From Edaphobacter flagellatus (lineage in GTDB: Bacteria > Acidobacteriota > Terriglobia > Terriglobales > Acidobacteriaceae), in the NCBI RefSeq assembly GCF_025264665.1, contig NZ_CP073697.1:372001-436000 (forward strand): DNA of 64,000 nt, in the 5' to 3' direction. The translations under genes and the position numbers were made by a program. The notes under the pieces are model-generated. The model saw only the letters and a program-made list of their open reading frames with translations. It ran no database searches and was not told where the DNA came from. Positions 1-64,000 of the stretch are shown here, piece after piece (the first letter of the stretch is position 1; each line of letters opens with the position of its first letter).

Positions 1-1745
1 ACGTCGCCGCCAGTCCCTCCGGCGACATCTTCGTCGCAGCCGGAGCACCTGCCGCCGTCTACCGCATCCCTGCAGGCAGCACCAAGCCTGAGCTTCTCTT
101 CAAGACCGCCGACCAGCACATCCGCTGCCTCCTCCTCGCTCCCGACGGAACCCTCTACGCAGGCTCCGACGGCGCAGGTGTCGTCTACCGCATCGATACA
201 AAAGCACCGCAGGCCAAACCCTTCGCCATCTACGCTGCTCCGCGCCGCGAGATCACCTCCCTCGCGCTCGACACCGACGGCAGCCTCTACGTCGCGGGAG
301 TCGGCAGCAAAGGCGCGACTCCCCTGCCACCGCTTCCCATCACCGGCAACGTCGGCGTCTCCATCACCTTCGTGCAGCCTGCCTCCTCCAGCGCCGCAGG
401 AGCCAACACCCTCGTCCCCGAAGGCAGCGACATCTACCGCATCGCCAAAGACGGCACGCCGCTCCGCCTCACCCAGCTCAAAGACGACGTCGTCTACTCC
501 CTCGCCCTCCGTAAAGGAGCACTCTACGCCGCAACCGGCAACCGCGGACGCATCTACAAAATCGATACCGCCACGCCAGGCCGTTTCACCGACGCCACAC
601 ACCTCGACGCCGCGCAGGGCATGGCCTTCGCCCCCGCCAAAGACGGCCTCTACGTCGCCACCAGCAACAGCGCCAAACTTTTCCTCCTCGGCGACGCGCC
701 CGCAAAAGAATCCACCTACACCAGCGAAGTCTTCGACACGCAAAGCTTCTCCCAGTGGGGACGCGTCGAAACCCGCGCCGACGGCGCAGGCTATGAACTG
801 TGGATACGCAGCGGCAACGTCGAAAGCCCGCTCATGGGCTGGAGCGACTGGGCACGCGTCGGCGCCGACGGCTCCGTCTCCGTTCCAGCAGGACGCTTCG
901 CGCAATGGAAGGCCATCCTGCGGCCATCCGCTCCCGCCGCCAGCATCGACGCCGTCGGACTCAACTACCTCACCCGCAACGTAGCTCCCGTCGTCGATGA
1001 GATCGCCATCCAGCCCGGCGCGCGCATGCCCGCCGGCGGAGGCATTCCTCCCAACACCACCGTGCAGGTTGCCTTCCCGCAGCCCGCCGGCTCGCCCATC
1101 GTCAGCTTCCAGCAGGATGCCAGCACCGCGCCGCTCACCGCGCAAAAGGACAAGACCGCCATGACGGTCCGCTGGCTCGCCCACGACGACAACGGCGACG
1201 ACCTGCTCTTCTCCGTCTGGTATCGCGGCGTCGATGAAAAAAACTGGCGGCTGCTCAAAGACAAGATCGGCGAACGCTTCCTCAGCTTCGACGCAGCCCT
1301 GCTACCCGACGGCAGCTACAACCTCAGGATCATCGCCAGCGACTCGCCCTCGCACACCGCCTCCGACGCGCTTACCGGCGAGCGCGAAAGTTCCGTCTTC
1401 GTAGTCGACACCACACCGCCGGTCCCCGGCACACTCACGGCGACGCTGGTTCCGGCAGTCGCAGGCACGCCGCAGAAGATCCACGCCACACTCGATGCCC
1501 GCGATGCGACTTCGCCCATCGCGCATGCCGAATACTCCGTCGACGCTGGCCCATGGCAGTACCTCGAGCCCGTCGGCAAAGTCTCCGACTCGCTCTCCGA
1601 ACACTACGACTTCACCGGCGAAATCCCCGCCGCCACAACTCCCGTGGCCGACGCGCACGAGCACATCATCGCCGTCCGCATCTACGACCGCTACGACAAT
1701 ATGGCGGCCGTGAAAGCAGTCGTTACCACGGCGGTAGCCCGGTGA
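1..1745 (+). CDS. Beta-propeller (WD40/NHL-like) protein, 5' end outside window
   Basis: The reading frame is open from base 3 to a TGA at 1743-1745, so about 580 C-terminal residues are visible and the start lies upstream of the window. The first ~220 visible residues carry repeated short units of the type LYxAxGxxGxxYRI/YKI, as seen in blades of WD40/NHL/YVTN-like propellers. The C-terminal half looks like beta-sandwich material, with an Ig/Fn3-like stretch beginning DTTPPVPG. No catalytic motif is visible. Proteins of this build are common in Acidobacteria and are often secreted, but the signal peptide would lie outside the window. The end overlaps the GTG start of the next gene (GTGA), which suggests coupled translation. 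The specific function is unknown. Confidence 0.8.
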   Translation, partial: VAASPSGDIFVAAGAPAAVYRIPAGSTKPELLFKTADQHIRCLLLAPDGTLYAGSDGAGVVYRIDTKAPQAKPFAIYAAPRREITSLALDTDGSLYVAGVGSKGATPLPPLPITGNVGVSITFVQPASSSAAGANTLVPEGSDIYRIAKDGTPLRLTQLKDDVVYSLALRKGALYAATGNRGRIYKIDTATPGRFTDATHLDAAQGMAFAPAKDGLYVATSNSAKLFLLGDAPAKESTYTSEVFDTQSFSQWGRVETRADGAGYELWIRSGNVESPLMGWSDWARVGADGSVSVPAGRFAQWKAILRPSAPAASIDAVGLNYLTRNVAPVVDEIAIQPGARMPAGGGIPPNTTVQVAFPQPAGSPIVSFQQDASTAPLTAQKDKTAMTVRWLAHDDNGDDLLFSVWYRGVDEKNWRLLKDKIGERFLSFDAALLPDGSYNLRIIASDSPSHTASDALTGERESSVFVVDTTPPVPGTLTATLVPAVAGTPQKIHATLDARDATSPIAHAEYSVDAGPWQYLEPVGKVSDSLSEHYDFTGEIPAATTPVADAHEHIIAVRIYDRYDNMAAVKAVVTTAVAR

Positions 1746-2425
1746 CTGGAGCCGCCGGAGTCGACCAGCAGACACGACGCGGTGTCGGTCGCTTCAATCT
1801 CTACGATCCCGACTTCCTGCTCCTCGTCGTCGACCTCATGGGAGTCTTCGTCTTTGCCGTCGAAGGCGGGCTCGCCGCCATCCGCTCCAACCTCGACGTC
1901 CTAGGCCTGCTTGTCATCTCATTCGTTACCGCGCTCGGCGGAGGCATGATCCGCGACCTGCTTATTGGGGCCATCCCGCCCAACAGCGTCCGCGACTGGC
2001 GCTACCCAACAACCGCCCTAGCTGGCGGAGTCGTCGTCTTCTACTTCTACCAATTCATCCAGCGCGTCCCTCCCGATCTCATCATCACGCTCGACGCCGT
2101 GGGACTCGCCCTCTGCGCCATCGCAGGCTCCGCCAAGGCCGTCGAGTACGGTATCAACCCCCTGCTCTCCGTCCTGATGGGAGCCGTCACCGGAGTCGGC
2201 GGAGGCACCATCCGCGACATCCTGCTCAACCGCGTCCCCGGCGTCCTCCAGTCCGACGTCTACGCCGCCGCCGCCCTCGCCGGAGCTCTCGTCGTCGTCA
2301 TCGGTCTCCGCTTCAGAAACATCCCTCGCTGGCTCGTCATGACCTCCGGCGCCGGAGTCTGCTTTACTCTGCGTATGGTCGCCGTCTTGAATCACTGGAA
2401 TCTCCCCCGCGTCATGATCCAATAG
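1742..2425 (+). CDS. Trimeric intracellular cation channel (TRIC/UPF0126) family membrane protein
   Basis: A 227-residue inner-membrane protein made of two homologous halves, each with the family signature: GGGMIRDLL in the first half and GGGTIRD followed by LLNRVPGVL in the second. About seven hydrophobic segments are visible, and the length matches the bacterial YicG/YadS-like group. Family members form trimeric monovalent-cation channels; the physiological role in bacteria is poorly defined. The start chosen is GTG at 1742, which overlaps the TGA of the upstream propeller gene. The frame is open further upstream, but that part has arginine-rich shadow composition and is not membrane-like. 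Confidence 0.88.
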   Translation: MTGAAGVDQQTRRGVGRFNLYDPDFLLLVVDLMGVFVFAVEGGLAAIRSNLDVLGLLVISFVTALGGGMIRDLLIGAIPPNSVRDWRYPTTALAGGVVVFYFYQFIQRVPPDLIITLDAVGLALCAIAGSAKAVEYGINPLLSVLMGAVTGVGGGTIRDILLNRVPGVLQSDVYAAAALAGALVVVIGLRFRNIPRWLVMTSGAGVCFTLRMVAVLNHWNLPRVMIQ

Positions 2426-2775
2426 TGCGAGCCGCTTCCAGGCAGGCCCTGGGGCTTTAGTTTTTGAACTCTACCTAACCGACGCCAGGTGACCACCATC
2501 TGCCGAAGGAGTGAAGCCAAAGGCGAATCGACGCCCCGCCAGAGAGGGAAAAAACCTGTCAAGCCCTCATGCCCCATAACCCATCTCCCCTCAGCAACAT
2601 CCATCTGCCGATTAGTTTCACCAAACCAGCTAAACTGGTATTAAGTGGATGCGAAGCGAGATGCATACGAAGACAAACTTCCGTAACCGTCAAAATAACT
2701 TCTGTATTTCGAATACTTTGCACAAATCAGTACCCGGGGCTACCCCCTTCAGCCGGATAGTAAGCTTGAGATTCG
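2426..2775. other. 350-base gap before the LolC-like gene
   Basis: No convincing gene is seen on either strand. The first 45 bases hold a possible weak terminator (listed separately). The last 150 bases are AT-richer than the surroundings and probably contain the promoter of the lolC-lolD pair, but I cannot pick a clear -35/-10 pair. Confidence 0.4.
2436..2465 (+). terminator. Possible weak Rho-independent terminator
   Basis: A short stem (CCAGG/CCTGG, extendable by AGCC/GGCT with a bulge) is followed by TTTAGTTTTT, just after the TRIC-family stop codon. The stem is short and interrupted, so the call is tentative. Confidence 0.35.
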
Positions 2776-4038
2776 ATGCGATTTGAACTCTTCATTGCGG
2801 CGCGCTACCTCAAGGCCAAGCGTCGCCAGGCCGTCGTCGGCATCATCACGGCCATCTCGATCATCGGTGTCGCGGCCGGTGTGGCCTCGTTGATTATCGC
2901 GCTGGCGATCACCAACGGCATGCGCCGCGATATGCAGGAGCGGCTCCTCGGCTCGACTGCTCACATCGACCTCATGCGCGTCGCCGCCGACGGCATCCGC
3001 GATTGGCATCCGCTGCTCGATCGCCTGCGCAAAGTGCCCCACGTCACCGCCGCCGCCCCCGGGCTCTACGGACAGGTCCTCATCTCGCGCGGCGCGCGGA
3101 GCGGAGGCGGTCTCGTCAAAGGCATCATTCCCGCCGAAGAAAGAACCATCGGCGACCTGCTGCAGAAAATCTACGAAGGATCGGCCGATGCCCTCGAACC
3201 GGTCAGCGCATCGGCCAGCCAGCCAACCAGCCCCGCCGGGGCACAACCGCTGCCTCCAATCGTGATCGGCAAAGATCTCGCAGAAAATCTCGGCGCAAAG
3301 GTCGGCGACACGGTCGTCGTCACCAGCCCGCTGGGCGAGCTGAGCCCGCTCGGATGGATGCCGAAGATTCAGCGATGCATGGTCGCCGGAATCTTCAAAT
3401 CCGGCTTCTATCAGTACGATTCCAGCTATGCCTTCATGCGTCTCCGCGATGCACAGCGCCTGATGTCCGAGCCCGATTGGATCTCCGTTATCAGCTTCAA
3501 AGTCGACGATCTCTACAATGCCGACAAAATTGCCCGCACCATCGAAGATCAGGCTGGCAAAGGCTTCCAGGCAACCAGCTGGATGCAGCAAAACCGTGAG
3601 CTCTTCCGCGCGCTGCGGCTTGAGCAGATTGTCACCTTCATCGTGCTCGCGCTCATCGTCTGCGTCGCCGCACTCAATATCCTGATCGCGCTCACAATGA
3701 TGGTGATGGAAAAGACACGCGACATCGCCGTGCTGATGAGCTTCGGCGTCACCGAAATGCAGGTGCGACGCATCTTCCTCCTGCAGGGTCTGCTGATCTC
3801 TGTCATCGGCACCTTCCTCGGCCTCATCCTCGGCTACGCACTCAGCTGGATCGGCGGACATTACCGCTTTCCGCTTGACGCCTCGGTCTATTCCATCGAC
3901 TATCTCCCCTTCGCGCCAAAGATACGCGACGGCATCATCGTGGCAACCGTCTCACTCGGCGTCAGCCTCATCGCCACCATCTATCCAAGCGGCAGCGCAG
4001 CCAAAGTCCTTCCTGCGGAGGCCCTCCGCTATGAGTGA
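2776..4038 (+). CDS. LolC/LolE-type ABC transporter permease (FtsX-like)
   Basis: A 420-residue inner-membrane permease. There is one N-terminal transmembrane helix (about residues 19-45), then a long MacB-type periplasmic domain (about 46-280), then three C-terminal helices (about 285-310, 332-362, 388-408) forming the FtsX domain. This topology is that of LolC/LolE, which with LolD extract lipoproteins from the inner membrane for transfer to LolA. MacB-like exporters share the layout, so the exact substrate is not proven. The ATPase gene starts 8 bases before this gene ends, so the two are translationally coupled. Only one permease is present, so the complex would be a homodimer (LolF-like arrangement). 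Confidence 0.85.
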   Translation: MRFELFIAARYLKAKRRQAVVGIITAISIIGVAAGVASLIIALAITNGMRRDMQERLLGSTAHIDLMRVAADGIRDWHPLLDRLRKVPHVTAAAPGLYGQVLISRGARSGGGLVKGIIPAEERTIGDLLQKIYEGSADALEPVSASASQPTSPAGAQPLPPIVIGKDLAENLGAKVGDTVVVTSPLGELSPLGWMPKIQRCMVAGIFKSGFYQYDSSYAFMRLRDAQRLMSEPDWISVISFKVDDLYNADKIARTIEDQAGKGFQATSWMQQNRELFRALRLEQIVTFIVLALIVCVAALNILIALTMMVMEKTRDIAVLMSFGVTEMQVRRIFLLQGLLISVIGTFLGLILGYALSWIGGHYRFPLDASVYSIDYLPFAPKIRDGIIVATVSLGVSLIATIYPSGSAAKVLPAEALRYE

Positions 4039-4792
4039 TCCGCGCCTCCCGCTTGATGACTCCAGCTCACTCGAGCCACTGCCCTCCGGAACCCACCAGC
4101 GCGTAGTCCTTCGCGCCGAAGGCCTCACCAAGATTTACGCCGAAGTCTCCGAAGGCGCGGGCGGCCTCGAGCTTTTCCGCAACCTCAACCTCACCGTCTA
4201 TGCAGGAGAAATGCTCGCCATCGTCGGCGAAAGTGGCGCAGGCAAAAGCACGCTGCTGCACCTGCTCGCCGCCCTCGATAAACCCACCTCAGGCGAGGTT
4301 TACTGCGGCGATGCGCGCCTAAGCCGTTTCACCTCAAGGCAAGCCTCCGAGTTCCGCAACCGCGAAGTCGGCTACGTCTGGCAATTTCACTATCTGCTGC
4401 CCGAGTTCACTGCACTCGAAAATGTGGCTATGCCTCTGCTGGCTCGCGGTATGGCTCGCGATGCCGCGCTCGATCGGGCAAGCTACTGGCTGATTGAGGT
4501 TGGACTGGGAGCCCGAGGATTCCACCGCTCCGGCGAGCTAAGTGGCGGCGAGCAACAGCGCGTCTCACTCGCCCGTGCCCTGGTCACCGAACCAAAGCTG
4601 CTGCTGGCCGACGAACCAACCGGCGACCTCGACCAGAAAACCGGCCAGGCAGTATTCGAGTTGATTCAGGGATTGCATCAGGCACACGATCTCACCAGCA
4701 TCCTGGTCACGCATAATCTTGATTTTGCAGCCAGATGCACCCGGACGCTGCGGCTTCGCGGCGGCCGGCTGGAAGAGACGCTCAGCTTCTAA
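4031..4792 (+). CDS. lolD: LolD-like ABC transporter ATP-binding protein
   Basis: A 253-residue ABC ATPase that would power the upstream LolC-like permease. Walker A GESGAGKS lies at about residues 66-73, the signature LSGGEQQR near 170, Walker B LLLADEP near 191 with D-loop GDLD, and the switch histidine in LVTHN. The sequence belongs to the LolD/MacB/FtsE group. The ATG at 4031 overlaps the permease stop by 8 bases. The first ~30 residues are a non-conserved leader before the ABC fold begins. Confidence 0.87.
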
Positions 4793-5046
4793 AACAGGGT
4801 TTCGAACCGATTTTTCACATGTTGCGTCGAATGACTAATGATGTAGTGTAAGCAGTAACTTTTGCGGGATACAGCACGAGTTGACGCGGCGACTACACTA
4901 GTATCAGTGGATGGGATGCGCCGCAGAAGAAGCGGTAGCACCTGATGTGTTCTCCGGGCGGGTAACTGACGCGCAGGGAATGATATAGGTAATGGCGCCA
5001 CCTGGGCTCCTTGGTCTGTGGTGGTGGCCGGTTCGAAAGGGAGAAC

Positions 5047-7515
5047 ATGTTCGAACGCTACACGGAGAAAGCGCGGCGGGTGATCTTCTTTGCCCGCTAC
5101 GAGGCAAGTCAGTTCGGGTCACCATATATTGAAACGGAACATCTTCTGCTTGGGCTGCTCAGGGAAGACAAGGCGTTGACCAACCGCTTCCTGCGGTCGC
5201 ACGCCTCGGTCGAGTCCATTCGCAAGCAGATTGAAGGGCATACAACGATTCGCGAGAAGGTGTCGACCTCGGTCGATCTTCCGCTCTCGAACGAGTGCAA
5301 ACGCGTACTAGCCTACGCGGCTGAAGAGGCTGAGCGGTTATCGCACAAGCACATCGGCACCGAACATCTTCTGCTGGGCCTGCTGCGCGAAGAAAAATGC
5401 TTTGCCGCAGAGATCCTGACCGAGCGCGGCCTGCGCCTGCCGGCTATCCGCGAGGAGCTACAGCGTACCTCGCAAGAGAAGGCGCCTGCAGCGCAGTCCA
5501 ACAAGTCGCAGCGTGGTGAGCAGAGCATGCTTGCCGAGTTCTCGCGCGATCTGACGCAATCGGCTCTCGACCAGCAGCTTGATCCGCTCGTTGGCCGTGA
5601 TACCGAGGTTGATCGCGTTATCCAGATTCTCTGCCGCCGCACGAAGAATAATCCCGTGCTGATCGGCGAGCCAGGTGTCGGCAAGACGGCCATCGTTGAA
5701 GGTCTTGCGCAGAAGATCGCTGACGGCGAGGTTCCCAGTTTCCTTGCCGACAAGCGCGTTCTTGCTCTCGATCTGTCGTTGATCGTTGCAGGCACCAAGT
5801 ATCGCGGCCAGTTTGAAGAACGCCTGAAGACCATCATGAAGGAGTTGATGGAGAACCAGAACTCCATCGTCTTCATCGACGAACTGCACACGCTCGTCGG
5901 TGCAGGTTCTGCCGAAGGCTCCCTTGATGCAGCCAATATCCTCAAACCCGCATTAAGCCGCGGCGAGATTCAGTGCATCGGCGCAACGACTCCGGCGGAA
6001 TATCGCAAGTCGATCGAGAAGGACCGCTCGCTTGAGCGTCGCTTCCAGGCCGTGAAGGTTCCGCCCCCTAGCGAAGAGGATGCGGTCAAGATCATGATGG
6101 GGATCAAGGACAAGTACGAGAAGTTTCATGCTGTCAGCTACACCGACGACGCGATTCAGTTCTCGGTGTCGCACTCCAGCCGTTACATCCCCGATCGCTT
6201 CCTTCCGGACAAGGCTATTGACCTGATCGACGAGGCGGGCGCGCGCGTGAAGCTGCGTCAGACCTCCTTGCCCGAAGAGTTGACCGAGGTGCAGAAGCGC
6301 ATCAAGTTCATCGTGCACCGCATGGAGAACGCGATCGCCAATCACGAGTTCGAGAAAGCACGGTTCTACTCGGACGAAGAGCGTAAGGAGCGCGAGAATC
6401 TGCGCGCGCTACGCGACAAGTATCACCTCGACGACTCCTCTGCCGGTATCGTGACCCGCGAGGATATCGAAGACGTCGTAAGTCGCTGGACAGGCGTTCC
6501 GATTACTTCTTTGAAGGAAGAAGAGACACAGCGTCTGCTGCGTGTGGAGGAAGAGCTGCACAAGCGCGTGATCTCGCAGGAGAAGGCGATCTCGGCACTG
6601 GCTCGTGCGATTCGCCGCTCGCGTGCGGGCCTCAAAAATCCAGCGCGCCCCATCGGCAGCTTCTTGTTCCTCGGACCGACGGGCGTCGGCAAGACGGAGA
6701 TGGCGCGTACGCTCGCCCAGTTCCTCTTCGGCTCGGAGAAGTCGCTGATCCGGTTCGATATGTCGGAGTTCATGGAGAAGCATTCCGTGAGCAAGCTGAT
6801 CGGTTCGCCTCCGGGATACGTCGGCTACGAAGAGGGCGGACAGCTGACGGAGCGCGTGAAACGCAATCCGTACTGCGTCGTACTGCTCGATGAGATTGAG
6901 AAGGCGCATCCGGATGTCTTCAATCTGCTGCTGCAGGTCTTCGAAGACGGACAGCTGACCGATGGTCTCGGCAACACGGTCGATTACAAGAACACGATCA
7001 TCATCATGACTTCGAACATCGGAGCCAAGCATCTGCAGAAACGGCAGGGTCTGGGCTTCCAGAGCGAGAAGGAAGAGCTGGTGCTCGACAAGATGGAAGA
7101 GCTAGTGAGAGGCGAGGTCAAGCGCACCTTCAATCCTGAGTTCCTCAACCGTCTGGACGAAATCATCATCTTCACCTCGCTGAACGATCAGGACCTGATG
7201 CAGATCCTCGAGTTACTGGTGCAGCAGCTGAACGTGAACCTGGTCCACAAGTCGATCACGATCTCGGTGACCGACGAGGCGAAGAAGTGGATCATCGAGA
7301 AGACCGCTTCGGACCGCACCTACGGCGCTCGTCCGCTGCGCAGAGCGTTGCAGAAATACGTCGAGGATCCGCTATCGGAGGCGCTGATCGCTGGCGGCAT
7401 TCAGCAGCGGCCCGCGTTTCTCGAGGTCTACATGGAGAACAACCAACTCTTCTATCGTCCGATCGCAAACGATGGCGAAGAGAAAGTTGGCGGCTTTGCT
7501 TTGTCGGCCGTATAA
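5047..7515 (+). CDS. clpC: ClpC-type ATP-dependent Clp protease ATPase subunit
   Basis: An 822-residue Hsp100 unfoldase that feeds substrates to ClpP. In order: two Clp N-terminal repeats (residues ~1-145), a first AAA+ module with Walker A GEPGVGKT near 204, a UVR-type coiled segment around residues 420-460, and a second AAA+ module with GPTGVGKT near 542 and Walker [12 protein letters not shown]. The UVR-type middle domain and the length separate it from ClpA and ClpB. The ATG at 5047 is preferred over an upstream GTG because it begins the conserved [11 protein letters not shown] and has a purine-rich RBS (AAGGGAG) 4-10 bases upstream. It is monocistronic, with a strong terminator after it. 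No mcsA, mcsB or ctsR is nearby, unlike in Firmicutes. Confidence 0.96.
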
Positions 7516-7535
7516 AACGATTGCACCATCTCAGC

Positions 7536-7569
7536 TACGCCCCGGCTTCATCGCCGGGGCGTATTGTTT
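7536..7569 (+). terminator. Rho-independent terminator after clpC
   Basis: Perfect 11-bp stem TACGCCCCGGC / GCCGGGGCGTA with loop TTCATC, followed by TTGTTTA. It sits about 20 bases after the clpC stop. Confidence 0.87.
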
Positions 7570-7604
7570 AAGCGTCACTCAAACCGAATGTGGAGATGTT
7601 CTCT

Positions 7605-8039
7605 ATGGATCGTCGTGAGTTTGCCGCAGTCCTTCCAACCTTGATCGCAGCCCTTTCAGGCAAAGCGAACGCTGCGGATACGTCCTTGCCCATCGTGCAA
7701 TCTGGCATCTTTTCGCCTGGACCGCCGAAGCCTGGCGCTGTCCCCAAACGCGCCTCGCGCGCCTATACGAAGGGGATGCTGAAAGCCGGAAACATTCAGC
7801 TTGAGATTCACGAGACGACGCAGGAAGTCGGTGCGCCGCACGAGCCGGTCGAAACTCACCTGCACAGCGAGATATGGCTGGTCCAGTCAGGCACTGTCGC
7901 TTTGACGACAAACGGCGTTACACGAAAGATGGTGGCCGGCGATGTCGGCATCTGCGTAGCCGGAGACAAACACTACGTGCAGAACGCCGGAGACACGCCA
8001 GCGACCTACTTCGTAGTGACCGTGGGTCCTCCGGAGTAG
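7605..8039 (+). CDS. Cupin-domain protein with twin-arginine signal
   Basis: A 144-residue protein with an N-terminal DRREF twin-arginine motif followed by a hydrophobic stretch ending in an ANA-type cleavage site, so Tat export is likely. The mature part is a single small cupin barrel. Its probable metal-binding histidines lie in ETHLHSE, with a further motif around GDKHYV. The enzymatic role cannot be assigned. The ATG at 7605 is chosen because GGAG lies 9 bases upstream and it places the RR motif at the very N-terminus; ATG 7596 and GTG 7590 are alternatives. It follows the clpC terminator, so it is transcribed separately. Confidence 0.8.
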   Translation: MDRREFAAVLPTLIAALSGKANAADTSLPIVQSGIFSPGPPKPGAVPKRASRAYTKGMLKAGNIQLEIHETTQEVGAPHEPVETHLHSEIWLVQSGTVALTTNGVTRKMVAGDVGICVAGDKHYVQNAGDTPATYFVVTVGPPE

Positions 8040-8081
8040 GCCGCTGGGAGTTGCGCTGCATCTGGATATGTTCGTTTCGTC

Positions 8082-8423
8082 TTAGACCAGCGATCTGGCG
8101 GACTTTACTGCGCTGCCCACTGCATCGGAGACGCTGTCCACGACGTCGCTCGCCTGATCGCCAGCTTTGTCGACGAAGTGTGAAGCCTGCTTGCGGGCGC
8201 GCTTGATTGCATCCTGCGCTTCTTCGCTCAGACGCTCCGCCTGCTCCTTCAGGTAGTCGCCAGCATCCTTAAGGTAATCACTGGCGTCATCCACCGCGCC
8301 TTCCATTCCCTTCATAAGCTTCTTGCGGGTACGCGCACCACTCTGTGGAGCATAGAGAAGAGCGATTGCCGCTCCAGCAGTCACTCCAATACCAAATGCC
8401 AGCCAGTAATTTTTTGCGCTCAT
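8082..8423 (-). CDS. YtxH domain-containing membrane protein
   Basis: A 113-residue protein. The N-terminal membrane helix is glycine/alanine-rich (residues ~5-22) and is followed by LYAPQSGA, the hallmark of the YtxH family. The rest is a charged, alanine-rich amphipathic coil with repeated YLKDAGD/YLKEQAE units. Family members are small envelope proteins linked to general stress, with no defined biochemical role. The start MSAKNYW is chosen because GAGG lies 8 bases upstream; an in-frame upstream ATG lacks a good RBS. Confidence 0.85.
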   Translation of the reverse strand: MSAKNYWLAFGIGVTAGAAIALLYAPQSGARTRKKLMKGMEGAVDDASDYLKDAGDYLKEQAERLSEEAQDAIKRARKQASHFVDKAGDQASDVVDSVSDAVGSAVKSARSLV

Positions 8424-8630
8424 GCAGTCATCCTCGCTGTGTGTGATGACGTGATTGTAACCGCACACTCAGTCTAGGATTCGACAAGATCGGCATGGGT
8501 TGGCTTGGGCTGATTCAGAATGTGGCTACCACACCTGTACCAATCCAGCTAATGACGAGGGACGTTCCCGATTGCGCATCGCCCGCAAATTGAACTGAAA
8601 AACAACTAGATTTTCCTGTGAGGGACAGGA

Positions 8631-8726
8631 ATGAAGACCTTTCTGATTATCACTGCATTCATCGCCATGACGATCGCGCCAGCATTTGCGGCCATCAACG
8701 TATTCACCGAAAAGAATCGCTGGTAA
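8631..8726 (+). CDS. Possible 31-residue secreted peptide
   Basis: The ORF begins at ATG 8631 behind AGGGACAGGA, a strong purine-rich RBS, and encodes 31 residues. It starts MKTFLIITAF and reads like a complete signal peptide: basic n-region, hydrophobic core, and cleavage site APAFA before alanine. About 11 residues (INVFTEKNRW region) would remain mature. It ends 3 bases before the convergent uracil-DNA glycosylase gene. Nothing in it suggests a known family. The RBS and signal peptide make it more than a random ORF, but conservation is untested. Confidence 0.45.
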   Translation: MKTFLIITAFIAMTIAPAFAAINVFTEKNRW

Positions 8727-8729
8727 GCG

Positions 8730-9446
8730 TCAATTCTTCAGGCCGGCAAGCTCTCTGGCGCGCACAAAGATCCGAGTGAACATCGCACGGTCGAGTCGAC
8801 CCGTATTCGTATTGCGCAGCGATGGATGATAGCTGGCAAGCAGATAGACTCCATTGGGCAGACGATAGTGCGCTCCATGCGCAAAGCGGTAATCGGATCT
8901 GCGCTCAATTACACCGTGCGCGACCAGATGAGCAAGATAGGCATCAAACGCGATCTTTCCCAGACAAACGACCACGCGGACTCGCTGCAACTGCTCGATC
9001 TCTGCGGCCAGATGTGCAGAGCATTCACGAATCTCTTGCGGTGTTGGTTTATCGCCTGGCGGAGCACAGCGAACCACTGAGGCAATCCATGCATCCCGCA
9101 GTCGCAAGCCATCATCTTTGGAGAAGCTTTCAGCCTGACTGGCAAATCCAGTGTCATGTAGAACGGGATACATGAAGTACCCCGCGCCGTCCCCTGTAAA
9201 GGGACGCCCAGTGCGATTTGCCCCATGCGCTCCCGGTGCGAGTCCCAGGATCAGCACCCGAGCGTTAGGATCACCAAAGCCCGCCACAGGACGAGCCCAA
9301 TAGGTCTGATCACGATAAGCGCGGCGTTTCGTCTCACCGATGCCCTTGCAGTAGAGACGAAGGCGCGGGCACCGCTCACAGGTCGTGATGGATTCATGAA
9401 CCTTCAACAAAATTGGTGGGAGGGGTTTTGCGGCAATGCGTTTCAC
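8730..9446 (-). CDS. Family 5 uracil-DNA glycosylase (UDGb type)
   Basis: A 238-residue DNA repair enzyme that excises uracil and related deaminated bases. Motif 1 is GLAPGAHG (residues ~68-75) followed by NRTGRPFTGD, the form typical of family 5, in which the usual Asp/Asn of motif 1 is replaced by Ala. Motif 2 appears as SYHPSLRN near the C-terminus. Cysteines at 23 and 26 (CERC) and 33, plus later ones, fit the [4Fe-4S] cluster of families 4 and 5. The start codon is GTG at 9446 with AGGA upstream. It is divergent from the mutarotase-like gene. Confidence 0.9.
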   Translation of the reverse strand: MKRIAAKPLPPILLKVHESITTCERCPRLRLYCKGIGETKRRAYRDQTYWARPVAGFGDPNARVLILGLAPGAHGANRTGRPFTGDGAGYFMYPVLHDTGFASQAESFSKDDGLRLRDAWIASVVRCAPPGDKPTPQEIRECSAHLAAEIEQLQRVRVVVCLGKIAFDAYLAHLVAHGVIERRSDYRFAHGAHYRLPNGVYLLASYHPSLRNTNTGRLDRAMFTRIFVRARELAGLKN

Positions 9447-9470
9447 TGCATCCTATGATAGTGGCAACCA

Positions 9471-9488
9471 CTGTCAGAAGACTGACAG
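9471..9488. repeat. Perfect inverted repeat between divergent genes
   Basis: CTGTCAG-AAGA-CTGACAG, a perfect 7-bp inverted repeat with a 4-base loop, sits midway between the divergent UDG and mutarotase-like genes. It could be a regulator site or a transcript hairpin. Confidence 0.35.
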
Positions 9489-9509
9489 GAATGTCTTCAT
9501 GAGTAGACT

Positions 9510-10856
9510 GTGGTTAAGCTTTCTCCCCGAGAGGTTTTAAGCAGGTGGTATTTGGACGATCCTAGACTGAGCCGTACCCCGTCGCCCAACCGGCGTCTGA
9601 CAGAGTGGGCCTATTCTCTATGGCAGGCCGCCGTGCTGCGCTCCGGCATGCTGACCCTCACGATCATCGCTATTTTGCTGCTGGGATTTGCATTTGCCTG
9701 GCGCGAACATATGAAAGGGCAGTTTGGACGCCTGAAGCGTGAATTGAAGGGGCCTGCAGCAGCTGTTGCACCTCCTCCTCCACTTCCTGGTGGCCAGGAT
9801 CCTATTGTTCTTGAGCGTTCGACCATCGAAGGAGGCTCCGTCCCGGAATTTCTTTCTGCAACTTTGCTGCCCGGTCGCGGCATGAACATCTTTCAGATCA
9901 AAGCCTACCTGCCCAGCAAAGGTGAGGTGGAGTTACTGTCGTCTCCTCCCTTGGAAGAAGCAGGCAGATTGATGAATGGAAAGAACTCCGACGCGAACGG
10001 AGCGGCGAGCCTTTCGTTGGGCGCAGCCTTCGAAGCTCCATGGGCAGGCAGAATCTTTGGTGCACCTTCCGGAAATAACAGCATCAACACCTCCTGGAAC
10101 GGTACGGCCATTCATCTGCCCTCAGACAGGAGCAACGGTATCGCAGTAGCAACCGGAGGTTTGCTGCTCAAGGCAGCTTCCAATTCAGTGAAAACCAATG
10201 TGATGCCCGATGGAGGCGACGCTGAAGCTACCTACGAATCTGGCAGCTTCGATGAACATTGGCCATCGAAGCTCAGGATTACATCAACAGCACAGCTCAG
10301 CGGCCGGGTACTCGACATCAAACTTACCGCCCTTAATGTAGGAGATACGGCTGCGCCAGTTGGACTTGGGTGGCATCCCCTGTTTCGCGTCATCGGCAAT
10401 CGCGGCAGCATGGTACTTCGGCTGCCCAGTCAAGCACGAATTGAGAGATCTCACGCCAATACACCAACCGGAAAACTGCTGCCCGTCACCGGTACGCGGT
10501 ACGACTTTAGCGATCGTATGGGGAGCGTCCTGGGAAACGCCGAGATCGATGATACTTTCGTCCATCTGCGACAAGCCCCGCTGGATAATGGTCCCGTCGC
10601 CGAGCTACGCGATCCGACAAACAACTTTGGACTGCGTATGACTCTACTGAGTCCTTCAATCAAAGCATTGCATGTCTCGGCACCGGCGGACGGCAAATAC
10701 GTCATGATTTCGCCGCAGTTCAACTACGATGACCCTTTCGGACGCCAGTGGAGCCGCGAAGAGGACACCGGCATGATCGTTCTGCAGCCTGGCCAGAGTA
10801 CCCAATGGAGAGTCCGCCTCGAGATATTCGCCCTCACCTCGAACTCTCTCCAATAA
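9510..10856 (+). CDS. Membrane-anchored aldose 1-epimerase (mutarotase)-like protein
   Basis: A 448-residue protein. A cytoplasmic N-terminus is followed by one transmembrane helix (about residues 46-64), a short linker with a proline run, and then a galactose-mutarotase-like beta-sandwich (about 110-440). Recognisable fold elements are GLGWHPLF, DDTFVHL, and the C-terminal region with SPQFNYDDPFG and GMIVLQPGQS. The helix would place the domain in the periplasm. Mutarotases interconvert sugar anomers, but catalytic His/Glu assignment is not secure here, so a sugar-binding role is possible. The start is uncertain: GTG 9510 is the longest in-frame option and has no strong RBS. Confidence 0.7.
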   Translation: MVKLSPREVLSRWYLDDPRLSRTPSPNRRLTEWAYSLWQAAVLRSGMLTLTIIAILLLGFAFAWREHMKGQFGRLKRELKGPAAAVAPPPPLPGGQDPIVLERSTIEGGSVPEFLSATLLPGRGMNIFQIKAYLPSKGEVELLSSPPLEEAGRLMNGKNSDANGAASLSLGAAFEAPWAGRIFGAPSGNNSINTSWNGTAIHLPSDRSNGIAVATGGLLLKAASNSVKTNVMPDGGDAEATYESGSFDEHWPSKLRITSTAQLSGRVLDIKLTALNVGDTAAPVGLGWHPLFRVIGNRGSMVLRLPSQARIERSHANTPTGKLLPVTGTRYDFSDRMGSVLGNAEIDDTFVHLRQAPLDNGPVAELRDPTNNFGLRMTLLSPSIKALHVSAPADGKYVMISPQFNYDDPFGRQWSREEDTGMIVLQPGQSTQWRVRLEIFALTSNSLQ

Positions 10857-10914
10857 CAGGTTTTGCCGGGAAAATCGAATCTCAAAGGATGGCCAGCCAT
10901 CCCAATCCTCAGGT

Positions 10915-10944
10915 TTGACCCCCTGCAACCAACCCCCGTAAAGT
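10915..10944 (+). promoter_or_regulatory. Probable sigma-70-type promoter for tig-clpP
   Basis: TTGACC at 10915-10920 and TAAAGT at 10939-10944 are separated by 18 bases, about 75 bases before the tig start. A small hairpin (GGATGGC CA GCCATCC, 10887-10902) lies just upstream and may end the preceding transcript. Confidence 0.5.
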
Positions 10945-11020
10945 ATTAAAGAGGCGCGTATCGCGCAGCGCTGGTCAGTCCAGCGGCTGCGGCGTAATTT
11001 GACGCGACCTATTGGAAGGC

Positions 11021-12445
11021 ATGGATTTGACCACCCCAACTGAGACGACAGAGACCAACGTAGCTGCGGAGCCGCAGACAGATGCAGAGCACACGCATGC
11101 GCATGACCACGATCACGACCATGAGCATCACCACCATGGCCCTTCGCTGAACCCAGAGCTGACCCGCGAGATTGAAGTCGAGGTCCCTGCTGATAAGGTT
11201 TCGAAGACTTTCAAAAGTGTGACCAAGCGTTATCAGAAACTGGCGCGTATTCCCGGCTTCCGCGCAGGCAAGGTGCCGGAGTCGCTCGTGCGGACCAAGT
11301 TTGCCAAGGAGCTGCGGCAGGAAGTTCTGGAAGCCCTTGTCTCGGTGCGCTTTCAGAAAGCGATTGAAGAGCAGCAGTTGCGCCCCATTTCTCAACCTCA
11401 GCTACTCGATCTGCATCTACACGATGGTCAGCCACTGAAATTCAAAGCGGTCTTCGAGGTTGCTCCCGAGATCAATGTGAATGGCTACGATACCGTGAAG
11501 ATCGCGAAACCAGATGTCGCCCTGACCGAGGATGAATACCAGGCAGAGCTCTCTCGCGTTCTCGATAGCCATGCAACGGTTGAGCCTGTTGCCGATGAGC
11601 GCCCTCTTGCCGACGGTGATTGGGCCGAGATCACCTTCAAGGGCGAAGTGAAGGACCTCGCACAGACGGTGACGGAGGATGGCCTCGAAAACACAAACAC
11701 GAATGAGCCAATCACCGGCGACGACGTGCTGGTTGAGATCGGTGGCAAGAATACGCTTCCTGCATTCACGGATGCTCTGCGCGGAACGAAACCCGGCCAG
11801 GAGCTGACCTTCGAAGTGCCGTATCCGGCTGAGTTCGGTGAGAAGCGTCTTGCAGGTCAGACAGTGAGCTACGACGTAACAGTGAAGGCCATCAAAAAGA
11901 AGAACTATCCGGAGCGTGATGCTGAGTTCGCCAAGCAGCTTGGCAACTACGAGAGCTGGGAGGACTTCGAGGCGAAGTTGCGCGAGATGGCGGCCGACCG
12001 CAAGAAGAGCGCACTCGAGAGCCAGGCACGCGACAAGATGCTCGACGAACTTGTGCAGAAGTTCCAGTTCCCTGTTCCCGAATCATTTGTGCAGCAGCAG
12101 GTGGATGCGCGTCTCGACCGTGGTCTTCGCGCGCTTGCGCAGCAAGGCATGACGCCGGAAGCGATGCGCCAGCTCGACTTCGGACGCCTGCGCGAAGCAC
12201 AGCGCGGACAGGCACTGAATGAAGTCAAGGCATCGCTGATTCTCGATAAGATCGGCGAGCAGGAAAACGTAGCTGTCAGCGACGAGGACATGGACCGCGA
12301 GCTTCTGATGCTCTCGCTCCAGTCACGCGAGCCGCTGGAGACGCTGCGTGATCGCCTAAAGAACGACGGCAGTCTGGATAGGATTCGCGAACAGATGCGC
12401 CGCGAGAAAACTGCAAGCGTGCTCTACGAGAAATTAGCCTCGTAG
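11021..12445 (+). CDS. tig: Trigger factor (ribosome-bound chaperone) with His-rich N-terminal extension
   Basis: A 474-residue cytoplasmic folding factor for nascent chains. After an unusual N-terminal extension come the ribosome-binding domain with GFRAGKVP (about residues 78-85), an FKBP-type PPIase domain beginning near DGDWAEITFKGEV, and the helical C-terminal arms. The extension (residues 24-39) has 10 histidines in 16 positions, alternating with acids and ending HHHH, which should bind Ni, Zn or Co. ATG 11021 is chosen; GGAAGG sits only two bases away, so TTG 11012 or another nearby codon could be the true start. It lies 51 bases upstream of clpP, a classic chaperone-protease linkage. 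Confidence 0.95.
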   Translation: MDLTTPTETTETNVAAEPQTDAEHTHAHDHDHDHEHHHHGPSLNPELTREIEVEVPADKVSKTFKSVTKRYQKLARIPGFRAGKVPESLVRTKFAKELRQEVLEALVSVRFQKAIEEQQLRPISQPQLLDLHLHDGQPLKFKAVFEVAPEINVNGYDTVKIAKPDVALTEDEYQAELSRVLDSHATVEPVADERPLADGDWAEITFKGEVKDLAQTVTEDGLENTNTNEPITGDDVLVEIGGKNTLPAFTDALRGTKPGQELTFEVPYPAEFGEKRLAGQTVSYDVTVKAIKKKNYPERDAEFAKQLGNYESWEDFEAKLREMAADRKKSALESQARDKMLDELVQKFQFPVPESFVQQQVDARLDRGLRALAQQGMTPEAMRQLDFGRLREAQRGQALNEVKASLILDKIGEQENVAVSDEDMDRELLMLSLQSREPLETLRDRLKNDGSLDRIREQMRREKTASVLYEKLAS

Positions 12446-12496
12446 CAGTAATCCCCTCAGCTCACAACCTGACTTCAACGAAAGAAAGAGAGCGTT

Positions 12497-13087
12497 ATGG
12501 GACTGGTACCGATGGTGATCGAACAGACGAGTCGTGGCGAGCGCGCTTACGACATCTACAGCCGTCTGCTTCGCGACAACATCATTTTTCTTGGGACGCC
12601 GATTGACGACAATATCGCCAACGTCATCATCGCGCAGATGCTGTTTCTGAGCGGCGAGGATCCGGAAAAAGATATTCAGCTATACATCAACTCACCAGGC
12701 GGCTCGATCACAGCCGGCCTGGCGATCTACGACACGATGCAGTACATCAAGAACGATGTGGTGACGTTCTGCATTGGTCAGGCAGCTTCGATGGGAGCCT
12801 TCCTGTTGATGGCAGGCAAGAAGGGCAAGCGCTTCGCTCTGCCAAACTCACGCATCCTGATCCACCAGCCGTCCATGGGCGGCCTAAGCGGACAGGCCAC
12901 CGACATCGACATCCACGCACGCGAGATTCTTCGTATCCGCGAGATTACCAATAAGCTGATGAGCGCCAGCACGGGCCAGACGCTTGAGAGGATCGAGCGG
13001 GACGTGGAGCGCGATTTCATCATGACGGCGTCGCAGGCCAAGGAGTATGGCATCATCGATGACATCATTGATCGGCCACGCACTTAG
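12497..13087 (+). CDS. clpP: ATP-dependent Clp protease proteolytic subunit
   Basis: A 196-residue serine peptidase that forms the tetradecameric chamber for ClpX and ClpC. The catalytic triad is visible: Ser98 in GQAASMGA, His123 in LIHQP and Asp172 in ERDVERD, matching E. coli S97/H122/D171. The length is normal for the family. The ATG has AAAGAGAGCG just upstream. It is followed by a strong hairpin and then clpX, so read-through or a separate clpX promoter sets the ClpP:ClpX ratio. Confidence 0.98.
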
Positions 13088-13104
13088 TCTTCTGGAATCA
13101 ATCA

Positions 13105-13139
13105 TTCAGGGGCCAGAGCTCATGTCTCTGGTCCCTGAA
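13105..13139 (+). terminator. Hairpin between clpP and clpX (terminator or attenuator)
   Basis: A 14-bp stem TTCAGGGGCCAGAG / CTCTGGTCCCTGAA with one G-U pair and a 7-base loop starts 18 bases after the clpP stop. It is followed by GTTATTTCG rather than a clean T-run, so partial termination or mRNA 3'-end protection is more likely than full termination. Confidence 0.5.
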
Positions 13140-13286
13140 GTTATTTCGTACATACCACCTTCGTAATGCTGGGATGTACCTCCTTGGTGTACCTGCTGAA
13201 CCTTCCCGCCGCTCTTTACAAATCTGAAACAGGTGTAGACTGATAACAGTTTTCCCTGCACCGCTTCGCCAGGAGTTGCCGCATCT

Positions 13287-14576
13287 ATGAAAACATCAAG
13301 GGGCTCAGAGGAATCGCTTCGCTGTTCTTTCTGCCACAAATCTCAGGACGCTGTCGCTAAGCTGATCTCCTCCCCTTCCGACTATCCCCGCGCCTACATC
13401 TGTGATGAGTGCGTGGCCGTGTGCAACTCCATCCTTGAAGACGACCGCTCCGAGGCTCAGCCCGGCGCGGCGCCGGCACACCTTCCCAAGCCGCAGGAAG
13501 TGAAAGCATTCCTCGACGAGTACGTGATCGGGCAGGAAACGACGAAAAAGAAGCTTGCCGTTGCCGTCTACAACCACTACAAGCGCATTCAAATGAACAA
13601 GACGCGCGGGAACGAAGTGGAGCTGGCGAAGTCAAACATTCTTCTGGTTGGTCCTACAGGTTCCGGCAAGACGCTTCTTGCGCACACACTTGCTAAGATG
13701 CTCGACGTTCCGTTCGCGATTGTTGACGCGACCACGTTGACTGAAGCTGGCTATGTTGGCGAGGATGTCGAGAACATCATTCTTAAGCTTTTGCAGGCTG
13801 CCGATGGTGACGTTGCTCGCGCACAGTGCGGCATCATCTATATCGACGAGATCGACAAGATTGGACGCAAGGACGAGAACCCCTCGATCACCCGTGATGT
13901 TTCCGGCGAAGGCGTTCAGCAGGCCTTGTTGAAGATTCTCGAAGGCACCGTAGCCAATGTTCCTCCGCAGGGCGGCCGTAAGCATCCGCACCAAGAGTTC
14001 ACGGCGGTTGATACCACGAACATCCTCTTCATCTGCGGTGGCGCCTTTGTTGGACTTGAGAAGGTCATCGGACGGCGCGTAGGCAAGAAGGCTCTCGGTT
14101 TCCGCGCCGCTGCCGCCGATGCTGAAGCGAAGGAAGGCGAAGTGATGCCGATCCGCGCTCAGCGCGACTCGGAATTGCTACGTCAGGCTGAACCGCAGGA
14201 TTTACTCAAGTACGGACTCATTCCGGAATTTGTCGGTCGTCTTCCGGTCATGGGCATTCTCGACGAGTTGGATGAGGCCGCTTTGATCGAGATTCTCACC
14301 AAGCCACGCAACGCCATTCTGAAGCAGTACTCGAAGCTGTTTGACTTTGAGGGCGTGAAGGTCACCTTCAGCGATGAGGCTGCACGCGCGATTGCTCGCG
14401 AGGCGCTCATGCGCAAGGTAGGTGCACGCGGTCTGCGCATGATCATCGAAGAGCTGATGCTCGACCTGATGTATCACGTTCCCGGCAACAAGAAGGTGAA
14501 GGAAATTGTCATCACCGAAGCGATGGTGAAGAATCGCGATCTCACTTTGCCTGTTCTGCTTGAAAAAGCTGGCTGA
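13287..14576 (+). CDS. clpX: ATP-dependent Clp protease ATP-binding subunit ClpX
   Basis: A 429-residue AAA+ unfoldase partner of ClpP. The N-terminal C4 zinc-binding domain has Cys13, Cys16, Cys39 and Cys42. The AAA+ module has Walker A GPTGSGKT near residue 122 and Walker [10 protein letters not shown], and the substrate-gripping pore loop follows (GYVGEDVE region). An IGF-like ClpP-binding loop is not obvious at this resolution. AGGAG lies 11 bases before the ATG. It follows clpP by about 200 bases and ends at a strong terminator. Confidence 0.97.
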
Positions 14577-14612
14577 GGCGCAATCTTTCGCCGAGTAAAG
14601 CATATGGAGAAT

Positions 14613-14641
14613 GCACAGGCTTCGGCCTGTGCAAATCTTTT
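14613..14641 (+). terminator. Rho-independent terminator after clpX
   Basis: Perfect 8-bp stem GCACAGGC / GCCTGTGC closed by a UUCG tetraloop and followed by AAATCTTTT. It separates the clp operon from lon. Confidence 0.9.
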
Positions 14642-14779
14642 GCCTTGAACCTCTTTCGCTCCTCCCTTCCCTATTCTCTATGGAGCAGAATGCGGTCTGA
14701 AGCATTACAATCACTGGAAACCACGCGCAGGCGGACGGTGCATCGTTGCCGTTTCCCACGCGTCTAATTGGGGAGAGCG

Positions 14780-17203
14780 ATGAGTAATCCGACGAAAGAA
14801 ACATTAAGCACAGACGTCCGCAAACTTCCCATGATGCCCATCCGCGACATGGTCATCTTCCCGCACATGATGACTCCGTTTGTCGTGGGCCGCGAATCCA
14901 GCGTGCGTGCTCTGGAAGAGGCGCTTTCGGGTGACCGCAAGATCTTTCTGGCAACGCAGCACGATGCCTCGATCGACGAGCCAACAGCTGATGACATCTA
15001 TGCAACCGGAACAATCGGCAACATTGTGCAGAGCGTCAAGATGCCGGACGGCAACATCAAGGTTCTGGTTGAAGGTGTTGAGCGTGCACGCGCGATTGAA
15101 GTGAACGATTCGGACGGCTTCTTTGTCGCTACGGTTCGCACAGGAAAAACACAGCTGGAGCAGACGCCTCAGGTCGAGCAGTTGATGCAGCGTGTTCACT
15201 CGTTGTTTGAGCAGTACGTGAAGCTACAGCAGTCGCTGAACTACGAGACGATGGCTGCGAGCGTACGTCCTGATGAGCCTGCAAAGCTAGCCGATATCAT
15301 CGCGGCAAACCTGCAACTTCCTATCGAAGAAAAGCAACAGTTGCTTGAGGTCTTCGATCCTGAGCAACGTCTAGTACGCGTCGCCGACGTGCTCGACCTC
15401 GCCATTGAAAAGCTGAACATGGATCGCACGATTCAGTCGCGCGTGAAGCGGCAGATGGAGAAGGCGCAGAAAGAGTATTACCTCAACGAGAAGATTAAGG
15501 CGATCCAGAAGGAGCTTGGCCGCGGTGAGAAGTCGGAGTTCGATGAGCTGAAGAAGAAGATCGAAGCTGCCGGCATGCCGAAGGAAGCGCTGGACAAGTC
15601 GCTGCAGGAGTTGAAGAAGCTGGAAGCAATGCCTCCAATGTCGGCCGAGTCGACAGTGTCGCGCAACTATCTCGACTGGCTGCTGGCTGTGCCGTGGAAA
15701 AAGAAGTCCAAGGACATTCGTTCTATCGATTATGCCGAGAAGGTTTTGAACGAGGACCATTACGGCCTTGAGAAGATCAAGGAGCGCATTCTTGAGTTCC
15801 TTGCTGTTCGTCAGTTGGTGAAGAATCCGAAGGGGTCGATTCTCTGCTTCGTTGGGCCTCCAGGCGTCGGTAAGACTTCGCTGGGCATGTCGATCGCGAA
15901 GGCGACGGGACGCAAATTTGTGCGTATGTCGCTGGGCGGCGTTCGCGATGAGGCCGAGATTCGCGGCCATCGTCGCACTTACATCGGCGCTTTGCCGGGG
16001 CAGATCATTCAGTCGATGAAGAAGGCAGGGACGAAGAATCCGGTCTTCATGCTGGATGAGATCGACAAGATGGCTTCGGACTTCCGCGGCGATCCGGCGA
16101 GCGCTCTGCTTGAGGTTCTCGATCCTGAGCAGAACACTTCGTTCCAGGATCACTATCTCGACGTCGAATACGATCTGTCACAGGTTCTGTTTGTTGCGAC
16201 CGCGAATGTGCTGCACACGATTCCCGGGCCGCTGCAGGATCGCATGGAGATTCTGCGTCTGCACGGTTATACCGAGATCGAGAAGCTTGAAATCGCCAAG
16301 CAGTATCTGGTCAAGAAGCAGCGCGAGGCGACTGGCCTGACGGAAGAGCAGATCCTGTTCGAGGACGATGCAATCCGGCAGATTATTCGTGCCTATACGC
16401 GCGAAGCTGGCGTTCGCAATCTCGAGCGCGAGATCGGTAATGTCTGCCGCAAAGTCGCGCGTCGCGTGGTGAAGAATGGTCCGACGCACAAGGAGACGAT
16501 TACGGCGGACAATATTGCCGATCTGCTTGGCGTGGCGAAGTTCCGCGATTCGCAGGTGCATGAGAAGAGCGAGGTCGGGCTTGTTACCGGATTGGCCTGG
16601 ACCGAAGTTGGTGGCTCGATTCTGCAGACCGAGGTTCAGGTTCTGGACGGCAAAGGCAAGCTGACGACGACGGGACAGCTTGGCGATGTGATGCAGGAGT
16701 CGGCTCAGGCTGCTCTGAGCTATATCCGTTCGCGCGCGCCGCAGCTGGGGCTGGCGAAGGACTTCTATCGCAACGTCGATATCCATGTTCACGTCCCTGA
16801 GGGAGCGATTCCGAAGGACGGTCCTTCGGCGGGCATCACGCTTGCGACCGGGCTGGCGAGCGCACTGACCAAGATCAAGGTTCGTCGCGACATTGCGATG
16901 ACCGGCGAAGTCACGCTGCGCGGCAAGGTGCTTCCGATCGGCGGTCTGAAGGAGAAGCTGCTGGCTGCGCATCGCGCAGGGATCTTCGAGGCGATTCTCC
17001 CTGAAGACAACCAGAAGGATCTGGCTGATCTTCCTGAGCTGTTGAAGACGTCGATGAAGCTGCACTTCGTCGCAGATATGGATCAGGTGCTGCAGATTGC
17101 CCTGGAGGGCAAGCTGCCAGAGCTGAAGGAAGAGGCTCCGGAGGCGCTGGGCGCGGTGCTCCCACCGTCGATCGAGGTGCCCCAACCGACGGCGCGCCAG
17201 TAG
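14780..17203 (+). CDS. lon: ATP-dependent protease Lon (LonA)
   Basis: An 807-residue soluble hexameric protease. In order: N-terminal substrate-binding LAN domain (from [13 protein letters not shown]), a coiled-coil region (~200-280), an AAA+ module with Walker [10 protein letters not shown] near residue 358, and the C-terminal peptidase domain. The catalytic Ser lies in KDGPSAGI (near 682) and the Lys in [10 protein letters not shown] (near 722), the Ser-Lys dyad. ATG 14780 is preceded by GGGGAGAG, making it better than TTG 14768. Its own promoter region lies after the clpX terminator, and it completes a quality-control block with tig, clpP and clpX. Confidence 0.98.
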
Positions 17204-17323
17204 GGGGGCCCCCTCCCCCCTTCTATGGGCTAAACCTTCTGGTTTGTTTTATTTATGCGTTTTACACAGCGCAAAATATTGATAACAAACCGGTTAAACC
17301 TAAAAATGTAGATTCTAAAGAAG
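17204..17323. other. lon 3' flank with G/C homopolymer tract
   Basis: Immediately after the lon stop comes G6 C5 T C6, which can pair with itself. An AT-rich stretch with no visible gene follows, then the terminator. Confidence 0.4.
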
Positions 17324-17357
17324 ATAGCCCCCGGTCTGGCCGGGGGCTATTGTTTTC
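17324..17357 (+). terminator. Rho-independent terminator after lon
   Basis: Perfect 11-bp stem ATAGCCCCCGG / CCGGGGGCTAT with a 5-base loop, followed by TGTTTTC, about 120 bases past the lon stop. Confidence 0.87.
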
Positions 17358-17473
17358 TCCCACTGAATTCCAGTGTAGCAAAACGGGTGGGGGGGAATCG
17401 GCACTTTTTTCGAGGCTTATTCGCTTTGTTATGTGCAAGTTACAATTTAAGGGGGCTTGACAAGATTCGTAAG

Positions 17474-17623
17474 CTAGACCGATCGCCGACCGCTGACAAA
17501 ATGCATGATGATGGACAAGACAGCCAGGATCAGCAGCAAATGGATAAAAATTCCCGCCGTCTTGAAGACCAGGAAGCCGCCCAGCCAAAGTGCAACCAGA
17601 ACAATCGCAAGTATAAGAAACAT
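17474..17623 (-). CDS. Small lmo0937-family (DUF5670) membrane protein
   Basis: A 49-residue protein on the minus strand with two hydrophobic helices (about residues 2-20 and 24-43) separated by a short FKTAG turn and ending in the basic tail GRRSV. This is the build of the lmo0937/DUF5670 family of tiny inner-membrane proteins (WLGGF, then an HLLLILAV-type second helix). GAGAGGAAA lies about 9 bases before the ATG. The function is not known. It is flanked by terminators on both sides, so it is an independent unit. Confidence 0.8.
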   Translation of the reverse strand: MFLILAIVLVALWLGGFLVFKTAGIFIHLLLILAVLSIIMHFVSGRRSV

Positions 17624-17712
17624 AATTTGATATTTCCTCTCTCAGGGGTTTACGACCCGTGCTTTTCAGGTAGGAGGGTAAAACCCCGTCTATCCGTTGT
17701 CTGGCCAATGGA

Positions 17713-17742
17713 AAAGAGCGCACCCATTGGGATGCGCTCTTT
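17713..17742 (-). terminator. Rho-independent terminator of the thrC-moaD unit
   Basis: Read on the minus strand: perfect 10-bp stem AAAGAGCGCA / TGCGCTCTTT with a 10-base loop and a T4 tail, 20 bases past the MoaD-like stop codon. Confidence 0.82.
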
Positions 17743-17762
17743 AGGTTGCATGAACGTTGAGG

Positions 17763-18044
17763 CTAGAGAAGGCCGCCTGCAATGGAAGGGATGAGCATGA
17801 CTTCGTCGCCATCCTGGAAGGTATAGGCCTCTCCACCGAGGAAGCGGATGTCTTCGTCGTTGACATAGATGTTGATGAAGCGGCGAAGCTTGCCATCCTC
17901 ACCCTTGATCTGCGTCGAGAGCGCCGGGAAGGTCTGGTCGATGTCGGCCAGCAGGGCTGAAAGGTTCTCAGCCGGAGAGTCAAACTGCTTCTTGCCAGCG
18001 GTGTGCCGGGTGAAAGCGGTCGGAAGGGTTACTTTGATAGACAC
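17763..18044 (-). CDS. MoaD/ThiS-like sulfur-carrier protein
   Basis: A 93-residue beta-grasp protein of the MoaD/ThiS/CysO family. These carry sulfur as a thiocarboxylate on a C-terminal Gly-Gly. Here the C-terminus reads IPSIAGGLL, so two leucines follow Gly-Gly and would have to be clipped before activation, as for HcyS-type carriers. The GTG at 18044 is chosen: it lies 2 bases after the synthase stop, GGAGG is 9 bases upstream, and it gives the typical MSIKVTLPT start; TTG 18050 overlaps the stop and is too close to the RBS. The coupling to a threonine-synthase-family gene under a SAM riboswitch suggests a role in methionine rather than molybdopterin synthesis. That is inference. Confidence 0.87.
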   Translation of the reverse strand: MSIKVTLPTAFTRHTAGKKQFDSPAENLSALLADIDQTFPALSTQIKGEDGKLRRFINIYVNDEDIRFLGGEAYTFQDGDEVMLIPSIAGGLL

Positions 18045-18046
18045 GT

Positions 18047-19333
18047 TCAATTTCCTCCTGCAACTGCAAGTTCGGGCTCCGCGACACCGTCGAGCTCGCG
18101 GAGATAAGCGTCGAAGTCAGCCAGGCGCGGACGGACGGCGCGCTCCTGCTGATAGTGGCCGACGAGCGCATCGGTCGTCTTGAGACCGTTGCCGGTGATG
18201 CAGCTGACGGTGACCTCGTCGGGCGAGATGCGGCCCAGAGCGTAGAGACGCGCGGTAACGGCGGTGGTGACGCCGCCAGCGGTCTCGGTGAAGATGCCTT
18301 CGGTCTCGGCAAGCTCCTGGATGCCGGAGACGACCTCGACGTCGGAGACGTCCTCAGCCCATCCGCCGGTCTGCTGGATCATCTTAGCGGCTGCCGGGCC
18401 GTCGGCCGGATTGCCGATCGCGAGCGAGCGTGCGATGGTGTTGGGGCGCTGCGGCTCAATGTAGTCCCAGCCCTGCTTGACGGCATGCGAGATGGGCGAG
18501 CAGCCGGTGGCCTGAGCGCCGAAGAAGCGGACGGGCTTGTCTTCGACGAGGCCGAGGTAGATGAGCTCCTGGAATGCTTTGCGAATCTTGCGAATGAGAG
18601 AGCCACCAGCCATGGGGACGACAACGTTGTCGGGAAGACGCCAGCCGAGCTGCTCGGCGATCTCGTAGCCAACAGTCTTCGAACCCTCGGCGTAGTAGGG
18701 GCGGAGATTGACGTTGACGAAGCCCCAGTTGTATTCGTCGGCGATGAGGGTGCAGAGGCGGTTGACGTGGTCGTAATTGCCGTCGATGCGTACGAGGCGT
18801 GCGCCGTAGACCTGCGTGTTGAGGATCTTGGCGGGCTCGAGGTCGGCAGGCACCAGAACGCAGGCCTTGAGGCCGAGACGCACGGCCTGAGCGGCAACGG
18901 AGTTGGCGAGGTTGCCGGTCGAGGAGCAGCCGACGGTCTCGAAGCCGAAGCCCTGTGCGTTGGCGAGTGCGACGGAAACGACACGGTCTTTGAAGCTGAG
19001 CGTCGGGAAGCAGACGGCGTCGTTCTTGACGTAGAGATGGTTGGCACCGATGCGCTTGCCGAGGTTCTTTGCGCGGACGAGCGGCGTGAAGCCTACAGGC
19101 AGGTCGGGCTGGAACCCCTTGGGCAGAGGCAGCAGCGTGGCATAGCGCCAGATGTTGGCCGGTCCCTGAGCGATGGCCTCGCGGGTAAATACGCCGCGTG
19201 CTGCATCGAGATCGTAGGTGACTTCAAGAGGGGCCAGGCAGTCGGGGCAGGCCGAGAGGGGCTGATTGCCGAACCGTTTGCCGCACTCATTGCACTTCAA
19301 CTCATACGCCACAGCCGAACACGAATAGCTCAT
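18047..19333 (-). CDS. thrC: Threonine synthase-family PLP enzyme under SAM riboswitch control
   Basis: A 428-residue fold-type II PLP enzyme. An N-terminal zinc ribbon (Cys14, Cys17, Cys29, Cys32) precedes the catalytic domain; the PLP lysine is Lys115 in TLSFKDR and the phosphate loop is GCSSTGNLANS. By family it would convert O-phosphohomoserine to threonine. Context argues for caution: the leader is a SAM-I riboswitch and the next gene is a MoaD-like sulfur carrier. A role in making homocysteine from O-phosphohomoserine and a carrier thiocarboxylate is therefore plausible (compare CysM with CysO). GGAGAGAG precedes the ATG, and the stop TGA is 2 bases before the moaD-like start. Confidence 0.9.
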   Translation of the reverse strand: MSYSCSAVAYELKCNECGKRFGNQPLSACPDCLAPLEVTYDLDAARGVFTREAIAQGPANIWRYATLLPLPKGFQPDLPVGFTPLVRAKNLGKRIGANHLYVKNDAVCFPTLSFKDRVVSVALANAQGFGFETVGCSSTGNLANSVAAQAVRLGLKACVLVPADLEPAKILNTQVYGARLVRIDGNYDHVNRLCTLIADEYNWGFVNVNLRPYYAEGSKTVGYEIAEQLGWRLPDNVVVPMAGGSLIRKIRKAFQELIYLGLVEDKPVRFFGAQATGCSPISHAVKQGWDYIEPQRPNTIARSLAIGNPADGPAAAKMIQQTGGWAEDVSDVEVVSGIQELAETEGIFTETAGGVTTAVTARLYALGRISPDEVTVSCITGNGLKTTDALVGHYQQERAVRPRLADFDAYLRELDGVAEPELAVAGGN

Positions 19334-19467
19334 TACGCTCTCTCCGGAGAGGAAGAGGTAACTGCGCTGTGACGTCTCTCGAGGAAGAACTGCATATGCA
19401 AAGGCACATACAGTCCGGGGTGGACTGAAGTTCGTGGGGCCAATGGGGTATGCCCCTCGAATCTCAT
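19333..19467 (-). CDS. Possible leader ORF overlapping the thrC start
   Basis: A 44-codon ORF starts at an ATG formed by the 3' strand of riboswitch helix P1 (CATGAGAT) and ends TAATG, sharing one base with the thrC start codon. AGGGA, from the 3' strand of P4, lies just upstream with short spacing. If translated, its start would be hidden when SAM is bound, and TAATG coupling would pass this on to thrC. An open frame of this length is not rare by chance, so the call is speculative. Confidence 0.25.
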   Translation of the reverse strand: MRFEGHTPLAPRTSVHPGLYVPLHMQFFLERRHSAVTSSSPERA

Positions 19468-19573
19468 GTTCCCTGTTTCCAGGAGAGAGTTGACACCGGT
19501 CGCCCGAAATAATGGTTTCAGGCCGGTTGTCGTGGCGTCACAGGGCTCGTCCCTCAACCACTCTTCATGAAAT
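19461..19573 (-). ncRNA. SAM-I (S-box) riboswitch aptamer
   Basis: The minus-strand leader matches the S-box core: AAGAGTGG-TTGAGGGA-cgaGCCC-tgTGAcgCC-acgaCAACC, then CCGGTGtcAActC. All four helices can be drawn. P1 is ATTTCATG/CATGAGAT (8 pairs, one G-U). P2 is GTGG/CCAC with inner GGG/CCC. P3 is ACCGG/CCGGT with an inner GAAA/TTTC hairpin. P4 is CCTG-GAAA-CAGG, closed by a GNRA loop. SAM binding would lower expression of the thrC-like and moaD-like genes. Downstream hairpins (GGGGC/GCCCC and CAGTCC/GGACTG) have no T-run, so a translational or Rho-linked platform is more likely than intrinsic termination. Confidence 0.92.
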
Positions 19574-19616
19574 TCGCGTCTGTGTTGGGATATCCCGCAA
19601 CAGACTGAATAGATAT

Positions 19617-19645
19617 GTTGTATCACAGGTAAACAGGTGCTGCAA
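19617..19645 (-). promoter_or_regulatory. Probable promoter of the riboswitch-thrC-moaD transcript
   Basis: On the minus strand, TTGCAG (19645-19640) and TACAAC (19622-19617) are 17 bases apart and about 45 bases upstream of the aptamer. A further imperfect hairpin (GTCTGTTGCGGG / CCCAACACAGAC) lies between the promoter and the aptamer. Confidence 0.5.
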
Positions 19646-19675
19646 GAATCGCCTGCTTCCCTGAGACGTAGCGGT

Positions 19676-20692
19676 TCATTCCGCGCCATGCTCCAGCGTC
19701 TTGTTTTTGGCGCGCGTGGTGAATTTGCTCAGGATGAACTCCTGCGCGAGTGCATTGGCCATGCGGCCTGCGGTTGTGGTTGCCACTGTCGTGAAGACGA
19801 GTCCTGCGCCGCGGTTCGACGGTGGGTAGTAGAGATTGGAAATCGCTCCGGATGCGAGATCGCCGCCGATGCTGGAATAGTTGATCTGCCACTTGCCATT
19901 GTCTCCCCTGGCCCAAAAAGGAGCAGACAGGGCGTGAAGCATGCGCGACCTGACGGTACCGGTTCCTCGATAGAAATAACGTGGGTCCTGATGAAGAAGG
20001 GATGGCAGGATGGCGCCTCCGATGAGAATGCCTGTGGCGCCATCGGCATAGGCTGCACCGAAGCGCTGGCCGTAGCCTTTGGCTCCCTGCACGTAGTTTG
20101 GGGTGTCGGCCGCCTGATTGATGCCGGCGAGAAAACCTGCGCCCGCGAAGGTTACGACATCGGTAGACGCCTTGAGCGCGAGATCGAACTTCATCTTCGA
20201 GGTCAGAGGCACGGTGTTGGGATCGTACGCAATGTAGAAGTTGGGCACGATACCAAAGACGCGCTGCTGCTCAGCAGCATGTACCTGCTCGAGCGCCAGC
20301 TCTTCCTGCGTGACTGCGGTGACGGATGTTTCGACAAGCGATATCTTGAGCTTGATCTCTGAGAGATCCCATTGCTGGCCCGGTGCGAGCGTGATCGGAG
20401 ATGAACTCCAATCGGCGAATCCTTTGGCCGATACGGCGACATGAAGCGAAACTGCCGGGTGAACGCCGCTGAGCGTAAACGAGCCGTCACTGCTTGTCAT
20501 TATGGCTTGATGATCATTAGGCTGTGGGCCATCGACAGTTACAGCCGCATTCGGGATGACTCCGCCATCCGCGTCGACGACCGTGCCTACGATGCTTCCG
20601 GGCTGCGGCTCGGGACCAGACGCCAGCTGGGCCTTCGCAATGAGCGATACGCTCCAGAGAAACACGAGTAGCAATAGCCGTCTGATCTGCAT
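19676..20692 (-). CDS. Secreted protein with carboxypeptidase-regulatory-like N-terminal domain
   Basis: A 338-residue protein. A signal peptide (residues ~1-22, ending AKA) is followed by a CarboxypepD-regulatory-like beta-sandwich (about 32-115, GSIVGTVVDADGG). The C-terminal ~200 residues are of unknown type: glycine- and alanine-rich, with short hydrophobic stretches and aromatic patches (DPRYFYRGTG), probably associated with the outer membrane. Acidobacteria have many such proteins. It lacks a TonB-dependent barrel, being far too short. It lies between metH and the SAM riboswitch unit but has its own promoter region, and no link to methionine metabolism is visible. Confidence 0.7.
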   Translation of the reverse strand: MQIRRLLLLVFLWSVSLIAKAQLASGPEPQPGSIVGTVVDADGGVIPNAAVTVDGPQPNDHQAIMTSSDGSFTLSGVHPAVSLHVAVSAKGFADWSSSPITLAPGQQWDLSEIKLKISLVETSVTAVTQEELALEQVHAAEQQRVFGIVPNFYIAYDPNTVPLTSKMKFDLALKASTDVVTFAGAGFLAGINQAADTPNYVQGAKGYGQRFGAAYADGATGILIGGAILPSLLHQDPRYFYRGTGTVRSRMLHALSAPFWARGDNGKWQINYSSIGGDLASGAISNLYYPPSNRGAGLVFTTVATTTAGRMANALAQEFILSKFTTRAKNKTLEHGAE

Positions 20693-20811
20693 TATGCTGA
20701 GGCACCCACCTCTAATGCAGATGCTTAAACATCAGGAACGATGCGGGTATTTGCGATTGTTTACAAGTCCGTTACATCGAAGATTTCTATGTACCTGAAA
20801 GCAGGTGCGGC

Positions 20812-23522
<2,711 letters not shown>

Positions 23523-23526
<4 letters not shown>

Positions 23527-24638
23527 GCTGCAACCTCAGTGTGTCGACGAAGGCTGCGTGGAGCCTGGCCTTCGAGCGCCTTCGCGATAGCCGCGATGTG
23601 CTCGGGTGTGTTCCCGCAGCAGCCGCCCGCGATGTTGATGAGGCTGCCTCGCGCGAAGTCGCCAAGGTAACGAGCCATGTCTTCGGGCTGGAAGTCGAAG
23701 CCGGTGGGCGAAAGCGGATTGGGCAGGCCAGCGTTTGGATAGGCCGAGATGGCGGCACTTGATTTCCCGGACAGCTCTTCGAGAAAGGGATACATCAGAT
23801 CCGGGCCGAGCGAGCAGTTGAGTCCAACGGAGAGCGGGTTGGCATGCTCGACTGCATTCCAGAAGGCCTCGACGGTCTGCGCGGAGATCATCGTCTCGCC
23901 ACCGCGACCGACGGCAGCGGAGATCATGATGGGCAGTTCTCTTCCCTGTGCGGTGAGACCGTCTTCGTCGAAGACCTCGCGGATGGCAACGAGCGCGGCC
24001 TTGGCGTTGAGTGAGTCGAAGATCGTCTCGACCAGAAGCAGGTCGGAGCCGCCAGCGATAAGCGCGCGCACCTGTTCGGCGTAGGCGGTCTTCACCTGAT
24101 CAAAGGTGACGACGCGGAAGCCGGGGTCGTCGGCATCGGGCGAGTTCGAGAGCGAGACGGTCAACGGTCCGATAGCTCCAGCGACGAAGCGCTGACGGCC
24201 GGTCTGGTTGGCGACACGGTCGGCCCACTCACGACACTGACGCGAAGACTGCTCGTTGATCTCCCACGCAAGGTCGCTGAGCATGCGGTTGTCGATGATT
24301 TTCTGATAGAACTCGGGATCTTTGCGCCCGCCGTGCTCGCGCGGGTCGTCGACGAAGAACTCGCTCTGGGCGATGCTGGTTGCGCCGAAGGTATTGGTCT
24401 CGATGATGTCGGCACCCGCTTCGAGAAAACGACGGTGAATGTCGCCGATCATCACGGGCTGCGTGAGCGAGAAGAGATCGCCGTTATTCAGCAGGTCCTT
24501 CTTCGCATCTTTGAACCGCTCGCCGCGGATGTCCGCCTCTTTCATATCGTAGGTGCGGATGGTTGTGCCCATCGCTCCATCGATGATGGCAATCCGGTTC
24601 TCGAGAATCTTTTCAAGAGGATGCTGACGAGTGATCAT
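23523..24638 (-). CDS. metH: Methionine synthase, homocysteine-binding domain (N-terminal part of split MetH)
   Basis: A 371-residue homocysteine S-methyltransferase barrel corresponding to the first module of MetH. It begins with [12 protein letters not shown]. The zinc ligands are the Cys of GLNCSLGPD and the two Cys of GGCCGN near the C-terminus. It stops after this module and overlaps the second metH gene by four bases. ATG 24638 is chosen, with AAGGA 12 bases upstream; ATG 24662 adds eight residues and is possible. The frame extends further upstream without a conserved sequence. Only about 95 bases separate it from the NuoI-like gene upstream on the same strand. Confidence 0.93.
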
Positions 24639-24732
24639 CTTTATCTGACGTCCTTCGGACATTGCGCGATGCACTTTCCGCCTGACTGAAGCACGGAAGG
24701 CCGCTGCAACGATGTTTCCTAATACCTTGAAA

Positions 24733-25239
24733 TCAGGCGAGTATATCGGCCTGGTCGCGGTCTGAAAGCACGGCGTCGGGCATGTGCGGACCACTGGAAA
24801 CCAGCAGGTCTTCCTTACGCATAACCAGGGTGGTGGCGTTCAGCGATGCCAGCTCGAAACCGTGGCCGTGCGTGATGGCGTCTGTCGGGCAGGCCTCGAC
24901 ACAGTAACCGCAGAAGATGCAGCGGTTGTAGTCGATGTTGTAGACCTTGGCATAGCGCTCGGACGAGGAAATGCGATGCTCGGCGGTGTTTTCTGCCGCT
25001 TCGATGTAGATGCAGTTCGAGGGGCAGGCGGCCGCGCACAGGAAGCAGGCAACGCATTTTTCCAGGCCATTTTCGTCACGCTGCAACTGGTGCTTCCCGC
25101 GGAAACGCTCCTGGAACTTGGCACCACGCATGGGTCCTTTACCGTCGGGGTAGTTCTCTACCTCAGTCGGCTGAAAGGCCTCTCTCAGCGTGACGCTCAT
25201 TCCTTTGACGATAGCGGTGGCGTTGCGAACGATGGACAT
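24733..25239 (-). CDS. nuoI: NuoI-like NADH-quinone oxidoreductase subunit (8Fe ferredoxin)
   Basis: A 168-residue protein with two [4Fe-4S] motifs, CVACFLCAAACP and CIFCGYCVEACP, spaced as in complex I subunit I (TYKY). The N-terminal helix MSIVRNATAIVKGM and the segment NYPDGKGPM are typical of NuoI. It would pass electrons toward quinone in the peripheral arm of complex I. No other nuo gene is in the window, so this copy is isolated; it may complement a nuo cluster elsewhere or serve another oxidoreductase. It is divergent from the molybdopterin-fold gene. Confidence 0.88.
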   Translation of the reverse strand: MSIVRNATAIVKGMSVTLREAFQPTEVENYPDGKGPMRGAKFQERFRGKHQLQRDENGLEKCVACFLCAAACPSNCIYIEAAENTAEHRISSSERYAKVYNIDYNRCIFCGYCVEACPTDAITHGHGFELASLNATTLVMRKEDLLVSSGPHMPDAVLSDRDQADILA

Positions 25240-25319
25240 GCATTAAGTATAGCCTGAGCGACCCATTCGCTCTGCGGCATCTCGATCCCAAGTGAGCAGC
25301 CTGAGGTTAGGATAGTGCC

Positions 25320-25850
25320 ATGACAGATCGACGGTCCTCTCTTCTGCTGGCGATTGCGATGGTTACCGCCACCTCCTGCTTTGCCTTTGGACAGGCTGCA
25401 ACCGAGCATCAGCACGCCAAAGCGCCGGTTTCAACTGAGTTGAAGGTCACCGTAGACGGTAAATCGACCACCCTGAGCGTCGCCGATCTTGCCGCGATGC
25501 CTCAGAAGACGATTACCGTGCACAACGAGCATACGAAGGCGGATGAAAGCTATACCGGCGTGGCGCTGGGTGATCTGCTGGCTAAATACGGCTTTGCGGT
25601 CGGTCCGTCGACGCACCGGAAGATGTTGCGGAGCTACATCAGCGCCGAGGGTACGGATAAGTATTGGGTACTCTACTCTGCAACCGAAGTGGAAGGCTCG
25701 GAGCATGCCGCCGATGTGATTGTGGCCACGAGCATGAACGGCAAGCCGCTTGGAGACGATGGGCAGATCAAGCTGATCGACAGTGCAGACAAGAAGCCTC
25801 AACGGTGGGTGCGGAATCTGACAGCGATTACGCTGGTGACGGTCGAGTAG
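25320..25850 (+). CDS. Secreted molybdopterin-fold (sulfite oxidase-like) small protein
   Basis: A 176-residue protein with an N-terminal signal peptide (residues ~1-27). The domain resembles the oxidoreductase molybdopterin-binding fold in small proteins: VTVDGKSTTLSVADLAAMP, then YTGVALGDLLAKYG and NGKPLGDDGQIKLI. The mature protein has no cysteine; the only one is in the signal peptide, so the Mo-thiolate ligand of true sulfite oxidases is missing. It may have lost the cofactor or bind something else. The stop codon abuts the stop of the convergent ubiD gene. Confidence 0.65.
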   Translation: MTDRRSSLLLAIAMVTATSCFAFGQAATEHQHAKAPVSTELKVTVDGKSTTLSVADLAAMPQKTITVHNEHTKADESYTGVALGDLLAKYGFAVGPSTHRKMLRSYISAEGTDKYWVLYSATEVEGSEHAADVIVATSMNGKPLGDDGQIKLIDSADKKPQRWVRNLTAITLVTVE

Positions 25851-27440
25851 CTACTCGATTCCGAGCTTCTTCCATATTGTGTCAACTCGCGCTTTTACCG
25901 CAGCGTCCATGGTGAGCATAGGGGGCCAGGGACGGGTGAAGCCTTCGGCCGCCCATTTACGCGTGGCGTCGATGCCCATCTTGCTGCCGTAGTTGGGCAG
26001 GCGGCTGGCATGGTCGAGCGAGTCGACGGGCCCAAGGGTGAACTGGATGTCGCGCTCGGGGTCGATGTTGTTGGAGACGCGAAGAACGACCTCAGCGACG
26101 TCCTGCACATCACAGTCTTCGTCGACGACGACGATGCACTTGGTGAACATCGCCTGTCCCATCGCCCAGATGCCGTTCATCACCTTGCGGGCGTGGCCGG
26201 CGTAGGACTTCTTAATCGACACGATCATGAGGTTATGAAAGACACCTTCGGGTGGCAGGTTGACGTCGCGGATCTCCGGTAGCGTGAGCTGCATCAGGGG
26301 CAGGAAGATACGCTCGACGGCCTTGCCCATCCAGGCGTCTTCCATGGGCGGCTTGCCGACGATGGTGGCAGCATAGACTGGGTCTTTGCGGTGGGTGATG
26401 CAGGTGATGTGGAAGACCGGGTAGTCGTCCTGCATGGTGTAGAAGCCGGTGTGATCGCCGAAGGGGCCTTCGGTGCGCAGCTCCCCAAGCTCGACATAGC
26501 CTTCGAGGATGTACTCGGCGTTGGCGGGGACTTCGAGATCGACGGTCTCGGCCTTGACCAGCTCGAGCGGCTTCTGACGCAGGAAGCCTGCGATGAGGTA
26601 CTCCTCGACATCGGGCGGTGCGGGGACGATGGCACTGAAGGTCGTTGCCGGATCGGTGCCGATGGCGACGGCGACCTCCATACGACCATCGCGAATCTTA
26701 CCGAGCGTAGCCTGCGGGATGGACTCGAGTGACTGGGCTACGGTGGTGCCTCCAGCGGTGAGAGCCATCAGATCGACGGAGGCAGCGGTATCAGCAGAGG
26801 CGGCGCGCAGGCGCTCGCGCAGATGTTCGGCGGCGACCTTTTGACGCTGCCAGTGCATGCCGGTCGTCTTGCCGTCGTAGACCTGCATGCGGTACATGCC
26901 GACGTTGCGCTTGCCGGTGTGGGGGTCTTTGGTGATGACGCAGGGTAAGGTGATGAAGCGTCCGCCGTCCTGTGGCCAGGTCTTGAGGATGGGGACGCGG
27001 TTGAGATCGACCTCGTCTCCGCGAAGGATGACCTGCTTGCAGGGGGCGTCTTTGGCCGCGACCACCTTGGGGAAGAAGCCACCGACCTCGGCGAGCTTGG
27101 GCAGCATCTTCAGCTTGTCCATCAGGGTGGTCGGGGTTTCGGGCTTCAGCAGCAGGCGGATGCGGTCGGCGATCGCATCGAGCGAATCGGTCTCGAGCGC
27201 GAGACGCATGCGACGCTCGCTGCCGAACTGGTTCATCAGGACGCGAGTGCCGGGATGGCCCTTGACGTTTTCAAAAAGAAGGGCGGGGCCGCCAGCCCTG
27301 GCAGTTCCCTTGCCCATCTTCGCGGCGCGGTCGGCGATCTCGGCCATCTCGAGGTTGGGATCGACCTCGACGGTGATGCGCTTGAGCTCGCCGGCCTTGT
27401 GCAGTGCGTTGATCCAGTCACGAAGATCGTCGTAAGCCAA
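25851..27440 (-). CDS. ubiD: UbiD-family prenyl-FMN-dependent decarboxylase
   Basis: A 529-residue UbiD-family enzyme, likely acting on an aromatic acid such as 4-hydroxy-3-polyprenylbenzoate or its menaquinone-pathway equivalent. Family landmarks are MAYDDLRDWI at the start, GPFGDHTGFY, VGKPPMEDAWMGKA and the acidic block VVVDEDCDVQD. The start is TTG at 27440, supported by GGGAG 6 bases upstream. UbiD needs prenylated FMN made by UbiX, which is not in this window. The substrate cannot be fixed from sequence alone; the gene could also belong to futalosine-type menaquinone synthesis (MqnP/UbiD-like). Confidence 0.9.
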   Translation of the reverse strand: MAYDDLRDWINALHKAGELKRITVEVDPNLEMAEIADRAAKMGKGTARAGGPALLFENVKGHPGTRVLMNQFGSERRMRLALETDSLDAIADRIRLLLKPETPTTLMDKLKMLPKLAEVGGFFPKVVAAKDAPCKQVILRGDEVDLNRVPILKTWPQDGGRFITLPCVITKDPHTGKRNVGMYRMQVYDGKTTGMHWQRQKVAAEHLRERLRAASADTAASVDLMALTAGGTTVAQSLESIPQATLGKIRDGRMEVAVAIGTDPATTFSAIVPAPPDVEEYLIAGFLRQKPLELVKAETVDLEVPANAEYILEGYVELGELRTEGPFGDHTGFYTMQDDYPVFHITCITHRKDPVYAATIVGKPPMEDAWMGKAVERIFLPLMQLTLPEIRDVNLPPEGVFHNLMIVSIKKSYAGHARKVMNGIWAMGQAMFTKCIVVVDEDCDVQDVAEVVLRVSNNIDPERDIQFTLGPVDSLDHASRLPNYGSKMGIDATRKWAAEGFTRPWPPMLTMDAAVKARVDTIWKKLGIE

Positions 27441-27536
27441 TTCCCACTCCCTTGCCGCGCAGAGAAGACGCAGCCGAGGTCTATGGTAACGGCTTGGGAT
27501 GGAAGACGAGAAATCGCCGTCTCAAAACCATGAACA

Positions 27537-28784
27537 TCAGAGCTTCACAAAGATCTTCTTTCGCCAGAGGATCCAGTTGGGGATGAAACAGACGAGCACG
27601 TATGCCAGCGCGAACGCGGCCGAGGTATTGTTGGTGGAGCCGTGGCTGGCGAAGATGTGCCAGTAGATCCAGTTCCACGCGGTGAGTGGCTTGCCGGTTG
27701 GGCCGATGTCGGAGGTATGGATGGCGTAGAGGGTCTTTTCGATGACAGCAGCCACCGTATAGGCCACGATGGCATTGGAGCCAAAAACCAGCCAGGGCCA
27801 TGTGAGCTTACTGCCCAGCTTTGTCTCGTTGAAGCGGCGGATGTCGATGGCCCAATAGCAGGCAGCCAGCCCGACAAGAGCGCAGCCTGCGGCGAAGAGC
27901 ACATACGAGCTGGTCCAGAGCTTTTTATTGATGGGAAACCAGATGTTCCAGACCAGGCCGGAACCGATTCCCAACAGGCCGAAGAGCAGGAAGCTGATAG
28001 CGCACTGCGCGCGCGTCATAACGGCAGATTTACCTTCGGCCATACGCAGCCAAAGCGCTGTCGCCGCGCCGATCAGGGTGGTTGCAACAGCTGGAATGGT
28101 GCTTAACAGGCCTTCGGGGTCGCGTGTGCCTTCGTAGAGACGACCGGTGTGGAGGGTGCGCTGAATGAATCCCATGATTCCCCGATCGAGCCATGCGGCC
28201 AGATTCTTGTCGGGGTCAAGTAGGGGGATATCGTGTGTCGGCACACCGAAGCCGGGTACGGGAACGTATCGCATCAGGACCCAGTACGCGATCAAAAGGA
28301 CGGCTGAGATGGAGAGCAGCGTGCGAATGCGCTGCGTAGCCAGACAGATGAGCCCGGCGACCAGATAACAGAGGGCGATGCGAGGCAGGACGCCGTAAAG
28401 CCGTAGGTGTGTGAAATCGAAGCGCGGAAAGAGATTGATGAGCATCGCGACGACGAAGATCGTCACGGCACGGCGGAAGGTATGAATCGCGAGATCGCGC
28501 CTGCTGGCTCCGCGCTGGAGGCGCGAGTTGAGCGACAGGATGATGGACATGCCAACGACGAAGAGGAAGGTCGGGAAGACGAGGTCGGTCAGTGTCCAGC
28601 CATTCCATGCGGCGTGTTCAAGCTGGGTGTAGGTGTGGTGGCCGTCTCCTGCATCATTCACCAGGATCATGAAGGCGATGGTGATTCCCCGAAGCACATC
28701 GATAGACAGGACTCGATTCGATGGAGCCGTCACGGTCGTAGAGGCGGGAGTGGCCGCAGCAATGGTTGCAGGTTGAGATGCCAT
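27537..28784 (-). CDS. HGSNAT-like (DUF5009) membrane acyltransferase
   Basis: A 415-residue polytopic membrane protein with about ten helices. The N-terminus LSIDVLRGITIAFMILVND and the following WTLTDLVFPTFLF are characteristic of the bacterial relatives of heparan-alpha-glucosaminide N-acetyltransferase. These are thought to move acetyl groups across the membrane onto sugars; the acceptor is unknown. The first ~22 residues are a low-complexity Ala/Thr stretch. No glycosidase or other sugar gene adjoins it. Confidence 0.82.
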   Translation of the reverse strand: MASQPATIAAATPASTTVTAPSNRVLSIDVLRGITIAFMILVNDAGDGHHTYTQLEHAAWNGWTLTDLVFPTFLFVVGMSIILSLNSRLQRGASRRDLAIHTFRRAVTIFVVAMLINLFPRFDFTHLRLYGVLPRIALCYLVAGLICLATQRIRTLLSISAVLLIAYWVLMRYVPVPGFGVPTHDIPLLDPDKNLAAWLDRGIMGFIQRTLHTGRLYEGTRDPEGLLSTIPAVATTLIGAATALWLRMAEGKSAVMTRAQCAISFLLFGLLGIGSGLVWNIWFPINKKLWTSSYVLFAAGCALVGLAACYWAIDIRRFNETKLGSKLTWPWLVFGSNAIVAYTVAAVIEKTLYAIHTSDIGPTGKPLTAWNWIYWHIFASHGSTNNTSAAFALAYVLVCFIPNWILWRKKIFVKL

Positions 28785-28918
28785 GGTGATCCATGATCGC
28801 TCAATTCATCGTATTTGTGCAGCCCCGGGAACAATTTCATGCAGTGAGGGGTCTAACGGAGTACGGACGCATTCCTCGCTCAATGCGCCCCTGAATCGAA
28901 GCTGGTTCGGAGGTGTTT

Positions 28919-29638
28919 ATGTTCGAGGACAGTCTGGTCGAGTCGCAGGGTATCCCTGTTTCAAGCATGAAGCGCTGGACGATGGCAGGGTCTACGCTTC
29001 TACAGGCAGCCATCGCTGCGACGTTGATGATCCTTCCATTGCTGCATCCAGAGCGGCTGACGTTCCACGCCGATACGCCTCTGGTCTTTACGCCTCCCCC
29101 GCCGCGGCCTCCGTTGCAGGTGCAGCAGGTGAGAGCAACTACGAGCGATGCTATGGCGCCGGAGATACCTCTGGCGGCGGCGCATACAACGATTCTCATA
29201 CCGCGTGATCCAGCTCCATCCGGCAATCCGCCGCCAGACATTGGACCGATCCAGATGGGCATGGGAAGTAACTCGGGGTTTCCATCCAGCGTGATCAGCT
29301 CTACAGGCAGTGGAACGAGACTATCCGTCGCGGCCAAGCCGCCCGAACAGCCTCTGCATGTCTCTACCGGAGTGTCGGCGGGGTTGTTGCTCTCGCAGAT
29401 TCGCCCGGTCTATCCGACAATTGCGAAGGCTGCTGGAGTCTCAGGGGTCGTGGTAGTCGAAGCGGTAATCTCAAAAGCAGGCGCGGTTGAAAGCCTGCAG
29501 GTGGTCAGCGGGCCTCCTCTGTTGCGGAACGCGGCGTTGGACGCGATTCGAGCTGCACGGTATAGACCATATTTGCTGAATGGCGAGCCAACGGAGGTTC
29601 AGACGACCTTCACTGTTAACTTTAAGCTTGGGTCCTGA
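28919..29638 (+). CDS. TonB C-terminal domain protein (energy transducer)
   Basis: A 239-residue protein. One N-terminal helix (about residues 25-40) is followed by a proline-rich linker (PPPPRPPLQ, ~60-130) and a TonB C-terminal domain (~150-239) with RPVYPTIAKAAGVSGVV and AARYRPYLLNGEP. It would span the periplasm and energise TonB-dependent outer-membrane receptors. No exbB or exbD is adjacent. ATG 28919 has GGAGG 5 bases upstream and is preferred to GTG 28913. Confidence 0.87.
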   Translation: MFEDSLVESQGIPVSSMKRWTMAGSTLLQAAIAATLMILPLLHPERLTFHADTPLVFTPPPPRPPLQVQQVRATTSDAMAPEIPLAAAHTTILIPRDPAPSGNPPPDIGPIQMGMGSNSGFPSSVISSTGSGTRLSVAAKPPEQPLHVSTGVSAGLLLSQIRPVYPTIAKAAGVSGVVVVEAVISKAGAVESLQVVSGPPLLRNAALDAIRAARYRPYLLNGEPTEVQTTFTVNFKLGS

Positions 29639-29657
29639 TGCCTTGTACTGAAGAGAA

Positions 29658-30686
29658 TTAGAGCAATGGCATGGCGGGCTTCGACTCTGGAGCCGGAGCG
29701 ATCTCCGTCGTGAGGACAGCGGTTGTGGGGGTATCTGTTACGTAGTCGACCAGCGGATACCCGGCTTCTTTCCAGCCATCGAAGCCTCCGCGCAGAGGCC
29801 GGACGCGATAGACACCGATCTTATGAAGCTGCAAGGCAAGCTTGGCGCTGGTCTCCTCGTTGGGACAGGTGCAGTAGAGGACAACATCGCGATCGCGCGG
29901 AATGATTTCGCTGTGCTGCCGAATCTCATTCGGCCCGATGCGTAGCGATCCCGGGAGCACACGCGGGTCAGGCTTGTAGTCGAGTGGATGGCGGAGATCG
30001 ACGATGAACGGGGCTGGCGTTCCGAGCCTCTCTGCCTGATCCATCATCTCCTTTAACTCGGCCGGCTCCAGACGCAGCTCGCGAACCTGCTGCAGGAACT
30101 TCCTCGTCTTGAGAAAGCGATAGGCCATAAAGCCAAGGACCATGAGAACGAAGATGGCGAAGGCGAATCGGCCAAGCCAGTGGAAGAATGGAGCGCTCTT
30201 TTGAGCCACGTCTCCGAAGAAGCGACCCGGCAGCAGGAAGGCCTCGGCCCAGATGAAGGAGCCAGCGAGATCCCAGAGAAAGAACTGACCATACGACATG
30301 CCGATCTGCCCCGCAATGGGAGGAGCTACCGTGCTGAGGCCAGGCACAAACTTTGAGAAGAGCAACGTCGAGTGGCCGCGGCGAGCGAAGTAGCCTTCGG
30401 TCTTGCTAACACAGGTAGAGGCTTCGAAGGAGAGACGGCACAACAGCTTCAGCACACTGTTGCCGTATCGACGCCCCATGAGGAACCAGATCGAATCGGA
30501 AACCATGCACGCTGCCAGAACTGCCAGCAAGGCAGACAGATGGTGGATACGGTGAGTCGCACTGAGCGTCCCTGCCGTAAGCAACAGAGGAACGCTGGGA
30601 ACAGGAATGCCGATCTGCTCTACCAGAACCCATAGAAACAGGATCAGATAGGCATAGTGAACGAAGAATTCGAGTGCGATCGGCAT
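29658..30686 (-). CDS. DedA-family membrane protein fused to a rhodanese domain
   Basis: A 342-residue fusion. Residues ~1-200 are a DedA/SNARE-associated membrane domain (EQIGIPVPSVPLLLTAG, FSKFVPGLSTVAPPIAG, and a helix at ~175-195). After a short helical linker, residues ~220-320 form a cytoplasmic rhodanese domain with active-site loop CTCPNEETS and the DLRHPLDY element. The active-site cysteine is present, so sulfur transfer or persulfide binding is possible. DedA proteins are proposed lipid-carrier flippases. It has its own leader region after the hlyD terminator. Confidence 0.88.
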   Translation of the reverse strand: MPIALEFFVHYAYLILFLWVLVEQIGIPVPSVPLLLTAGTLSATHRIHHLSALLAVLAACMVSDSIWFLMGRRYGNSVLKLLCRLSFEASTCVSKTEGYFARRGHSTLLFSKFVPGLSTVAPPIAGQIGMSYGQFFLWDLAGSFIWAEAFLLPGRFFGDVAQKSAPFFHWLGRFAFAIFVLMVLGFMAYRFLKTRKFLQQVRELRLEPAELKEMMDQAERLGTPAPFIVDLRHPLDYKPDPRVLPGSLRIGPNEIRQHSEIIPRDRDVVLYCTCPNEETSAKLALQLHKIGVYRVRPLRGGFDGWKEAGYPLVDYVTDTPTTAVLTTEIAPAPESKPAMPLL

Positions 30687-30802
30687 AAATGAGGAACTTG
30701 ATTTTACGGCAAAATGGCTTACAGCGATTGGATGTTAGCAGTTACTTAAAGATACATACGGGACCAACTACTGTTGTTGTAACAGCAGGCGGCGGATTTC
30801 CG

Positions 30803-30841
30803 CTTAAAAGAAAATCGGGCGGCCGATGCCGGCCGCCCGAT
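30803..30841 (-). terminator. Rho-independent terminator after hlyD
   Basis: On the minus strand: perfect 11-bp stem ATCGGGCGGCC / GGCCGCCCGAT with a 6-base loop, then TTTTCTTTTAAG. It ends the tolC-hlyD transcript. Confidence 0.88.
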
Positions 30842-30854
30842 CCACCCGACAGTG

Positions 30855-32084
30855 TTACTTTACGGAAACAATAGGCGTGACGGAGAAGCCAGGCCTCAAG
30901 GAGAGATCCTTGTTCTCATCAGCCAGATTGGTGAAGTCGATGCGCACCGGAATGCGCTGGACGACCTTGACGTAGTTACCCGTTGCGTTCTCAGGCGGAA
31001 AGAGCGAAAGACGTGAGCCTGTTGCTCCGCCGATCTGCTTCACCTTGCCGTGGAACTTGCGGCCACCCAGAGCGTCGACCTTGATCGTGACGTCCTGGCC
31101 GGGACGCATCTTGTCGAGCTGCGTCTCTTTGAAGTTCGCCGTCACCCAGAGGTCCGTCAGCGGAACGATTGTCAGCACATCCTGGCCGACGGAGAGATTC
31201 GCTCCTACCTGAACGTTCTTCTTGTTGACGATTCCGGAAACGGGAGCCGTAATACGCGTGTAGCTCAGGTTCAGCTTGGCCTGATCGACCCTGGCCTGTG
31301 CCTGCTTCACATCGGCGAGAGCCGCCTGTGCCCGGGCCTGCTGTACCTTCACCTGGCTGGGGCCGTTCTTCGCAGCCTGCATCGCCTGCGAACGAGCCTG
31401 AATCAGACGCTGTTGCGCCTGGCGAACCGCTTCCTGTTGGCCGATGAGGTTGGATTCAGCCTCGAGCACAGCAGCGCGGTTAGCGGCGGCCTGAGCGACT
31501 GCGGCGTCGAACTGCTGCTTGGAGATGACATCCTTCTCCACGAGCGGCTTGTAACGGTCGACGTCAAGATCGGACTTGATGGCATTCGCCTTGGCCTGCG
31601 CCACGCGAGCCTCCGCGGCCTGCACCTCTTTCTGCGACTGCGCTACGGCTGCCTGCGTTCCTTGTACATCGGAACTGGTCGTGTTGATGCTGGTGTTCGA
31701 GGTGATGCTCGTAATCGGCACCGTGACGTTGGCCTGAATGGCTGCGGCTTCCGCATTGGCAAGATTGGCCTGGGCCTGTTCGAGTGCGACCTGGAAGTCC
31801 TTGGGGTCAATCTCGGCGATCAGATCGCCTGCCTTCACGGCCTGGTTGTCTTCGACGTAGACCTTGATCACCTGACCGGCAATGCGGGAGCTGACCTGAT
31901 AGAGGTCGCCATCCACCTGCGCGTCGTCCGTGTCCTCAGTAAACGTAGAGTGCCAGTAGAAGAGAGCTGCACCAATCGCAAGCAATGCTACGACGGCGAT
32001 AACAACCAGCTTGCGCCGGGTCTTCTTCTCCGGAGACTCTTCTTCCACTTCCGGGGCGTTATTCTTTGTCTCTTGCTCTGCCAA
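30855..32084 (-). CDS. HlyD/EmrA-family membrane fusion protein
   Basis: A 409-residue periplasmic adaptor. A short charged N-terminus and one transmembrane helix (about residues 27-46) are followed by a lipoyl-like half, a long Gln/Ala-rich coiled-coil hairpin (~95-270), the second lipoyl half (TRITAPVSGIVNKK) and a beta-barrel domain. It would bridge an inner-membrane pump to TolC. The start is TTG at 32084, supported by GGAGG 9 bases upstream; that RBS overlaps the tolC stop, so the two are coupled. No pump gene follows; a terminator lies 14 bases after the stop. Confidence 0.9.
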   Translation of the reverse strand: MAEQETKNNAPEVEEESPEKKTRRKLVVIAVVALLAIGAALFYWHSTFTEDTDDAQVDGDLYQVSSRIAGQVIKVYVEDNQAVKAGDLIAEIDPKDFQVALEQAQANLANAEAAAIQANVTVPITSITSNTSINTTSSDVQGTQAAVAQSQKEVQAAEARVAQAKANAIKSDLDVDRYKPLVEKDVISKQQFDAAVAQAAANRAAVLEAESNLIGQQEAVRQAQQRLIQARSQAMQAAKNGPSQVKVQQARAQAALADVKQAQARVDQAKLNLSYTRITAPVSGIVNKKNVQVGANLSVGQDVLTIVPLTDLWVTANFKETQLDKMRPGQDVTIKVDALGGRKFHGKVKQIGGATGSRLSLFPPENATGNYVKVVQRIPVRIDFTNLADENKDLSLRPGFSVTPIVSVK

Positions 32085-32086
32085 GG

Positions 32087-33619
32087 TTACTTTCCTCCGA
32101 GATAATCTTTGTATTTTGCCTGGGCTGCGCCCAGGGCACGCGCCAAGGAGAGCTTGGCGATATTGTGCTGATAAAGAGCACTGATGTACTGGTCGTTCGC
32201 CTGCTCCGTCTGAGACTGAGCCTGCGAGACGGGAAGGTTATCCGAAACTCCAGCCTTGAAGCGCTGCTGCGCTTCGCTGAGCGCCTCGTTGGCCAGCTCT
32301 ACATTGGAGTGCGTTGCTTCGACTAACTTTGCTGCAGCCTGAATATCGAGAAGGCTGTCGCGAACATCGGCATTGATCTGCTGCGCCTGATCGGCAAGGC
32401 GGGCGCGGGCCTGATCGTACTGTGCTCCGGCGACGTCCTCCTGCCCCTTCGTCTTTGCCACCTGAAGGATTGGGACCGTCACCTGCCCAGTCGCGGTATA
32501 GCTCGAATGCGAATGGCCAGGAGTTTGTCCGAGGTCACCGAAGTCTCCCGAGAAGCTGACGACGGGAAGCTGATAAGCCCAGGCCGAGGTCTTTTGTGCT
32601 TTGGCTGCGAGAACCTGCTCACCCGATGCGGCGAGATCCTTACGTGACTTGAGGGCCTGCTCGGCTGTCGCCTGCGGATCGATGTCGTTGAAGGCTGCAT
32701 ACGGCACAAGATCCGTCAGCTTGTAGTCCTGATCGAGCGGAAGGCCGATCACACGGGCCAGTGCCAGCTTGTCCTTGGCCAACTGGTTCTTTGCCGAGAT
32801 CAAGGTCTGTTGCTCATTCTGATAATCCACCTGCGCGCGAAGCACATCGAGCTTTGGACTGGTACCGGCATCATGCGCAGCTACAGCCTGATCGAGCGAG
32901 ACCTTCGAAGTTGCCAACGTGGCGGTAACCGATTCGACGCGAGCCTCATCTGCGACACACAATAGATACGCATTGCCGACGGTCAACACGACCAGATCGC
33001 GCGCATCGTCAGCAGTCAGCTTGGCTGCAGCAAAGTTATGTTTGGCCGCGATGTAGTTCTGCAGCGCAGAGACGTTCAGAAGATTTTGTGTCAGATAGGC
33101 ACGAAAATCGACGACCTGGAAGGGTCCGACGATCGGATTGAGACCGGGAAACTTCAGACCGTACGCCGCAAGGTTCACCTGCTGCACGTTGATGCTGGCT
33201 GCACCGGTTGCCGTGGGCAGGAGAGCCTGCAGCTCTTCGAGCCTCTGGCCGTTTGCATTCTTCTGTGCAGCTCCCTGCAGGATGATGCCCAGGTTGTTGC
33301 GCAGTCCGCGCTGAATGGCATCATCGAGCGACAGATCCATCGTCGTTCCGGTCGATTTGCCCTCAACGATGGAGCCCTTGAAGGAATCCTGCGTGACCGT
33401 CGACCCGTTCTGCCCTGAGACGGTATAAAGCTGCTGCTGTGCGCCAGCGATCGGGGAGCTTTCAGGACCGGAGCTTGGTCCGGTCTGCGTAGGCCGCGGC
33501 TGATTGCCGGATGGCTGCGCCGCCTGCTGGCCCTGAGCCGATACGCTCAGCAACGTTAGGCCAAGAGCCGCAGTCACGCCTAGGGCAGTTGCCACATGCT
33601 TTCTTCTGGGTTGAACCAT
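32087..33619 (-). CDS. tolC: TolC-family outer-membrane efflux protein
   Basis: A 510-residue outer-membrane channel. A signal peptide (~1-30) and a Gln/Pro-rich stretch precede two outer-membrane efflux repeats made of long helices (VESVTATLATSKVSLDQA in the first, ANEALSEAQQRFKAG in the second). It pairs with the coupled HlyD-type adaptor downstream. The inner-membrane partner is not encoded here, so the channel may serve a pump encoded elsewhere. Confidence 0.9.
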   Translation of the reverse strand: MVQPRRKHVATALGVTAALGLTLLSVSAQGQQAAQPSGNQPRPTQTGPSSGPESSPIAGAQQQLYTVSGQNGSTVTQDSFKGSIVEGKSTGTTMDLSLDDAIQRGLRNNLGIILQGAAQKNANGQRLEELQALLPTATGAASINVQQVNLAAYGLKFPGLNPIVGPFQVVDFRAYLTQNLLNVSALQNYIAAKHNFAAAKLTADDARDLVVLTVGNAYLLCVADEARVESVTATLATSKVSLDQAVAAHDAGTSPKLDVLRAQVDYQNEQQTLISAKNQLAKDKLALARVIGLPLDQDYKLTDLVPYAAFNDIDPQATAEQALKSRKDLAASGEQVLAAKAQKTSAWAYQLPVVSFSGDFGDLGQTPGHSHSSYTATGQVTVPILQVAKTKGQEDVAGAQYDQARARLADQAQQINADVRDSLLDIQAAAKLVEATHSNVELANEALSEAQQRFKAGVSDNLPVSQAQSQTEQANDQYISALYQHNIAKLSLARALGAAQAKYKDYLGGK

Positions 33620-33683
33620 ATTCTCGATGGTACCTGCATCCTCTGTATTTTGAACCCCGACTCATTACTCGGGCAGGGACCGG

Positions 33684-33711
33684 AGCATACCGCTCCACAT
33701 GTCTTTCACAA
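33684..33711 (-). promoter_or_regulatory. Possible promoter of tolC-hlyD
   Basis: Minus strand TTGTGA (33711-33706) and TATGCT (33689-33684), spacer 16, about 65 bases before the tolC start. Confidence 0.42.
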
Positions 33712-33852
33712 TTCAGATGCTTAGAAGCGCCGCGAGGCTCAAAAAGTTTTATGCGGTTATGCAACTTTCACACGACTTCTCACATCGACGACCATCGAAC
33801 AATCTCCATAACCTACTGAAAACATCGTGACACAATGACCACAGGAGGATTC

Positions 33853-34920
33853 ATGTCAGAGATTCGTGCTGCTGTCATCGGCTTCGGGCTTGCCGGCCGT
33901 GTATTTCACGCCCCCTTCATCCACGCGGTACCTGGATTGAAGCTTGAAGCGATTGTGCAACGCAAAGGCGACGAGGCCGCCAAGGCCTATCCTGACACAC
34001 GCATCCTACGGTCATTTGATGAGGCCATCAGTGATCCCTCGATTCAATTGATCGTGGTGGCCACGCCTAACGAGACGCACTTCGACCTTGCCAGGCAAGC
34101 GCTGCTGGCGGGCAAGCACGTTGTAATCGACAAGCCGTTCTGCGCCACCAGTGCCGAGGCTCGTGAATTGATTCAGATTGCCGTGGATAAGAAGCTGATT
34201 GTGGCTCCGTATCACAATCGACGCTGGGATGGCGATTTTAAGACGGTGCGCAAGCTTCTTGAAACCAATGCCCTGGGCAGGCTTGTTACCTATGAATCGC
34301 ACTTCGACCGCTTCCGCCCATTGCCGCGTGAAGGCACGTGGAAGGAGAGCGCGAATGACGCCAACGGCATGCTGTTCGACCTGGGGCCGCATCTTGTCGA
34401 TCAGGCCACGTCTCTGTTCGGCACGCCTGAGGCAATTACCGCCAGCGTTCGGCGCGACCGGGATACAACCGGCATCGAGGACGCCTTTGACATCACGTTG
34501 CACTATCCCCGGATGCAGGCGATATGCCGCGCCACGATGGTGGCAGCCGATCCTGCGCCGCGTTTTCTGCTCCATGGCACCAAGGGGAGCTTCCGCAAAT
34601 ACGGCGTCGATCCACAGGAGCCTGCGCTGGTGGCAGGAAAGACCGTACCTCGGGTCGGCGATCCGCGTGTGTGGCTGGCTGAACGGCAGGAGGCATGGGG
34701 AACACTGACGATCGCTCCTGATCCTGCCAATCCGGGAGTTCTAGACAAAACACAGGTAAAGACGGAGCTAGGGGACTATCGCGATTTCTATGCCAACGTT
34801 CGCAATGCCATTCTCGGCACGGCTCCTCTGACAGTCAGCTCAGAGGATGGATATCGCGTTATCCGCCTGCTAGAGCTGGCACGCCAAAGCTCAGCTGAAG
34901 GCAGGACGATTCCCGTTTAA
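33853..34920 (+). CDS. Gfo/Idh/MocA-family NAD(P)-dependent oxidoreductase
   Basis: A 355-residue dehydrogenase. The N-terminal Rossmann fold has GFGLAGRVFHAPF, and the family motif LLAGKHVVIDKPF carries the catalytic lysine. The C-terminal alpha/beta domain follows. The sequence is closest in style to the YdgJ/IolW group of sugar or inositol dehydrogenases, but the substrate is not defined. ATG 33853 has GGAGG 5 bases upstream and is preferred to ATG 33835. It is divergent from tolC and 59 bases upstream of argJ. Confidence 0.88.
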   Translation: MSEIRAAVIGFGLAGRVFHAPFIHAVPGLKLEAIVQRKGDEAAKAYPDTRILRSFDEAISDPSIQLIVVATPNETHFDLARQALLAGKHVVIDKPFCATSAEARELIQIAVDKKLIVAPYHNRRWDGDFKTVRKLLETNALGRLVTYESHFDRFRPLPREGTWKESANDANGMLFDLGPHLVDQATSLFGTPEAITASVRRDRDTTGIEDAFDITLHYPRMQAICRATMVAADPAPRFLLHGTKGSFRKYGVDPQEPALVAGKTVPRVGDPRVWLAERQEAWGTLTIAPDPANPGVLDKTQVKTELGDYRDFYANVRNAILGTAPLTVSSEDGYRVIRLLELARQSSAEGRTIPV

Positions 34921-34979
34921 CTTTTCTTCGTAACTCTGCGTCCATGACCTGCTCATTCCGTGCTTGTTAGAGTAGGTTC

Positions 34980-36215
34980 ATGGACGTTGAAGTGAAGACA
35001 GGACGTGAAGCTCTTCCGCAGGGCTTTCAGTGGGGCGCGGTCAAAGCAGGAATCAAGGCAAGCGGGAATCTCGATCTCGCGGCAGCCGTCGCTCCAGAGG
35101 GAGCCAACGCCGCGGTGATGTTTACCAGCAATCAGGTTGTGGCAGCCCCTATCACGGTGGGACGCAGCCATATTGCTTCCTCGGGCGGCCGCGTGCGCGC
35201 GGTGCTGGTGAACGCGGGCAATGCCAACTGCGCGACAGGGAAAGCAGGCATCGATGCATGTTCGGCGACCTGCGCTGCCGCGGCGGAGACCTTTGGCTGC
35301 ATCTTCGATGAGGTCTTCCCTTCTTCAACGGGTATCATCGGCGTTCCCTTCCCGGGCGATAAGGTGGTCGCCGCGCTGCCGGGTCTAAAGATATCGCTGG
35401 GCGCAACAGAGGAACACGCTGAGCTATTTGCCAAGGCCATCATGACGACCGACACGAAGATGAAGGTGGCTCGTACGGCAATCGATGTGAACGGCGTGAG
35501 CGTAACAATCTTCGGGGCGGCTAAAGGCGCAGGCATGATTCACCCTCGGCTGGGTCCGCCGGTGCCGCCCCATGCGACGATGCTGGTTTATCTGTTCACC
35601 GATATCGCAGCTGAGGGCACCGACCTGCGCGAGTTGCTGCAGCCGGCCGTCCACCAGAGCTTCAACTCCATCTCCATCGACGGCGACACCTCGACCAACG
35701 ATACCGTGCTGCTGCTGGCGAGTGGAGCCAGTGGCGTAAAGCTTGACAGCATGCTGCGCGAGCGATTCGCCGATGCTCTTAATCGCGTCTGCCGCACGCT
35801 TGCACACAAGATCGTTGATGACGGCGAAGGTGTCACCCACGTCGTGACGCTCGATATCAGCGGAGCTCGCAACGAGGCCGAGGCTCGCCAGATCGCTCGT
35901 TCTATCGCCCACTCTCCTCTCTGCAAGACGGCATGGTCGAGCGCAGATCCGAACTGGGGACGGTTAATGGCAGCCGCAGGCTACTCCGGTGTAGAGTTCG
36001 ATCCCGAAAACGTGATCGTCCGCATTGGGGATGTTCCTGTCTACGAGGGCGGGATGCGGTCACCCAACTTTGATGAAACGAAGGCCCACAAAGTGATGCA
36101 GCAACGCGAGTACACCATTGCCATCCATATGGGTCAGGGTGACGCCGGTTGCCGCTTCGTTACCTGCGACCTGACGGAGGAATATGTCCGAATCAATGCC
36201 GACTACTCCACCTAG
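34980..36215 (+). CDS. argJ: Bifunctional ornithine acetyltransferase / N-acetylglutamate synthase
   Basis: A 411-residue ArgJ that recycles acetyl from N-acetylornithine to glutamate in arginine synthesis. The self-cleavage site is visible as HATML, with Thr200 the new N-terminal nucleophile of the beta chain; KGAGMIHPR lies just upstream. NAGNANC and SSTGIIG in the alpha chain are also typical. Whether it is mono- or bifunctional cannot be read from sequence. No other arg gene is nearby. Confidence 0.95.
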   Translation: MDVEVKTGREALPQGFQWGAVKAGIKASGNLDLAAAVAPEGANAAVMFTSNQVVAAPITVGRSHIASSGGRVRAVLVNAGNANCATGKAGIDACSATCAAAAETFGCIFDEVFPSSTGIIGVPFPGDKVVAALPGLKISLGATEEHAELFAKAIMTTDTKMKVARTAIDVNGVSVTIFGAAKGAGMIHPRLGPPVPPHATMLVYLFTDIAAEGTDLRELLQPAVHQSFNSISIDGDTSTNDTVLLLASGASGVKLDSMLRERFADALNRVCRTLAHKIVDDGEGVTHVVTLDISGARNEAEARQIARSIAHSPLCKTAWSSADPNWGRLMAAAGYSGVEFDPENVIVRIGDVPVYEGGMRSPNFDETKAHKVMQQREYTIAIHMGQGDAGCRFVTCDLTEEYVRINADYST

Positions 36216-36310
36216 ACAACGCCGTTTCATAAGCTGAACCATAGGACAAATGCCCTGACCGGATCCGCTGTTCGCACGAGATTCCGGGGTGGCCGTGACG
36301 GTTGTAGGGT

Positions 36311-36339
36311 TTGGCGATTATCTTAGATGTGGCTAGTTT
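36311..36339 (+). promoter_or_regulatory. Possible promoter of aceE
   Basis: TTGGCG and TAGTTT with a 17-base spacer, about 50 bases before the aceE start. The match to consensus is modest. Confidence 0.3.
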
Positions 36340-36388
36340 TTCTGCGCAGGAGTATTCCGGCGGAAAGATAGGGAGATAAGAACTGCTT

Positions 36389-39076
36389 ATGACAACAAAG
36401 CTTGAGACCGCCGCTGCACAGGCCGACTTCACCAGGGAAGTTGCCGAATGGATCGAAGCCTTCGACGAGGTTGTAGCCGGAGATTGGGAGCAGAGCGCTG
36501 AATTGCTGGAAGCTCTCCGCACCCGCGCCCGCGAGGCCGGAGTTCCTGTACCCAGTGAGCTGACGACTCCTTATCAAAATACGATTCCCAAACACGACGA
36601 GGTTCCTTATCCCGGCGATCGTGCGCTGGAGCGGCGCGTCGAGGCTCTGATCCGTTGGAATGCGATGGCGATGGTCCATGGTCAGAATAAGAAAGACGCG
36701 GGCATCGGCGGGCATATTTCCACCTATTCCTCGCTGGCGACGCTTCTTGAGGTCGGCTTCAATCATTTCTTCCGGGCGAAATATTCCAGCCCCACCGGCG
36801 GCGCCGATCTGCCTGGAGATTTCGTCTACTTTCAGGGCCACGCCTCACCCGGCGTCTATGCTCGCGCCTTTCTTGAGGGCCGCTTTGACGAAAAGCGCCT
36901 TAAGAATTTCCGCCACGAGCTTCGTGGTGAGCCTGGCCTGTCGAGCTATCCGCATCCCTGGCTGATGCCGGACTTCTGGCGCTTCCCTACGGTTTCGATG
37001 GGCATCGGGCCATTGAATGCCATCTATCAGGCCCGCTTTATGCGCTATCTCGAAAACCGTGGCCTGATTGAGAAGAGCGACCGCAAGGTATGGGCCTTCG
37101 TCGGTGACGGCGAGACTGACGAGGTCGATTCACTGGGCGCTATCTCGCTCGGCTCGCGCGAGAAGCTTGACAACCTGATCTTCGTCGTCAACTGCAACCT
37201 GCAGCGTCTCGACGGCCCTGTGCGCGGCAACAAGCGCATTATCGACGAACTGGAGGGCATGTTCCGCGGTGCGGGGTGGAACGTCATCAAGGTCGTCTGG
37301 GGTTCGGACTGGGATGAGCTCTTCGAACGCGACCACCAGGGCTTGCTGCTGAAGCGAATGGAAGAGTGTGTCGACGGCGACTACCAAGCCTTCAAGGCCA
37401 AGGGCGGCGCTTACCTGCGTGAGCACTTCTTCGGCAAATATCCGGAGCTGCTGAAACTGGTTGAGGACAAGACCGACGAGCAGCTTGCACGCCTGCACCG
37501 CGGCGGTCATGACCCGGTCAAGATCTACAACGCTTACAAGCGCGCGCTCGAACATAAGGGCGGCCCAACGGTTATTCTTGCCAAAACGGTCAAGGGATAC
37601 GGTCTGGGTTCCACCGAAGCACGTAACGCCTCGCACCAGGAAAAGAAGCTGACGGATGACTCGATGAAGTCGTTCATCGCACGCTTCGAGATTCCGGTTA
37701 CCGAAGAGGACGCCAAGAACGGAGCCTTCCACCGCCCCGACGAATCTGCTCCTGAGATTCAGTACCTCCACGCTCGGCGCGCGGAGCTAGGCGGTTATCT
37801 GCCCAAGCGCGAAGTGCCGAAGATTGAGTTCAAGACACCGGCGCTGGATACGCTGAAGGAGTGGACGAGCGGGTCGAACAACCGTGCAGTCTCCACGACG
37901 ATGGGTTTCGTCAGCCTACTGCGTCACCTGCTGAAGGACCCCTCGTTCGGCCAGCTGGTTGTTCCTATCGTTCCCGACGAAGGACGCACCTTCGGGCTCG
38001 AATCGGTCATCAAGCAGGTCGGCATCTATGCTCCGGAAGGCCAGAAGTATACCCCGCACGACTCCGACATGCTGCTGAGCTACCGCGAGGAGAAGAACGG
38101 GCAGATTCTGGAAGAAGGCATTACTGAGGCTGGTTCGATGGCTTCATTCACGGCGGCGGGAACTGCTTATTCCAACTATCGCCTGCCGATGATTCCCTTC
38201 TACATGTACTATTCGATGTTTGGCTTCCAACGTATCGGCGACATGGCGTGGGCCTTTGCCGATTCGCGCGGCAAGGGCTTCCTGATGGGAGGAACCGCTG
38301 GCCGCACTACCATGCTGGGCGAAGGCTTGCAGCATCAGGACGGTCACAGCCACGTGCTGTCGAGCACCATTCCTACCTGCCTAAGCTACGATCCTGCGTT
38401 TGTATACGAGCTGGCCGTGATTGTGCAGGACGGCCTGCGGCGCATGTACGAAAAAGCAGAAGATTGCTTCTACTACATCACCATGTACAACGAAGATTAT
38501 GCGATGCCACCGATGCCCGAGGGTGTCACCGAAGGCATCCTGCGTGGTTTGTATAAGCTGAAGCCCGCCATCAAGGGTGAGGCCGTCGCGCAGCTCTTCG
38601 GCAGCGGCCCCATTCTGAACGAAGTGCTGCGGGCGCAGGAGATTCTCTCTTCGAAGTATGGCGTTGAGACCGATGTATGGAGCGTCACCAGCTACAGCGA
38701 GCTGCGGCGCGACGCACTCGCCATCGAGCGCTGGAACCGTCTGCATCCTGCAGAAGCGTTGAAGAAGAACTATCTGGAGACGACGCTGGAAGGCGCCAAG
38801 GGGCCGATTATCGCGGCAAGCGATTATATGAAGGTGCTTCCGGATGCGCTTTCGCCGTGGCTTCCTGCAAGGCTGGTCACGCTGGGAACGGACGGGTTCG
38901 GACGCAGCGACAATCGCGAGCACCTGCGTCGACACTTTGAGGTCAATGCCGAAGCTATTGCTGCTGCAACGCTCTCAAGGCTGGCTCGTGACGGCAAGTT
39001 CAAACCCAAGGCCGCCCAGAAGGCTCTGGTTGAACTTGGCGTCGACACTGAAGCAGGCGATCCGGCGCGCGCGTAG
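36389..39076 (+). CDS. aceE: Pyruvate dehydrogenase E1 component (homodimeric AceE)
   Basis: An 895-residue thiamine-diphosphate enzyme that decarboxylates pyruvate and acetylates the lipoyl groups of E2. Its length and single-chain form are those of the AceE type rather than alpha2beta2. The ThDP motif GDGETDEVDS lies near residue 237, and HGQNKKDAGIGGHISTY and GRTTMLGEGLQHQDGHSH are strongly AceE-like. GGGAG precedes the ATG. No E2 (aceF) or E3 (lpd) gene follows; instead a long hairpin and a degenerate E1-alpha-like gene do. Confidence 0.96.
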   Translation: MTTKLETAAAQADFTREVAEWIEAFDEVVAGDWEQSAELLEALRTRAREAGVPVPSELTTPYQNTIPKHDEVPYPGDRALERRVEALIRWNAMAMVHGQNKKDAGIGGHISTYSSLATLLEVGFNHFFRAKYSSPTGGADLPGDFVYFQGHASPGVYARAFLEGRFDEKRLKNFRHELRGEPGLSSYPHPWLMPDFWRFPTVSMGIGPLNAIYQARFMRYLENRGLIEKSDRKVWAFVGDGETDEVDSLGAISLGSREKLDNLIFVVNCNLQRLDGPVRGNKRIIDELEGMFRGAGWNVIKVVWGSDWDELFERDHQGLLLKRMEECVDGDYQAFKAKGGAYLREHFFGKYPELLKLVEDKTDEQLARLHRGGHDPVKIYNAYKRALEHKGGPTVILAKTVKGYGLGSTEARNASHQEKKLTDDSMKSFIARFEIPVTEEDAKNGAFHRPDESAPEIQYLHARRAELGGYLPKREVPKIEFKTPALDTLKEWTSGSNNRAVSTTMGFVSLLRHLLKDPSFGQLVVPIVPDEGRTFGLESVIKQVGIYAPEGQKYTPHDSDMLLSYREEKNGQILEEGITEAGSMASFTAAGTAYSNYRLPMIPFYMYYSMFGFQRIGDMAWAFADSRGKGFLMGGTAGRTTMLGEGLQHQDGHSHVLSSTIPTCLSYDPAFVYELAVIVQDGLRRMYEKAEDCFYYITMYNEDYAMPPMPEGVTEGILRGLYKLKPAIKGEAVAQLFGSGPILNEVLRAQEILSSKYGVETDVWSVTSYSELRRDALAIERWNRLHPAEALKKNYLETTLEGAKGPIIAASDYMKVLPDALSPWLPARLVTLGTDGFGRSDNREHLRRHFEVNAEAIAAATLSRLARDGKFKPKAAQKALVELGVDTEAGDPARA

Positions 39077-39104
39077 GACAGCTACATTAGTAATTAGCAT
39101 CAGG

Positions 39105-39136
39105 ACAGAGAGGGTTCCACACGGAACCCTCTCTGT
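39105..39136 (+). terminator. Perfect 14-bp hairpin between aceE and the E1-alpha-like gene
   Basis: ACAGAGAGGGTTCC / GGAACCCTCTCTGT with loop ACAC, 28 bases after aceE. No T-run follows, so it may be an attenuator, an mRNA stabiliser or a Rho-assisted terminator. The RBS of the next gene begins right after it. Confidence 0.5.
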
Positions 39137-39157
39137 GTATGGAGAGACAGGACGAAG

Positions 39158-40012
39158 ATGGCAGTCAAGGACAAAAAAGAGGCGGGCGAGAATCCTCTTG
39201 TACCCAATGCAAAGTTACGTGCCATGTACGTGGCCATGATTGAAGCGAGGACTTTGGAGGACACCGCGACAGCGAAGGCTCGCGGCAAAGGCCGCAGGCT
39301 GAAACTCACTTCGATTCGCGGTCAGGAAGCCGTCCGCACCAGTACCGCGATCGAGCTTGGAGCAGATGATCTGATCAGCGACTATGCTCCCAGCGCGGGT
39401 ATGGGTTCGATCCTCGGCGATGATCCGATCGGCCTTCTTAAGGCTTTCTCCTCCGGCAAGAACAAGAAGATACCTCGCCTTCTCCCAACGATCGAAGACT
39501 CTGAACAGCGCGTAGAGATGGCGATCGGTGCAGCTCTTGCTTTGAAGACACAGGGACGCCAGGGTGTTGTTGTCGTCTATATCGGCAAGAATGAGTTGAG
39601 CTCGCAAGCTTACGCCAGGCTGCTAAAGCCAGCGGCCCATTACGAACTCCCGATCATCTTCGTTGTCCTGCCTGGTATGTCACGCCGCAAAGACGATGAC
39701 GATCTTGCCGTGGTTGCGAAGATGGCGGGGAAATCGGGGGTTCCCGGGATTCCCGTCGATTCCTGCGATGCGGTTGCACTTTACCGTGTTACGCAGGAAT
39801 CTCTGGGCCGTACACGCAGCGGAGATGGTCCGGTATTAATCGAATGCGTGTTCTGGCCCACTGCACGCAACTCAAAAAGCGCGCTCTCCGATCCAATGGA
39901 ACATATGGAACAGTTCCTGCTCGGCCGTAAGATCGTGACGCCAGCATGGCTCAAGCAGGCCTCCAAAGCTGCTCGCAGGCGGCTTAAAACCATACGAAGA
40001 GCATCAAAGTAG
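39158..40012 (+). CDS. Degenerate thiamine-diphosphate dehydrogenase E1-alpha-like protein
   Basis: A 284-residue protein with the fold of the alpha subunit of branched-chain/pyruvate dehydrogenase E1. SIRGQEAVRTSTAIELGADD (residues ~52-71) and SDYAPSAGM follow the canonical layout. The ThDP-binding motif is lost: where active enzymes have GDG...N, this has YIGKNELSSQAY (141-152) followed by PIIFVVLPGMS. No beta-subunit partner is adjacent, and the C-terminus is basic (KAARRRLKTIRRASK). It is probably catalytically inactive, perhaps structural or regulatory for AceE encoded just upstream; that role is inference. Confidence 0.72.
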   Translation: MAVKDKKEAGENPLVPNAKLRAMYVAMIEARTLEDTATAKARGKGRRLKLTSIRGQEAVRTSTAIELGADDLISDYAPSAGMGSILGDDPIGLLKAFSSGKNKKIPRLLPTIEDSEQRVEMAIGAALALKTQGRQGVVVVYIGKNELSSQAYARLLKPAAHYELPIIFVVLPGMSRRKDDDDLAVVAKMAGKSGVPGIPVDSCDAVALYRVTQESLGRTRSGDGPVLIECVFWPTARNSKSALSDPMEHMEQFLLGRKIVTPAWLKQASKAARRRLKTIRRASK

Positions 40013-40119
40013 GTACACGAGGGAGTTGAATCGGATAACAGGCATGGGATGCCGTGCCCCCGTGAGAACCCTCAAAGACTACACTTGAAGTAGCGGACCA
40101 CAGTCATTTTGAGGTGCAT

Positions 40120-42045
40120 TTGCAGATCAGAACATTCCTCCCCATCTGCTGTTTGCTCGCAGGGACTCTGACGGCAGCAGTTGCCCAGGCTCCCTCGACC
40201 TCCCAACAGACGCCACCATCTGCGCCAGAAGCCACACCGCTGTCACCTGATCAGGTACCCTCTCGCCCTGCATACGATCCTGATCAACAAAAACAACAAA
40301 ATTCTGCACCTGCAGCTCCACCTCCAGCGCCGACACTGCCTCCGACTCCTCCGCCGGCTCCAACAACTCCCGAGAAACCTTACACTGCCTTTCAGGCCTA
40401 CCAGCCCGTGGATGAGATGCAGAACCAGCAGAACGCCCTTGGTTCTGCGTATATTCCCGTCGATAACTGGGTCTATCCGGCAATGCTGCGCCTCTATTCG
40501 ATGGGTTTCCTCGACACGCCTTTTATTGGGATGCGTCCGTGGACACGGCGAAGCGCCATGCATATGCTGCAAGCCGCGCAGCGGGACATTATCAACAGCA
40601 ATAACGAGGAGGCCCAGGACATCCTCGATAAGTTGCTTCACGAGCTTAACGCTGAATCGCCCGCCGGGTTCACGAACCGGGGACTCGTCTATGGAATGCA
40701 GTCCGTCTATACGCGAGTCACGGGCATCGGTGGGCCGATTCTGCGCGATAGCTTCCATCTTGGACAGACGATGTATAACGACTACGCGCGTCCCTTTGAA
40801 TCCGGCTTCAATAACGTGACCGGCTTCTCTACGCTGAACGAAGCAGGGCGCTTTTCCTTATACATTCGTGGCGAGTACCAACATGCACCTCGGGGAACGG
40901 GATACTCGTACAGTCTGGCAAATTTTCTCTCTACGCAGGACTACGTCAAGCCATACGCACCGCCGAATCGCCCTCAGGACACCATTCCTGAAGGCCCGCT
41001 TCCCGCTCAAAACTACTTCCGTCTGATCGAAGCCAATCTCTCGTTTCATCTTCTAGGCCACGAAATCTCCGGCGGTAAGAGCGACGCATGGCTTAGCCCG
41101 GCACAGGGTGGCGCATTGGCGTGGTCCAACAATGCGGAAAATATTTATTCTTTCCGCATCAACCGCGTCGAACCGCTCCATATTCCCCTTGTATCAAAAC
41201 TGCTCGGCCCCGTACGCTATGACTTCTTTTATGGAAGCCTGAAGGGGCATACTGCGCCGAACAGTCCCTACGTGCACTCAGAAAAATTTTCCTTCCATCC
41301 AACCAGCAACTTCGAATTCGGCTTTCAAAGGACCATCATCTTCGGGGGTGCGGGTCACGCTCCCGTCACTCTGCATACCTTCCTGAAGGGCTTCTTTGAT
41401 ATTAACGACACCACGGCTGCTGAGAAATATTCTCGCGACGACCCCGGCGCACGCTACAGCAACTTTACCTTTTCCTACCGGCTGCCCTTCGTGCGCAAAT
41501 ACGCCACCTTATACGCTGACACCATCACCCACGATGACGTTACGCCTATCAGTGCTCCCCGCCGTGCCGGCTATCGCCCCGGCCTCTATATCTCACACTT
41601 TCCAGGACGCTTGCAGCCTCTCGATCTTCGCGTCGAGGCCGCCGTCACCGACTATGCCACTTCCAAGAGTCAGGGGGGCTATGGCCAGTATTGGGAGGTC
41701 ATCCAAAACCAGGGCTACACCAACAAAGGCTTCATCATGGGCGACTGGATCGGCCGCGAAGCGAAAGGTGGCAACGCCTGGCTTACCTGGCACCTCTCCG
41801 GCAATGAATGGATTCAGTTGGAGTATCTGAACAAGAAGACGCCGAAAGACTTTATCCCGGGCGGAACGACCCAGAATCAGTTCAAGGCCAGCTTCGTCAA
41901 ACGGTTCGGCCCTGACATCGAGCTGAATTCCTGGGTGCAATACGAAGGCTGGAAGGCTCCGATTTACAAGACAGGCAAACAGAGCAATACCGCCGTATCC
42001 TTCCAGCTCACGTGGTATCCGCAGCTCAAGCGGTACCCGCAATAA
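40120..42045 (+). CDS. Wzi-like capsule assembly outer-membrane protein
   Basis: About 641 residues. A signal peptide (~1-25, ending VAQA) is followed by a Pro/Gln-rich low-complexity stretch to ~100, then a Wzi-type domain: SAYIPVDNWVYPAMLRLYSMG, RPWTRRSAMHML, and a barrel of repeated amphipathic strands with GGKSDAWLSP and GFQRTIIFGG. Wzi proteins bind capsular polysaccharide at the cell surface. The start is uncertain: TTG 40120 has GAGG at good spacing, GTG 40114 overlaps that RBS. It heads the polysaccharide region and converges on the uxs gene with 11 bases between stops. Confidence 0.82.
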   Translation: MQIRTFLPICCLLAGTLTAAVAQAPSTSQQTPPSAPEATPLSPDQVPSRPAYDPDQQKQQNSAPAAPPPAPTLPPTPPPAPTTPEKPYTAFQAYQPVDEMQNQQNALGSAYIPVDNWVYPAMLRLYSMGFLDTPFIGMRPWTRRSAMHMLQAAQRDIINSNNEEAQDILDKLLHELNAESPAGFTNRGLVYGMQSVYTRVTGIGGPILRDSFHLGQTMYNDYARPFESGFNNVTGFSTLNEAGRFSLYIRGEYQHAPRGTGYSYSLANFLSTQDYVKPYAPPNRPQDTIPEGPLPAQNYFRLIEANLSFHLLGHEISGGKSDAWLSPAQGGALAWSNNAENIYSFRINRVEPLHIPLVSKLLGPVRYDFFYGSLKGHTAPNSPYVHSEKFSFHPTSNFEFGFQRTIIFGGAGHAPVTLHTFLKGFFDINDTTAAEKYSRDDPGARYSNFTFSYRLPFVRKYATLYADTITHDDVTPISAPRRAGYRPGLYISHFPGRLQPLDLRVEAAVTDYATSKSQGGYGQYWEVIQNQGYTNKGFIMGDWIGREAKGGNAWLTWHLSGNEWIQLEYLNKKTPKDFIPGGTTQNQFKASFVKRFGPDIELNSWVQYEGWKAPIYKTGKQSNTAVSFQLTWYPQLKRYPQ

Positions 42046-42056
42046 AACGGGCATCC

Positions 42057-42995
42057 TTACTTCGTGCTGGCTTTGAAGTACTCCAGTGACCGCTCCAGTC
42101 CTTCACGCAGTGGAACCTTTGGCTCCCACCCAAGCAGAGTTTTAGCACGGGTAATATCCGGGCGGCGGCGCGTAGGATCGTCCTGCGGCAGAGGCTTACG
42201 AACGATCTCGGACTTCGAGCCTGTAACGGCAAGCACCTCGTGCGCGCACTCCAGAATCGTCCACTCGATGGGATTGCCAATGTTCACCGGCAGGTGTTCG
42301 TCGGAACGAGAGAGACGCACGATACCCTCGATCAAGTCGGAGACATAGCAGAAGCTGCGCGTTTGTGAGCCATCCCCGTATATCGTCAGCGGCTCGCCCT
42401 GCAGAGCCTGAATCATGAAGTTGGAGATAACGCGGCCATCGTTCGCCTGCAGCCGCGGACCATACGTATTAAAGATGCGAACCAGATGCGTATTGACACC
42501 ATAGTAGCGGTGATACGCCATCACTGCAGCCTCGGAGAATCGCTTGGCTTCGTCATACACCGAGCGTGGCCCAATCGGGTTCACATTGCCCCAGTACGTT
42601 TCAACCTGCGGATGAACTTCGGGATCTCCGTAGCATTCTGATGTTGAGGCATGTAGGTATCCGGCGTTGTACTTTCGTGCAACGTCAAGTGTGTTGAAGG
42701 TTCCCGAAGAACCAACATGCAGCGTCTCAATGCCCAAGCGGGTGTAATCGACCGGACTCGCAGGCGAAGCAAGGTTGAAAACATAGTCGACCTTTCCCGG
42801 GTCGAAAGCCTTTGTAATGTCCTGCTCGATGAAGCGAAATCTAGGCTCTCCCGAGAGATGATTCAGATTCGCCCGGTTTCCGGTCGACAGATTATCAACG
42901 CCAATGACATGATGCCCTTCAGCCAGCAGAGTGTCGCACAGATGCGACCCTAGAAACCCTGCTGCTCCCGTTACAAGAATGGTTTGCGACGCCAT
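42057..42995 (-). CDS. uxs: UDP-glucuronate decarboxylase (UDP-xylose synthase)
   Basis: A 312-residue extended SDR enzyme converting UDP-glucuronate to UDP-xylose. Landmarks: NAD motif [10 protein letters not shown] (~9-18), [12 protein letters not shown], the active-site [12 protein letters not shown] and YDEAKR, and RIFNTYGPR. The combination is typical of UXS rather than epimerases. ATG 42995 has AAAGG 6 bases upstream and is preferred to ATG 43016. It lies about 110 bases downstream of ugd on the same strand, which makes the substrate, so the two genes form one pathway. Confidence 0.92.
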
Positions 42996-43103
42996 GAATA
43001 CCTTTCTGTGTCTCAAATAGACGAGGCCAGCGATGCGGCCCCTGTGGCCGGTATGGTCGTATACGGTTTCGGTTTTGGCGCAAATCGCGTCATTGAGCCC
43101 CGA

Positions 43104-44516
43104 TTATCTCGACGGTGCCGAGGCCAGATCGCGGACCGGGTATGCTGCCGGCCTGCCGACACTGAGATAGGTAAATCCATGCTCAGTCATCGCGTGCGGG
43201 TCATACAGGTTACGTCCATCAATCACGATGGGGTAACGGAGTGCCTGATTCAGCCGCTTGAGGTCAAGCTCTGCAAACTCCGGCCAATCTGTAAGGATCA
43301 ATAATGCGTCGGCATCGGCTGCCGCGTCGTACGCTTCGTCCACATAACGCAGCGTGGCACTCGCCGGTAGAATCTGCTCCGTGCGTTTTGCTGCGGCCGG
43401 ATCAAAGGCGGAGATGGAACACCCCTCCGCGAGAAGCATCTTGACGATCTCGATGGCGGGTGACTCGCGGATATCGTCCGTCTCGCCCTTGAACGCTAAG
43501 CCAAGCACACCCAGCTTCTTACCGCGAAGGTTCCATAGCGCCGAACGCACCTTGCTGACAAAGCGCTTCTTCTGCTGAGCATTAATCTTTTCCACTTCGC
43601 TCAACAAGCTGAAGTCCACACCCATCTGATCGGCTACGGAACGAAAAGCCGCTACATCTTTCGGAAAGCATGATCCGCCGTAGCCAATGCCCGGACGGAG
43701 AAACTTCGGGCCTATACGGGTATCCAGCCCCATGCCCTTAGCAACCTGTTCCACGTTCGCGTTTGCGGCCTCACAGAGATTCGAGACAGCATTGATGAAC
43801 GAAATCTTCATTGCAAGAAATGCGTTCGATGCATGTTTGATGATCTCTGCGCTCTTAGTCGAAGTCATCAGCAAAGGAGGTGGCTCGGAAACGCTGCAGA
43901 AGCCAGGAATACCATCCGCACGCTGATAATATTCACCGTTCGTCAGCGGAGCATAGATGTCTTTCAGGATGGCGCCGGCGCGCTCGCTATCCGCTCCTAC
44001 GACAATACGGTCCGGATGAAGGAAGTCGGCTACAGCTGTTCCCTCACGCAGAAACTCCGGGTTTGAAACCACGTCGAACAAGCTATGATCGACGCCGTTA
44101 CGCTCCATAGCGCGGCTGATCCACTCGTTCGTATACACCGGAACCGTGCTCTTCTCGACAATCACTTTATAGCTGTCAATCGAGCGTGCGATCTCACAAG
44201 CCACGGCCTCTACATAAGAAAGGTCCGCATCGCCAGTTTCGCTCTGAGGAGTTCCGACCGCAATAAAGATCGCTGCACACTTCCTGGTTGCATCGGCCAG
44301 ATCTGTCGTAAAACGAACACGTCCATTACGGTATCTGGAGAGAAGTTCCGGGAGATAATGCTCGTGGATCAGGGTGTCGCCGCCCTGCAGCGCAACAACC
44401 TTGCGCTCGTCGTTATCCACACAGATGACCTCGTGTCCCATCTCAGCAAAACAGACCGCTGCTACAAGACCCACGTATCCAGAGCCAACAACTGCAATTG
44501 AAATAGATTTACTCAT
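43104..44516 (-). CDS. ugd: UDP-glucose 6-dehydrogenase
   Basis: A 470-residue NAD-dependent enzyme oxidising UDP-glucose to UDP-glucuronate. The N-terminal Rossmann motif is VVGSGYVGLV, the catalytic cysteine lies in GYGGSCFPKD (near residue 277), and SNPEFLREG and GLAFKGETDDIRESPA are family signatures. It feeds the adjacent UDP-xylose synthase and any glucuronate-containing polymer. It is divergent from the Wzc-type gene, with a good promoter in the shared intergenic region. Confidence 0.95.
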   Translation of the reverse strand: MSKSISIAVVGSGYVGLVAAVCFAEMGHEVICVDNDERKVVALQGGDTLIHEHYLPELLSRYRNGRVRFTTDLADATRKCAAIFIAVGTPQSETGDADLSYVEAVACEIARSIDSYKVIVEKSTVPVYTNEWISRAMERNGVDHSLFDVVSNPEFLREGTAVADFLHPDRIVVGADSERAGAILKDIYAPLTNGEYYQRADGIPGFCSVSEPPPLLMTSTKSAEIIKHASNAFLAMKISFINAVSNLCEAANANVEQVAKGMGLDTRIGPKFLRPGIGYGGSCFPKDVAAFRSVADQMGVDFSLLSEVEKINAQQKKRFVSKVRSALWNLRGKKLGVLGLAFKGETDDIRESPAIEIVKMLLAEGCSISAFDPAAAKRTEQILPASATLRYVDEAYDAAADADALLILTDWPEFAELDLKRLNQALRYPIVIDGRNLYDPHAMTEHGFTYLSVGRPAAYPVRDLASAPSR

Positions 44517-44561
44517 AGTGTTTTGGGGAGTACATTTGCAGCTTTAATGCTGCTATTAAAA

Positions 44562-44589
44562 AGCATAAATTAGTCTGATGCATTTTCAA
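44562..44589 (-). promoter_or_regulatory. Probable promoter of ugd-uxs
   Basis: Minus strand TTGAAA (44589-44584) and TATGCT (44567-44562), spacer 16, about 45 bases before the ugd start in an AT-rich divergent region. Confidence 0.55.
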
Positions 44590-44665
44590 TGAATAGAGAG
44601 GGTTACCTGGGCATTCTTTATTTTCTTCACCTGACTCTGCTCGAGGTCTTGATAGACTAGTGCCA

Positions 44666-46909
44666 ATGGGTCCGCATATCGCGCAGACACCGCCCTCTAC
44701 GGGCACGCCTGACTCCCCGACCCCGGCCTTTAGCACGGCGGTTACCGACACGACGCTCTCCGAGGCGCTGATTACCCTCAGAAAGCGACGATGGATAGTT
44801 ATTGCCTGTTTGCTGATCAGTCTGGTCTATGGCATTTACAAAGCTGAGACGCAACCTCGTATCTATGAAGCCTTTGGCAGAATCCAGGTAAGGACAGGTT
44901 CTTCTAATGAGTATCGCGTAAGCGCCATCCAGAGCAGCTCAGTCGAAGGCTCGAAGATGCTGACCGAGGTTGCCATTCTGCAAAGCGACACGCTCATGCT
45001 CACTGTCGCTCGCGAGATGGATCTCGCCAACAATCCTGACTTTCTGGGGCACCCTGCCCCGGTTCCACGTGCATCTCTTGACACGCCGCAGGTACGCCAG
45101 CAGACCGTTCATCAGTTACAGAGCAATCTGCATGTATCGCAGGTTCCGAAGACCGACATCATCCGCATCAGCTATACGTCACTCAGCGCGAAGCTGGCAT
45201 CGGATATTGTCAACAAGGTCATCGCAGCCTATGTTCAGCGAAGCTTCGAGACTCGTTTTGCTTCTACACGCCGCGTCTCCAATTGGCTCTCCAGCCAGCT
45301 CGATGATCTGAAGCAGCAGGTCCAGACTTCGCAAGAGCATGTCATGGACCTGCAGAAACGCCTTGGCATCCTCGGCTTTGATCCCAACCATAGCCAGATC
45401 AATGCTTCGATCGAACAACTGTCGAAAGCAGCGAACGACGCACGCATCTCTCGCATTATTGCGGAGTCACGTTACCGCATGTTGGCAGGCATGGATCCGA
45501 ACTCTATTGAAGGATCCATCGATGTTGTTCCCGGAACGACTCCGGTCGGCCTGAATGGCTTGCGCTCCCAGCTGGCTACAGCAAAGGCAACTTTTGCTCA
45601 GATGGAGTCCACCTTAGGGCCCAATCACCCGCAGTCGAAAGCGCAGAAAGCACAGATAGACGAGCTCACCCGCGAGATCGATGCCGAGGAGCAGCGGCTT
45701 CTGCTGCAGGCCAAGCAGGTTTACCTGGCAGCCCGCACCAATGAAGATCAGACAACAGCAGCACTTGAAGCTCAGAAGTCTGATGCCTACAAGCTTCGCG
45801 ACGATCTTGTCGAATACACGATCGCGCAACGCGACTTTGAGTCCAACCGCAATCTGTATGAAGGCCTGCTACAGCGCCTGCGTACCGCTGATGTCCAAGC
45901 CGGCCTTGAATCGCTGGAGATTGACGTTGTCGATCAGGCGCTCCTTCCTGCCGCGCCTCTGCTCAAACCTCAATCGAGCATTATTCTCACCACGTTGATC
46001 TTTGGATTGATCGGAGGCATCATTCTCGCCTTCCTGATGGAAAGCCTGGATACCGGCCTCCGCAGCGTAACCGAGATTGAAACCATTACCGAACTTCCTT
46101 CGCTGGCGATCATCCCGCGCGCTCGTCGCTCTGGAGCCGACCAAGCTACGCTTTCTACAGCGCAGCGTAACATCGGCGCACTCTCACAGCCGAAATCGCA
46201 GTTTGCCGAAGCGTTTCGTACCCTGCGCACTGCGCTTCTGCTTTCAACTGCAGGCCATCCTCCAAAATACATCCTGCTCACCAGCGCAACACCGTCCGAA
46301 GGTAAAACGACAGCTACCTGCAATCTGGCCTGCATCCTTGCACAGGGAGACGCGCGTGTACTCGTGATTGATGCCGACCTCAGAAGGCCGACCATCCATC
46401 ACCGATTTGGCCTCAACGGACGCGTCGGCCTTACCACTCTTCTGACTGGAGCCACCACTTTCGAACAGTCCATTCAGAAAATCCCTGAAGTCCCGAATCT
46501 CGATATTCTCGTCAGCGGCCCAGTGCCTCCATTCCCTACGGAGATGCTCAGTTCTGAGGCAATGTCCAAACTGCTTGAGCATTGTGGGCAGCTCTACACG
46601 CATATCATTCTTGACTCGCCGCCAATTCTTTCCGTCACCGACGGCGTCATTCTGGCACGCGAATCCGACGCCGTGATTCTGGTCGTCCGCCACGGCAAAT
46701 CCAGTAAGCACATCGTCCGCCGCGCACGTGATCTCCTCTTCCGCTCTGGAGCGCCCGTCACTGGCATTGTTCTGAATGCCGTCGATCTCAGCTCTCCGGA
46801 GTACTACGGCTACTATGGCTATTCCCAGTACGGCTATGCTGGTGCCGATGCTGGCTCCTGGGAATCGTCTGCGGCCAGAAACGAAGAGAAAGTGGAGGAT
46901 TCAAAATGA
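44666..46909 (+). CDS. Wzc-type polysaccharide co-polymerase and tyrosine autokinase
   Basis: A 747-residue inner-membrane protein. A Wzz domain is bounded by helices near residues 45-60 and ~440-460, with long periplasmic coiled coils between. The cytoplasmic BY-kinase has Walker A TPSEGKTT (~541-548), Walker A' VLVIDADLRRP and Walker B ILDSPP. The C-terminus is a tyrosine cluster (seven Tyr in PEYYGYYGYSQYGY) for autophosphorylation. It controls polymer length and export together with Wza, whose gene overlaps its stop by four bases. ATG 44666 is chosen over GTG 44660; neither has a strong RBS. Confidence 0.92.
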   Translation: MGPHIAQTPPSTGTPDSPTPAFSTAVTDTTLSEALITLRKRRWIVIACLLISLVYGIYKAETQPRIYEAFGRIQVRTGSSNEYRVSAIQSSSVEGSKMLTEVAILQSDTLMLTVAREMDLANNPDFLGHPAPVPRASLDTPQVRQQTVHQLQSNLHVSQVPKTDIIRISYTSLSAKLASDIVNKVIAAYVQRSFETRFASTRRVSNWLSSQLDDLKQQVQTSQEHVMDLQKRLGILGFDPNHSQINASIEQLSKAANDARISRIIAESRYRMLAGMDPNSIEGSIDVVPGTTPVGLNGLRSQLATAKATFAQMESTLGPNHPQSKAQKAQIDELTREIDAEEQRLLLQAKQVYLAARTNEDQTTAALEAQKSDAYKLRDDLVEYTIAQRDFESNRNLYEGLLQRLRTADVQAGLESLEIDVVDQALLPAAPLLKPQSSIILTTLIFGLIGGIILAFLMESLDTGLRSVTEIETITELPSLAIIPRARRSGADQATLSTAQRNIGALSQPKSQFAEAFRTLRTALLLSTAGHPPKYILLTSATPSEGKTTATCNLACILAQGDARVLVIDADLRRPTIHHRFGLNGRVGLTTLLTGATTFEQSIQKIPEVPNLDILVSGPVPPFPTEMLSSEAMSKLLEHCGQLYTHIILDSPPILSVTDGVILARESDAVILVVRHGKSSKHIVRRARDLLFRSGAPVTGIVLNAVDLSSPEYYGYYGYSQYGYAGADAGSWESSAARNEEKVEDSK

Positions 46910-47901
46910 TGAGACTCTCACTTCTCTTCGCGCATCGCCGCCTGTTACTGCTCGCGATGGTGTTTCTATTCTCCATTTTTGCGGTTGAGGCGCGAGCTCA
47001 GTTCTCCGGGCCATCTATTAGCCCATCGACGCCGGTCAACCTGCCAATCAAGCCAACAACCGATCCTGACATCCTTTACCCCAAAAACCGGGAAACTCGC
47101 CTCTTGGCTGGAGATGTCATCACGGTTCACATCTATGGGGCAACAGACTATGTACCCCAGGCACAGGTAAGCCTCGATGGAGCCATCCAACTCCCGCTGA
47201 TTGGAACCGTCTCCGTCGAAGGACTAACCCTGCACGAGGCTCAGGATCGCATTGCGCAGATGCTGGTCAACGCGGGTATGTACCGTAATCCTCAGGTCAG
47301 CATTCAGTTGATCGAATCGCCAAATTCCATCGTCACAATCAGCGGTGAAATCCATGCCATTCTCCCCATTCACGGACAAAAACGGCTTATCGATGTCCTT
47401 TCGGGTGCTGGCCCCTTCCCGCCTACTGCAAGCCACATCATTACCATTCACAGGCCCGGGATCGATCAGCCCATTATCGTCGACCTTGGTACAGACCCAG
47501 CTCAAAGTGAACGCGCCAATGTTCCTATCTTCGCCGGAGATACAATCATCGTCGGGCGTACTGGCGGCATCTATGTCATTGGCGCTTTTAAAAATCAGGG
47601 ATTTGTCCCGTTAACCCCTAATTCTCCACTCACCCTGATGCAGGCCGCCTCCGTCTCCGGCGGGCCATCCTTCGAAGGCAAGTTTAATGATCTGCGTCTG
47701 ATTCGTACCGTTGGGCTAGAGCGTAAGGTGGTTCATATTGATATCAAGCGTGTCATGAACGGAAAGGATCCTGACCCGGTACTTCAAGCTGATGACATTG
47801 TCTTCCTGCCAAGCTCTTTGATGAAGAGCGCCATCAAGTCTGGAGGACTTGGAACACTCATGGGTCTCGGCTCGCTTCTCGTCGTCGCGGCTCGCCCATA
47901 A
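46906..47901 (+). CDS. Wza-type polysaccharide export outer-membrane protein
   Basis: A 331-residue protein with a signal peptide (residues ~1-36, ending ARAQ), a Poly_export domain (AGDVITVHIYGA, with GLTLHEAQDRI) and two SLBB-type beta-grasp repeats. There is no lipobox cysteine at the cleavage site, unlike E. coli Wza. It forms the outer-membrane exit pore matched to the Wzc-type kinase, with which it overlaps (ATGA). A C-terminal hydrophobic stretch (LGTLMGLGSLLVVAA) could be the membrane-spanning helix. Confidence 0.9.
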   Translation: MMRLSLLFAHRRLLLLAMVFLFSIFAVEARAQFSGPSISPSTPVNLPIKPTTDPDILYPKNRETRLLAGDVITVHIYGATDYVPQAQVSLDGAIQLPLIGTVSVEGLTLHEAQDRIAQMLVNAGMYRNPQVSIQLIESPNSIVTISGEIHAILPIHGQKRLIDVLSGAGPFPPTASHIITIHRPGIDQPIIVDLGTDPAQSERANVPIFAGDTIIVGRTGGIYVIGAFKNQGFVPLTPNSPLTLMQAASVSGGPSFEGKFNDLRLIRTVGLERKVVHIDIKRVMNGKDPDPVLQADDIVFLPSSLMKSAIKSGGLGTLMGLGSLLVVAARP

Positions 47902-47931
47902 TCACATAACTCAAGGACTCTGCTGCCTATC

Positions 47932-49209
47932 ATGGATTCCCTCCCCCAGCGAACCCAGGAAAAGAAGAGAGATGCTGTCCGGCTTGCTTACCTGGTCAGT
48001 CATCCGATCCAGTATCAAGCCCCGCTTCTGCGACGTATCGCACGTGAGCCGGACATTGACCTCACCGTTTTCTTTGGCTCCGACTTCTCTGTCCGAGGTT
48101 ACAAGGATGAAGGCTTCGGCGGAGTTGGCGTCAAATGGGATGTGCCTCTGCTCGATGGCTATCGATATGAGTTTCTTCCTGCTCTCCGCGATAATGCAAC
48201 GGTCAGCCCTACAACGCCGATTAATTACGGCATCCTGAGCCGGTTGCGTGGGAAAGATGGCGACGCCCCTTTCGATGCTCTTTGGGTTCACGGCTATGCC
48301 AGTATCAACTCCCTTCACGCGATGTTTGCGGCGCGCGCATTGGGTATCCCCGTGCTTCTGCGCGCAGAGTCATGGCTTGGTGACCGTGAGCGAAGCAGTG
48401 GAAAGCTCGCAGCCAAGCACCTCTTCTTCCGCGCCCTCGGAAAATTCGTTGATGGGATTCTGCCCATCGGTACATTGAACGATGACTACTGGCGCTATTA
48501 CCTGGGAGATAACTTCCCGCGCTTCCTTATGCCGTATGCCGTCGACAATGACTACTTTCAGAAAAGGAGCATCGAAGCCGCGGCAACGCGCAAACAGCTT
48601 CAGTCTGATCTCAATCTCGATCCCGATCGCCCCGTTATTCTGTTTGCATCCAAGCTTCAGGCACGTAAGCGTTGTGGAGATCTTCTCGATGCCTACAAAC
48701 GACTCTCGCCGGCTCCAGGTGTTGAGCCGCATCCTTATCTCGTTATCGTAGGCGATGGAGAAGAGCGGGCTTCACTCGAACAAGCTGCACGTGCTACGGG
48801 CTTCTCTAGTATCCGATTCTGTGGTTTTCGAAATCAGTCGGAATTACCTCGCTTCTTCGATCTATGCTCGGTCTTCGTCCTACCCTCCCGACATGAACCC
48901 TGGGGACTCATCGTCAACGAGGTCATGAACGCAAGCCGACCTGTTGTCGTCACAGATGAAGTCGGCTGTCAGCGCGATCTCCTCACTCCTGGAATTGAAG
49001 GCGAAGTTTTTCCGGCAGGAGATGTTGAGGCTCTCGCTTCGGCTCTCAGCCGTATACTTGCTACTCCGCATATTGCGCAACAGATGGGACAGCAGGCCCT
49101 CGCAAGGATCCGCTCCTGGAGCTTCGAAGAGGATGTGAGAGGGCTGCGCAATGCCCTGGCTACGGTGACACGCAAGATTGCTCACGAACCGGTTCACTAC
49201 GCTTGCTAG
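47932..49209 (+). CDS. Glycosyltransferase family 4 protein
   Basis: A 425-residue GT-B enzyme. The N-terminal half starts YLVSHPIQYQAPLLR, a form seen in a distinct subgroup of GT4 enzymes of exopolysaccharide clusters. The C-terminal nucleotide-sugar site includes LFASKLQARKRCGDLL and the EPWGLIVNEVMNASRPV block with the EX7E glutamates. Donor and acceptor are unknown. It lies 30 bases after wza, in the same direction. Confidence 0.88.
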   Translation: MDSLPQRTQEKKRDAVRLAYLVSHPIQYQAPLLRRIAREPDIDLTVFFGSDFSVRGYKDEGFGGVGVKWDVPLLDGYRYEFLPALRDNATVSPTTPINYGILSRLRGKDGDAPFDALWVHGYASINSLHAMFAARALGIPVLLRAESWLGDRERSSGKLAAKHLFFRALGKFVDGILPIGTLNDDYWRYYLGDNFPRFLMPYAVDNDYFQKRSIEAAATRKQLQSDLNLDPDRPVILFASKLQARKRCGDLLDAYKRLSPAPGVEPHPYLVIVGDGEERASLEQAARATGFSSIRFCGFRNQSELPRFFDLCSVFVLPSRHEPWGLIVNEVMNASRPVVVTDEVGCQRDLLTPGIEGEVFPAGDVEALASALSRILATPHIAQQMGQQALARIRSWSFEEDVRGLRNALATVTRKIAHEPVHYAC

Positions 49210-49243
49210 ACTGCTAATCTCGAATAGGAAAGCTTAACGCTCC

Positions 49244-50431
49244 ATGCGGATCCTTCACATCATTGCAACGCTGAATCCAGAGGCAGGCGGCCCGGTGGAA
49301 TCAGTTCGTGTGCTACTGAGCTATGGCCCTATAGGCTATGTGGGTGAGGTCGTTACCTTAGACGATCCTGAAGCACCCTTTCTGCGGGATTTCAGCTTTC
49401 CTGTTCATGCACTTGGGCCTACGCGCACTGTCTACGGTTTTAATTCCAAGCTGCTACCCTGGCTTATCAAGAATCGTGGCCGCTTCGATGGCGTTGTCGT
49501 GAATGGCCTATGGCAATATTGTGGATTCGCTGCCTGGCGTGCCCTGGCTGGCAATACTCCGTATGTCGTTTTTACCCATGGCATGCTGGACCCTTATTTC
49601 AAATATGCCTTCCCGCTAAAACACTTGAAGAAGTGGCTCTACTGGGTCCCGGCGGAATACCGCATTCTGCGTGATGCTTATAGGGTTCTATTTACCTCAA
49701 CAGCTGAAAAACGCTTAGCGGAACAGAGTTTCTGGCTGCACCGTTGGACTCCCTACGTCGTTCCATACGGAGCTAAAAACCCTCCTGACAAACCTTCTGA
49801 AATATTGAAAGAAGCCTTCTACGAGAAATGCCCCGAGGTGCGAGGCAAACGTTTCCTCCTCTTCCTCGGGCGCATTCATAAAAAGAAGGGCTGCGATATG
49901 CTCATTCAGGCCTTTAGCAAAGTTGCCTCCAAGGACCCGGAACTTGAGCTTGTCATGGCTGGTCCAGATCAACAGCAATGGACTGCAACTTTGCAGACAA
50001 TGGCGAAGAAGCTTGGTATTGCCCATCGTGTCCATTGGCCGGGCATGATCACAGGAGATGGAAAGTGGGGTGCATTCTATGCCTCCGAAGTCTTCGTTTT
50101 ACCTTCCCATCAGGAAAACTTCGGCATTGCGGTCGCGGAATCACTTGGTTGCGCAAAACCTGTCCTGCTGGCAGACAAAGTCAACATCGCGGAGGACATT
50201 GCTCACGATGGAGCCGGCCTGATGGAGCAGGATACGCTCGATGGCACCATTCGCCTGCTTGATCGCTGGATTGCCATGTCGCAGCAAGAGCGTGAAGCCA
50301 TGTCACAGCGCGCATATGAGTGCTTCCATCGCCGTTACGATATGCGCGAAAATGCCATTGCGATCATCCGGCTCTTTGAATCGGCTACAGTTCACCCGGA
50401 AGAACCCATTTCTGCAAATGGGAAACAGTAA
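49244..50431 (+). CDS. Glycosyltransferase family 4 protein (second)
   Basis: A 395-residue GT-B enzyme: MRILHIIATLNPEAGGP at the N-terminus, FLGRIHKKKGCDMLI and the HQENFGIAVAESLGCAKPVL donor-binding block in the C-terminal half. It resembles WcaI/WbaZ-like transferases and lies in a glycosyltransferase-acetyltransferase string. AGGAAAGC precedes the ATG. The linkage formed is unknown. Confidence 0.88.
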   Translation: MRILHIIATLNPEAGGPVESVRVLLSYGPIGYVGEVVTLDDPEAPFLRDFSFPVHALGPTRTVYGFNSKLLPWLIKNRGRFDGVVVNGLWQYCGFAAWRALAGNTPYVVFTHGMLDPYFKYAFPLKHLKKWLYWVPAEYRILRDAYRVLFTSTAEKRLAEQSFWLHRWTPYVVPYGAKNPPDKPSEILKEAFYEKCPEVRGKRFLLFLGRIHKKKGCDMLIQAFSKVASKDPELELVMAGPDQQQWTATLQTMAKKLGIAHRVHWPGMITGDGKWGAFYASEVFVLPSHQENFGIAVAESLGCAKPVLLADKVNIAEDIAHDGAGLMEQDTLDGTIRLLDRWIAMSQQEREAMSQRAYECFHRRYDMRENAIAIIRLFESATVHPEEPISANGKQ

Positions 50432-50439
50432 CTGCGACT

Positions 50440-51033
50440 ATGCCCAAACAGGTCCACTACAACGCCGCTGAACATATCTCCGAAGACACTGCGGCAGATC
50501 CGTATCTGCGACCCGCCTTTTCGCTCAGTAGCCGCGTCAGGCGTATGGTTTGGAACATCTGCTGGCTTCTCTTCTATCGTCCATCCCCGCGGCCATTCCA
50601 TGCGTGGCGCTCCTTCCTGCTTCGTCTATTTGGAGCCACCATGGGACCAAACTGCCACTTTTATCCGGGTTCAAAGATATGGGCGCCGTGGAACCTCATC
50701 TGCGCGGATCAAGTCACGGCAGCCGATGGAGCGGAGATCTACAACCCGGCGCCAGTCGAATTAGGCTCTCACGCGATCCTCTCCCAGCAGGCCTACCTCT
50801 GCGGCGCAACACACGACTATGACGATCCAGCCTTCCCGCTGATCGCATATCGCATGACCCTCGGCCCCTATGCATGGGTCTGCGCGCGCGCCTCCGTCGC
50901 CCCAGGCGTCAATCTGGCGGAAGGGGCTGTCCTCGGTCTCGGCTCCGTGGCGACACGCAATCTTGATGCGTGGAGCATCTACGCAGGCTCGCCAGCAGTC
51001 AAAGTCAAAGACCGCCGGCCGCACTCACATTAA
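50440..51033 (+). CDS. WcaF-like exopolysaccharide acetyltransferase
   Basis: A 197-residue left-handed beta-helix (hexapeptide) acetyltransferase similar to colanic acid WcaF. The catalytic histidine is probably that in ATHDYDDP, and the repeats are visible around PGVNLAEGAVLGLGSV. It would O-acetylate the repeat unit. It starts 8 bases after the glycosyltransferase stop and is the last gene of the string. Confidence 0.87.
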   Translation: MPKQVHYNAAEHISEDTAADPYLRPAFSLSSRVRRMVWNICWLLFYRPSPRPFHAWRSFLLRLFGATMGPNCHFYPGSKIWAPWNLICADQVTAADGAEIYNPAPVELGSHAILSQQAYLCGATHDYDDPAFPLIAYRMTLGPYAWVCARASVAPGVNLAEGAVLGLGSVATRNLDAWSIYAGSPAVKVKDRRPHSH

Positions 51034-51078
51034 AAAATCCACGCTATTTGAAACGAAAACCGCCCGAATCTGCCGAGG

Positions 51079-51477
51079 CTAACCGCGCAGTTTTGCAAGA
51101 AGGTCTGTGGGATGGACGGGCTTGGCCAATATCTCAAACTCATGGCCTTGCTCGCGCGCCTTCTCCAGCAGATCCGCGGTCGCCGCTTGTCCTGAAAAGA
51201 GAAGAATTTTGCACTTGGGCAGCTTAGAGCGCGTGATGATTGCGGCCTCAATCCCAGTCATCCCTGTCATGATCACGTCGCTGATCAACATGTCCGGCTG
51301 AAAGCTGTCGAGCATCTCGATGGCCTTCTCACCGCTGAAAACAGCACGCGCCTCAAACCCAGCCTGGTTGAGGATAATAGCCAATGTATTTGCGATTACT
51401 TGCTCGTCATCAGCGACGAGAACCTTGGGCTTAGCTGACGTGGACGGTCTCTCCGGCATGCGTTCGGTGTTCCCCAT
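51079..51477 (-). CDS. Single-domain response regulator (REC only)
   Basis: A 132-residue receiver domain: acidic pocket DDE near residue 22-24, phospho-acceptor Asp in LISDVIMTG, and conserved lysine in ILAKPVHP. There is no output domain, so it would act by protein contact, like CheY or SpdR-type stand-alone regulators. No histidine kinase is adjacent. It converges on the WcaF-like gene and could tune polysaccharide output, but that is only positional. Confidence 0.9.
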   Translation of the reverse strand: MGNTERMPERPSTSAKPKVLVADDEQVIANTLAIILNQAGFEARAVFSGEKAIEMLDSFQPDMLISDVIMTGMTGIEAAIITRSKLPKCKILLFSGQAATADLLEKAREQGHEFEILAKPVHPTDLLAKLRG

Positions 51478-51626
51478 TCAAATATTCAAGAATTCGTTGC
51501 AATGCGATCCGCGTGCGTCGCTTTACCATGTTTCTATGTACTAATGATACGCTGACCTCGTAGCCTTAGGACAGTAGCTCCTTCAAATTCAGCCTCATAC
51601 ATTTTACGCAGTAAATCTGAGTCTTT

Positions 51627-52973
51627 ATGCAGCAAGTGATCATACGCGCCGAACAGGTCGAGAAGTACTATGCCCAGCCGAGCGAGAACCGCATCCAGGT
51701 CATCTCGCCCACCGACCTCACCATCAGTGAGGGAGAGATCGTTGCGCTCCTCGGTCCCTCAGGCTCCGGCAAATCGACCCTGCTACGCATGCTCACCGGT
51801 CTGTCCACTCCCTCCGCCGGAACCGTCTACTGGCATGACCGCCCCATCTCCAGTGCCGACGTCAACGTCTCCATCGTCTTCCAGAGTTTCGCCCTCTTCC
51901 CCTGGCTCACCGTGTTTGAGAACGTCGAAGCTCCACTCAAAGCTCGTGGCATGGACCCCGCGGAGCGCCGTAAGCGCTCCCTGAAGATTCTCGATACAGT
52001 CGGCCTCGACGGCTTCCAGGCCGCCTATCCCAAGGAGCTCTCCGGCGGCATGCGGCAGCGGGTCGGATTTGCTCGAGCCCTTGTCGTCGAGCCTGAGGTC
52101 CTCTTCATGGACGAGCCTTTCTCCGCGCTCGACGTGCTGACCGCCGAGAACCTGCGCTCCGAGCTCCTCGAGCTCTGGCAGAACAAGACCATTCCCACAC
52201 GCGCCATCTTTATCGTCACACACAACATTGAAGAGGCCGTCCTGCTGGCGGACCGCATCATCGTCCTGGGACGCAACCCTGGCCATGTCCGCACCGACTT
52301 CCGCGTCTCCCTTGCACATCCACGCGACCGCAAAGCCTCGGCCTTCACGCAGCTCGTCGACTACATTTACAAGGTACTCACGCAGCCCGACGCACAGCCT
52401 CCCGCGCTTCCGCAAACGGCAACAGGTAAAAAGGTACGCGACCAGCGTCACATGCAGTATCAGATGCTGCCGCACGCACGCCCTGGAGGGATCGCCGGTC
52501 TGCTCGAGCTGCTTCTCGACCACAACGGACGCGACGATATCTACCGTCTCGCTGACGACTTGGCCTTTGAAATCGACGACCTGCTGCCGATTGTCGATGC
52601 CGCCCAGCTCCTCGGCTTCCTCAAGATCACCGAAGGCGATGCCGTTATCACGCCGCTCGGAGCCGAGTACGCCAACTCCGAGATTCTTCGCCAGAAGGAG
52701 CTCTTCCGTACGGCTGCGCTCGACAACGTTCTTCTCATTCGCCAGATCGTTCGCGCGATCGAAGCCAAGAGCGACAAGAGCGTCTCTGAAGAGTTCTTCC
52801 ACGACGTTCTCGACGAACAGTTCAGCGAAGACGAAACGCTACGCCAGCTAGAGACCGCCATTAATTGGGGTCGTTACGCTGAGCTCTTTGATTTCGACGC
52901 CTCGCGTCGTCGCTTCATCCAGCCCGAGACGCTGCACCCTGAAACGACTAGCGAAGCGGAGATCGACGCATGA
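51627..52973 (+). CDS. NitT/TauT-type ABC ATPase with C-terminal AAA-associated domain
   Basis: A 448-residue protein. Residues ~1-255 are an ABC ATPase of the nitrate/sulfonate/bicarbonate type: Walker A GPSGSGKST at ~45, signature LSGGMRQR at ~138, Walker B VLFMDEPF. Residues ~290-430 form the AAA-associated C-terminal domain, a winged-helix-like module seen in this subgroup. The next gene, the duplicated permease, overlaps its stop (ATGA). No substrate-binding protein is encoded nearby, so the substrate is unknown; anion transport is the family expectation. Confidence 0.88.
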   Translation: MQQVIIRAEQVEKYYAQPSENRIQVISPTDLTISEGEIVALLGPSGSGKSTLLRMLTGLSTPSAGTVYWHDRPISSADVNVSIVFQSFALFPWLTVFENVEAPLKARGMDPAERRKRSLKILDTVGLDGFQAAYPKELSGGMRQRVGFARALVVEPEVLFMDEPFSALDVLTAENLRSELLELWQNKTIPTRAIFIVTHNIEEAVLLADRIIVLGRNPGHVRTDFRVSLAHPRDRKASAFTQLVDYIYKVLTQPDAQPPALPQTATGKKVRDQRHMQYQMLPHARPGGIAGLLELLLDHNGRDDIYRLADDLAFEIDDLLPIVDAAQLLGFLKITEGDAVITPLGAEYANSEILRQKELFRTAALDNVLLIRQIVRAIEAKSDKSVSEEFFHDVLDEQFSEDETLRQLETAINWGRYAELFDFDASRRRFIQPETLHPETTSEAEIDA

Positions 52974-54772
52974 TCCGGCTTCCGGACAGCTTCAGTTACG
53001 TCCGGGGCGAGACGCTGGCTCGTGCGCAGGTTCTTAAGCGTACCTGGCCCTTTGTGCTCGACCTTTGCGTCGCGGGCATCGGGCTCGCCTGCTTCTATGG
53101 CGTTGTTCAACTCGCCAAATACTGGTTCGGGCATCCTGTCCCTGAGATCACAATCTCGCTCAGCCCTCGCTCGTTGCCGCGATATGCCTTCTACTCGGTC
53201 GTGCGCATTGGCATTGCCTACCTGCTCAGCCTTATCTTCGCCATCACCTATGGCTACACGGCAGCCTATAACCGGCGCATTGAAGCCCTCATGATCGCCG
53301 GGCTCGACATCCTGCAGTCCATTCCCGTCCTCAGCTTTCTGCCCGGCGTTATGTTGGCCATGGTCGCCCTCTTTCCCACACGCCAAATCGGCGTCGAGAT
53401 GGGAGCCATCGTCCTCATCTTTACCGGCCAGGTCTGGAACATGGCCTTCAGCTTCTACTCCTCGCTCAAGAGCATTCCGCGCGAGCTCAGTGAAGCAGCC
53501 ACCATCTACAAGTTTTCCCACTGGCAACGTCTATTCTCACTCGAGCTGCCCTACGCCGCTATCGGCCTTGTCTGGAACTCTATGGTCTCCGTCGCGGGAG
53601 GATGGTTCTTCCTCATGGCCTGCGAGATGTTCGTCCTCGGTTCACGCGACTTCCGTCTGCCGGGACTTGGCTCCTACCTGCAGACTGCCGCCAGCACTGG
53701 AAACGCTCCTGCTATTATCTGGGGTTTGGTGACCATGATTGCGATTATCGTCGCCACCGATCAGCTTATCTGGCGTCCCATTATTGCCTGGAGCGACAAG
53801 TTCAAGTTCGAGCAGGTCGAAGCCGGCTCACGCGTCAACTCGCCTTTGCTTCACATCCTTCAGCATTCGCACGGAATTCGCACCATCAGGCAGTACACTC
53901 TTGATCCCATTGCCGAAACCTTCTACCGCAGGGTCGATAAGAGCCGTCGCCTCGCCTACGAACGCAGGCAGCAGGCCGCGCAACATCCTACCAGCGAGGA
54001 TGATACCTATCGCCACGAACGCGTCGTCGGCATCCTGCGTGGTACGGTCCTTGTCTTCATTGCCGTCGCCATCCTCTATGCCGCCTTTCACGCTCTCACA
54101 CTACTGCGTCAGATTGCATGGGGAGAGTTCGGCAGCATCATGAAGGGCGCGGCGGCAACCTTCTTCCGCGTCAATATCTCGCTTCTTCTCGCCTCCGCCT
54201 GGACGATTCCCGCCGGTGTCGCCATCGGCTTTCATCCCCGACTTGCGAGAATTGCCCAGCCTCTCGCGCAGATCGCAGCCTCTGTCCCTGCGACTGCACT
54301 CTTCCCTGTCATCCTGCTGGCGCTCATCAAACTCGGCGGCGGACTCGGCATCGGCTCCATCGCGCTCATGATGCTTGGCACGCAATGGTACATCCTCTTC
54401 AACGTCATTGCTGGAGCCATGGCCATCCCTACGGACCTGCGCGAGGTCTCCCAGCTCTTCCACTTCACTCCCGCCCAGCGCTGGCGCACTCTTATCCTTC
54501 CAGGCATCTTCCCCTATCTCATCACTGGACTCGTCACCGCATCGGGAGGCGCCTGGAACGCCAGCATCATTGCCGAATACTTCCGTATCAATAACAAGAC
54601 ACTCCAGACGGTAGGCCTGGGTGCGGTCATCAGCGCTGCCACTGACAGAGGACAGTTTCAGATCCTTCTGCTTGCCACGATCATTATGGCCATGATGGTC
54701 GTCACCATCAACCGCCTCGTCTGGCGGCCACTCTATCGCCTGGCCGAAACCCGCTACAAACTCGGAGCCTGA
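52970..54772 (+). CDS. Duplicated (tandem) ABC transporter permease
   Basis: A 600-residue inner-membrane protein holding two BPD_transp_1 permease units in one chain. Each has an EAA-type loop for ATPase contact: EAATIYKFSHWQRLF in the first half and REVSQLFHFTPAQRWR in the second. About twelve helices are visible, with a charged cytoplasmic linker around residues 300-350. This matches the uncharacterised anion-transport group with a duplicated permease (COG4986 type). It pairs with the overlapping ATPase gene. Confidence 0.88.
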   Translation: MIRLPDSFSYVRGETLARAQVLKRTWPFVLDLCVAGIGLACFYGVVQLAKYWFGHPVPEITISLSPRSLPRYAFYSVVRIGIAYLLSLIFAITYGYTAAYNRRIEALMIAGLDILQSIPVLSFLPGVMLAMVALFPTRQIGVEMGAIVLIFTGQVWNMAFSFYSSLKSIPRELSEAATIYKFSHWQRLFSLELPYAAIGLVWNSMVSVAGGWFFLMACEMFVLGSRDFRLPGLGSYLQTAASTGNAPAIIWGLVTMIAIIVATDQLIWRPIIAWSDKFKFEQVEAGSRVNSPLLHILQHSHGIRTIRQYTLDPIAETFYRRVDKSRRLAYERRQQAAQHPTSEDDTYRHERVVGILRGTVLVFIAVAILYAAFHALTLLRQIAWGEFGSIMKGAAATFFRVNISLLLASAWTIPAGVAIGFHPRLARIAQPLAQIAASVPATALFPVILLALIKLGGGLGIGSIALMMLGTQWYILFNVIAGAMAIPTDLREVSQLFHFTPAQRWRTLILPGIFPYLITGLVTASGGAWNASIIAEYFRINNKTLQTVGLGAVISAATDRGQFQILLLATIIMAMMVVTINRLVWRPLYRLAETRYKLGA

Positions 54773-54774
54773 GC

Positions 54775-55269
54775 CTACGGCCCGGAGACCTGCGGCGGCT
54801 TCACTTCAGGCTGTTTGCGAAACGCAAAGATCACCGCCAGCATCGGCGGCGCAAGCAATACACCCCAGAATGGAATGATGAAGCCCATCACAATCGGCCC
54901 CAGTAATGCCGCCCACCACGGTACCTTTGTCGTGCGGTGCAGCACATACGGAGCGATCACCAGTCCCTCCAGCGCCACGATCAACCCATAGAGGCCCAGC
55001 ACCAGCCCCAGGCGCCACCAGTCGTCCGATCCCTTGAAGAACACCGACAGCACCGGCCCGACCAGAGCCAGCATGCTCCCGTACACCGGAATAATCTGAA
55101 GCATTGCCCCCAACAACGCCCACATCGGGGCCAGCGGCACGCAAATCAGCTCCAACCCAATCAGCCACAAAACGCCCACAATTAAGGCATCCAGTGTCGC
55201 GGCTCGCCACCAGTTCGCCAACGCCCGCCCTGCCGTGCCTAACTGCTCCTGCATGGATCTCTGTACCAT
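54775..55269 (-). CDS. Short AI-2E-family (PerM-like) membrane protein
   Basis: A 164-residue membrane protein corresponding only to the C-terminal half of AI-2E/PerM transporters: LGAMLQIIPVYGSMLALVGP, then GLVIAPYVLHRTTKVPWWAALLG. Full members are about 350 residues, so the N-terminal helices are missing. No upstream frame continues it, and the RBS GAGGGAG lies 4 bases before ATG 55269, so it is either a genuine short form or a decayed gene with a new start. It converges with the permease 3 bases away. Confidence 0.65.
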   Translation of the reverse strand: MVQRSMQEQLGTAGRALANWWRAATLDALIVGVLWLIGLELICVPLAPMWALLGAMLQIIPVYGSMLALVGPVLSVFFKGSDDWWRLGLVLGLYGLIVALEGLVIAPYVLHRTTKVPWWAALLGPIVMGFIIPFWGVLLAPPMLAVIFAFRKQPEVKPPQVSGP

Positions 55270-55451
55270 ATACTCCCTCACTTCATCGCAGGGACGTTTG
55301 AAGACTTGAGGTTACACCAAGAGCTTTTCTTTAGGCGATTATCTTGACGATCATGAGGTCATCTCCTCAGAGACTTCCGGCTCATATCGTTGAGCCCTCG
55401 AGTATGCTGAAAACACCGTCACAACTCTAACGAACGGGCACCAACAACGGG

Positions 55452-56762
55452 ATGCGTTCAAAACTCGAACACTACTTTGGATTCTCGGCACGGGGTACGA
55501 ACTGGCGCACAGAGATTCTCGCTGGTTTCACGACCTTCATCACGATGGCGTACATCATCTTCGTCAACCCCGCCATTCTGCATGAGACCGGAATGCCCAT
55601 CGCAGCCGTCACGGCCGCGACCTGTCTCTGCGCCGCATTCGGCAGCATCCTCATGGGAGCCCTGGCGAACTACCCGCTTGCACTGGCTCCCGGCATGGGG
55701 CTAAATGCCTACTTCACCTATACCGTCGTTAAAGCCATGCATGTTCCATGGCAGACAGCCCTTGGAGCAGTCTTCCTCTCCGGCGTCATTTTTCTGGTGC
55801 TCACCTTTACCGGCATACGCCAATTGCTGATGAACTCGATCCCCCATCAACTGCATGCGGCGGTTGCCGGAGGCATCGGCCTTTTCATTGCCTTCATTGG
55901 CTTTCGCAACGCAGGCATCATCGCCACCAGCCAGGCGACCACGGTTACGCTAGGGAACCTTCGCGCTCCCACAACGGCGCTCGCCCTCTTCGGACTCATT
56001 CTCATCGCTGCATTACAGATCCTGCGTGTACGAGCAGCCATGCTCATCGGCGTACTCACAACCACCGTTGCAGGCGTTTTCTTCGGCCAGGTTCACTGGC
56101 AACCACTTCCCTACCACCTCTCTTCACTCGGCGAGACCGCATTTCACCTCGACATCCGGGCAGCACTGAATATCGGCGCTGCAGAAATCGTCTTTGTCTT
56201 CCTCTTTGTCGATCTCTTCGACAACATCGGTACACTCGTCGCCGTCGCCAACCGCGCTCATCTCACCACGCCCGATCACCGCATTCCACGGCTCAACCGT
56301 ATCTTCTTCGCCGATGCCGCTGCAACGATCGTCGGCTCTCTCACCGGTACCAGCACCGTCACCAGCTATATCGAATCCTCTGCCGGAGTCGCAGCTGGCG
56401 GGCGAACCGGAGTCACGGCGATCATCACCGGACTTCTCTTTGCCGTTTCTCTCTTCATCGCCCCTCTGCTCGGAGTCATCCCCAGCTTCGCCACTTCGCC
56501 CGCGCTCATTCTCGTTGGCGGCCTTATGCTTACTGGCCTCGGTCAGATCGAGTGGACGGAGCCCGTTATCGCCATCCCCGCCTTCCTCACCGTGACCATG
56601 ATCCCGCTCACCTGGTCCATCGCCGATGGTCTCAGTTTCGGACTCACCAGCTACGCGGCCCTGGAACTACTCACCGGCCGTGGCCGCCGGTCAAACTGGA
56701 TGCTCTACCTGCTCGCAGCGCTCTTCCTCCTTCGGTTTTTCCTGCTCCATCGCAGCGGATGA
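55452..56762 (+). CDS. NCS2-family purine permease (AzgA/PbuG-like)
   Basis: A 436-residue membrane transporter with about 13 helices. Signatures of the adenine/guanine/hypoxanthine branch are LAPGMGLNAYFTYTVV, TGTSTVTSYIESSAGVAAGGRTG and FVDLFDNIGTLV. It would import purine bases by proton symport. No purine riboswitch is seen in the 180 bases upstream. It ends at a bidirectional terminator. Confidence 0.92.
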   Translation: MRSKLEHYFGFSARGTNWRTEILAGFTTFITMAYIIFVNPAILHETGMPIAAVTAATCLCAAFGSILMGALANYPLALAPGMGLNAYFTYTVVKAMHVPWQTALGAVFLSGVIFLVLTFTGIRQLLMNSIPHQLHAAVAGGIGLFIAFIGFRNAGIIATSQATTVTLGNLRAPTTALALFGLILIAALQILRVRAAMLIGVLTTTVAGVFFGQVHWQPLPYHLSSLGETAFHLDIRAALNIGAAEIVFVFLFVDLFDNIGTLVAVANRAHLTTPDHRIPRLNRIFFADAAATIVGSLTGTSTVTSYIESSAGVAAGGRTGVTAIITGLLFAVSLFIAPLLGVIPSFATSPALILVGGLMLTGLGQIEWTEPVIAIPAFLTVTMIPLTWSIADGLSFGLTSYAALELLTGRGRRSNWMLYLLAALFLLRFFLLHRSG

Positions 56763-56779
56763 TACGCCTGCATAAACAC

Positions 56780-56810
56780 GAAAGCCCCGGAGTGGGTATC
56801 CGGGGCTTTC
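56780..56810. terminator. Bidirectional Rho-independent terminator
   Basis: Perfect 11-bp stem GAAAGCCCCGG / CCGGGGCTTTC with a 9-base loop between the convergent purine permease and DsbA-like genes; A/T runs at the stem base serve both strands. Confidence 0.8.
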
Positions 56811-56827
56811 CTCATTGGAGAGATGAA

Positions 56828-57868
56828 TTAGTGAGCATTCAGGCTAGGCGCCGTACGCGCCGGAGCCGCTCCCGTACTCACGCCATCCTGCACAGCCTGA
56901 TATGAGATCACTGCCTTCAACGTCTCGTATGGAACGCCGGTCAATGGCAGCAGATGTCCGTTCACAGCAAGCATTGGAGTCTGCTCCACCGATGCATCCT
57001 GTGCCAGCTTGATCGAGCCCTCGACAGCCTTCTTCGTGTCCTCGGTCGCAGCGCAGCTATCGATAGCAGCCGGATTCAATCCTGCCTTGGTCACGGCATC
57101 CTTCAGCGTCTGGTCCCCAGTATCCGGTGTGAGAGCAGCCTGCTTGTCGAAGACATCGGCAGCATAAGCAAAAAAGGCGTCGTTGTTCTGCTTCGTCACG
57201 CAGTAACCATATGCGGCAGCCTTGAAGGCAAAGGGATGCAGCTCCGCAATCGGAAAGTTCTGGAAGACGATCCGAGCATTCGGAAAGTCCTGCGCCAATC
57301 GGTCCATCGTAGCCTGCGCCTCTTTGCAGTGCGGGCACTGCAGGTCGGCGAACTCTACCAGCATCAGATCTTTGTTCGACGAACCGCGATACGCACCATC
57401 AGCACGGTCCTGTAACAGTTTGCGCGTATCGGCAAACGGAGTCGGCCCAAACGAGATGACGTTCGCCGCATCGACAATCGCATGTTTGCCATCCGGCGTT
57501 ACGAAAAAGGACGTAGTACCCACCTTCGCATTCGGCCCTTTGTCCGAGACGAAAACAACAACTTTGCTGACATTGGGAGCTGATGTCGTTTGGATCGCAG
57601 CCACTCTCCAAATACGGTTTGGATCGTACCCCCACAACGACTTCAAAAACGCATTAACGGTATCGACGGTAGGCGACGATGCCGTAAAGAACTTCGGATT
57701 TACCGGAGGAAAAGGATCAGGACGAGCCGTCGGGTCCAAGGACTGGAGCTGCAGCGGCTTGGGGGCTGATGCAGGCGCCTGTGCAGGAGCTGCCGACTGA
57801 GCCAGTACCGTGAATGCGCCGAAAACCGGCGCCAATGCCAGGATGAGAACAATTGCACTCTTCTTCAA
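56828..57868 (-). CDS. DsbA-like secreted thioredoxin-fold protein
   Basis: A 346-residue periplasmic protein: signal peptide (residues ~1-24), a ~130-residue N-terminal domain of unknown type (NPKFFTASSPTVDTVNAF onward), then a DsbA/DsbG-like thioredoxin domain with active site CPHC (Cys178, Cys181) and cis-Pro in QTPML. Probably a thiol oxidase or isomerase. The start is set at TTG 57868, which has AAAGGAAGG 7 bases upstream and gives a proper signal peptide; ATG 57910 lacks an RBS and would add 14 basic residues. It lies downstream of nadE. Confidence 0.85.
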   Translation of the reverse strand: MKKSAIVLILALAPVFGAFTVLAQSAAPAQAPASAPKPLQLQSLDPTARPDPFPPVNPKFFTASSPTVDTVNAFLKSLWGYDPNRIWRVAAIQTTSAPNVSKVVVFVSDKGPNAKVGTTSFFVTPDGKHAIVDAANVISFGPTPFADTRKLLQDRADGAYRGSSNKDLMLVEFADLQCPHCKEAQATMDRLAQDFPNARIVFQNFPIAELHPFAFKAAAYGYCVTKQNNDAFFAYAADVFDKQAALTPDTGDQTLKDAVTKAGLNPAAIDSCAATEDTKKAVEGSIKLAQDASVEQTPMLAVNGHLLPLTGVPYETLKAVISYQAVQDGVSTGAAPARTAPSLNAH

Positions 57869-57916
57869 AAGAACCTTCCTTTTACCGCTTCGCAAATGCG
57901 GGCTTCGCATAAATAA

Positions 57917-59593
57917 TTAGACCTGAACTTTGACGGCGATGGGAAATCTGCGTCCCGTGCCAAACGATTTTTGCGTAACTTTCAATACCGGCGCCGCTTG
58001 CTGACGCTTGTACTCACTCTGCTCAACCAGCTTCTGCACCGAACGAACAAGCGTCACATCCACGTTCTGCTCCTGCGCAATCTGCTCCGCCGAGAGATAA
58101 CGTTCTACATAAGCCTCCAGAATCGGATCGAGAACCTCGTAGGGCGGCAGCGAATCCGTATCGAGCTGCCCCGGACGCAACTCTGCCGAAGGAGGCTTCT
58201 CCAGCGTATTACGTGGAATAATCTCTCGTTGACGATTCACATAGCGGGAGAGCGCATAAACGCGTGTCTTATAGACGTCCCCGATGACAGCAAGTGCGCC
58301 CACCATATCGCCATACAGCGTGCAGTAGCCAACGGCCATCTCGCTCTTATTGCCTGTCGTCAACACGAGAGCGCCGAATTTGTTCGAAAGCGCCATCAAC
58401 AACGTTCCGCGGATGCGTGGCTGCAGATTCTCTTCCGCAAGACCGAATGCAGTTTCTTTAAACAACGGCTCCAGCACCTTCTGAAACTGAGCAAAAACAT
58501 CATGAATCGGCAGGAGCTCAAAGCGAATACCAAGATTTTTCGCCAGGCTTCGCGCATCTTCAATCGAGCCCAGCGACGAAAATTCGGTCGGCATGCCGAC
58601 CCCTATAACGTTTTCTGCGCCCAATGCCTCAACCGCTATCGCAGCGACCAATGCCGAGTCGATGCCACCGCTTAGCCCGACCAGCACCTTGCTGAAGCCA
58701 CACTTCCGAACATAGTCTCTCGTGCCCACAACCATCGCCTGCCAGATCTCCGCCGTGTCATCACAAGCTACTGGAACAGCCCGTGAGGGCTTATCCGTAT
58801 CGACGACAACAAGGTCTTCGGCAAAGCATGCCCCACGAGCAATGACCTCGCCTGTGGGCGAAAGCATGATCGAAGAGCCATCGAAAACCAGACCATCATT
58901 GCCCCCCACCTGATTCACCATCAGGACATAGGCCTTATGCCGCTCTGCAATTGCGGCCAGCATCTTTTGGCGAACAAGCGGCTTGCCCTGCCAGAACGGC
59001 GACGCAGAGATATTCACGATGATCCGTGGATGGCCAGCGAGCTCAATCCCCTGCGACTGCCACTGCTGCATCAGAGTATCGACCGGATCAACGGAGTAGA
59101 GCTGCCGAGGCCAGAAATTCTTATCGTTCCAGGCGTCCTCACACACCGTGATCGCGATCGGCTGCTCGCCTACGGAGGTGAGCGACTGCGACGTCGCCGG
59201 CTCAAAGTAGCGCTGTTCATCGAAAACATCGTAGAAGGGCAGGAGCATCTTCTGCTGCACAAAAACGCGCTTCCCCCCCTTGAGCAGCACGGCAACGTTA
59301 CGCACGCGCTTGCCGATAGCCCCATTCGCAGCCATCACACAGCCCACCAACAAGGCAGGCCGGTTGCTCGCAGACGTCCATGCCGCGATCTCATCCAGAG
59401 CTTCTTCGGCGCGCGCAACAAAAGCTTTTTTCTCAAGAAAATCTGCCGGGGGGTACCCACATACCGACAGTTCAGGAAAGACGACGAGGTCGGCCTTTTG
59501 TTCGGCCGCCCGATTCGCAAATTCTAGAATCTTCTTTGTGTTCCCGGTGAAGTCCCCCACCGTCGGGTTTATCTGCGCCAGAGCTATCTTCAC
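57917..59593 (-). CDS. nadE: Glutamine-dependent NAD+ synthetase
   Basis: A 558-residue two-domain enzyme making NAD from deamido-NAD. The N-terminal nitrilase-type glutaminase has Glu in FPELSVCGYPP, Lys in QQKMLLPFYD and Cys in VCEDAWND. The C-terminal synthetase has the ATP-PPi motif GLSGGIDS near residue 305. The start is GTG at 59593 (MKIALAQINP). Having its own glutaminase, it needs no separate amidotransferase. Confidence 0.96.
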   Translation of the reverse strand: MKIALAQINPTVGDFTGNTKKILEFANRAAEQKADLVVFPELSVCGYPPADFLEKKAFVARAEEALDEIAAWTSASNRPALLVGCVMAANGAIGKRVRNVAVLLKGGKRVFVQQKMLLPFYDVFDEQRYFEPATSQSLTSVGEQPIAITVCEDAWNDKNFWPRQLYSVDPVDTLMQQWQSQGIELAGHPRIIVNISASPFWQGKPLVRQKMLAAIAERHKAYVLMVNQVGGNDGLVFDGSSIMLSPTGEVIARGACFAEDLVVVDTDKPSRAVPVACDDTAEIWQAMVVGTRDYVRKCGFSKVLVGLSGGIDSALVAAIAVEALGAENVIGVGMPTEFSSLGSIEDARSLAKNLGIRFELLPIHDVFAQFQKVLEPLFKETAFGLAEENLQPRIRGTLLMALSNKFGALVLTTGNKSEMAVGYCTLYGDMVGALAVIGDVYKTRVYALSRYVNRQREIIPRNTLEKPPSAELRPGQLDTDSLPPYEVLDPILEAYVERYLSAEQIAQEQNVDVTLVRSVQKLVEQSEYKRQQAAPVLKVTQKSFGTGRRFPIAVKVQV

Positions 59594-59634
59594 ACTTCAA
59601 GTCTAACGCCTGCGGTCATTGCAGAGGAATCTGC

Positions 59635-61143
59635 CTAACTTCCCGTACCACTGAAAACTACCCCCAGAGTGCGGGCAAGAATCTTCATATCCAGCCACAG
59701 ACTCCAATTCTCCACATAAGCCGTATCGAGTGAGATATAGCTGTCGAACGAAGGGTCCTGTCGTGCCTCAACCTGCCAAAGCCCGGTAATCCCAGGAAGG
59801 ACGTTGAGACGCCGCAGATGCGAAAGATCGTACTGCTCCACCTCGTTCGCAATGGGCGGCCGCGGACCAACCAGGCTCATATCGCCCAGCAGAACGTTGT
59901 AAAACTGCGGCAGCTCATCAAGAGAATATTTCCGAAGGAAAGCACCAATACGCGTAATGCGGGGATCATTTGTAATCTTGAACAAAACGCTGTCGCGCTC
60001 GTTCATATGCGCCAGCTGCTCTTTCAACTTGTCGGCATTCTGCACCATCGTGCGGAATTTGAAGCAGGCAAACGTCCGCCCTTTACGCCCAATGCGTTGC
60101 GCGCGATAGAAGATCGGCCCTTTGGAGTCCATGCGGATGGCAATCGCAATCACAAGCATGATAGGAGCAAGCAGCGTCAAGGCAATGACGGAAACCGTGA
60201 TGTCCAGCACACGCTTGAACAGGAATGCTCCACGAGGAAAATCACGGCGATGTAAAGGAATCGTCGGGAACTGACCGATGTATTCAACCGGCGCGTTCCA
60301 GGCAAGTCCGTCATAAAGGTCAGGCACAACCCGTACATCGATTCCCGCCTGACGTGCCTCTTCCACCATGCCAATCACCAGCTTTTTATCGGCGGGCACA
60401 GAAAAGAAGATCTCATCTACGAACAAGGAGCGGGCAAGCGAAAGGCAGTTACGCACATCGCCAATAACGTCTGCATCGCCACTCTCTGCCTCACGCTCCG
60501 TCAGAGCTACAAATCCTTTGAAACGGAATCCAAGATGCTCCAGCGAATCCAGATGATTGCGTAAGGCATGAGCGACGCGGCCTGCTCCGACAATCAAAAC
60601 GTTTCTGGTTTCAATACCTTCGCGGCACCGGCGATAGACCACGCGACGCCACAGCGCACGACGCACACACAACAAGACGGTCGACAGGATTACGGTCAGA
60701 ATCACCACTCCGCGTGAGATCGCCGCGCCTTCAAACACGTAGAGCGCACCGCACAGAAGCAAACCGGAGGTCAATGCCCCCTGAATCGTCATTCTCTGCT
60801 CATGTAAACCACTGCGATGCTGAATAGGACCGTATAGCCCATACGAGCGAGTAAAAAAGATGACGCAGATAGCAAACCAGCCCAGATAGAGAGCCAGAGC
60901 ACGCGGGGAAGCCTGAATCAGGTGTGGAGCAACCTCAGAAACTGAAGTTCCGGCAGGCCCGGCGATATGAAGCCTTACAGCCAGAACACCTGCGACTACG
61001 ACCGTCATCAGATCCAGCGAAGCCCAGACAAGGCTTGTCACCGATGGGCGGCGGAATATACCGAAAACCGTTGATTGCGCACGGTTTTCTTTCGCTCTAC
61101 GCCCAGACACAATAACCTGTTGTAGATAATCTGGTGTCGCCAT
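59635..61143 (-). CDS. Initiating undecaprenyl-phosphate sugar-phosphate transferase (WbaP/WcaJ-like)
   Basis: A 502-residue membrane enzyme that loads the first sugar phosphate on undecaprenyl phosphate for exopolysaccharide repeat units. Several N-terminal helices, a CoA-binding_3-like domain (NVLIVGAGRVAHALRNHLDSL) and the C-terminal bacterial sugar transferase domain (from ~305) with KGPIFYRAQRIGRKG, CFKFRTM and PRITRIGAFLRKYSLDELPQ. ATG 61143 is chosen; the frame continues upstream to 61251 without conserved sequence. It lies 8 kb from the capsule cluster but probably serves it. Confidence 0.92.
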   Translation of the reverse strand: MATPDYLQQVIVSGRRAKENRAQSTVFGIFRRPSVTSLVWASLDLMTVVVAGVLAVRLHIAGPAGTSVSEVAPHLIQASPRALALYLGWFAICVIFFTRSYGLYGPIQHRSGLHEQRMTIQGALTSGLLLCGALYVFEGAAISRGVVILTVILSTVLLCVRRALWRRVVYRRCREGIETRNVLIVGAGRVAHALRNHLDSLEHLGFRFKGFVALTEREAESGDADVIGDVRNCLSLARSLFVDEIFFSVPADKKLVIGMVEEARQAGIDVRVVPDLYDGLAWNAPVEYIGQFPTIPLHRRDFPRGAFLFKRVLDITVSVIALTLLAPIMLVIAIAIRMDSKGPIFYRAQRIGRKGRTFACFKFRTMVQNADKLKEQLAHMNERDSVLFKITNDPRITRIGAFLRKYSLDELPQFYNVLLGDMSLVGPRPPIANEVEQYDLSHLRRLNVLPGITGLWQVEARQDPSFDSYISLDTAYVENWSLWLDMKILARTLGVVFSGTGS

Positions 61144-61469
61144 AATTACCGAACGCCTCTGACCACTTGTACCAGGCAAAAAACCGGTTATGCACCGCCC
61201 GATACTGCCTGCAGGACGAACATTTCCAGTAAAGACACTACAAAGAAACACAACTAAGCTTGCGAAGTTGTCTAGGACTTAGTAAACCCAAGGCAGTTAC
61301 ACCCACTGCCTGCTTGCAGAATATCTGCACGAGGTTAAGTTTAGCAAACTACTCAGAAGTAGTTATCTATGCGATAAACGTTGTATTTACAGCATGAGAT
61401 GACACTTATGTGTGATTGATTTGGAGCGCTAAGGGTTGCCAGAAAAGGAACCTTTGTAACGATTATTTA
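61144..61469. other. ~325-base AT-rich gap with small inverted repeats
   Basis: No gene is seen. It probably holds the promoter of the sugar-phosphate transferase. A perfect inverted repeat AACTACT-CAGA-AGTAGTT lies at 61347-61364, and a 6-bp GGCAGT/ACTGCC repeat about 60 bases nearer the gene; either could be an operator. Confidence 0.4.
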
Positions 61470-62408
61470 TTATTCCGTCGTAGGCATCACAAGTTCATCC
61501 AGCGACAGGAACTCTTTCAAAATCGGATCGTCGCTCTTCTCCATCTCTTCCATCGTTCCAAAAAAATGCGCCCGGCCAGCATGAAGAAAAACAACGCGAT
61601 CAGCCAGTTTTTTAGCGAAGCGCATATCGTGCGTTACAACGATGCTGGTCAGGTGGAGTTGTTGCTTAAGCCGCTCAATCAGATCTCCCAGCAGATGGGC
61701 CATCATCGGGTCCACCATGGTCGTCGGCTCATCGTAGAGAATTGCCTCCGGCTGCGATGCAAGGGCGCGGGCAATCGCAACCGACCGCTTCATTCCGGTC
61801 GATAGATCAGATGGCAACAGGTCTTCCATTCCAGCCACACCTACCATCTCAAGCAGTCCTTTAACAACCTGCAGTATCTGCTCTTCTGAAAGGTCTCCAC
61901 GCTCACGCAACGGGAAGGCAACGTTCTCGCCAACAGAGATCGAATCGAAAAGAGCTCCATTCTGAAAGACCATCGTTACCTTGCGGCGAACGGCCTGCAT
62001 CTCTGACTCTGTATAGCCTGCAATATCGTCTCCGGCGACGCGGATCGTGCCACGATCGGGCTTTAAAAATCCCATCAACATCTGCAACGACACCGACTTA
62101 CCTACACCGCTGCGGCCAAGAATGCACAGCGTCTCGCCTGGCATAACGCAAAAACTAACATCTTCCAGAACAACAAACTTGCCAAATGACTTCCAGACAT
62201 GTTCGAACGAGATATAGGGCGCAGGCTTATTACGAACCTCGCCGACTGCCTCTGCCGCAGCTTCGTTCTGCTGCGCTGCCTGATCCATAAACTCTTCCAC
62301 CAGCGGAGCAACATCCGGTGAGACGTCCGCTGTCAGCGAGTTCTGGTCATCGGGCTGATGCTCTGTGGCGTCTTGTTCAGGTTGCGGTGTCGTATCGCCC
62401 GTCATCAT
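61470..62408 (-). CDS. MlaF/Mkl-type ABC ATPase
   Basis: A 312-residue ABC ATPase of the Mce/Mla phospholipid-transport group. An acidic Gln/Asp-rich extension of ~63 residues precedes the ABC fold: Walker A GRSGVGKS (98-105), signature LSTGMKRS (202-209) in place of LSGGMxRR, and Walker B/D-loop DEPTTMVDP (226-234). The C-terminus FFGTMEEMEKSDDPILKEFL is like MlaF. No MlaE permease or MCE-domain gene is in the window. GAAGAGGAT precedes the ATG. Confidence 0.85.
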   Translation of the reverse strand: MMTGDTTPQPEQDATEHQPDDQNSLTADVSPDVAPLVEEFMDQAAQQNEAAAEAVGEVRNKPAPYISFEHVWKSFGKFVVLEDVSFCVMPGETLCILGRSGVGKSVSLQMLMGFLKPDRGTIRVAGDDIAGYTESEMQAVRRKVTMVFQNGALFDSISVGENVAFPLRERGDLSEEQILQVVKGLLEMVGVAGMEDLLPSDLSTGMKRSVAIARALASQPEAILYDEPTTMVDPMMAHLLGDLIERLKQQLHLTSIVVTHDMRFAKKLADRVVFLHAGRAHFFGTMEEMEKSDDPILKEFLSLDELVMPTTE

Positions 62409-62453
62409 ATCCTCTTCATGTATTGAAGCATGCCCGGCATTCGATACAACGTT

Positions 62454-63167
62454 CTAGCGCACAGAATCCAGAACATCGGCAAAGGCCTCAGCTGCGACAA
62501 ACTCCTCGGGAGTATTCAGATTTGCAAACCAGAGATGCCTCGTCGCCCGCTGTTCTGCCGTCAGAGATGCTTCAAGCGCCGCAAAAGGCATCTCTGCAAC
62601 ATCTTTGCCCCACGCGAAAGAAAGCAGCACATCTTCCACTGGAAGCCTGTAGCGCTCAGCAAGCATGCGTCCTGCATCACTGAGCGCCATATAGAGACCT
62701 AATCTCCCCTCCTCGACCGCATCGGCAATAAAAGGGGCCAGTTCGCGATGTAGCATCGATAGAGCCGGCTGCGCCTTCCCTTCAACAACAAAGAAAGATA
62801 TACGAGCCGTTGCAGATTCCATTACGCAATGAACCCAGTTCTCCAGCAACGCCGCCGGGAGAAACGGCATATCGACGGGCAGAATCAGAATCCAATCAGT
62901 AGGGGTGTGCCGTATTGCCGCCTCGATGCCACCTAACGGCCCGCTGTCTGCATGCAGATCTGCGACGAGCGCCCCATAAGACGCAAGCTCAGATCGATTC
63001 CCCAGCACATTAACTTCACTGGCCACACATCGAAGCTTCTCAGCAGCAAGTTGCACCAGAGGCTTGTTCCCTAACTGGAGAAAAGCCTTATCCCTTCCCA
63101 TGCGCCTGCTGCGCCCACCCGCCAGCACATAGCCTGTAAGGTTCGGGCAGGGCCTGGCCTGCATCAT
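62454..63167 (-). CDS. mobA: Molybdenum cofactor guanylyltransferase
   Basis: A 237-residue nucleotidyltransferase that adds GMP to Mo-molybdopterin. The N-terminal LAGGRSRRMGRDKAFLQLG is the GTP-binding signature, and LPVDMPFLP holds the metal-binding Asp. It overlaps the upstream M20 peptidase by four bases (ATGA), so the two are co-transcribed, although no functional link is obvious. The C-terminal ~40 residues (FANLNTPEEF) are typical of MobA. Confidence 0.93.
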   Translation of the reverse strand: MMQARPCPNLTGYVLAGGRSRRMGRDKAFLQLGNKPLVQLAAEKLRCVASEVNVLGNRSELASYGALVADLHADSGPLGGIEAAIRHTPTDWILILPVDMPFLPAALLENWVHCVMESATARISFFVVEGKAQPALSMLHRELAPFIADAVEEGRLGLYMALSDAGRMLAERYRLPVEDVLLSFAWGKDVAEMPFAALEASLTAEQRATRHLWFANLNTPEEFVAAEAFADVLDSVR

Positions 63168-64000
63168 GCACCGACATTCGAAAAGAAACGAATAAGCGAT
63201 TCAATGCCGCGATGAAAGTTCGCGAGATGAAACTTTTCATTCGGAGCATGCAGATTGTCGTCCGGCAGACCGAAACCCATAAGCAGCGTGGGCGTCTTCA
63301 GTTCGCGCACAAAATCGCCCACAATGGGGATCGATCCGCCCCCACGTACAAAGACCGTCTCCTTGCCAAAGACCTCACGCATCACCTCTGTCGCAGACTT
63401 CACATACGGATTGTCCGTCGAGATCACAATTGGATCGCCTGAATGAATCAGACGAACATCCGCCTCCACGCCCTTCGGCACAATCGACTCGACATACGCC
63501 TTGTACGCCCCAAACGTTTCCACAGGAATCTGATCTGGAACCAACCGCATACTCACCTTCGCCAGCGCCTTCGCCGGAATCACCGTCTTCGCGCCAGATC
63601 CAATAAAGCCCCCTGGCATTCCGTGGACATCGAGCGTAGGCCGTGCCCAGATACGCTCCAGCACACTGTATCCTGGCTCTCCTGTCAGTTCACACGAACC
63701 CACTTCGGCCTGGCGAAAATGTTCCTCGTCAAAAGGAAGCGCTTTCCACGCCTTCAATTCATCCACAGTCGGCTTCGCTACCTTGTCATAGAAGCCCGGC
63801 ACAAGAATGCGTCCATCGGCATCTTTCAGCTTCGAGATAATCTGTGCCAATGCCACAAAAGGATTCGGCGCAGCGCCCCCGTACATTCCCGAGTGCAGAT
63901 CTGTACGAGCACCTCGAACCTCAATCTCCGTATAGATCATCCCTCGCAGACCAACACACAAGGTCGGCAGGTCCGGAGCGAACATCTCCGTATCGCTCAC
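63164..64000 (-). CDS. M20-family metallopeptidase (dipeptidase-like), 5' end outside window
   Basis: The last 278 residues of a zinc peptidase whose start lies beyond base 64000. The visible part contains the dimerisation (lid) domain, beginning ARTDLHSGMYGGAAPNP, and the end of the catalytic domain with GGGSIPIVGDF and the C-terminal metal-site histidine in LHAPNEKF. These match the M20 Dug1/CNDP-like dipeptidases. It is translationally coupled to mobA. Confidence 0.9.
   Translation of the reverse strand: MSDTEMFAPDLPTLCVGLRGMIYTEIEVRGARTDLHSGMYGGAAPNPFVALAQIISKLKDADGRILVPGFYDKVAKPTVDELKAWKALPFDEEHFRQAEVGSCELTGEPGYSVLERIWARPTLDVHGMPGGFIGSGAKTVIPAKALAKVSMRLVPDQIPVETFGAYKAYVESIVPKGVEADVRLIHSGDPIVISTDNPYVKSATEVMREVFGKETVFVRGGGSIPIVGDFVRELKTPTLLMGFGLPDDNLHAPNEKFHLANFHRGIESLIRFFSNVGA

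Follow-up and report, generated by a model that had tools for sequence, protein, structure and literature searches.

The window analysed here is the whole stretch of 64,000 nucleotides taken from the genome of the soil bacterium Edaphobacter flagellatus, which consists of one contig of 4.45 Mb and is 99.7% complete. Within it, a gene annotated as threonine synthase is preceded by a riboswitch aptamer and followed by a sulfur-carrier gene. The features of this operon and its neighbours, all on the minus strand, are as follows:

19461..19573, minus strand: SAM-I riboswitch aptamer (S box); Rfam RF00162, 68.5 bits, E 7e-14
19334..19460, minus strand: leader of 127 bases from aptamer to start codon; possible translational expression platform, suggested by potential pairing of the Shine-Dalgarno sequence GGAGAG with CUCUCC just upstream
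18047..19333, minus strand: metM-like gene (annotated threonine synthase) for a fold-II PLP enzyme of 428 aa; predicted O-phosphohomoserine-dependent homocysteine synthase (PF00291, TIGR00260, motifs, clade, structure model)
17763..18044, minus strand: metO/cysO-like sulfur-carrier gene, 93 aa from GTG 18044, C-terminus ...SIAGGLL (PF02597; CysO 3dwg_C, E 5e-21)
17713..17742, minus strand: terminator-like hairpin ending in UUUU (fold z -4.0 and sequence)
20812..23526, minus strand: metH, C-terminal part (pterin, B12-binding and activation domains; PF00809, PF02607, PF02310, PF02965); neighbour outside the operon
23523..24794, minus strand: metH, N-terminal part (homocysteine S-methyltransferase domain; PF02574), a separate ORF; neighbour

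The aptamer matched the Rfam model over its full length (positions 1-108 of 108) and well above the gathering score of 44.4; it was the only SAM-I riboswitch found in the genome. The GTG start of the carrier gene lies 2 bases past the stop codon of the thrC-like gene, while an alternative start (TTG 18050) would yield a protein of 95 aa (18050-17763, minus strand). Downstream of the carrier gene, positions 17762-17695 folded at -23.7 kcal/mol, as compared to -12.4 for shuffled sequences (z -4.0). This segment contains the terminator-like hairpin, a stem of 13 pairs in whose fold 3 of the 4 terminal U are paired. A simple promoter/terminator pattern scan, which overlooked this end hairpin, listed no U-tailed hairpin in the leader. 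Complementarity of 4-6 bp to the Shine-Dalgarno sequence was observed just upstream of it in 7/7 leaders from the same genus, all of them pyrimidine-rich (GGAGAG/CUCUCC in the window, GGAAAG/CUUUCC in two relatives), and hints at translational control by the SAM-I leader. A sequence-only reading of this stretch had described a full SAM-I aptamer before a threonine-synthase-family gene, a MoaD/ThiS-like gene 2 bases after that gene, and a terminator; the aptamer was confirmed, the spacing held for the GTG start of a gene matching PF02597, and the terminator corresponds to the hairpin at 17742-17713.

The enzyme, its paralogs and the carrier

The enzyme matched PF00291 and scored 270 bits against TIGR00260 (NCBIfam thrC; cut-off 167), which accounts for its annotation as threonine synthase. 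NCBIfam thrC was its best model, and no cysK or cysM model appeared among the 25 of 35 families listed. In a structure model (pLDDT 84) the best 21 Foldseek matches were all threonine synthases, at an rmsd of about 12, such that only the fold class was used from this comparison. The enzyme and canonical ThrC (1uim, 2d1f, 2zsj) have a common fold and share the PLP lysine of SFKDR, but the window enzyme belongs to a distinct clade and differs at three conserved motif stretches, where it reads PTLSFKDRV, STGNL and NVNLRPYYAEGSKT. STGNL was present in 113/113 clade members, and the canonical PTGSFKD and NSVNPxR in 0/113; each of the canonical motifs (PTGSFKD, STGNT, NSVNPxR) was carried by 14/15 of the canonical-type ThrC set. 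Counts of PTLSFKDRV are biased, as the cross-phylum loci were selected by LAIGNPAD or P[TS]LSFKDRV; STGNL was not a selection pattern. The stricter pattern NLR...EG.K fitted 66/113, and 41 of the 47 misses still showed (Y/F)Y.EG.K(S/T), the other 6 having given no fragment. In a tree of 128 proteins, built by a quick method and with long branches flagged, the 113 members formed one clade apart from the 15 canonical-type ThrC (SH-aLRT 99). One actinobacterial and two cyanobacterial genes fell inside the window enzyme's clade, apart from canonical ThrC (SH-aLRT 99, in a tree that leaves out MetM of Streptomyces albulus).

Ten PF00291 matches were located in the genome. Besides the window gene, two of them are ThrC-like, with products of 500 and 422 aa. 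The 500-aa protein was taken as the canonical threonine synthase because its gene directly precedes the homoserine kinase gene thrB (TIGR00191, 240 bits; cut-off 168) in a thrC-thrB operon at 933191-935631. The window gene is thus not the only threonine synthase candidate in the genome. Nor was a complete conventional homocysteine pathway found elsewhere: the genome had no match to MetX (TIGR01392, E 1e-30), MetA (PF04204, 1e-20), MetY (TIGR01326, E 1e-100) or HcyBio (PF01837, 1e-20). The sequence-only reading had set a sole threonine synthase together with such a pathway against its own proposal. A cysM-JAMM-cysO-E1 operon lies at 1230277-1233405; the carrier encoded there and the window carrier share 35% identity. 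The genome also encodes an adjacent pair of a CysK/CBS-like protein (L003) and a CGL/CGS-like protein (L012), the latter best matched, under its cut-off, by the model for cystathionine gamma-lyase/homocysteine desulfhydrase. In principle, the pair could make homocysteine by transsulfuration.

The window carrier belongs to the ThiS family (PF02597), with CysO (3dwg_C, E 5e-21) as its best solved relative. Of its 120 closest homologues listed, all 118 that were scorable have a tail after Gly-Gly and none ends there; this tail is variable in sequence, with 2 residues in 76 of the 118 and 1 in 28. The tail must go before a thiocarboxylate can form, and a protease step is therefore predicted. JAMM is a candidate for that protease. 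Because all 15 genomes of the family Acidobacteriaceae encode a JAMM, with or without the enzyme-carrier pair, its presence is no evidence for the pair.

Distribution and co-occurrence

We denote as thrC2 the window gene and its relatives of at least 48% identity in a search of 149 genomes of the phylum Acidobacteriota; the next matches were at most 39% identical. Profile searches for MetX, MetA, MetY and HcyBio covered the same 149 genomes, with strong MetX defined as E below 1e-60 and weak MetX not counted as a route. In the family, thrC2 was present in 12/15 genomes, with only a fragment in G112. Neither MetY nor strong MetX occurred in these 12; three had weak MetX matches (E 8e-32 to 2e-40), of which two were partial. 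All 3 family genomes lacking thrC2 had strong MetX and MetY. This distribution suggests that the thrC2 pair stands in place of MetX/MetY in Acidobacteriaceae, a replacement that is new here. Across the phylum sample, thrC2 was found in 35/149 genomes, and strong MetX, MetY or MetA in 2/35 of these as compared to 44/114 of the others (Fisher p 1e-4, relatedness ignored). Two genomes (G077 and G125) carry thrC2 alongside MetX and MetY. As many as 64/149 genomes had none of thrC2, strong MetX, MetY, MetA and HcyBio (weak MetX uncounted), so the absence of the usual genes alone proves little.

The sequence-only reading had proposed surveying thrC-moaD pairs for SAM aptamers and for a second, canonical thrC. 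SAM-I riboswitches occurred in 53/149 genomes of the phylum sample (68 sites in total) and in 17/30 thrC2 loci scanned with Rfam. Every thrC2 genome with any SAM-I (21/21) had a single one, 104-2388 nt upstream of thrC2, and the pairing is therefore not attributable to chance; the other 14/35 thrC2 genomes in the sample had no SAM-I match. The remaining 47 sites included 7 before metY-metA, 4 before metY-weak-metX and 3 before weak metX, with none of metY, metA or weak metX within 4 kb of the other 33. By these counts, at least 35/68 SAM-I sites mark a homocysteine-step gene or thrC2.

A carrier gene stood beside thrC2 in 15/32 neighbourhoods of the phylum sample and was absent from 17; the 32 leave out three of the 35 thrC2 genomes (G094, G103 and G112), and a carrier was seen in G094 and G103. 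The 17 include all 11 neighbourhoods of a subclade of 47-55% identity (one with a carrier 2.6 kb away), in which some thrC2 copies adjoin hom or thrB (named by eye); function in this subclade may differ. In other relatives the operon is more extensive. Two loci (L063 by Pfam/NCBIfam, L065 by eye) have SAM-I, E1, cysteine desulfurase, thrC2 and carrier in one operon; a third (L060) has thrC2, carrier, rhodanese-E1 and aspartokinase (the last by eye); a fourth (L067) has thrC2, carrier, SDR, CysM, JAMM and a carrier-E1-rhodanese fusion (SDR and CysM by eye); and in a fifth (L076) a sulfite/nitrite reductase lies upstream of thrC2. The metH product uses homocysteine. Adjacency to metH is not conserved, its two clusters (c9 and c10) having been found in 3/32 thrC2 neighbourhoods of the phylum sample.

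A motif-pattern scan of GTDB genomes returned at least 585 related stretches, and the best 80 loci were analysed. These 80 came from Nitrospirota, Planctomycetota, Verrucomicrobiota, Omnitrophota, Cyanobacteriota, Thermodesulfobacteriota, Mariprofundaceae, Acidobacteriota and others. A carrier gene was located within 1.6 kb downstream in 75/80, SAM-I upstream in 44/80, and both in 41. One of the 44 SAM-I matches (L205) was weak, at 34 bits. Of the 75 carriers, some from Acidobacteriota, 33 end at Gly-Gly. On the same strand within 5 kb, single-sequence searches, whose tallies are lower bounds, found E1 at 25 or more of these 80 loci, CysM/CysK-like genes at 20 or more, canonical ThrC at 10 or more, JAMM at 6 or more, and cysteine desulfurase and sulfite reductase each at 5 or more. 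An actinobacterial locus, from Nonomuraea, has SAM-I, an enzyme of the same clade that is 55% identical to the window's, and a carrier ending AGG. Many genes of the clade are annotated as threonine synthase, and the genes paired with them bear names such as molybdopterin subunit and sulfur-carrier protein. No relative was found in viral contigs; a phage collection gave 9 records, of which the 5 listed were 33-37% identical over 84-87% of the query.

Proposed function and its alternatives

Judging from genomics and a published precedent, the two genes very probably (a probability of about 0.87) form a MetM/MetO pair that makes homocysteine for methionine under SAM-I control. The idea of a ThrC-like homocysteine synthase is not new. 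A 2025 paper (PMC12172450) reports that Hasebe et al. 2024 (Appl Environ Microbiol 90:e01247-24) found MetM of S. albulus, a homocysteine synthase that forms homocysteine from O-phosphohomoserine and prevents methionine auxotrophy. According to the same paper, metM is preceded by a SAM riboswitch, cyanobacteria have homologues, and there is a gene of sulfur-carrier type, metO (PMC12172450). To that extent, the published route matches what the sequence-only reading had proposed, homocysteine from O-phosphohomoserine and a carrier thiocarboxylate; this proposal gains support from the MetM precedent (PMC12172450), the separate thrC-thrB operon and the lack of a match to the usual pathway. Substrate and sulfur transfer are predictions. 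The window pair is probably a new, orthologous member of MetM/MetO. New here are the replacement of MetX/MetY in Acidobacteriaceae, the spread over many phyla, and the variable carrier tail after Gly-Gly.

The predicted order of events is as follows: the carrier would be trimmed to its C-terminal Gly-Gly, adenylated by an E1 of the MoeB/ThiF type and sulfurated to the thiocarboxylate. The ThrC-like enzyme would eliminate phosphate from O-phosphohomoserine on PLP and add the carrier sulfur at C-gamma, yielding homocysteine either free or still on the carrier, from which a JAMM protease may release it. MetH would then convert it to methionine; E1 and JAMM are probably supplied by the cysM-JAMM-cysO-E1 operon elsewhere in the genome. 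At high SAM, the operon would be turned off via the riboswitch, possibly through sequestration of the Shine-Dalgarno sequence. We tentatively suggest, at slightly less than even odds, that the Acidobacteriaceae carrier is a pro-protein whose variable tail is cut before sulfur loading, and that the one E1 and one JAMM of the cysM-JAMM-cysO operon serve two carriers, one for cysteine (from O-phosphoserine) and one for homocysteine (from O-phosphohomoserine). If so, cysteine and homocysteine alike would be built on protein thiocarboxylates, and only the homocysteine branch would be under SAM-I control.

One alternative is an ordinary threonine synthase, with the SAM switch balancing the branch point and the carrier a chance moaD neighbour. 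The NCBIfam thrC score, the nearest folds and the 17/32 phylum neighbourhoods with no carrier beside thrC2 are in its favour, but a plain threonine synthase was rejected on the separate canonical thrC-thrB and the altered motifs (113/113), and a chance neighbour on the adjacency of a carrier in 75 of the best 80 cross-phylum loci, drawn from at least 585 related stretches. Relatives' operons with E1 and cysteine desulfurase, and the absence of strong MetX and MetY in the family exactly where thrC2 occurs, argue the same way, and we consider this explanation very improbable. Less easily dismissed, though still unlikely, is a bifunctional enzyme, both homocysteine synthase with the carrier and real threonine synthase; it overlaps the MetM/MetO reading, such that the odds of the explanations do not sum to 1. 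The 2025 paper describes a Microcystis homologue, 51.6% identical to S. albulus MetM, that has no SAM riboswitch and adjoins a metO-like gene; in vitro it acted as a threonine synthase on O-phosphohomoserine and also as a threonine deaminase, and inducing it did not increase cellular methionine (PMC12172450). The window enzyme may therefore have some threonine activity, and the thrC2 copies of the 47-55% identity subclade that adjoin hom or thrB (by eye) are consistent with this. Against it stand the canonical thrC-thrB operon in the genome, the nearby same-strand canonical ThrC at a minimum of 10 of the best 80 other loci, and SAM control, which suits methionine and not threonine.

The sulfur amino acid made could also be cysteine, from O-phosphoserine and a CysO-type thiocarboxylate as by mycobacterial CysM. 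CysO is the carrier's best solved relative, and CysM/CysK-like genes lie near at least 20 of the best 80 cross-phylum loci; however, the enzyme is on the ThrC side of fold II, its operon is under SAM-I control, and the candidate was rejected because the genome has its own cysM-cysO operon elsewhere, with its own carrier. It has, in our judgement, hardly any chance of being correct. Another route would make homocysteine mainly by transsulfuration, the CGL/CGS-like protein joining O-phosphohomoserine and cysteine and the thrC2 pair playing a minor role. Its gene adjoins the CysK/CBS-like gene, and TK1449 of T. kodakarensis has been proposed to act on O-phosphohomoserine (PMC5120207), but the best model for the CGL/CGS-like protein is the lyase/desulfhydrase, under the cut-off, and no SAM-I is found at its gene; we regard this route as highly unlikely.

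Reading the clade as MetM/MetO would fill gaps in the methionine pathway of Acidobacteriota, and probably of Planctomycetota, Verrucomicrobiota, Nitrospirota and others. The naming of MetM as threonine synthase is one point at which annotation by sequence misleads metabolic models; the motif set together with SAM-I association is an inexpensive means of distinguishing MetM from ThrC.

Comparison with known systems

To our knowledge, the usual homocysteine route is absent from Streptomyces with MetM/MetO; it appears to be absent here too, with no match to MetX, MetA, MetY or HcyBio. In S. albulus, metO reportedly lies downstream of metM, and MetO is said to work as a thiocarboxylate. The S. albulus pair, as described in PMC12172450, and the window pair are alike in a ThrC-like enzyme, a SAM riboswitch upstream and a sulfur-carrier gene. 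The Nonomuraea carrier ends at GG, whereas the window carrier has a short variable tail past Gly-Gly. Protein-thiocarboxylate synthesis of homocysteine is also carried out by HcyS/HcyD/HcyF/MetY of Wolinella, with the carrier trimmed behind Gly-Gly, a fold-I MetY and O-acetylhomoserine; the window, in a genome with no MetY match, has instead a fold-II ThrC-like enzyme with O-phosphohomoserine as its predicted substrate. Mycobacterial CysM makes cysteine from O-phosphoserine, with a CysO-type thiocarboxylate as the sulfur source. With the CysM/CysO/Mec system of Mycobacterium the window shares a CysO-like carrier, with JAMM and E1 in the same genome, but the window enzyme is not CysM, and a separate cysM-JAMM-cysO-E1 operon is present in the genome.

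Homocysteine routes across the phylum sample

Both MetX and MetY occur together with thrC2, the predicted MetM-like homocysteine synthase, in two genomes of the Acidobacteriota sample (G077 and G125). A homoserine dehydrogenase gene, named by eye, precedes thrC2 in G077 (locus L081), and from this gene order thrC2 may therefore have a threonine role there. Neither thrC2, strong MetX (E below 1e-60), MetY, MetA nor HcyBio was found in 64 of the 149 sampled genomes, which may be explained by another homocysteine route or by a diverged MetX.

Genes clustered with thrC2

Beside the thrC2 operon, metH (window 20812-24794, minus strand) is made up of two ORFs with a 4-base overlap:

23523-24794, minus strand: 423 aa, homocysteine S-methyltransferase domain
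20812-23526, minus strand: 904 aa, pterin/B12/activation part

In Nitrospirota, thrC2, the carrier gene and canonical ThrC form single-strand clusters (L163, L174, L188, L189, L190, L191, L198, L201, L208 and L225); at L183, canonical thrC lies near thrC2 but on the opposite strand, along with hom and thrB.

Sulfur carriers

The carriers downstream of thrC2 in L156, L158, L161, L168 and L170 extend 80 residues C-terminal to Gly-Gly. A Pfam search located a NIL domain (PF09383) in the L156 extension; the tails of the other four match it in length and start similarly. Elsewhere in the E. flagellatus genome (G000) lies a second carrier locus, L137:

G000:C1:1230277-1233405: cysM-JAMM-cysO-E1(rhodanese) operon

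This operon is seemingly a complete carrier-dependent cysteine gene set.
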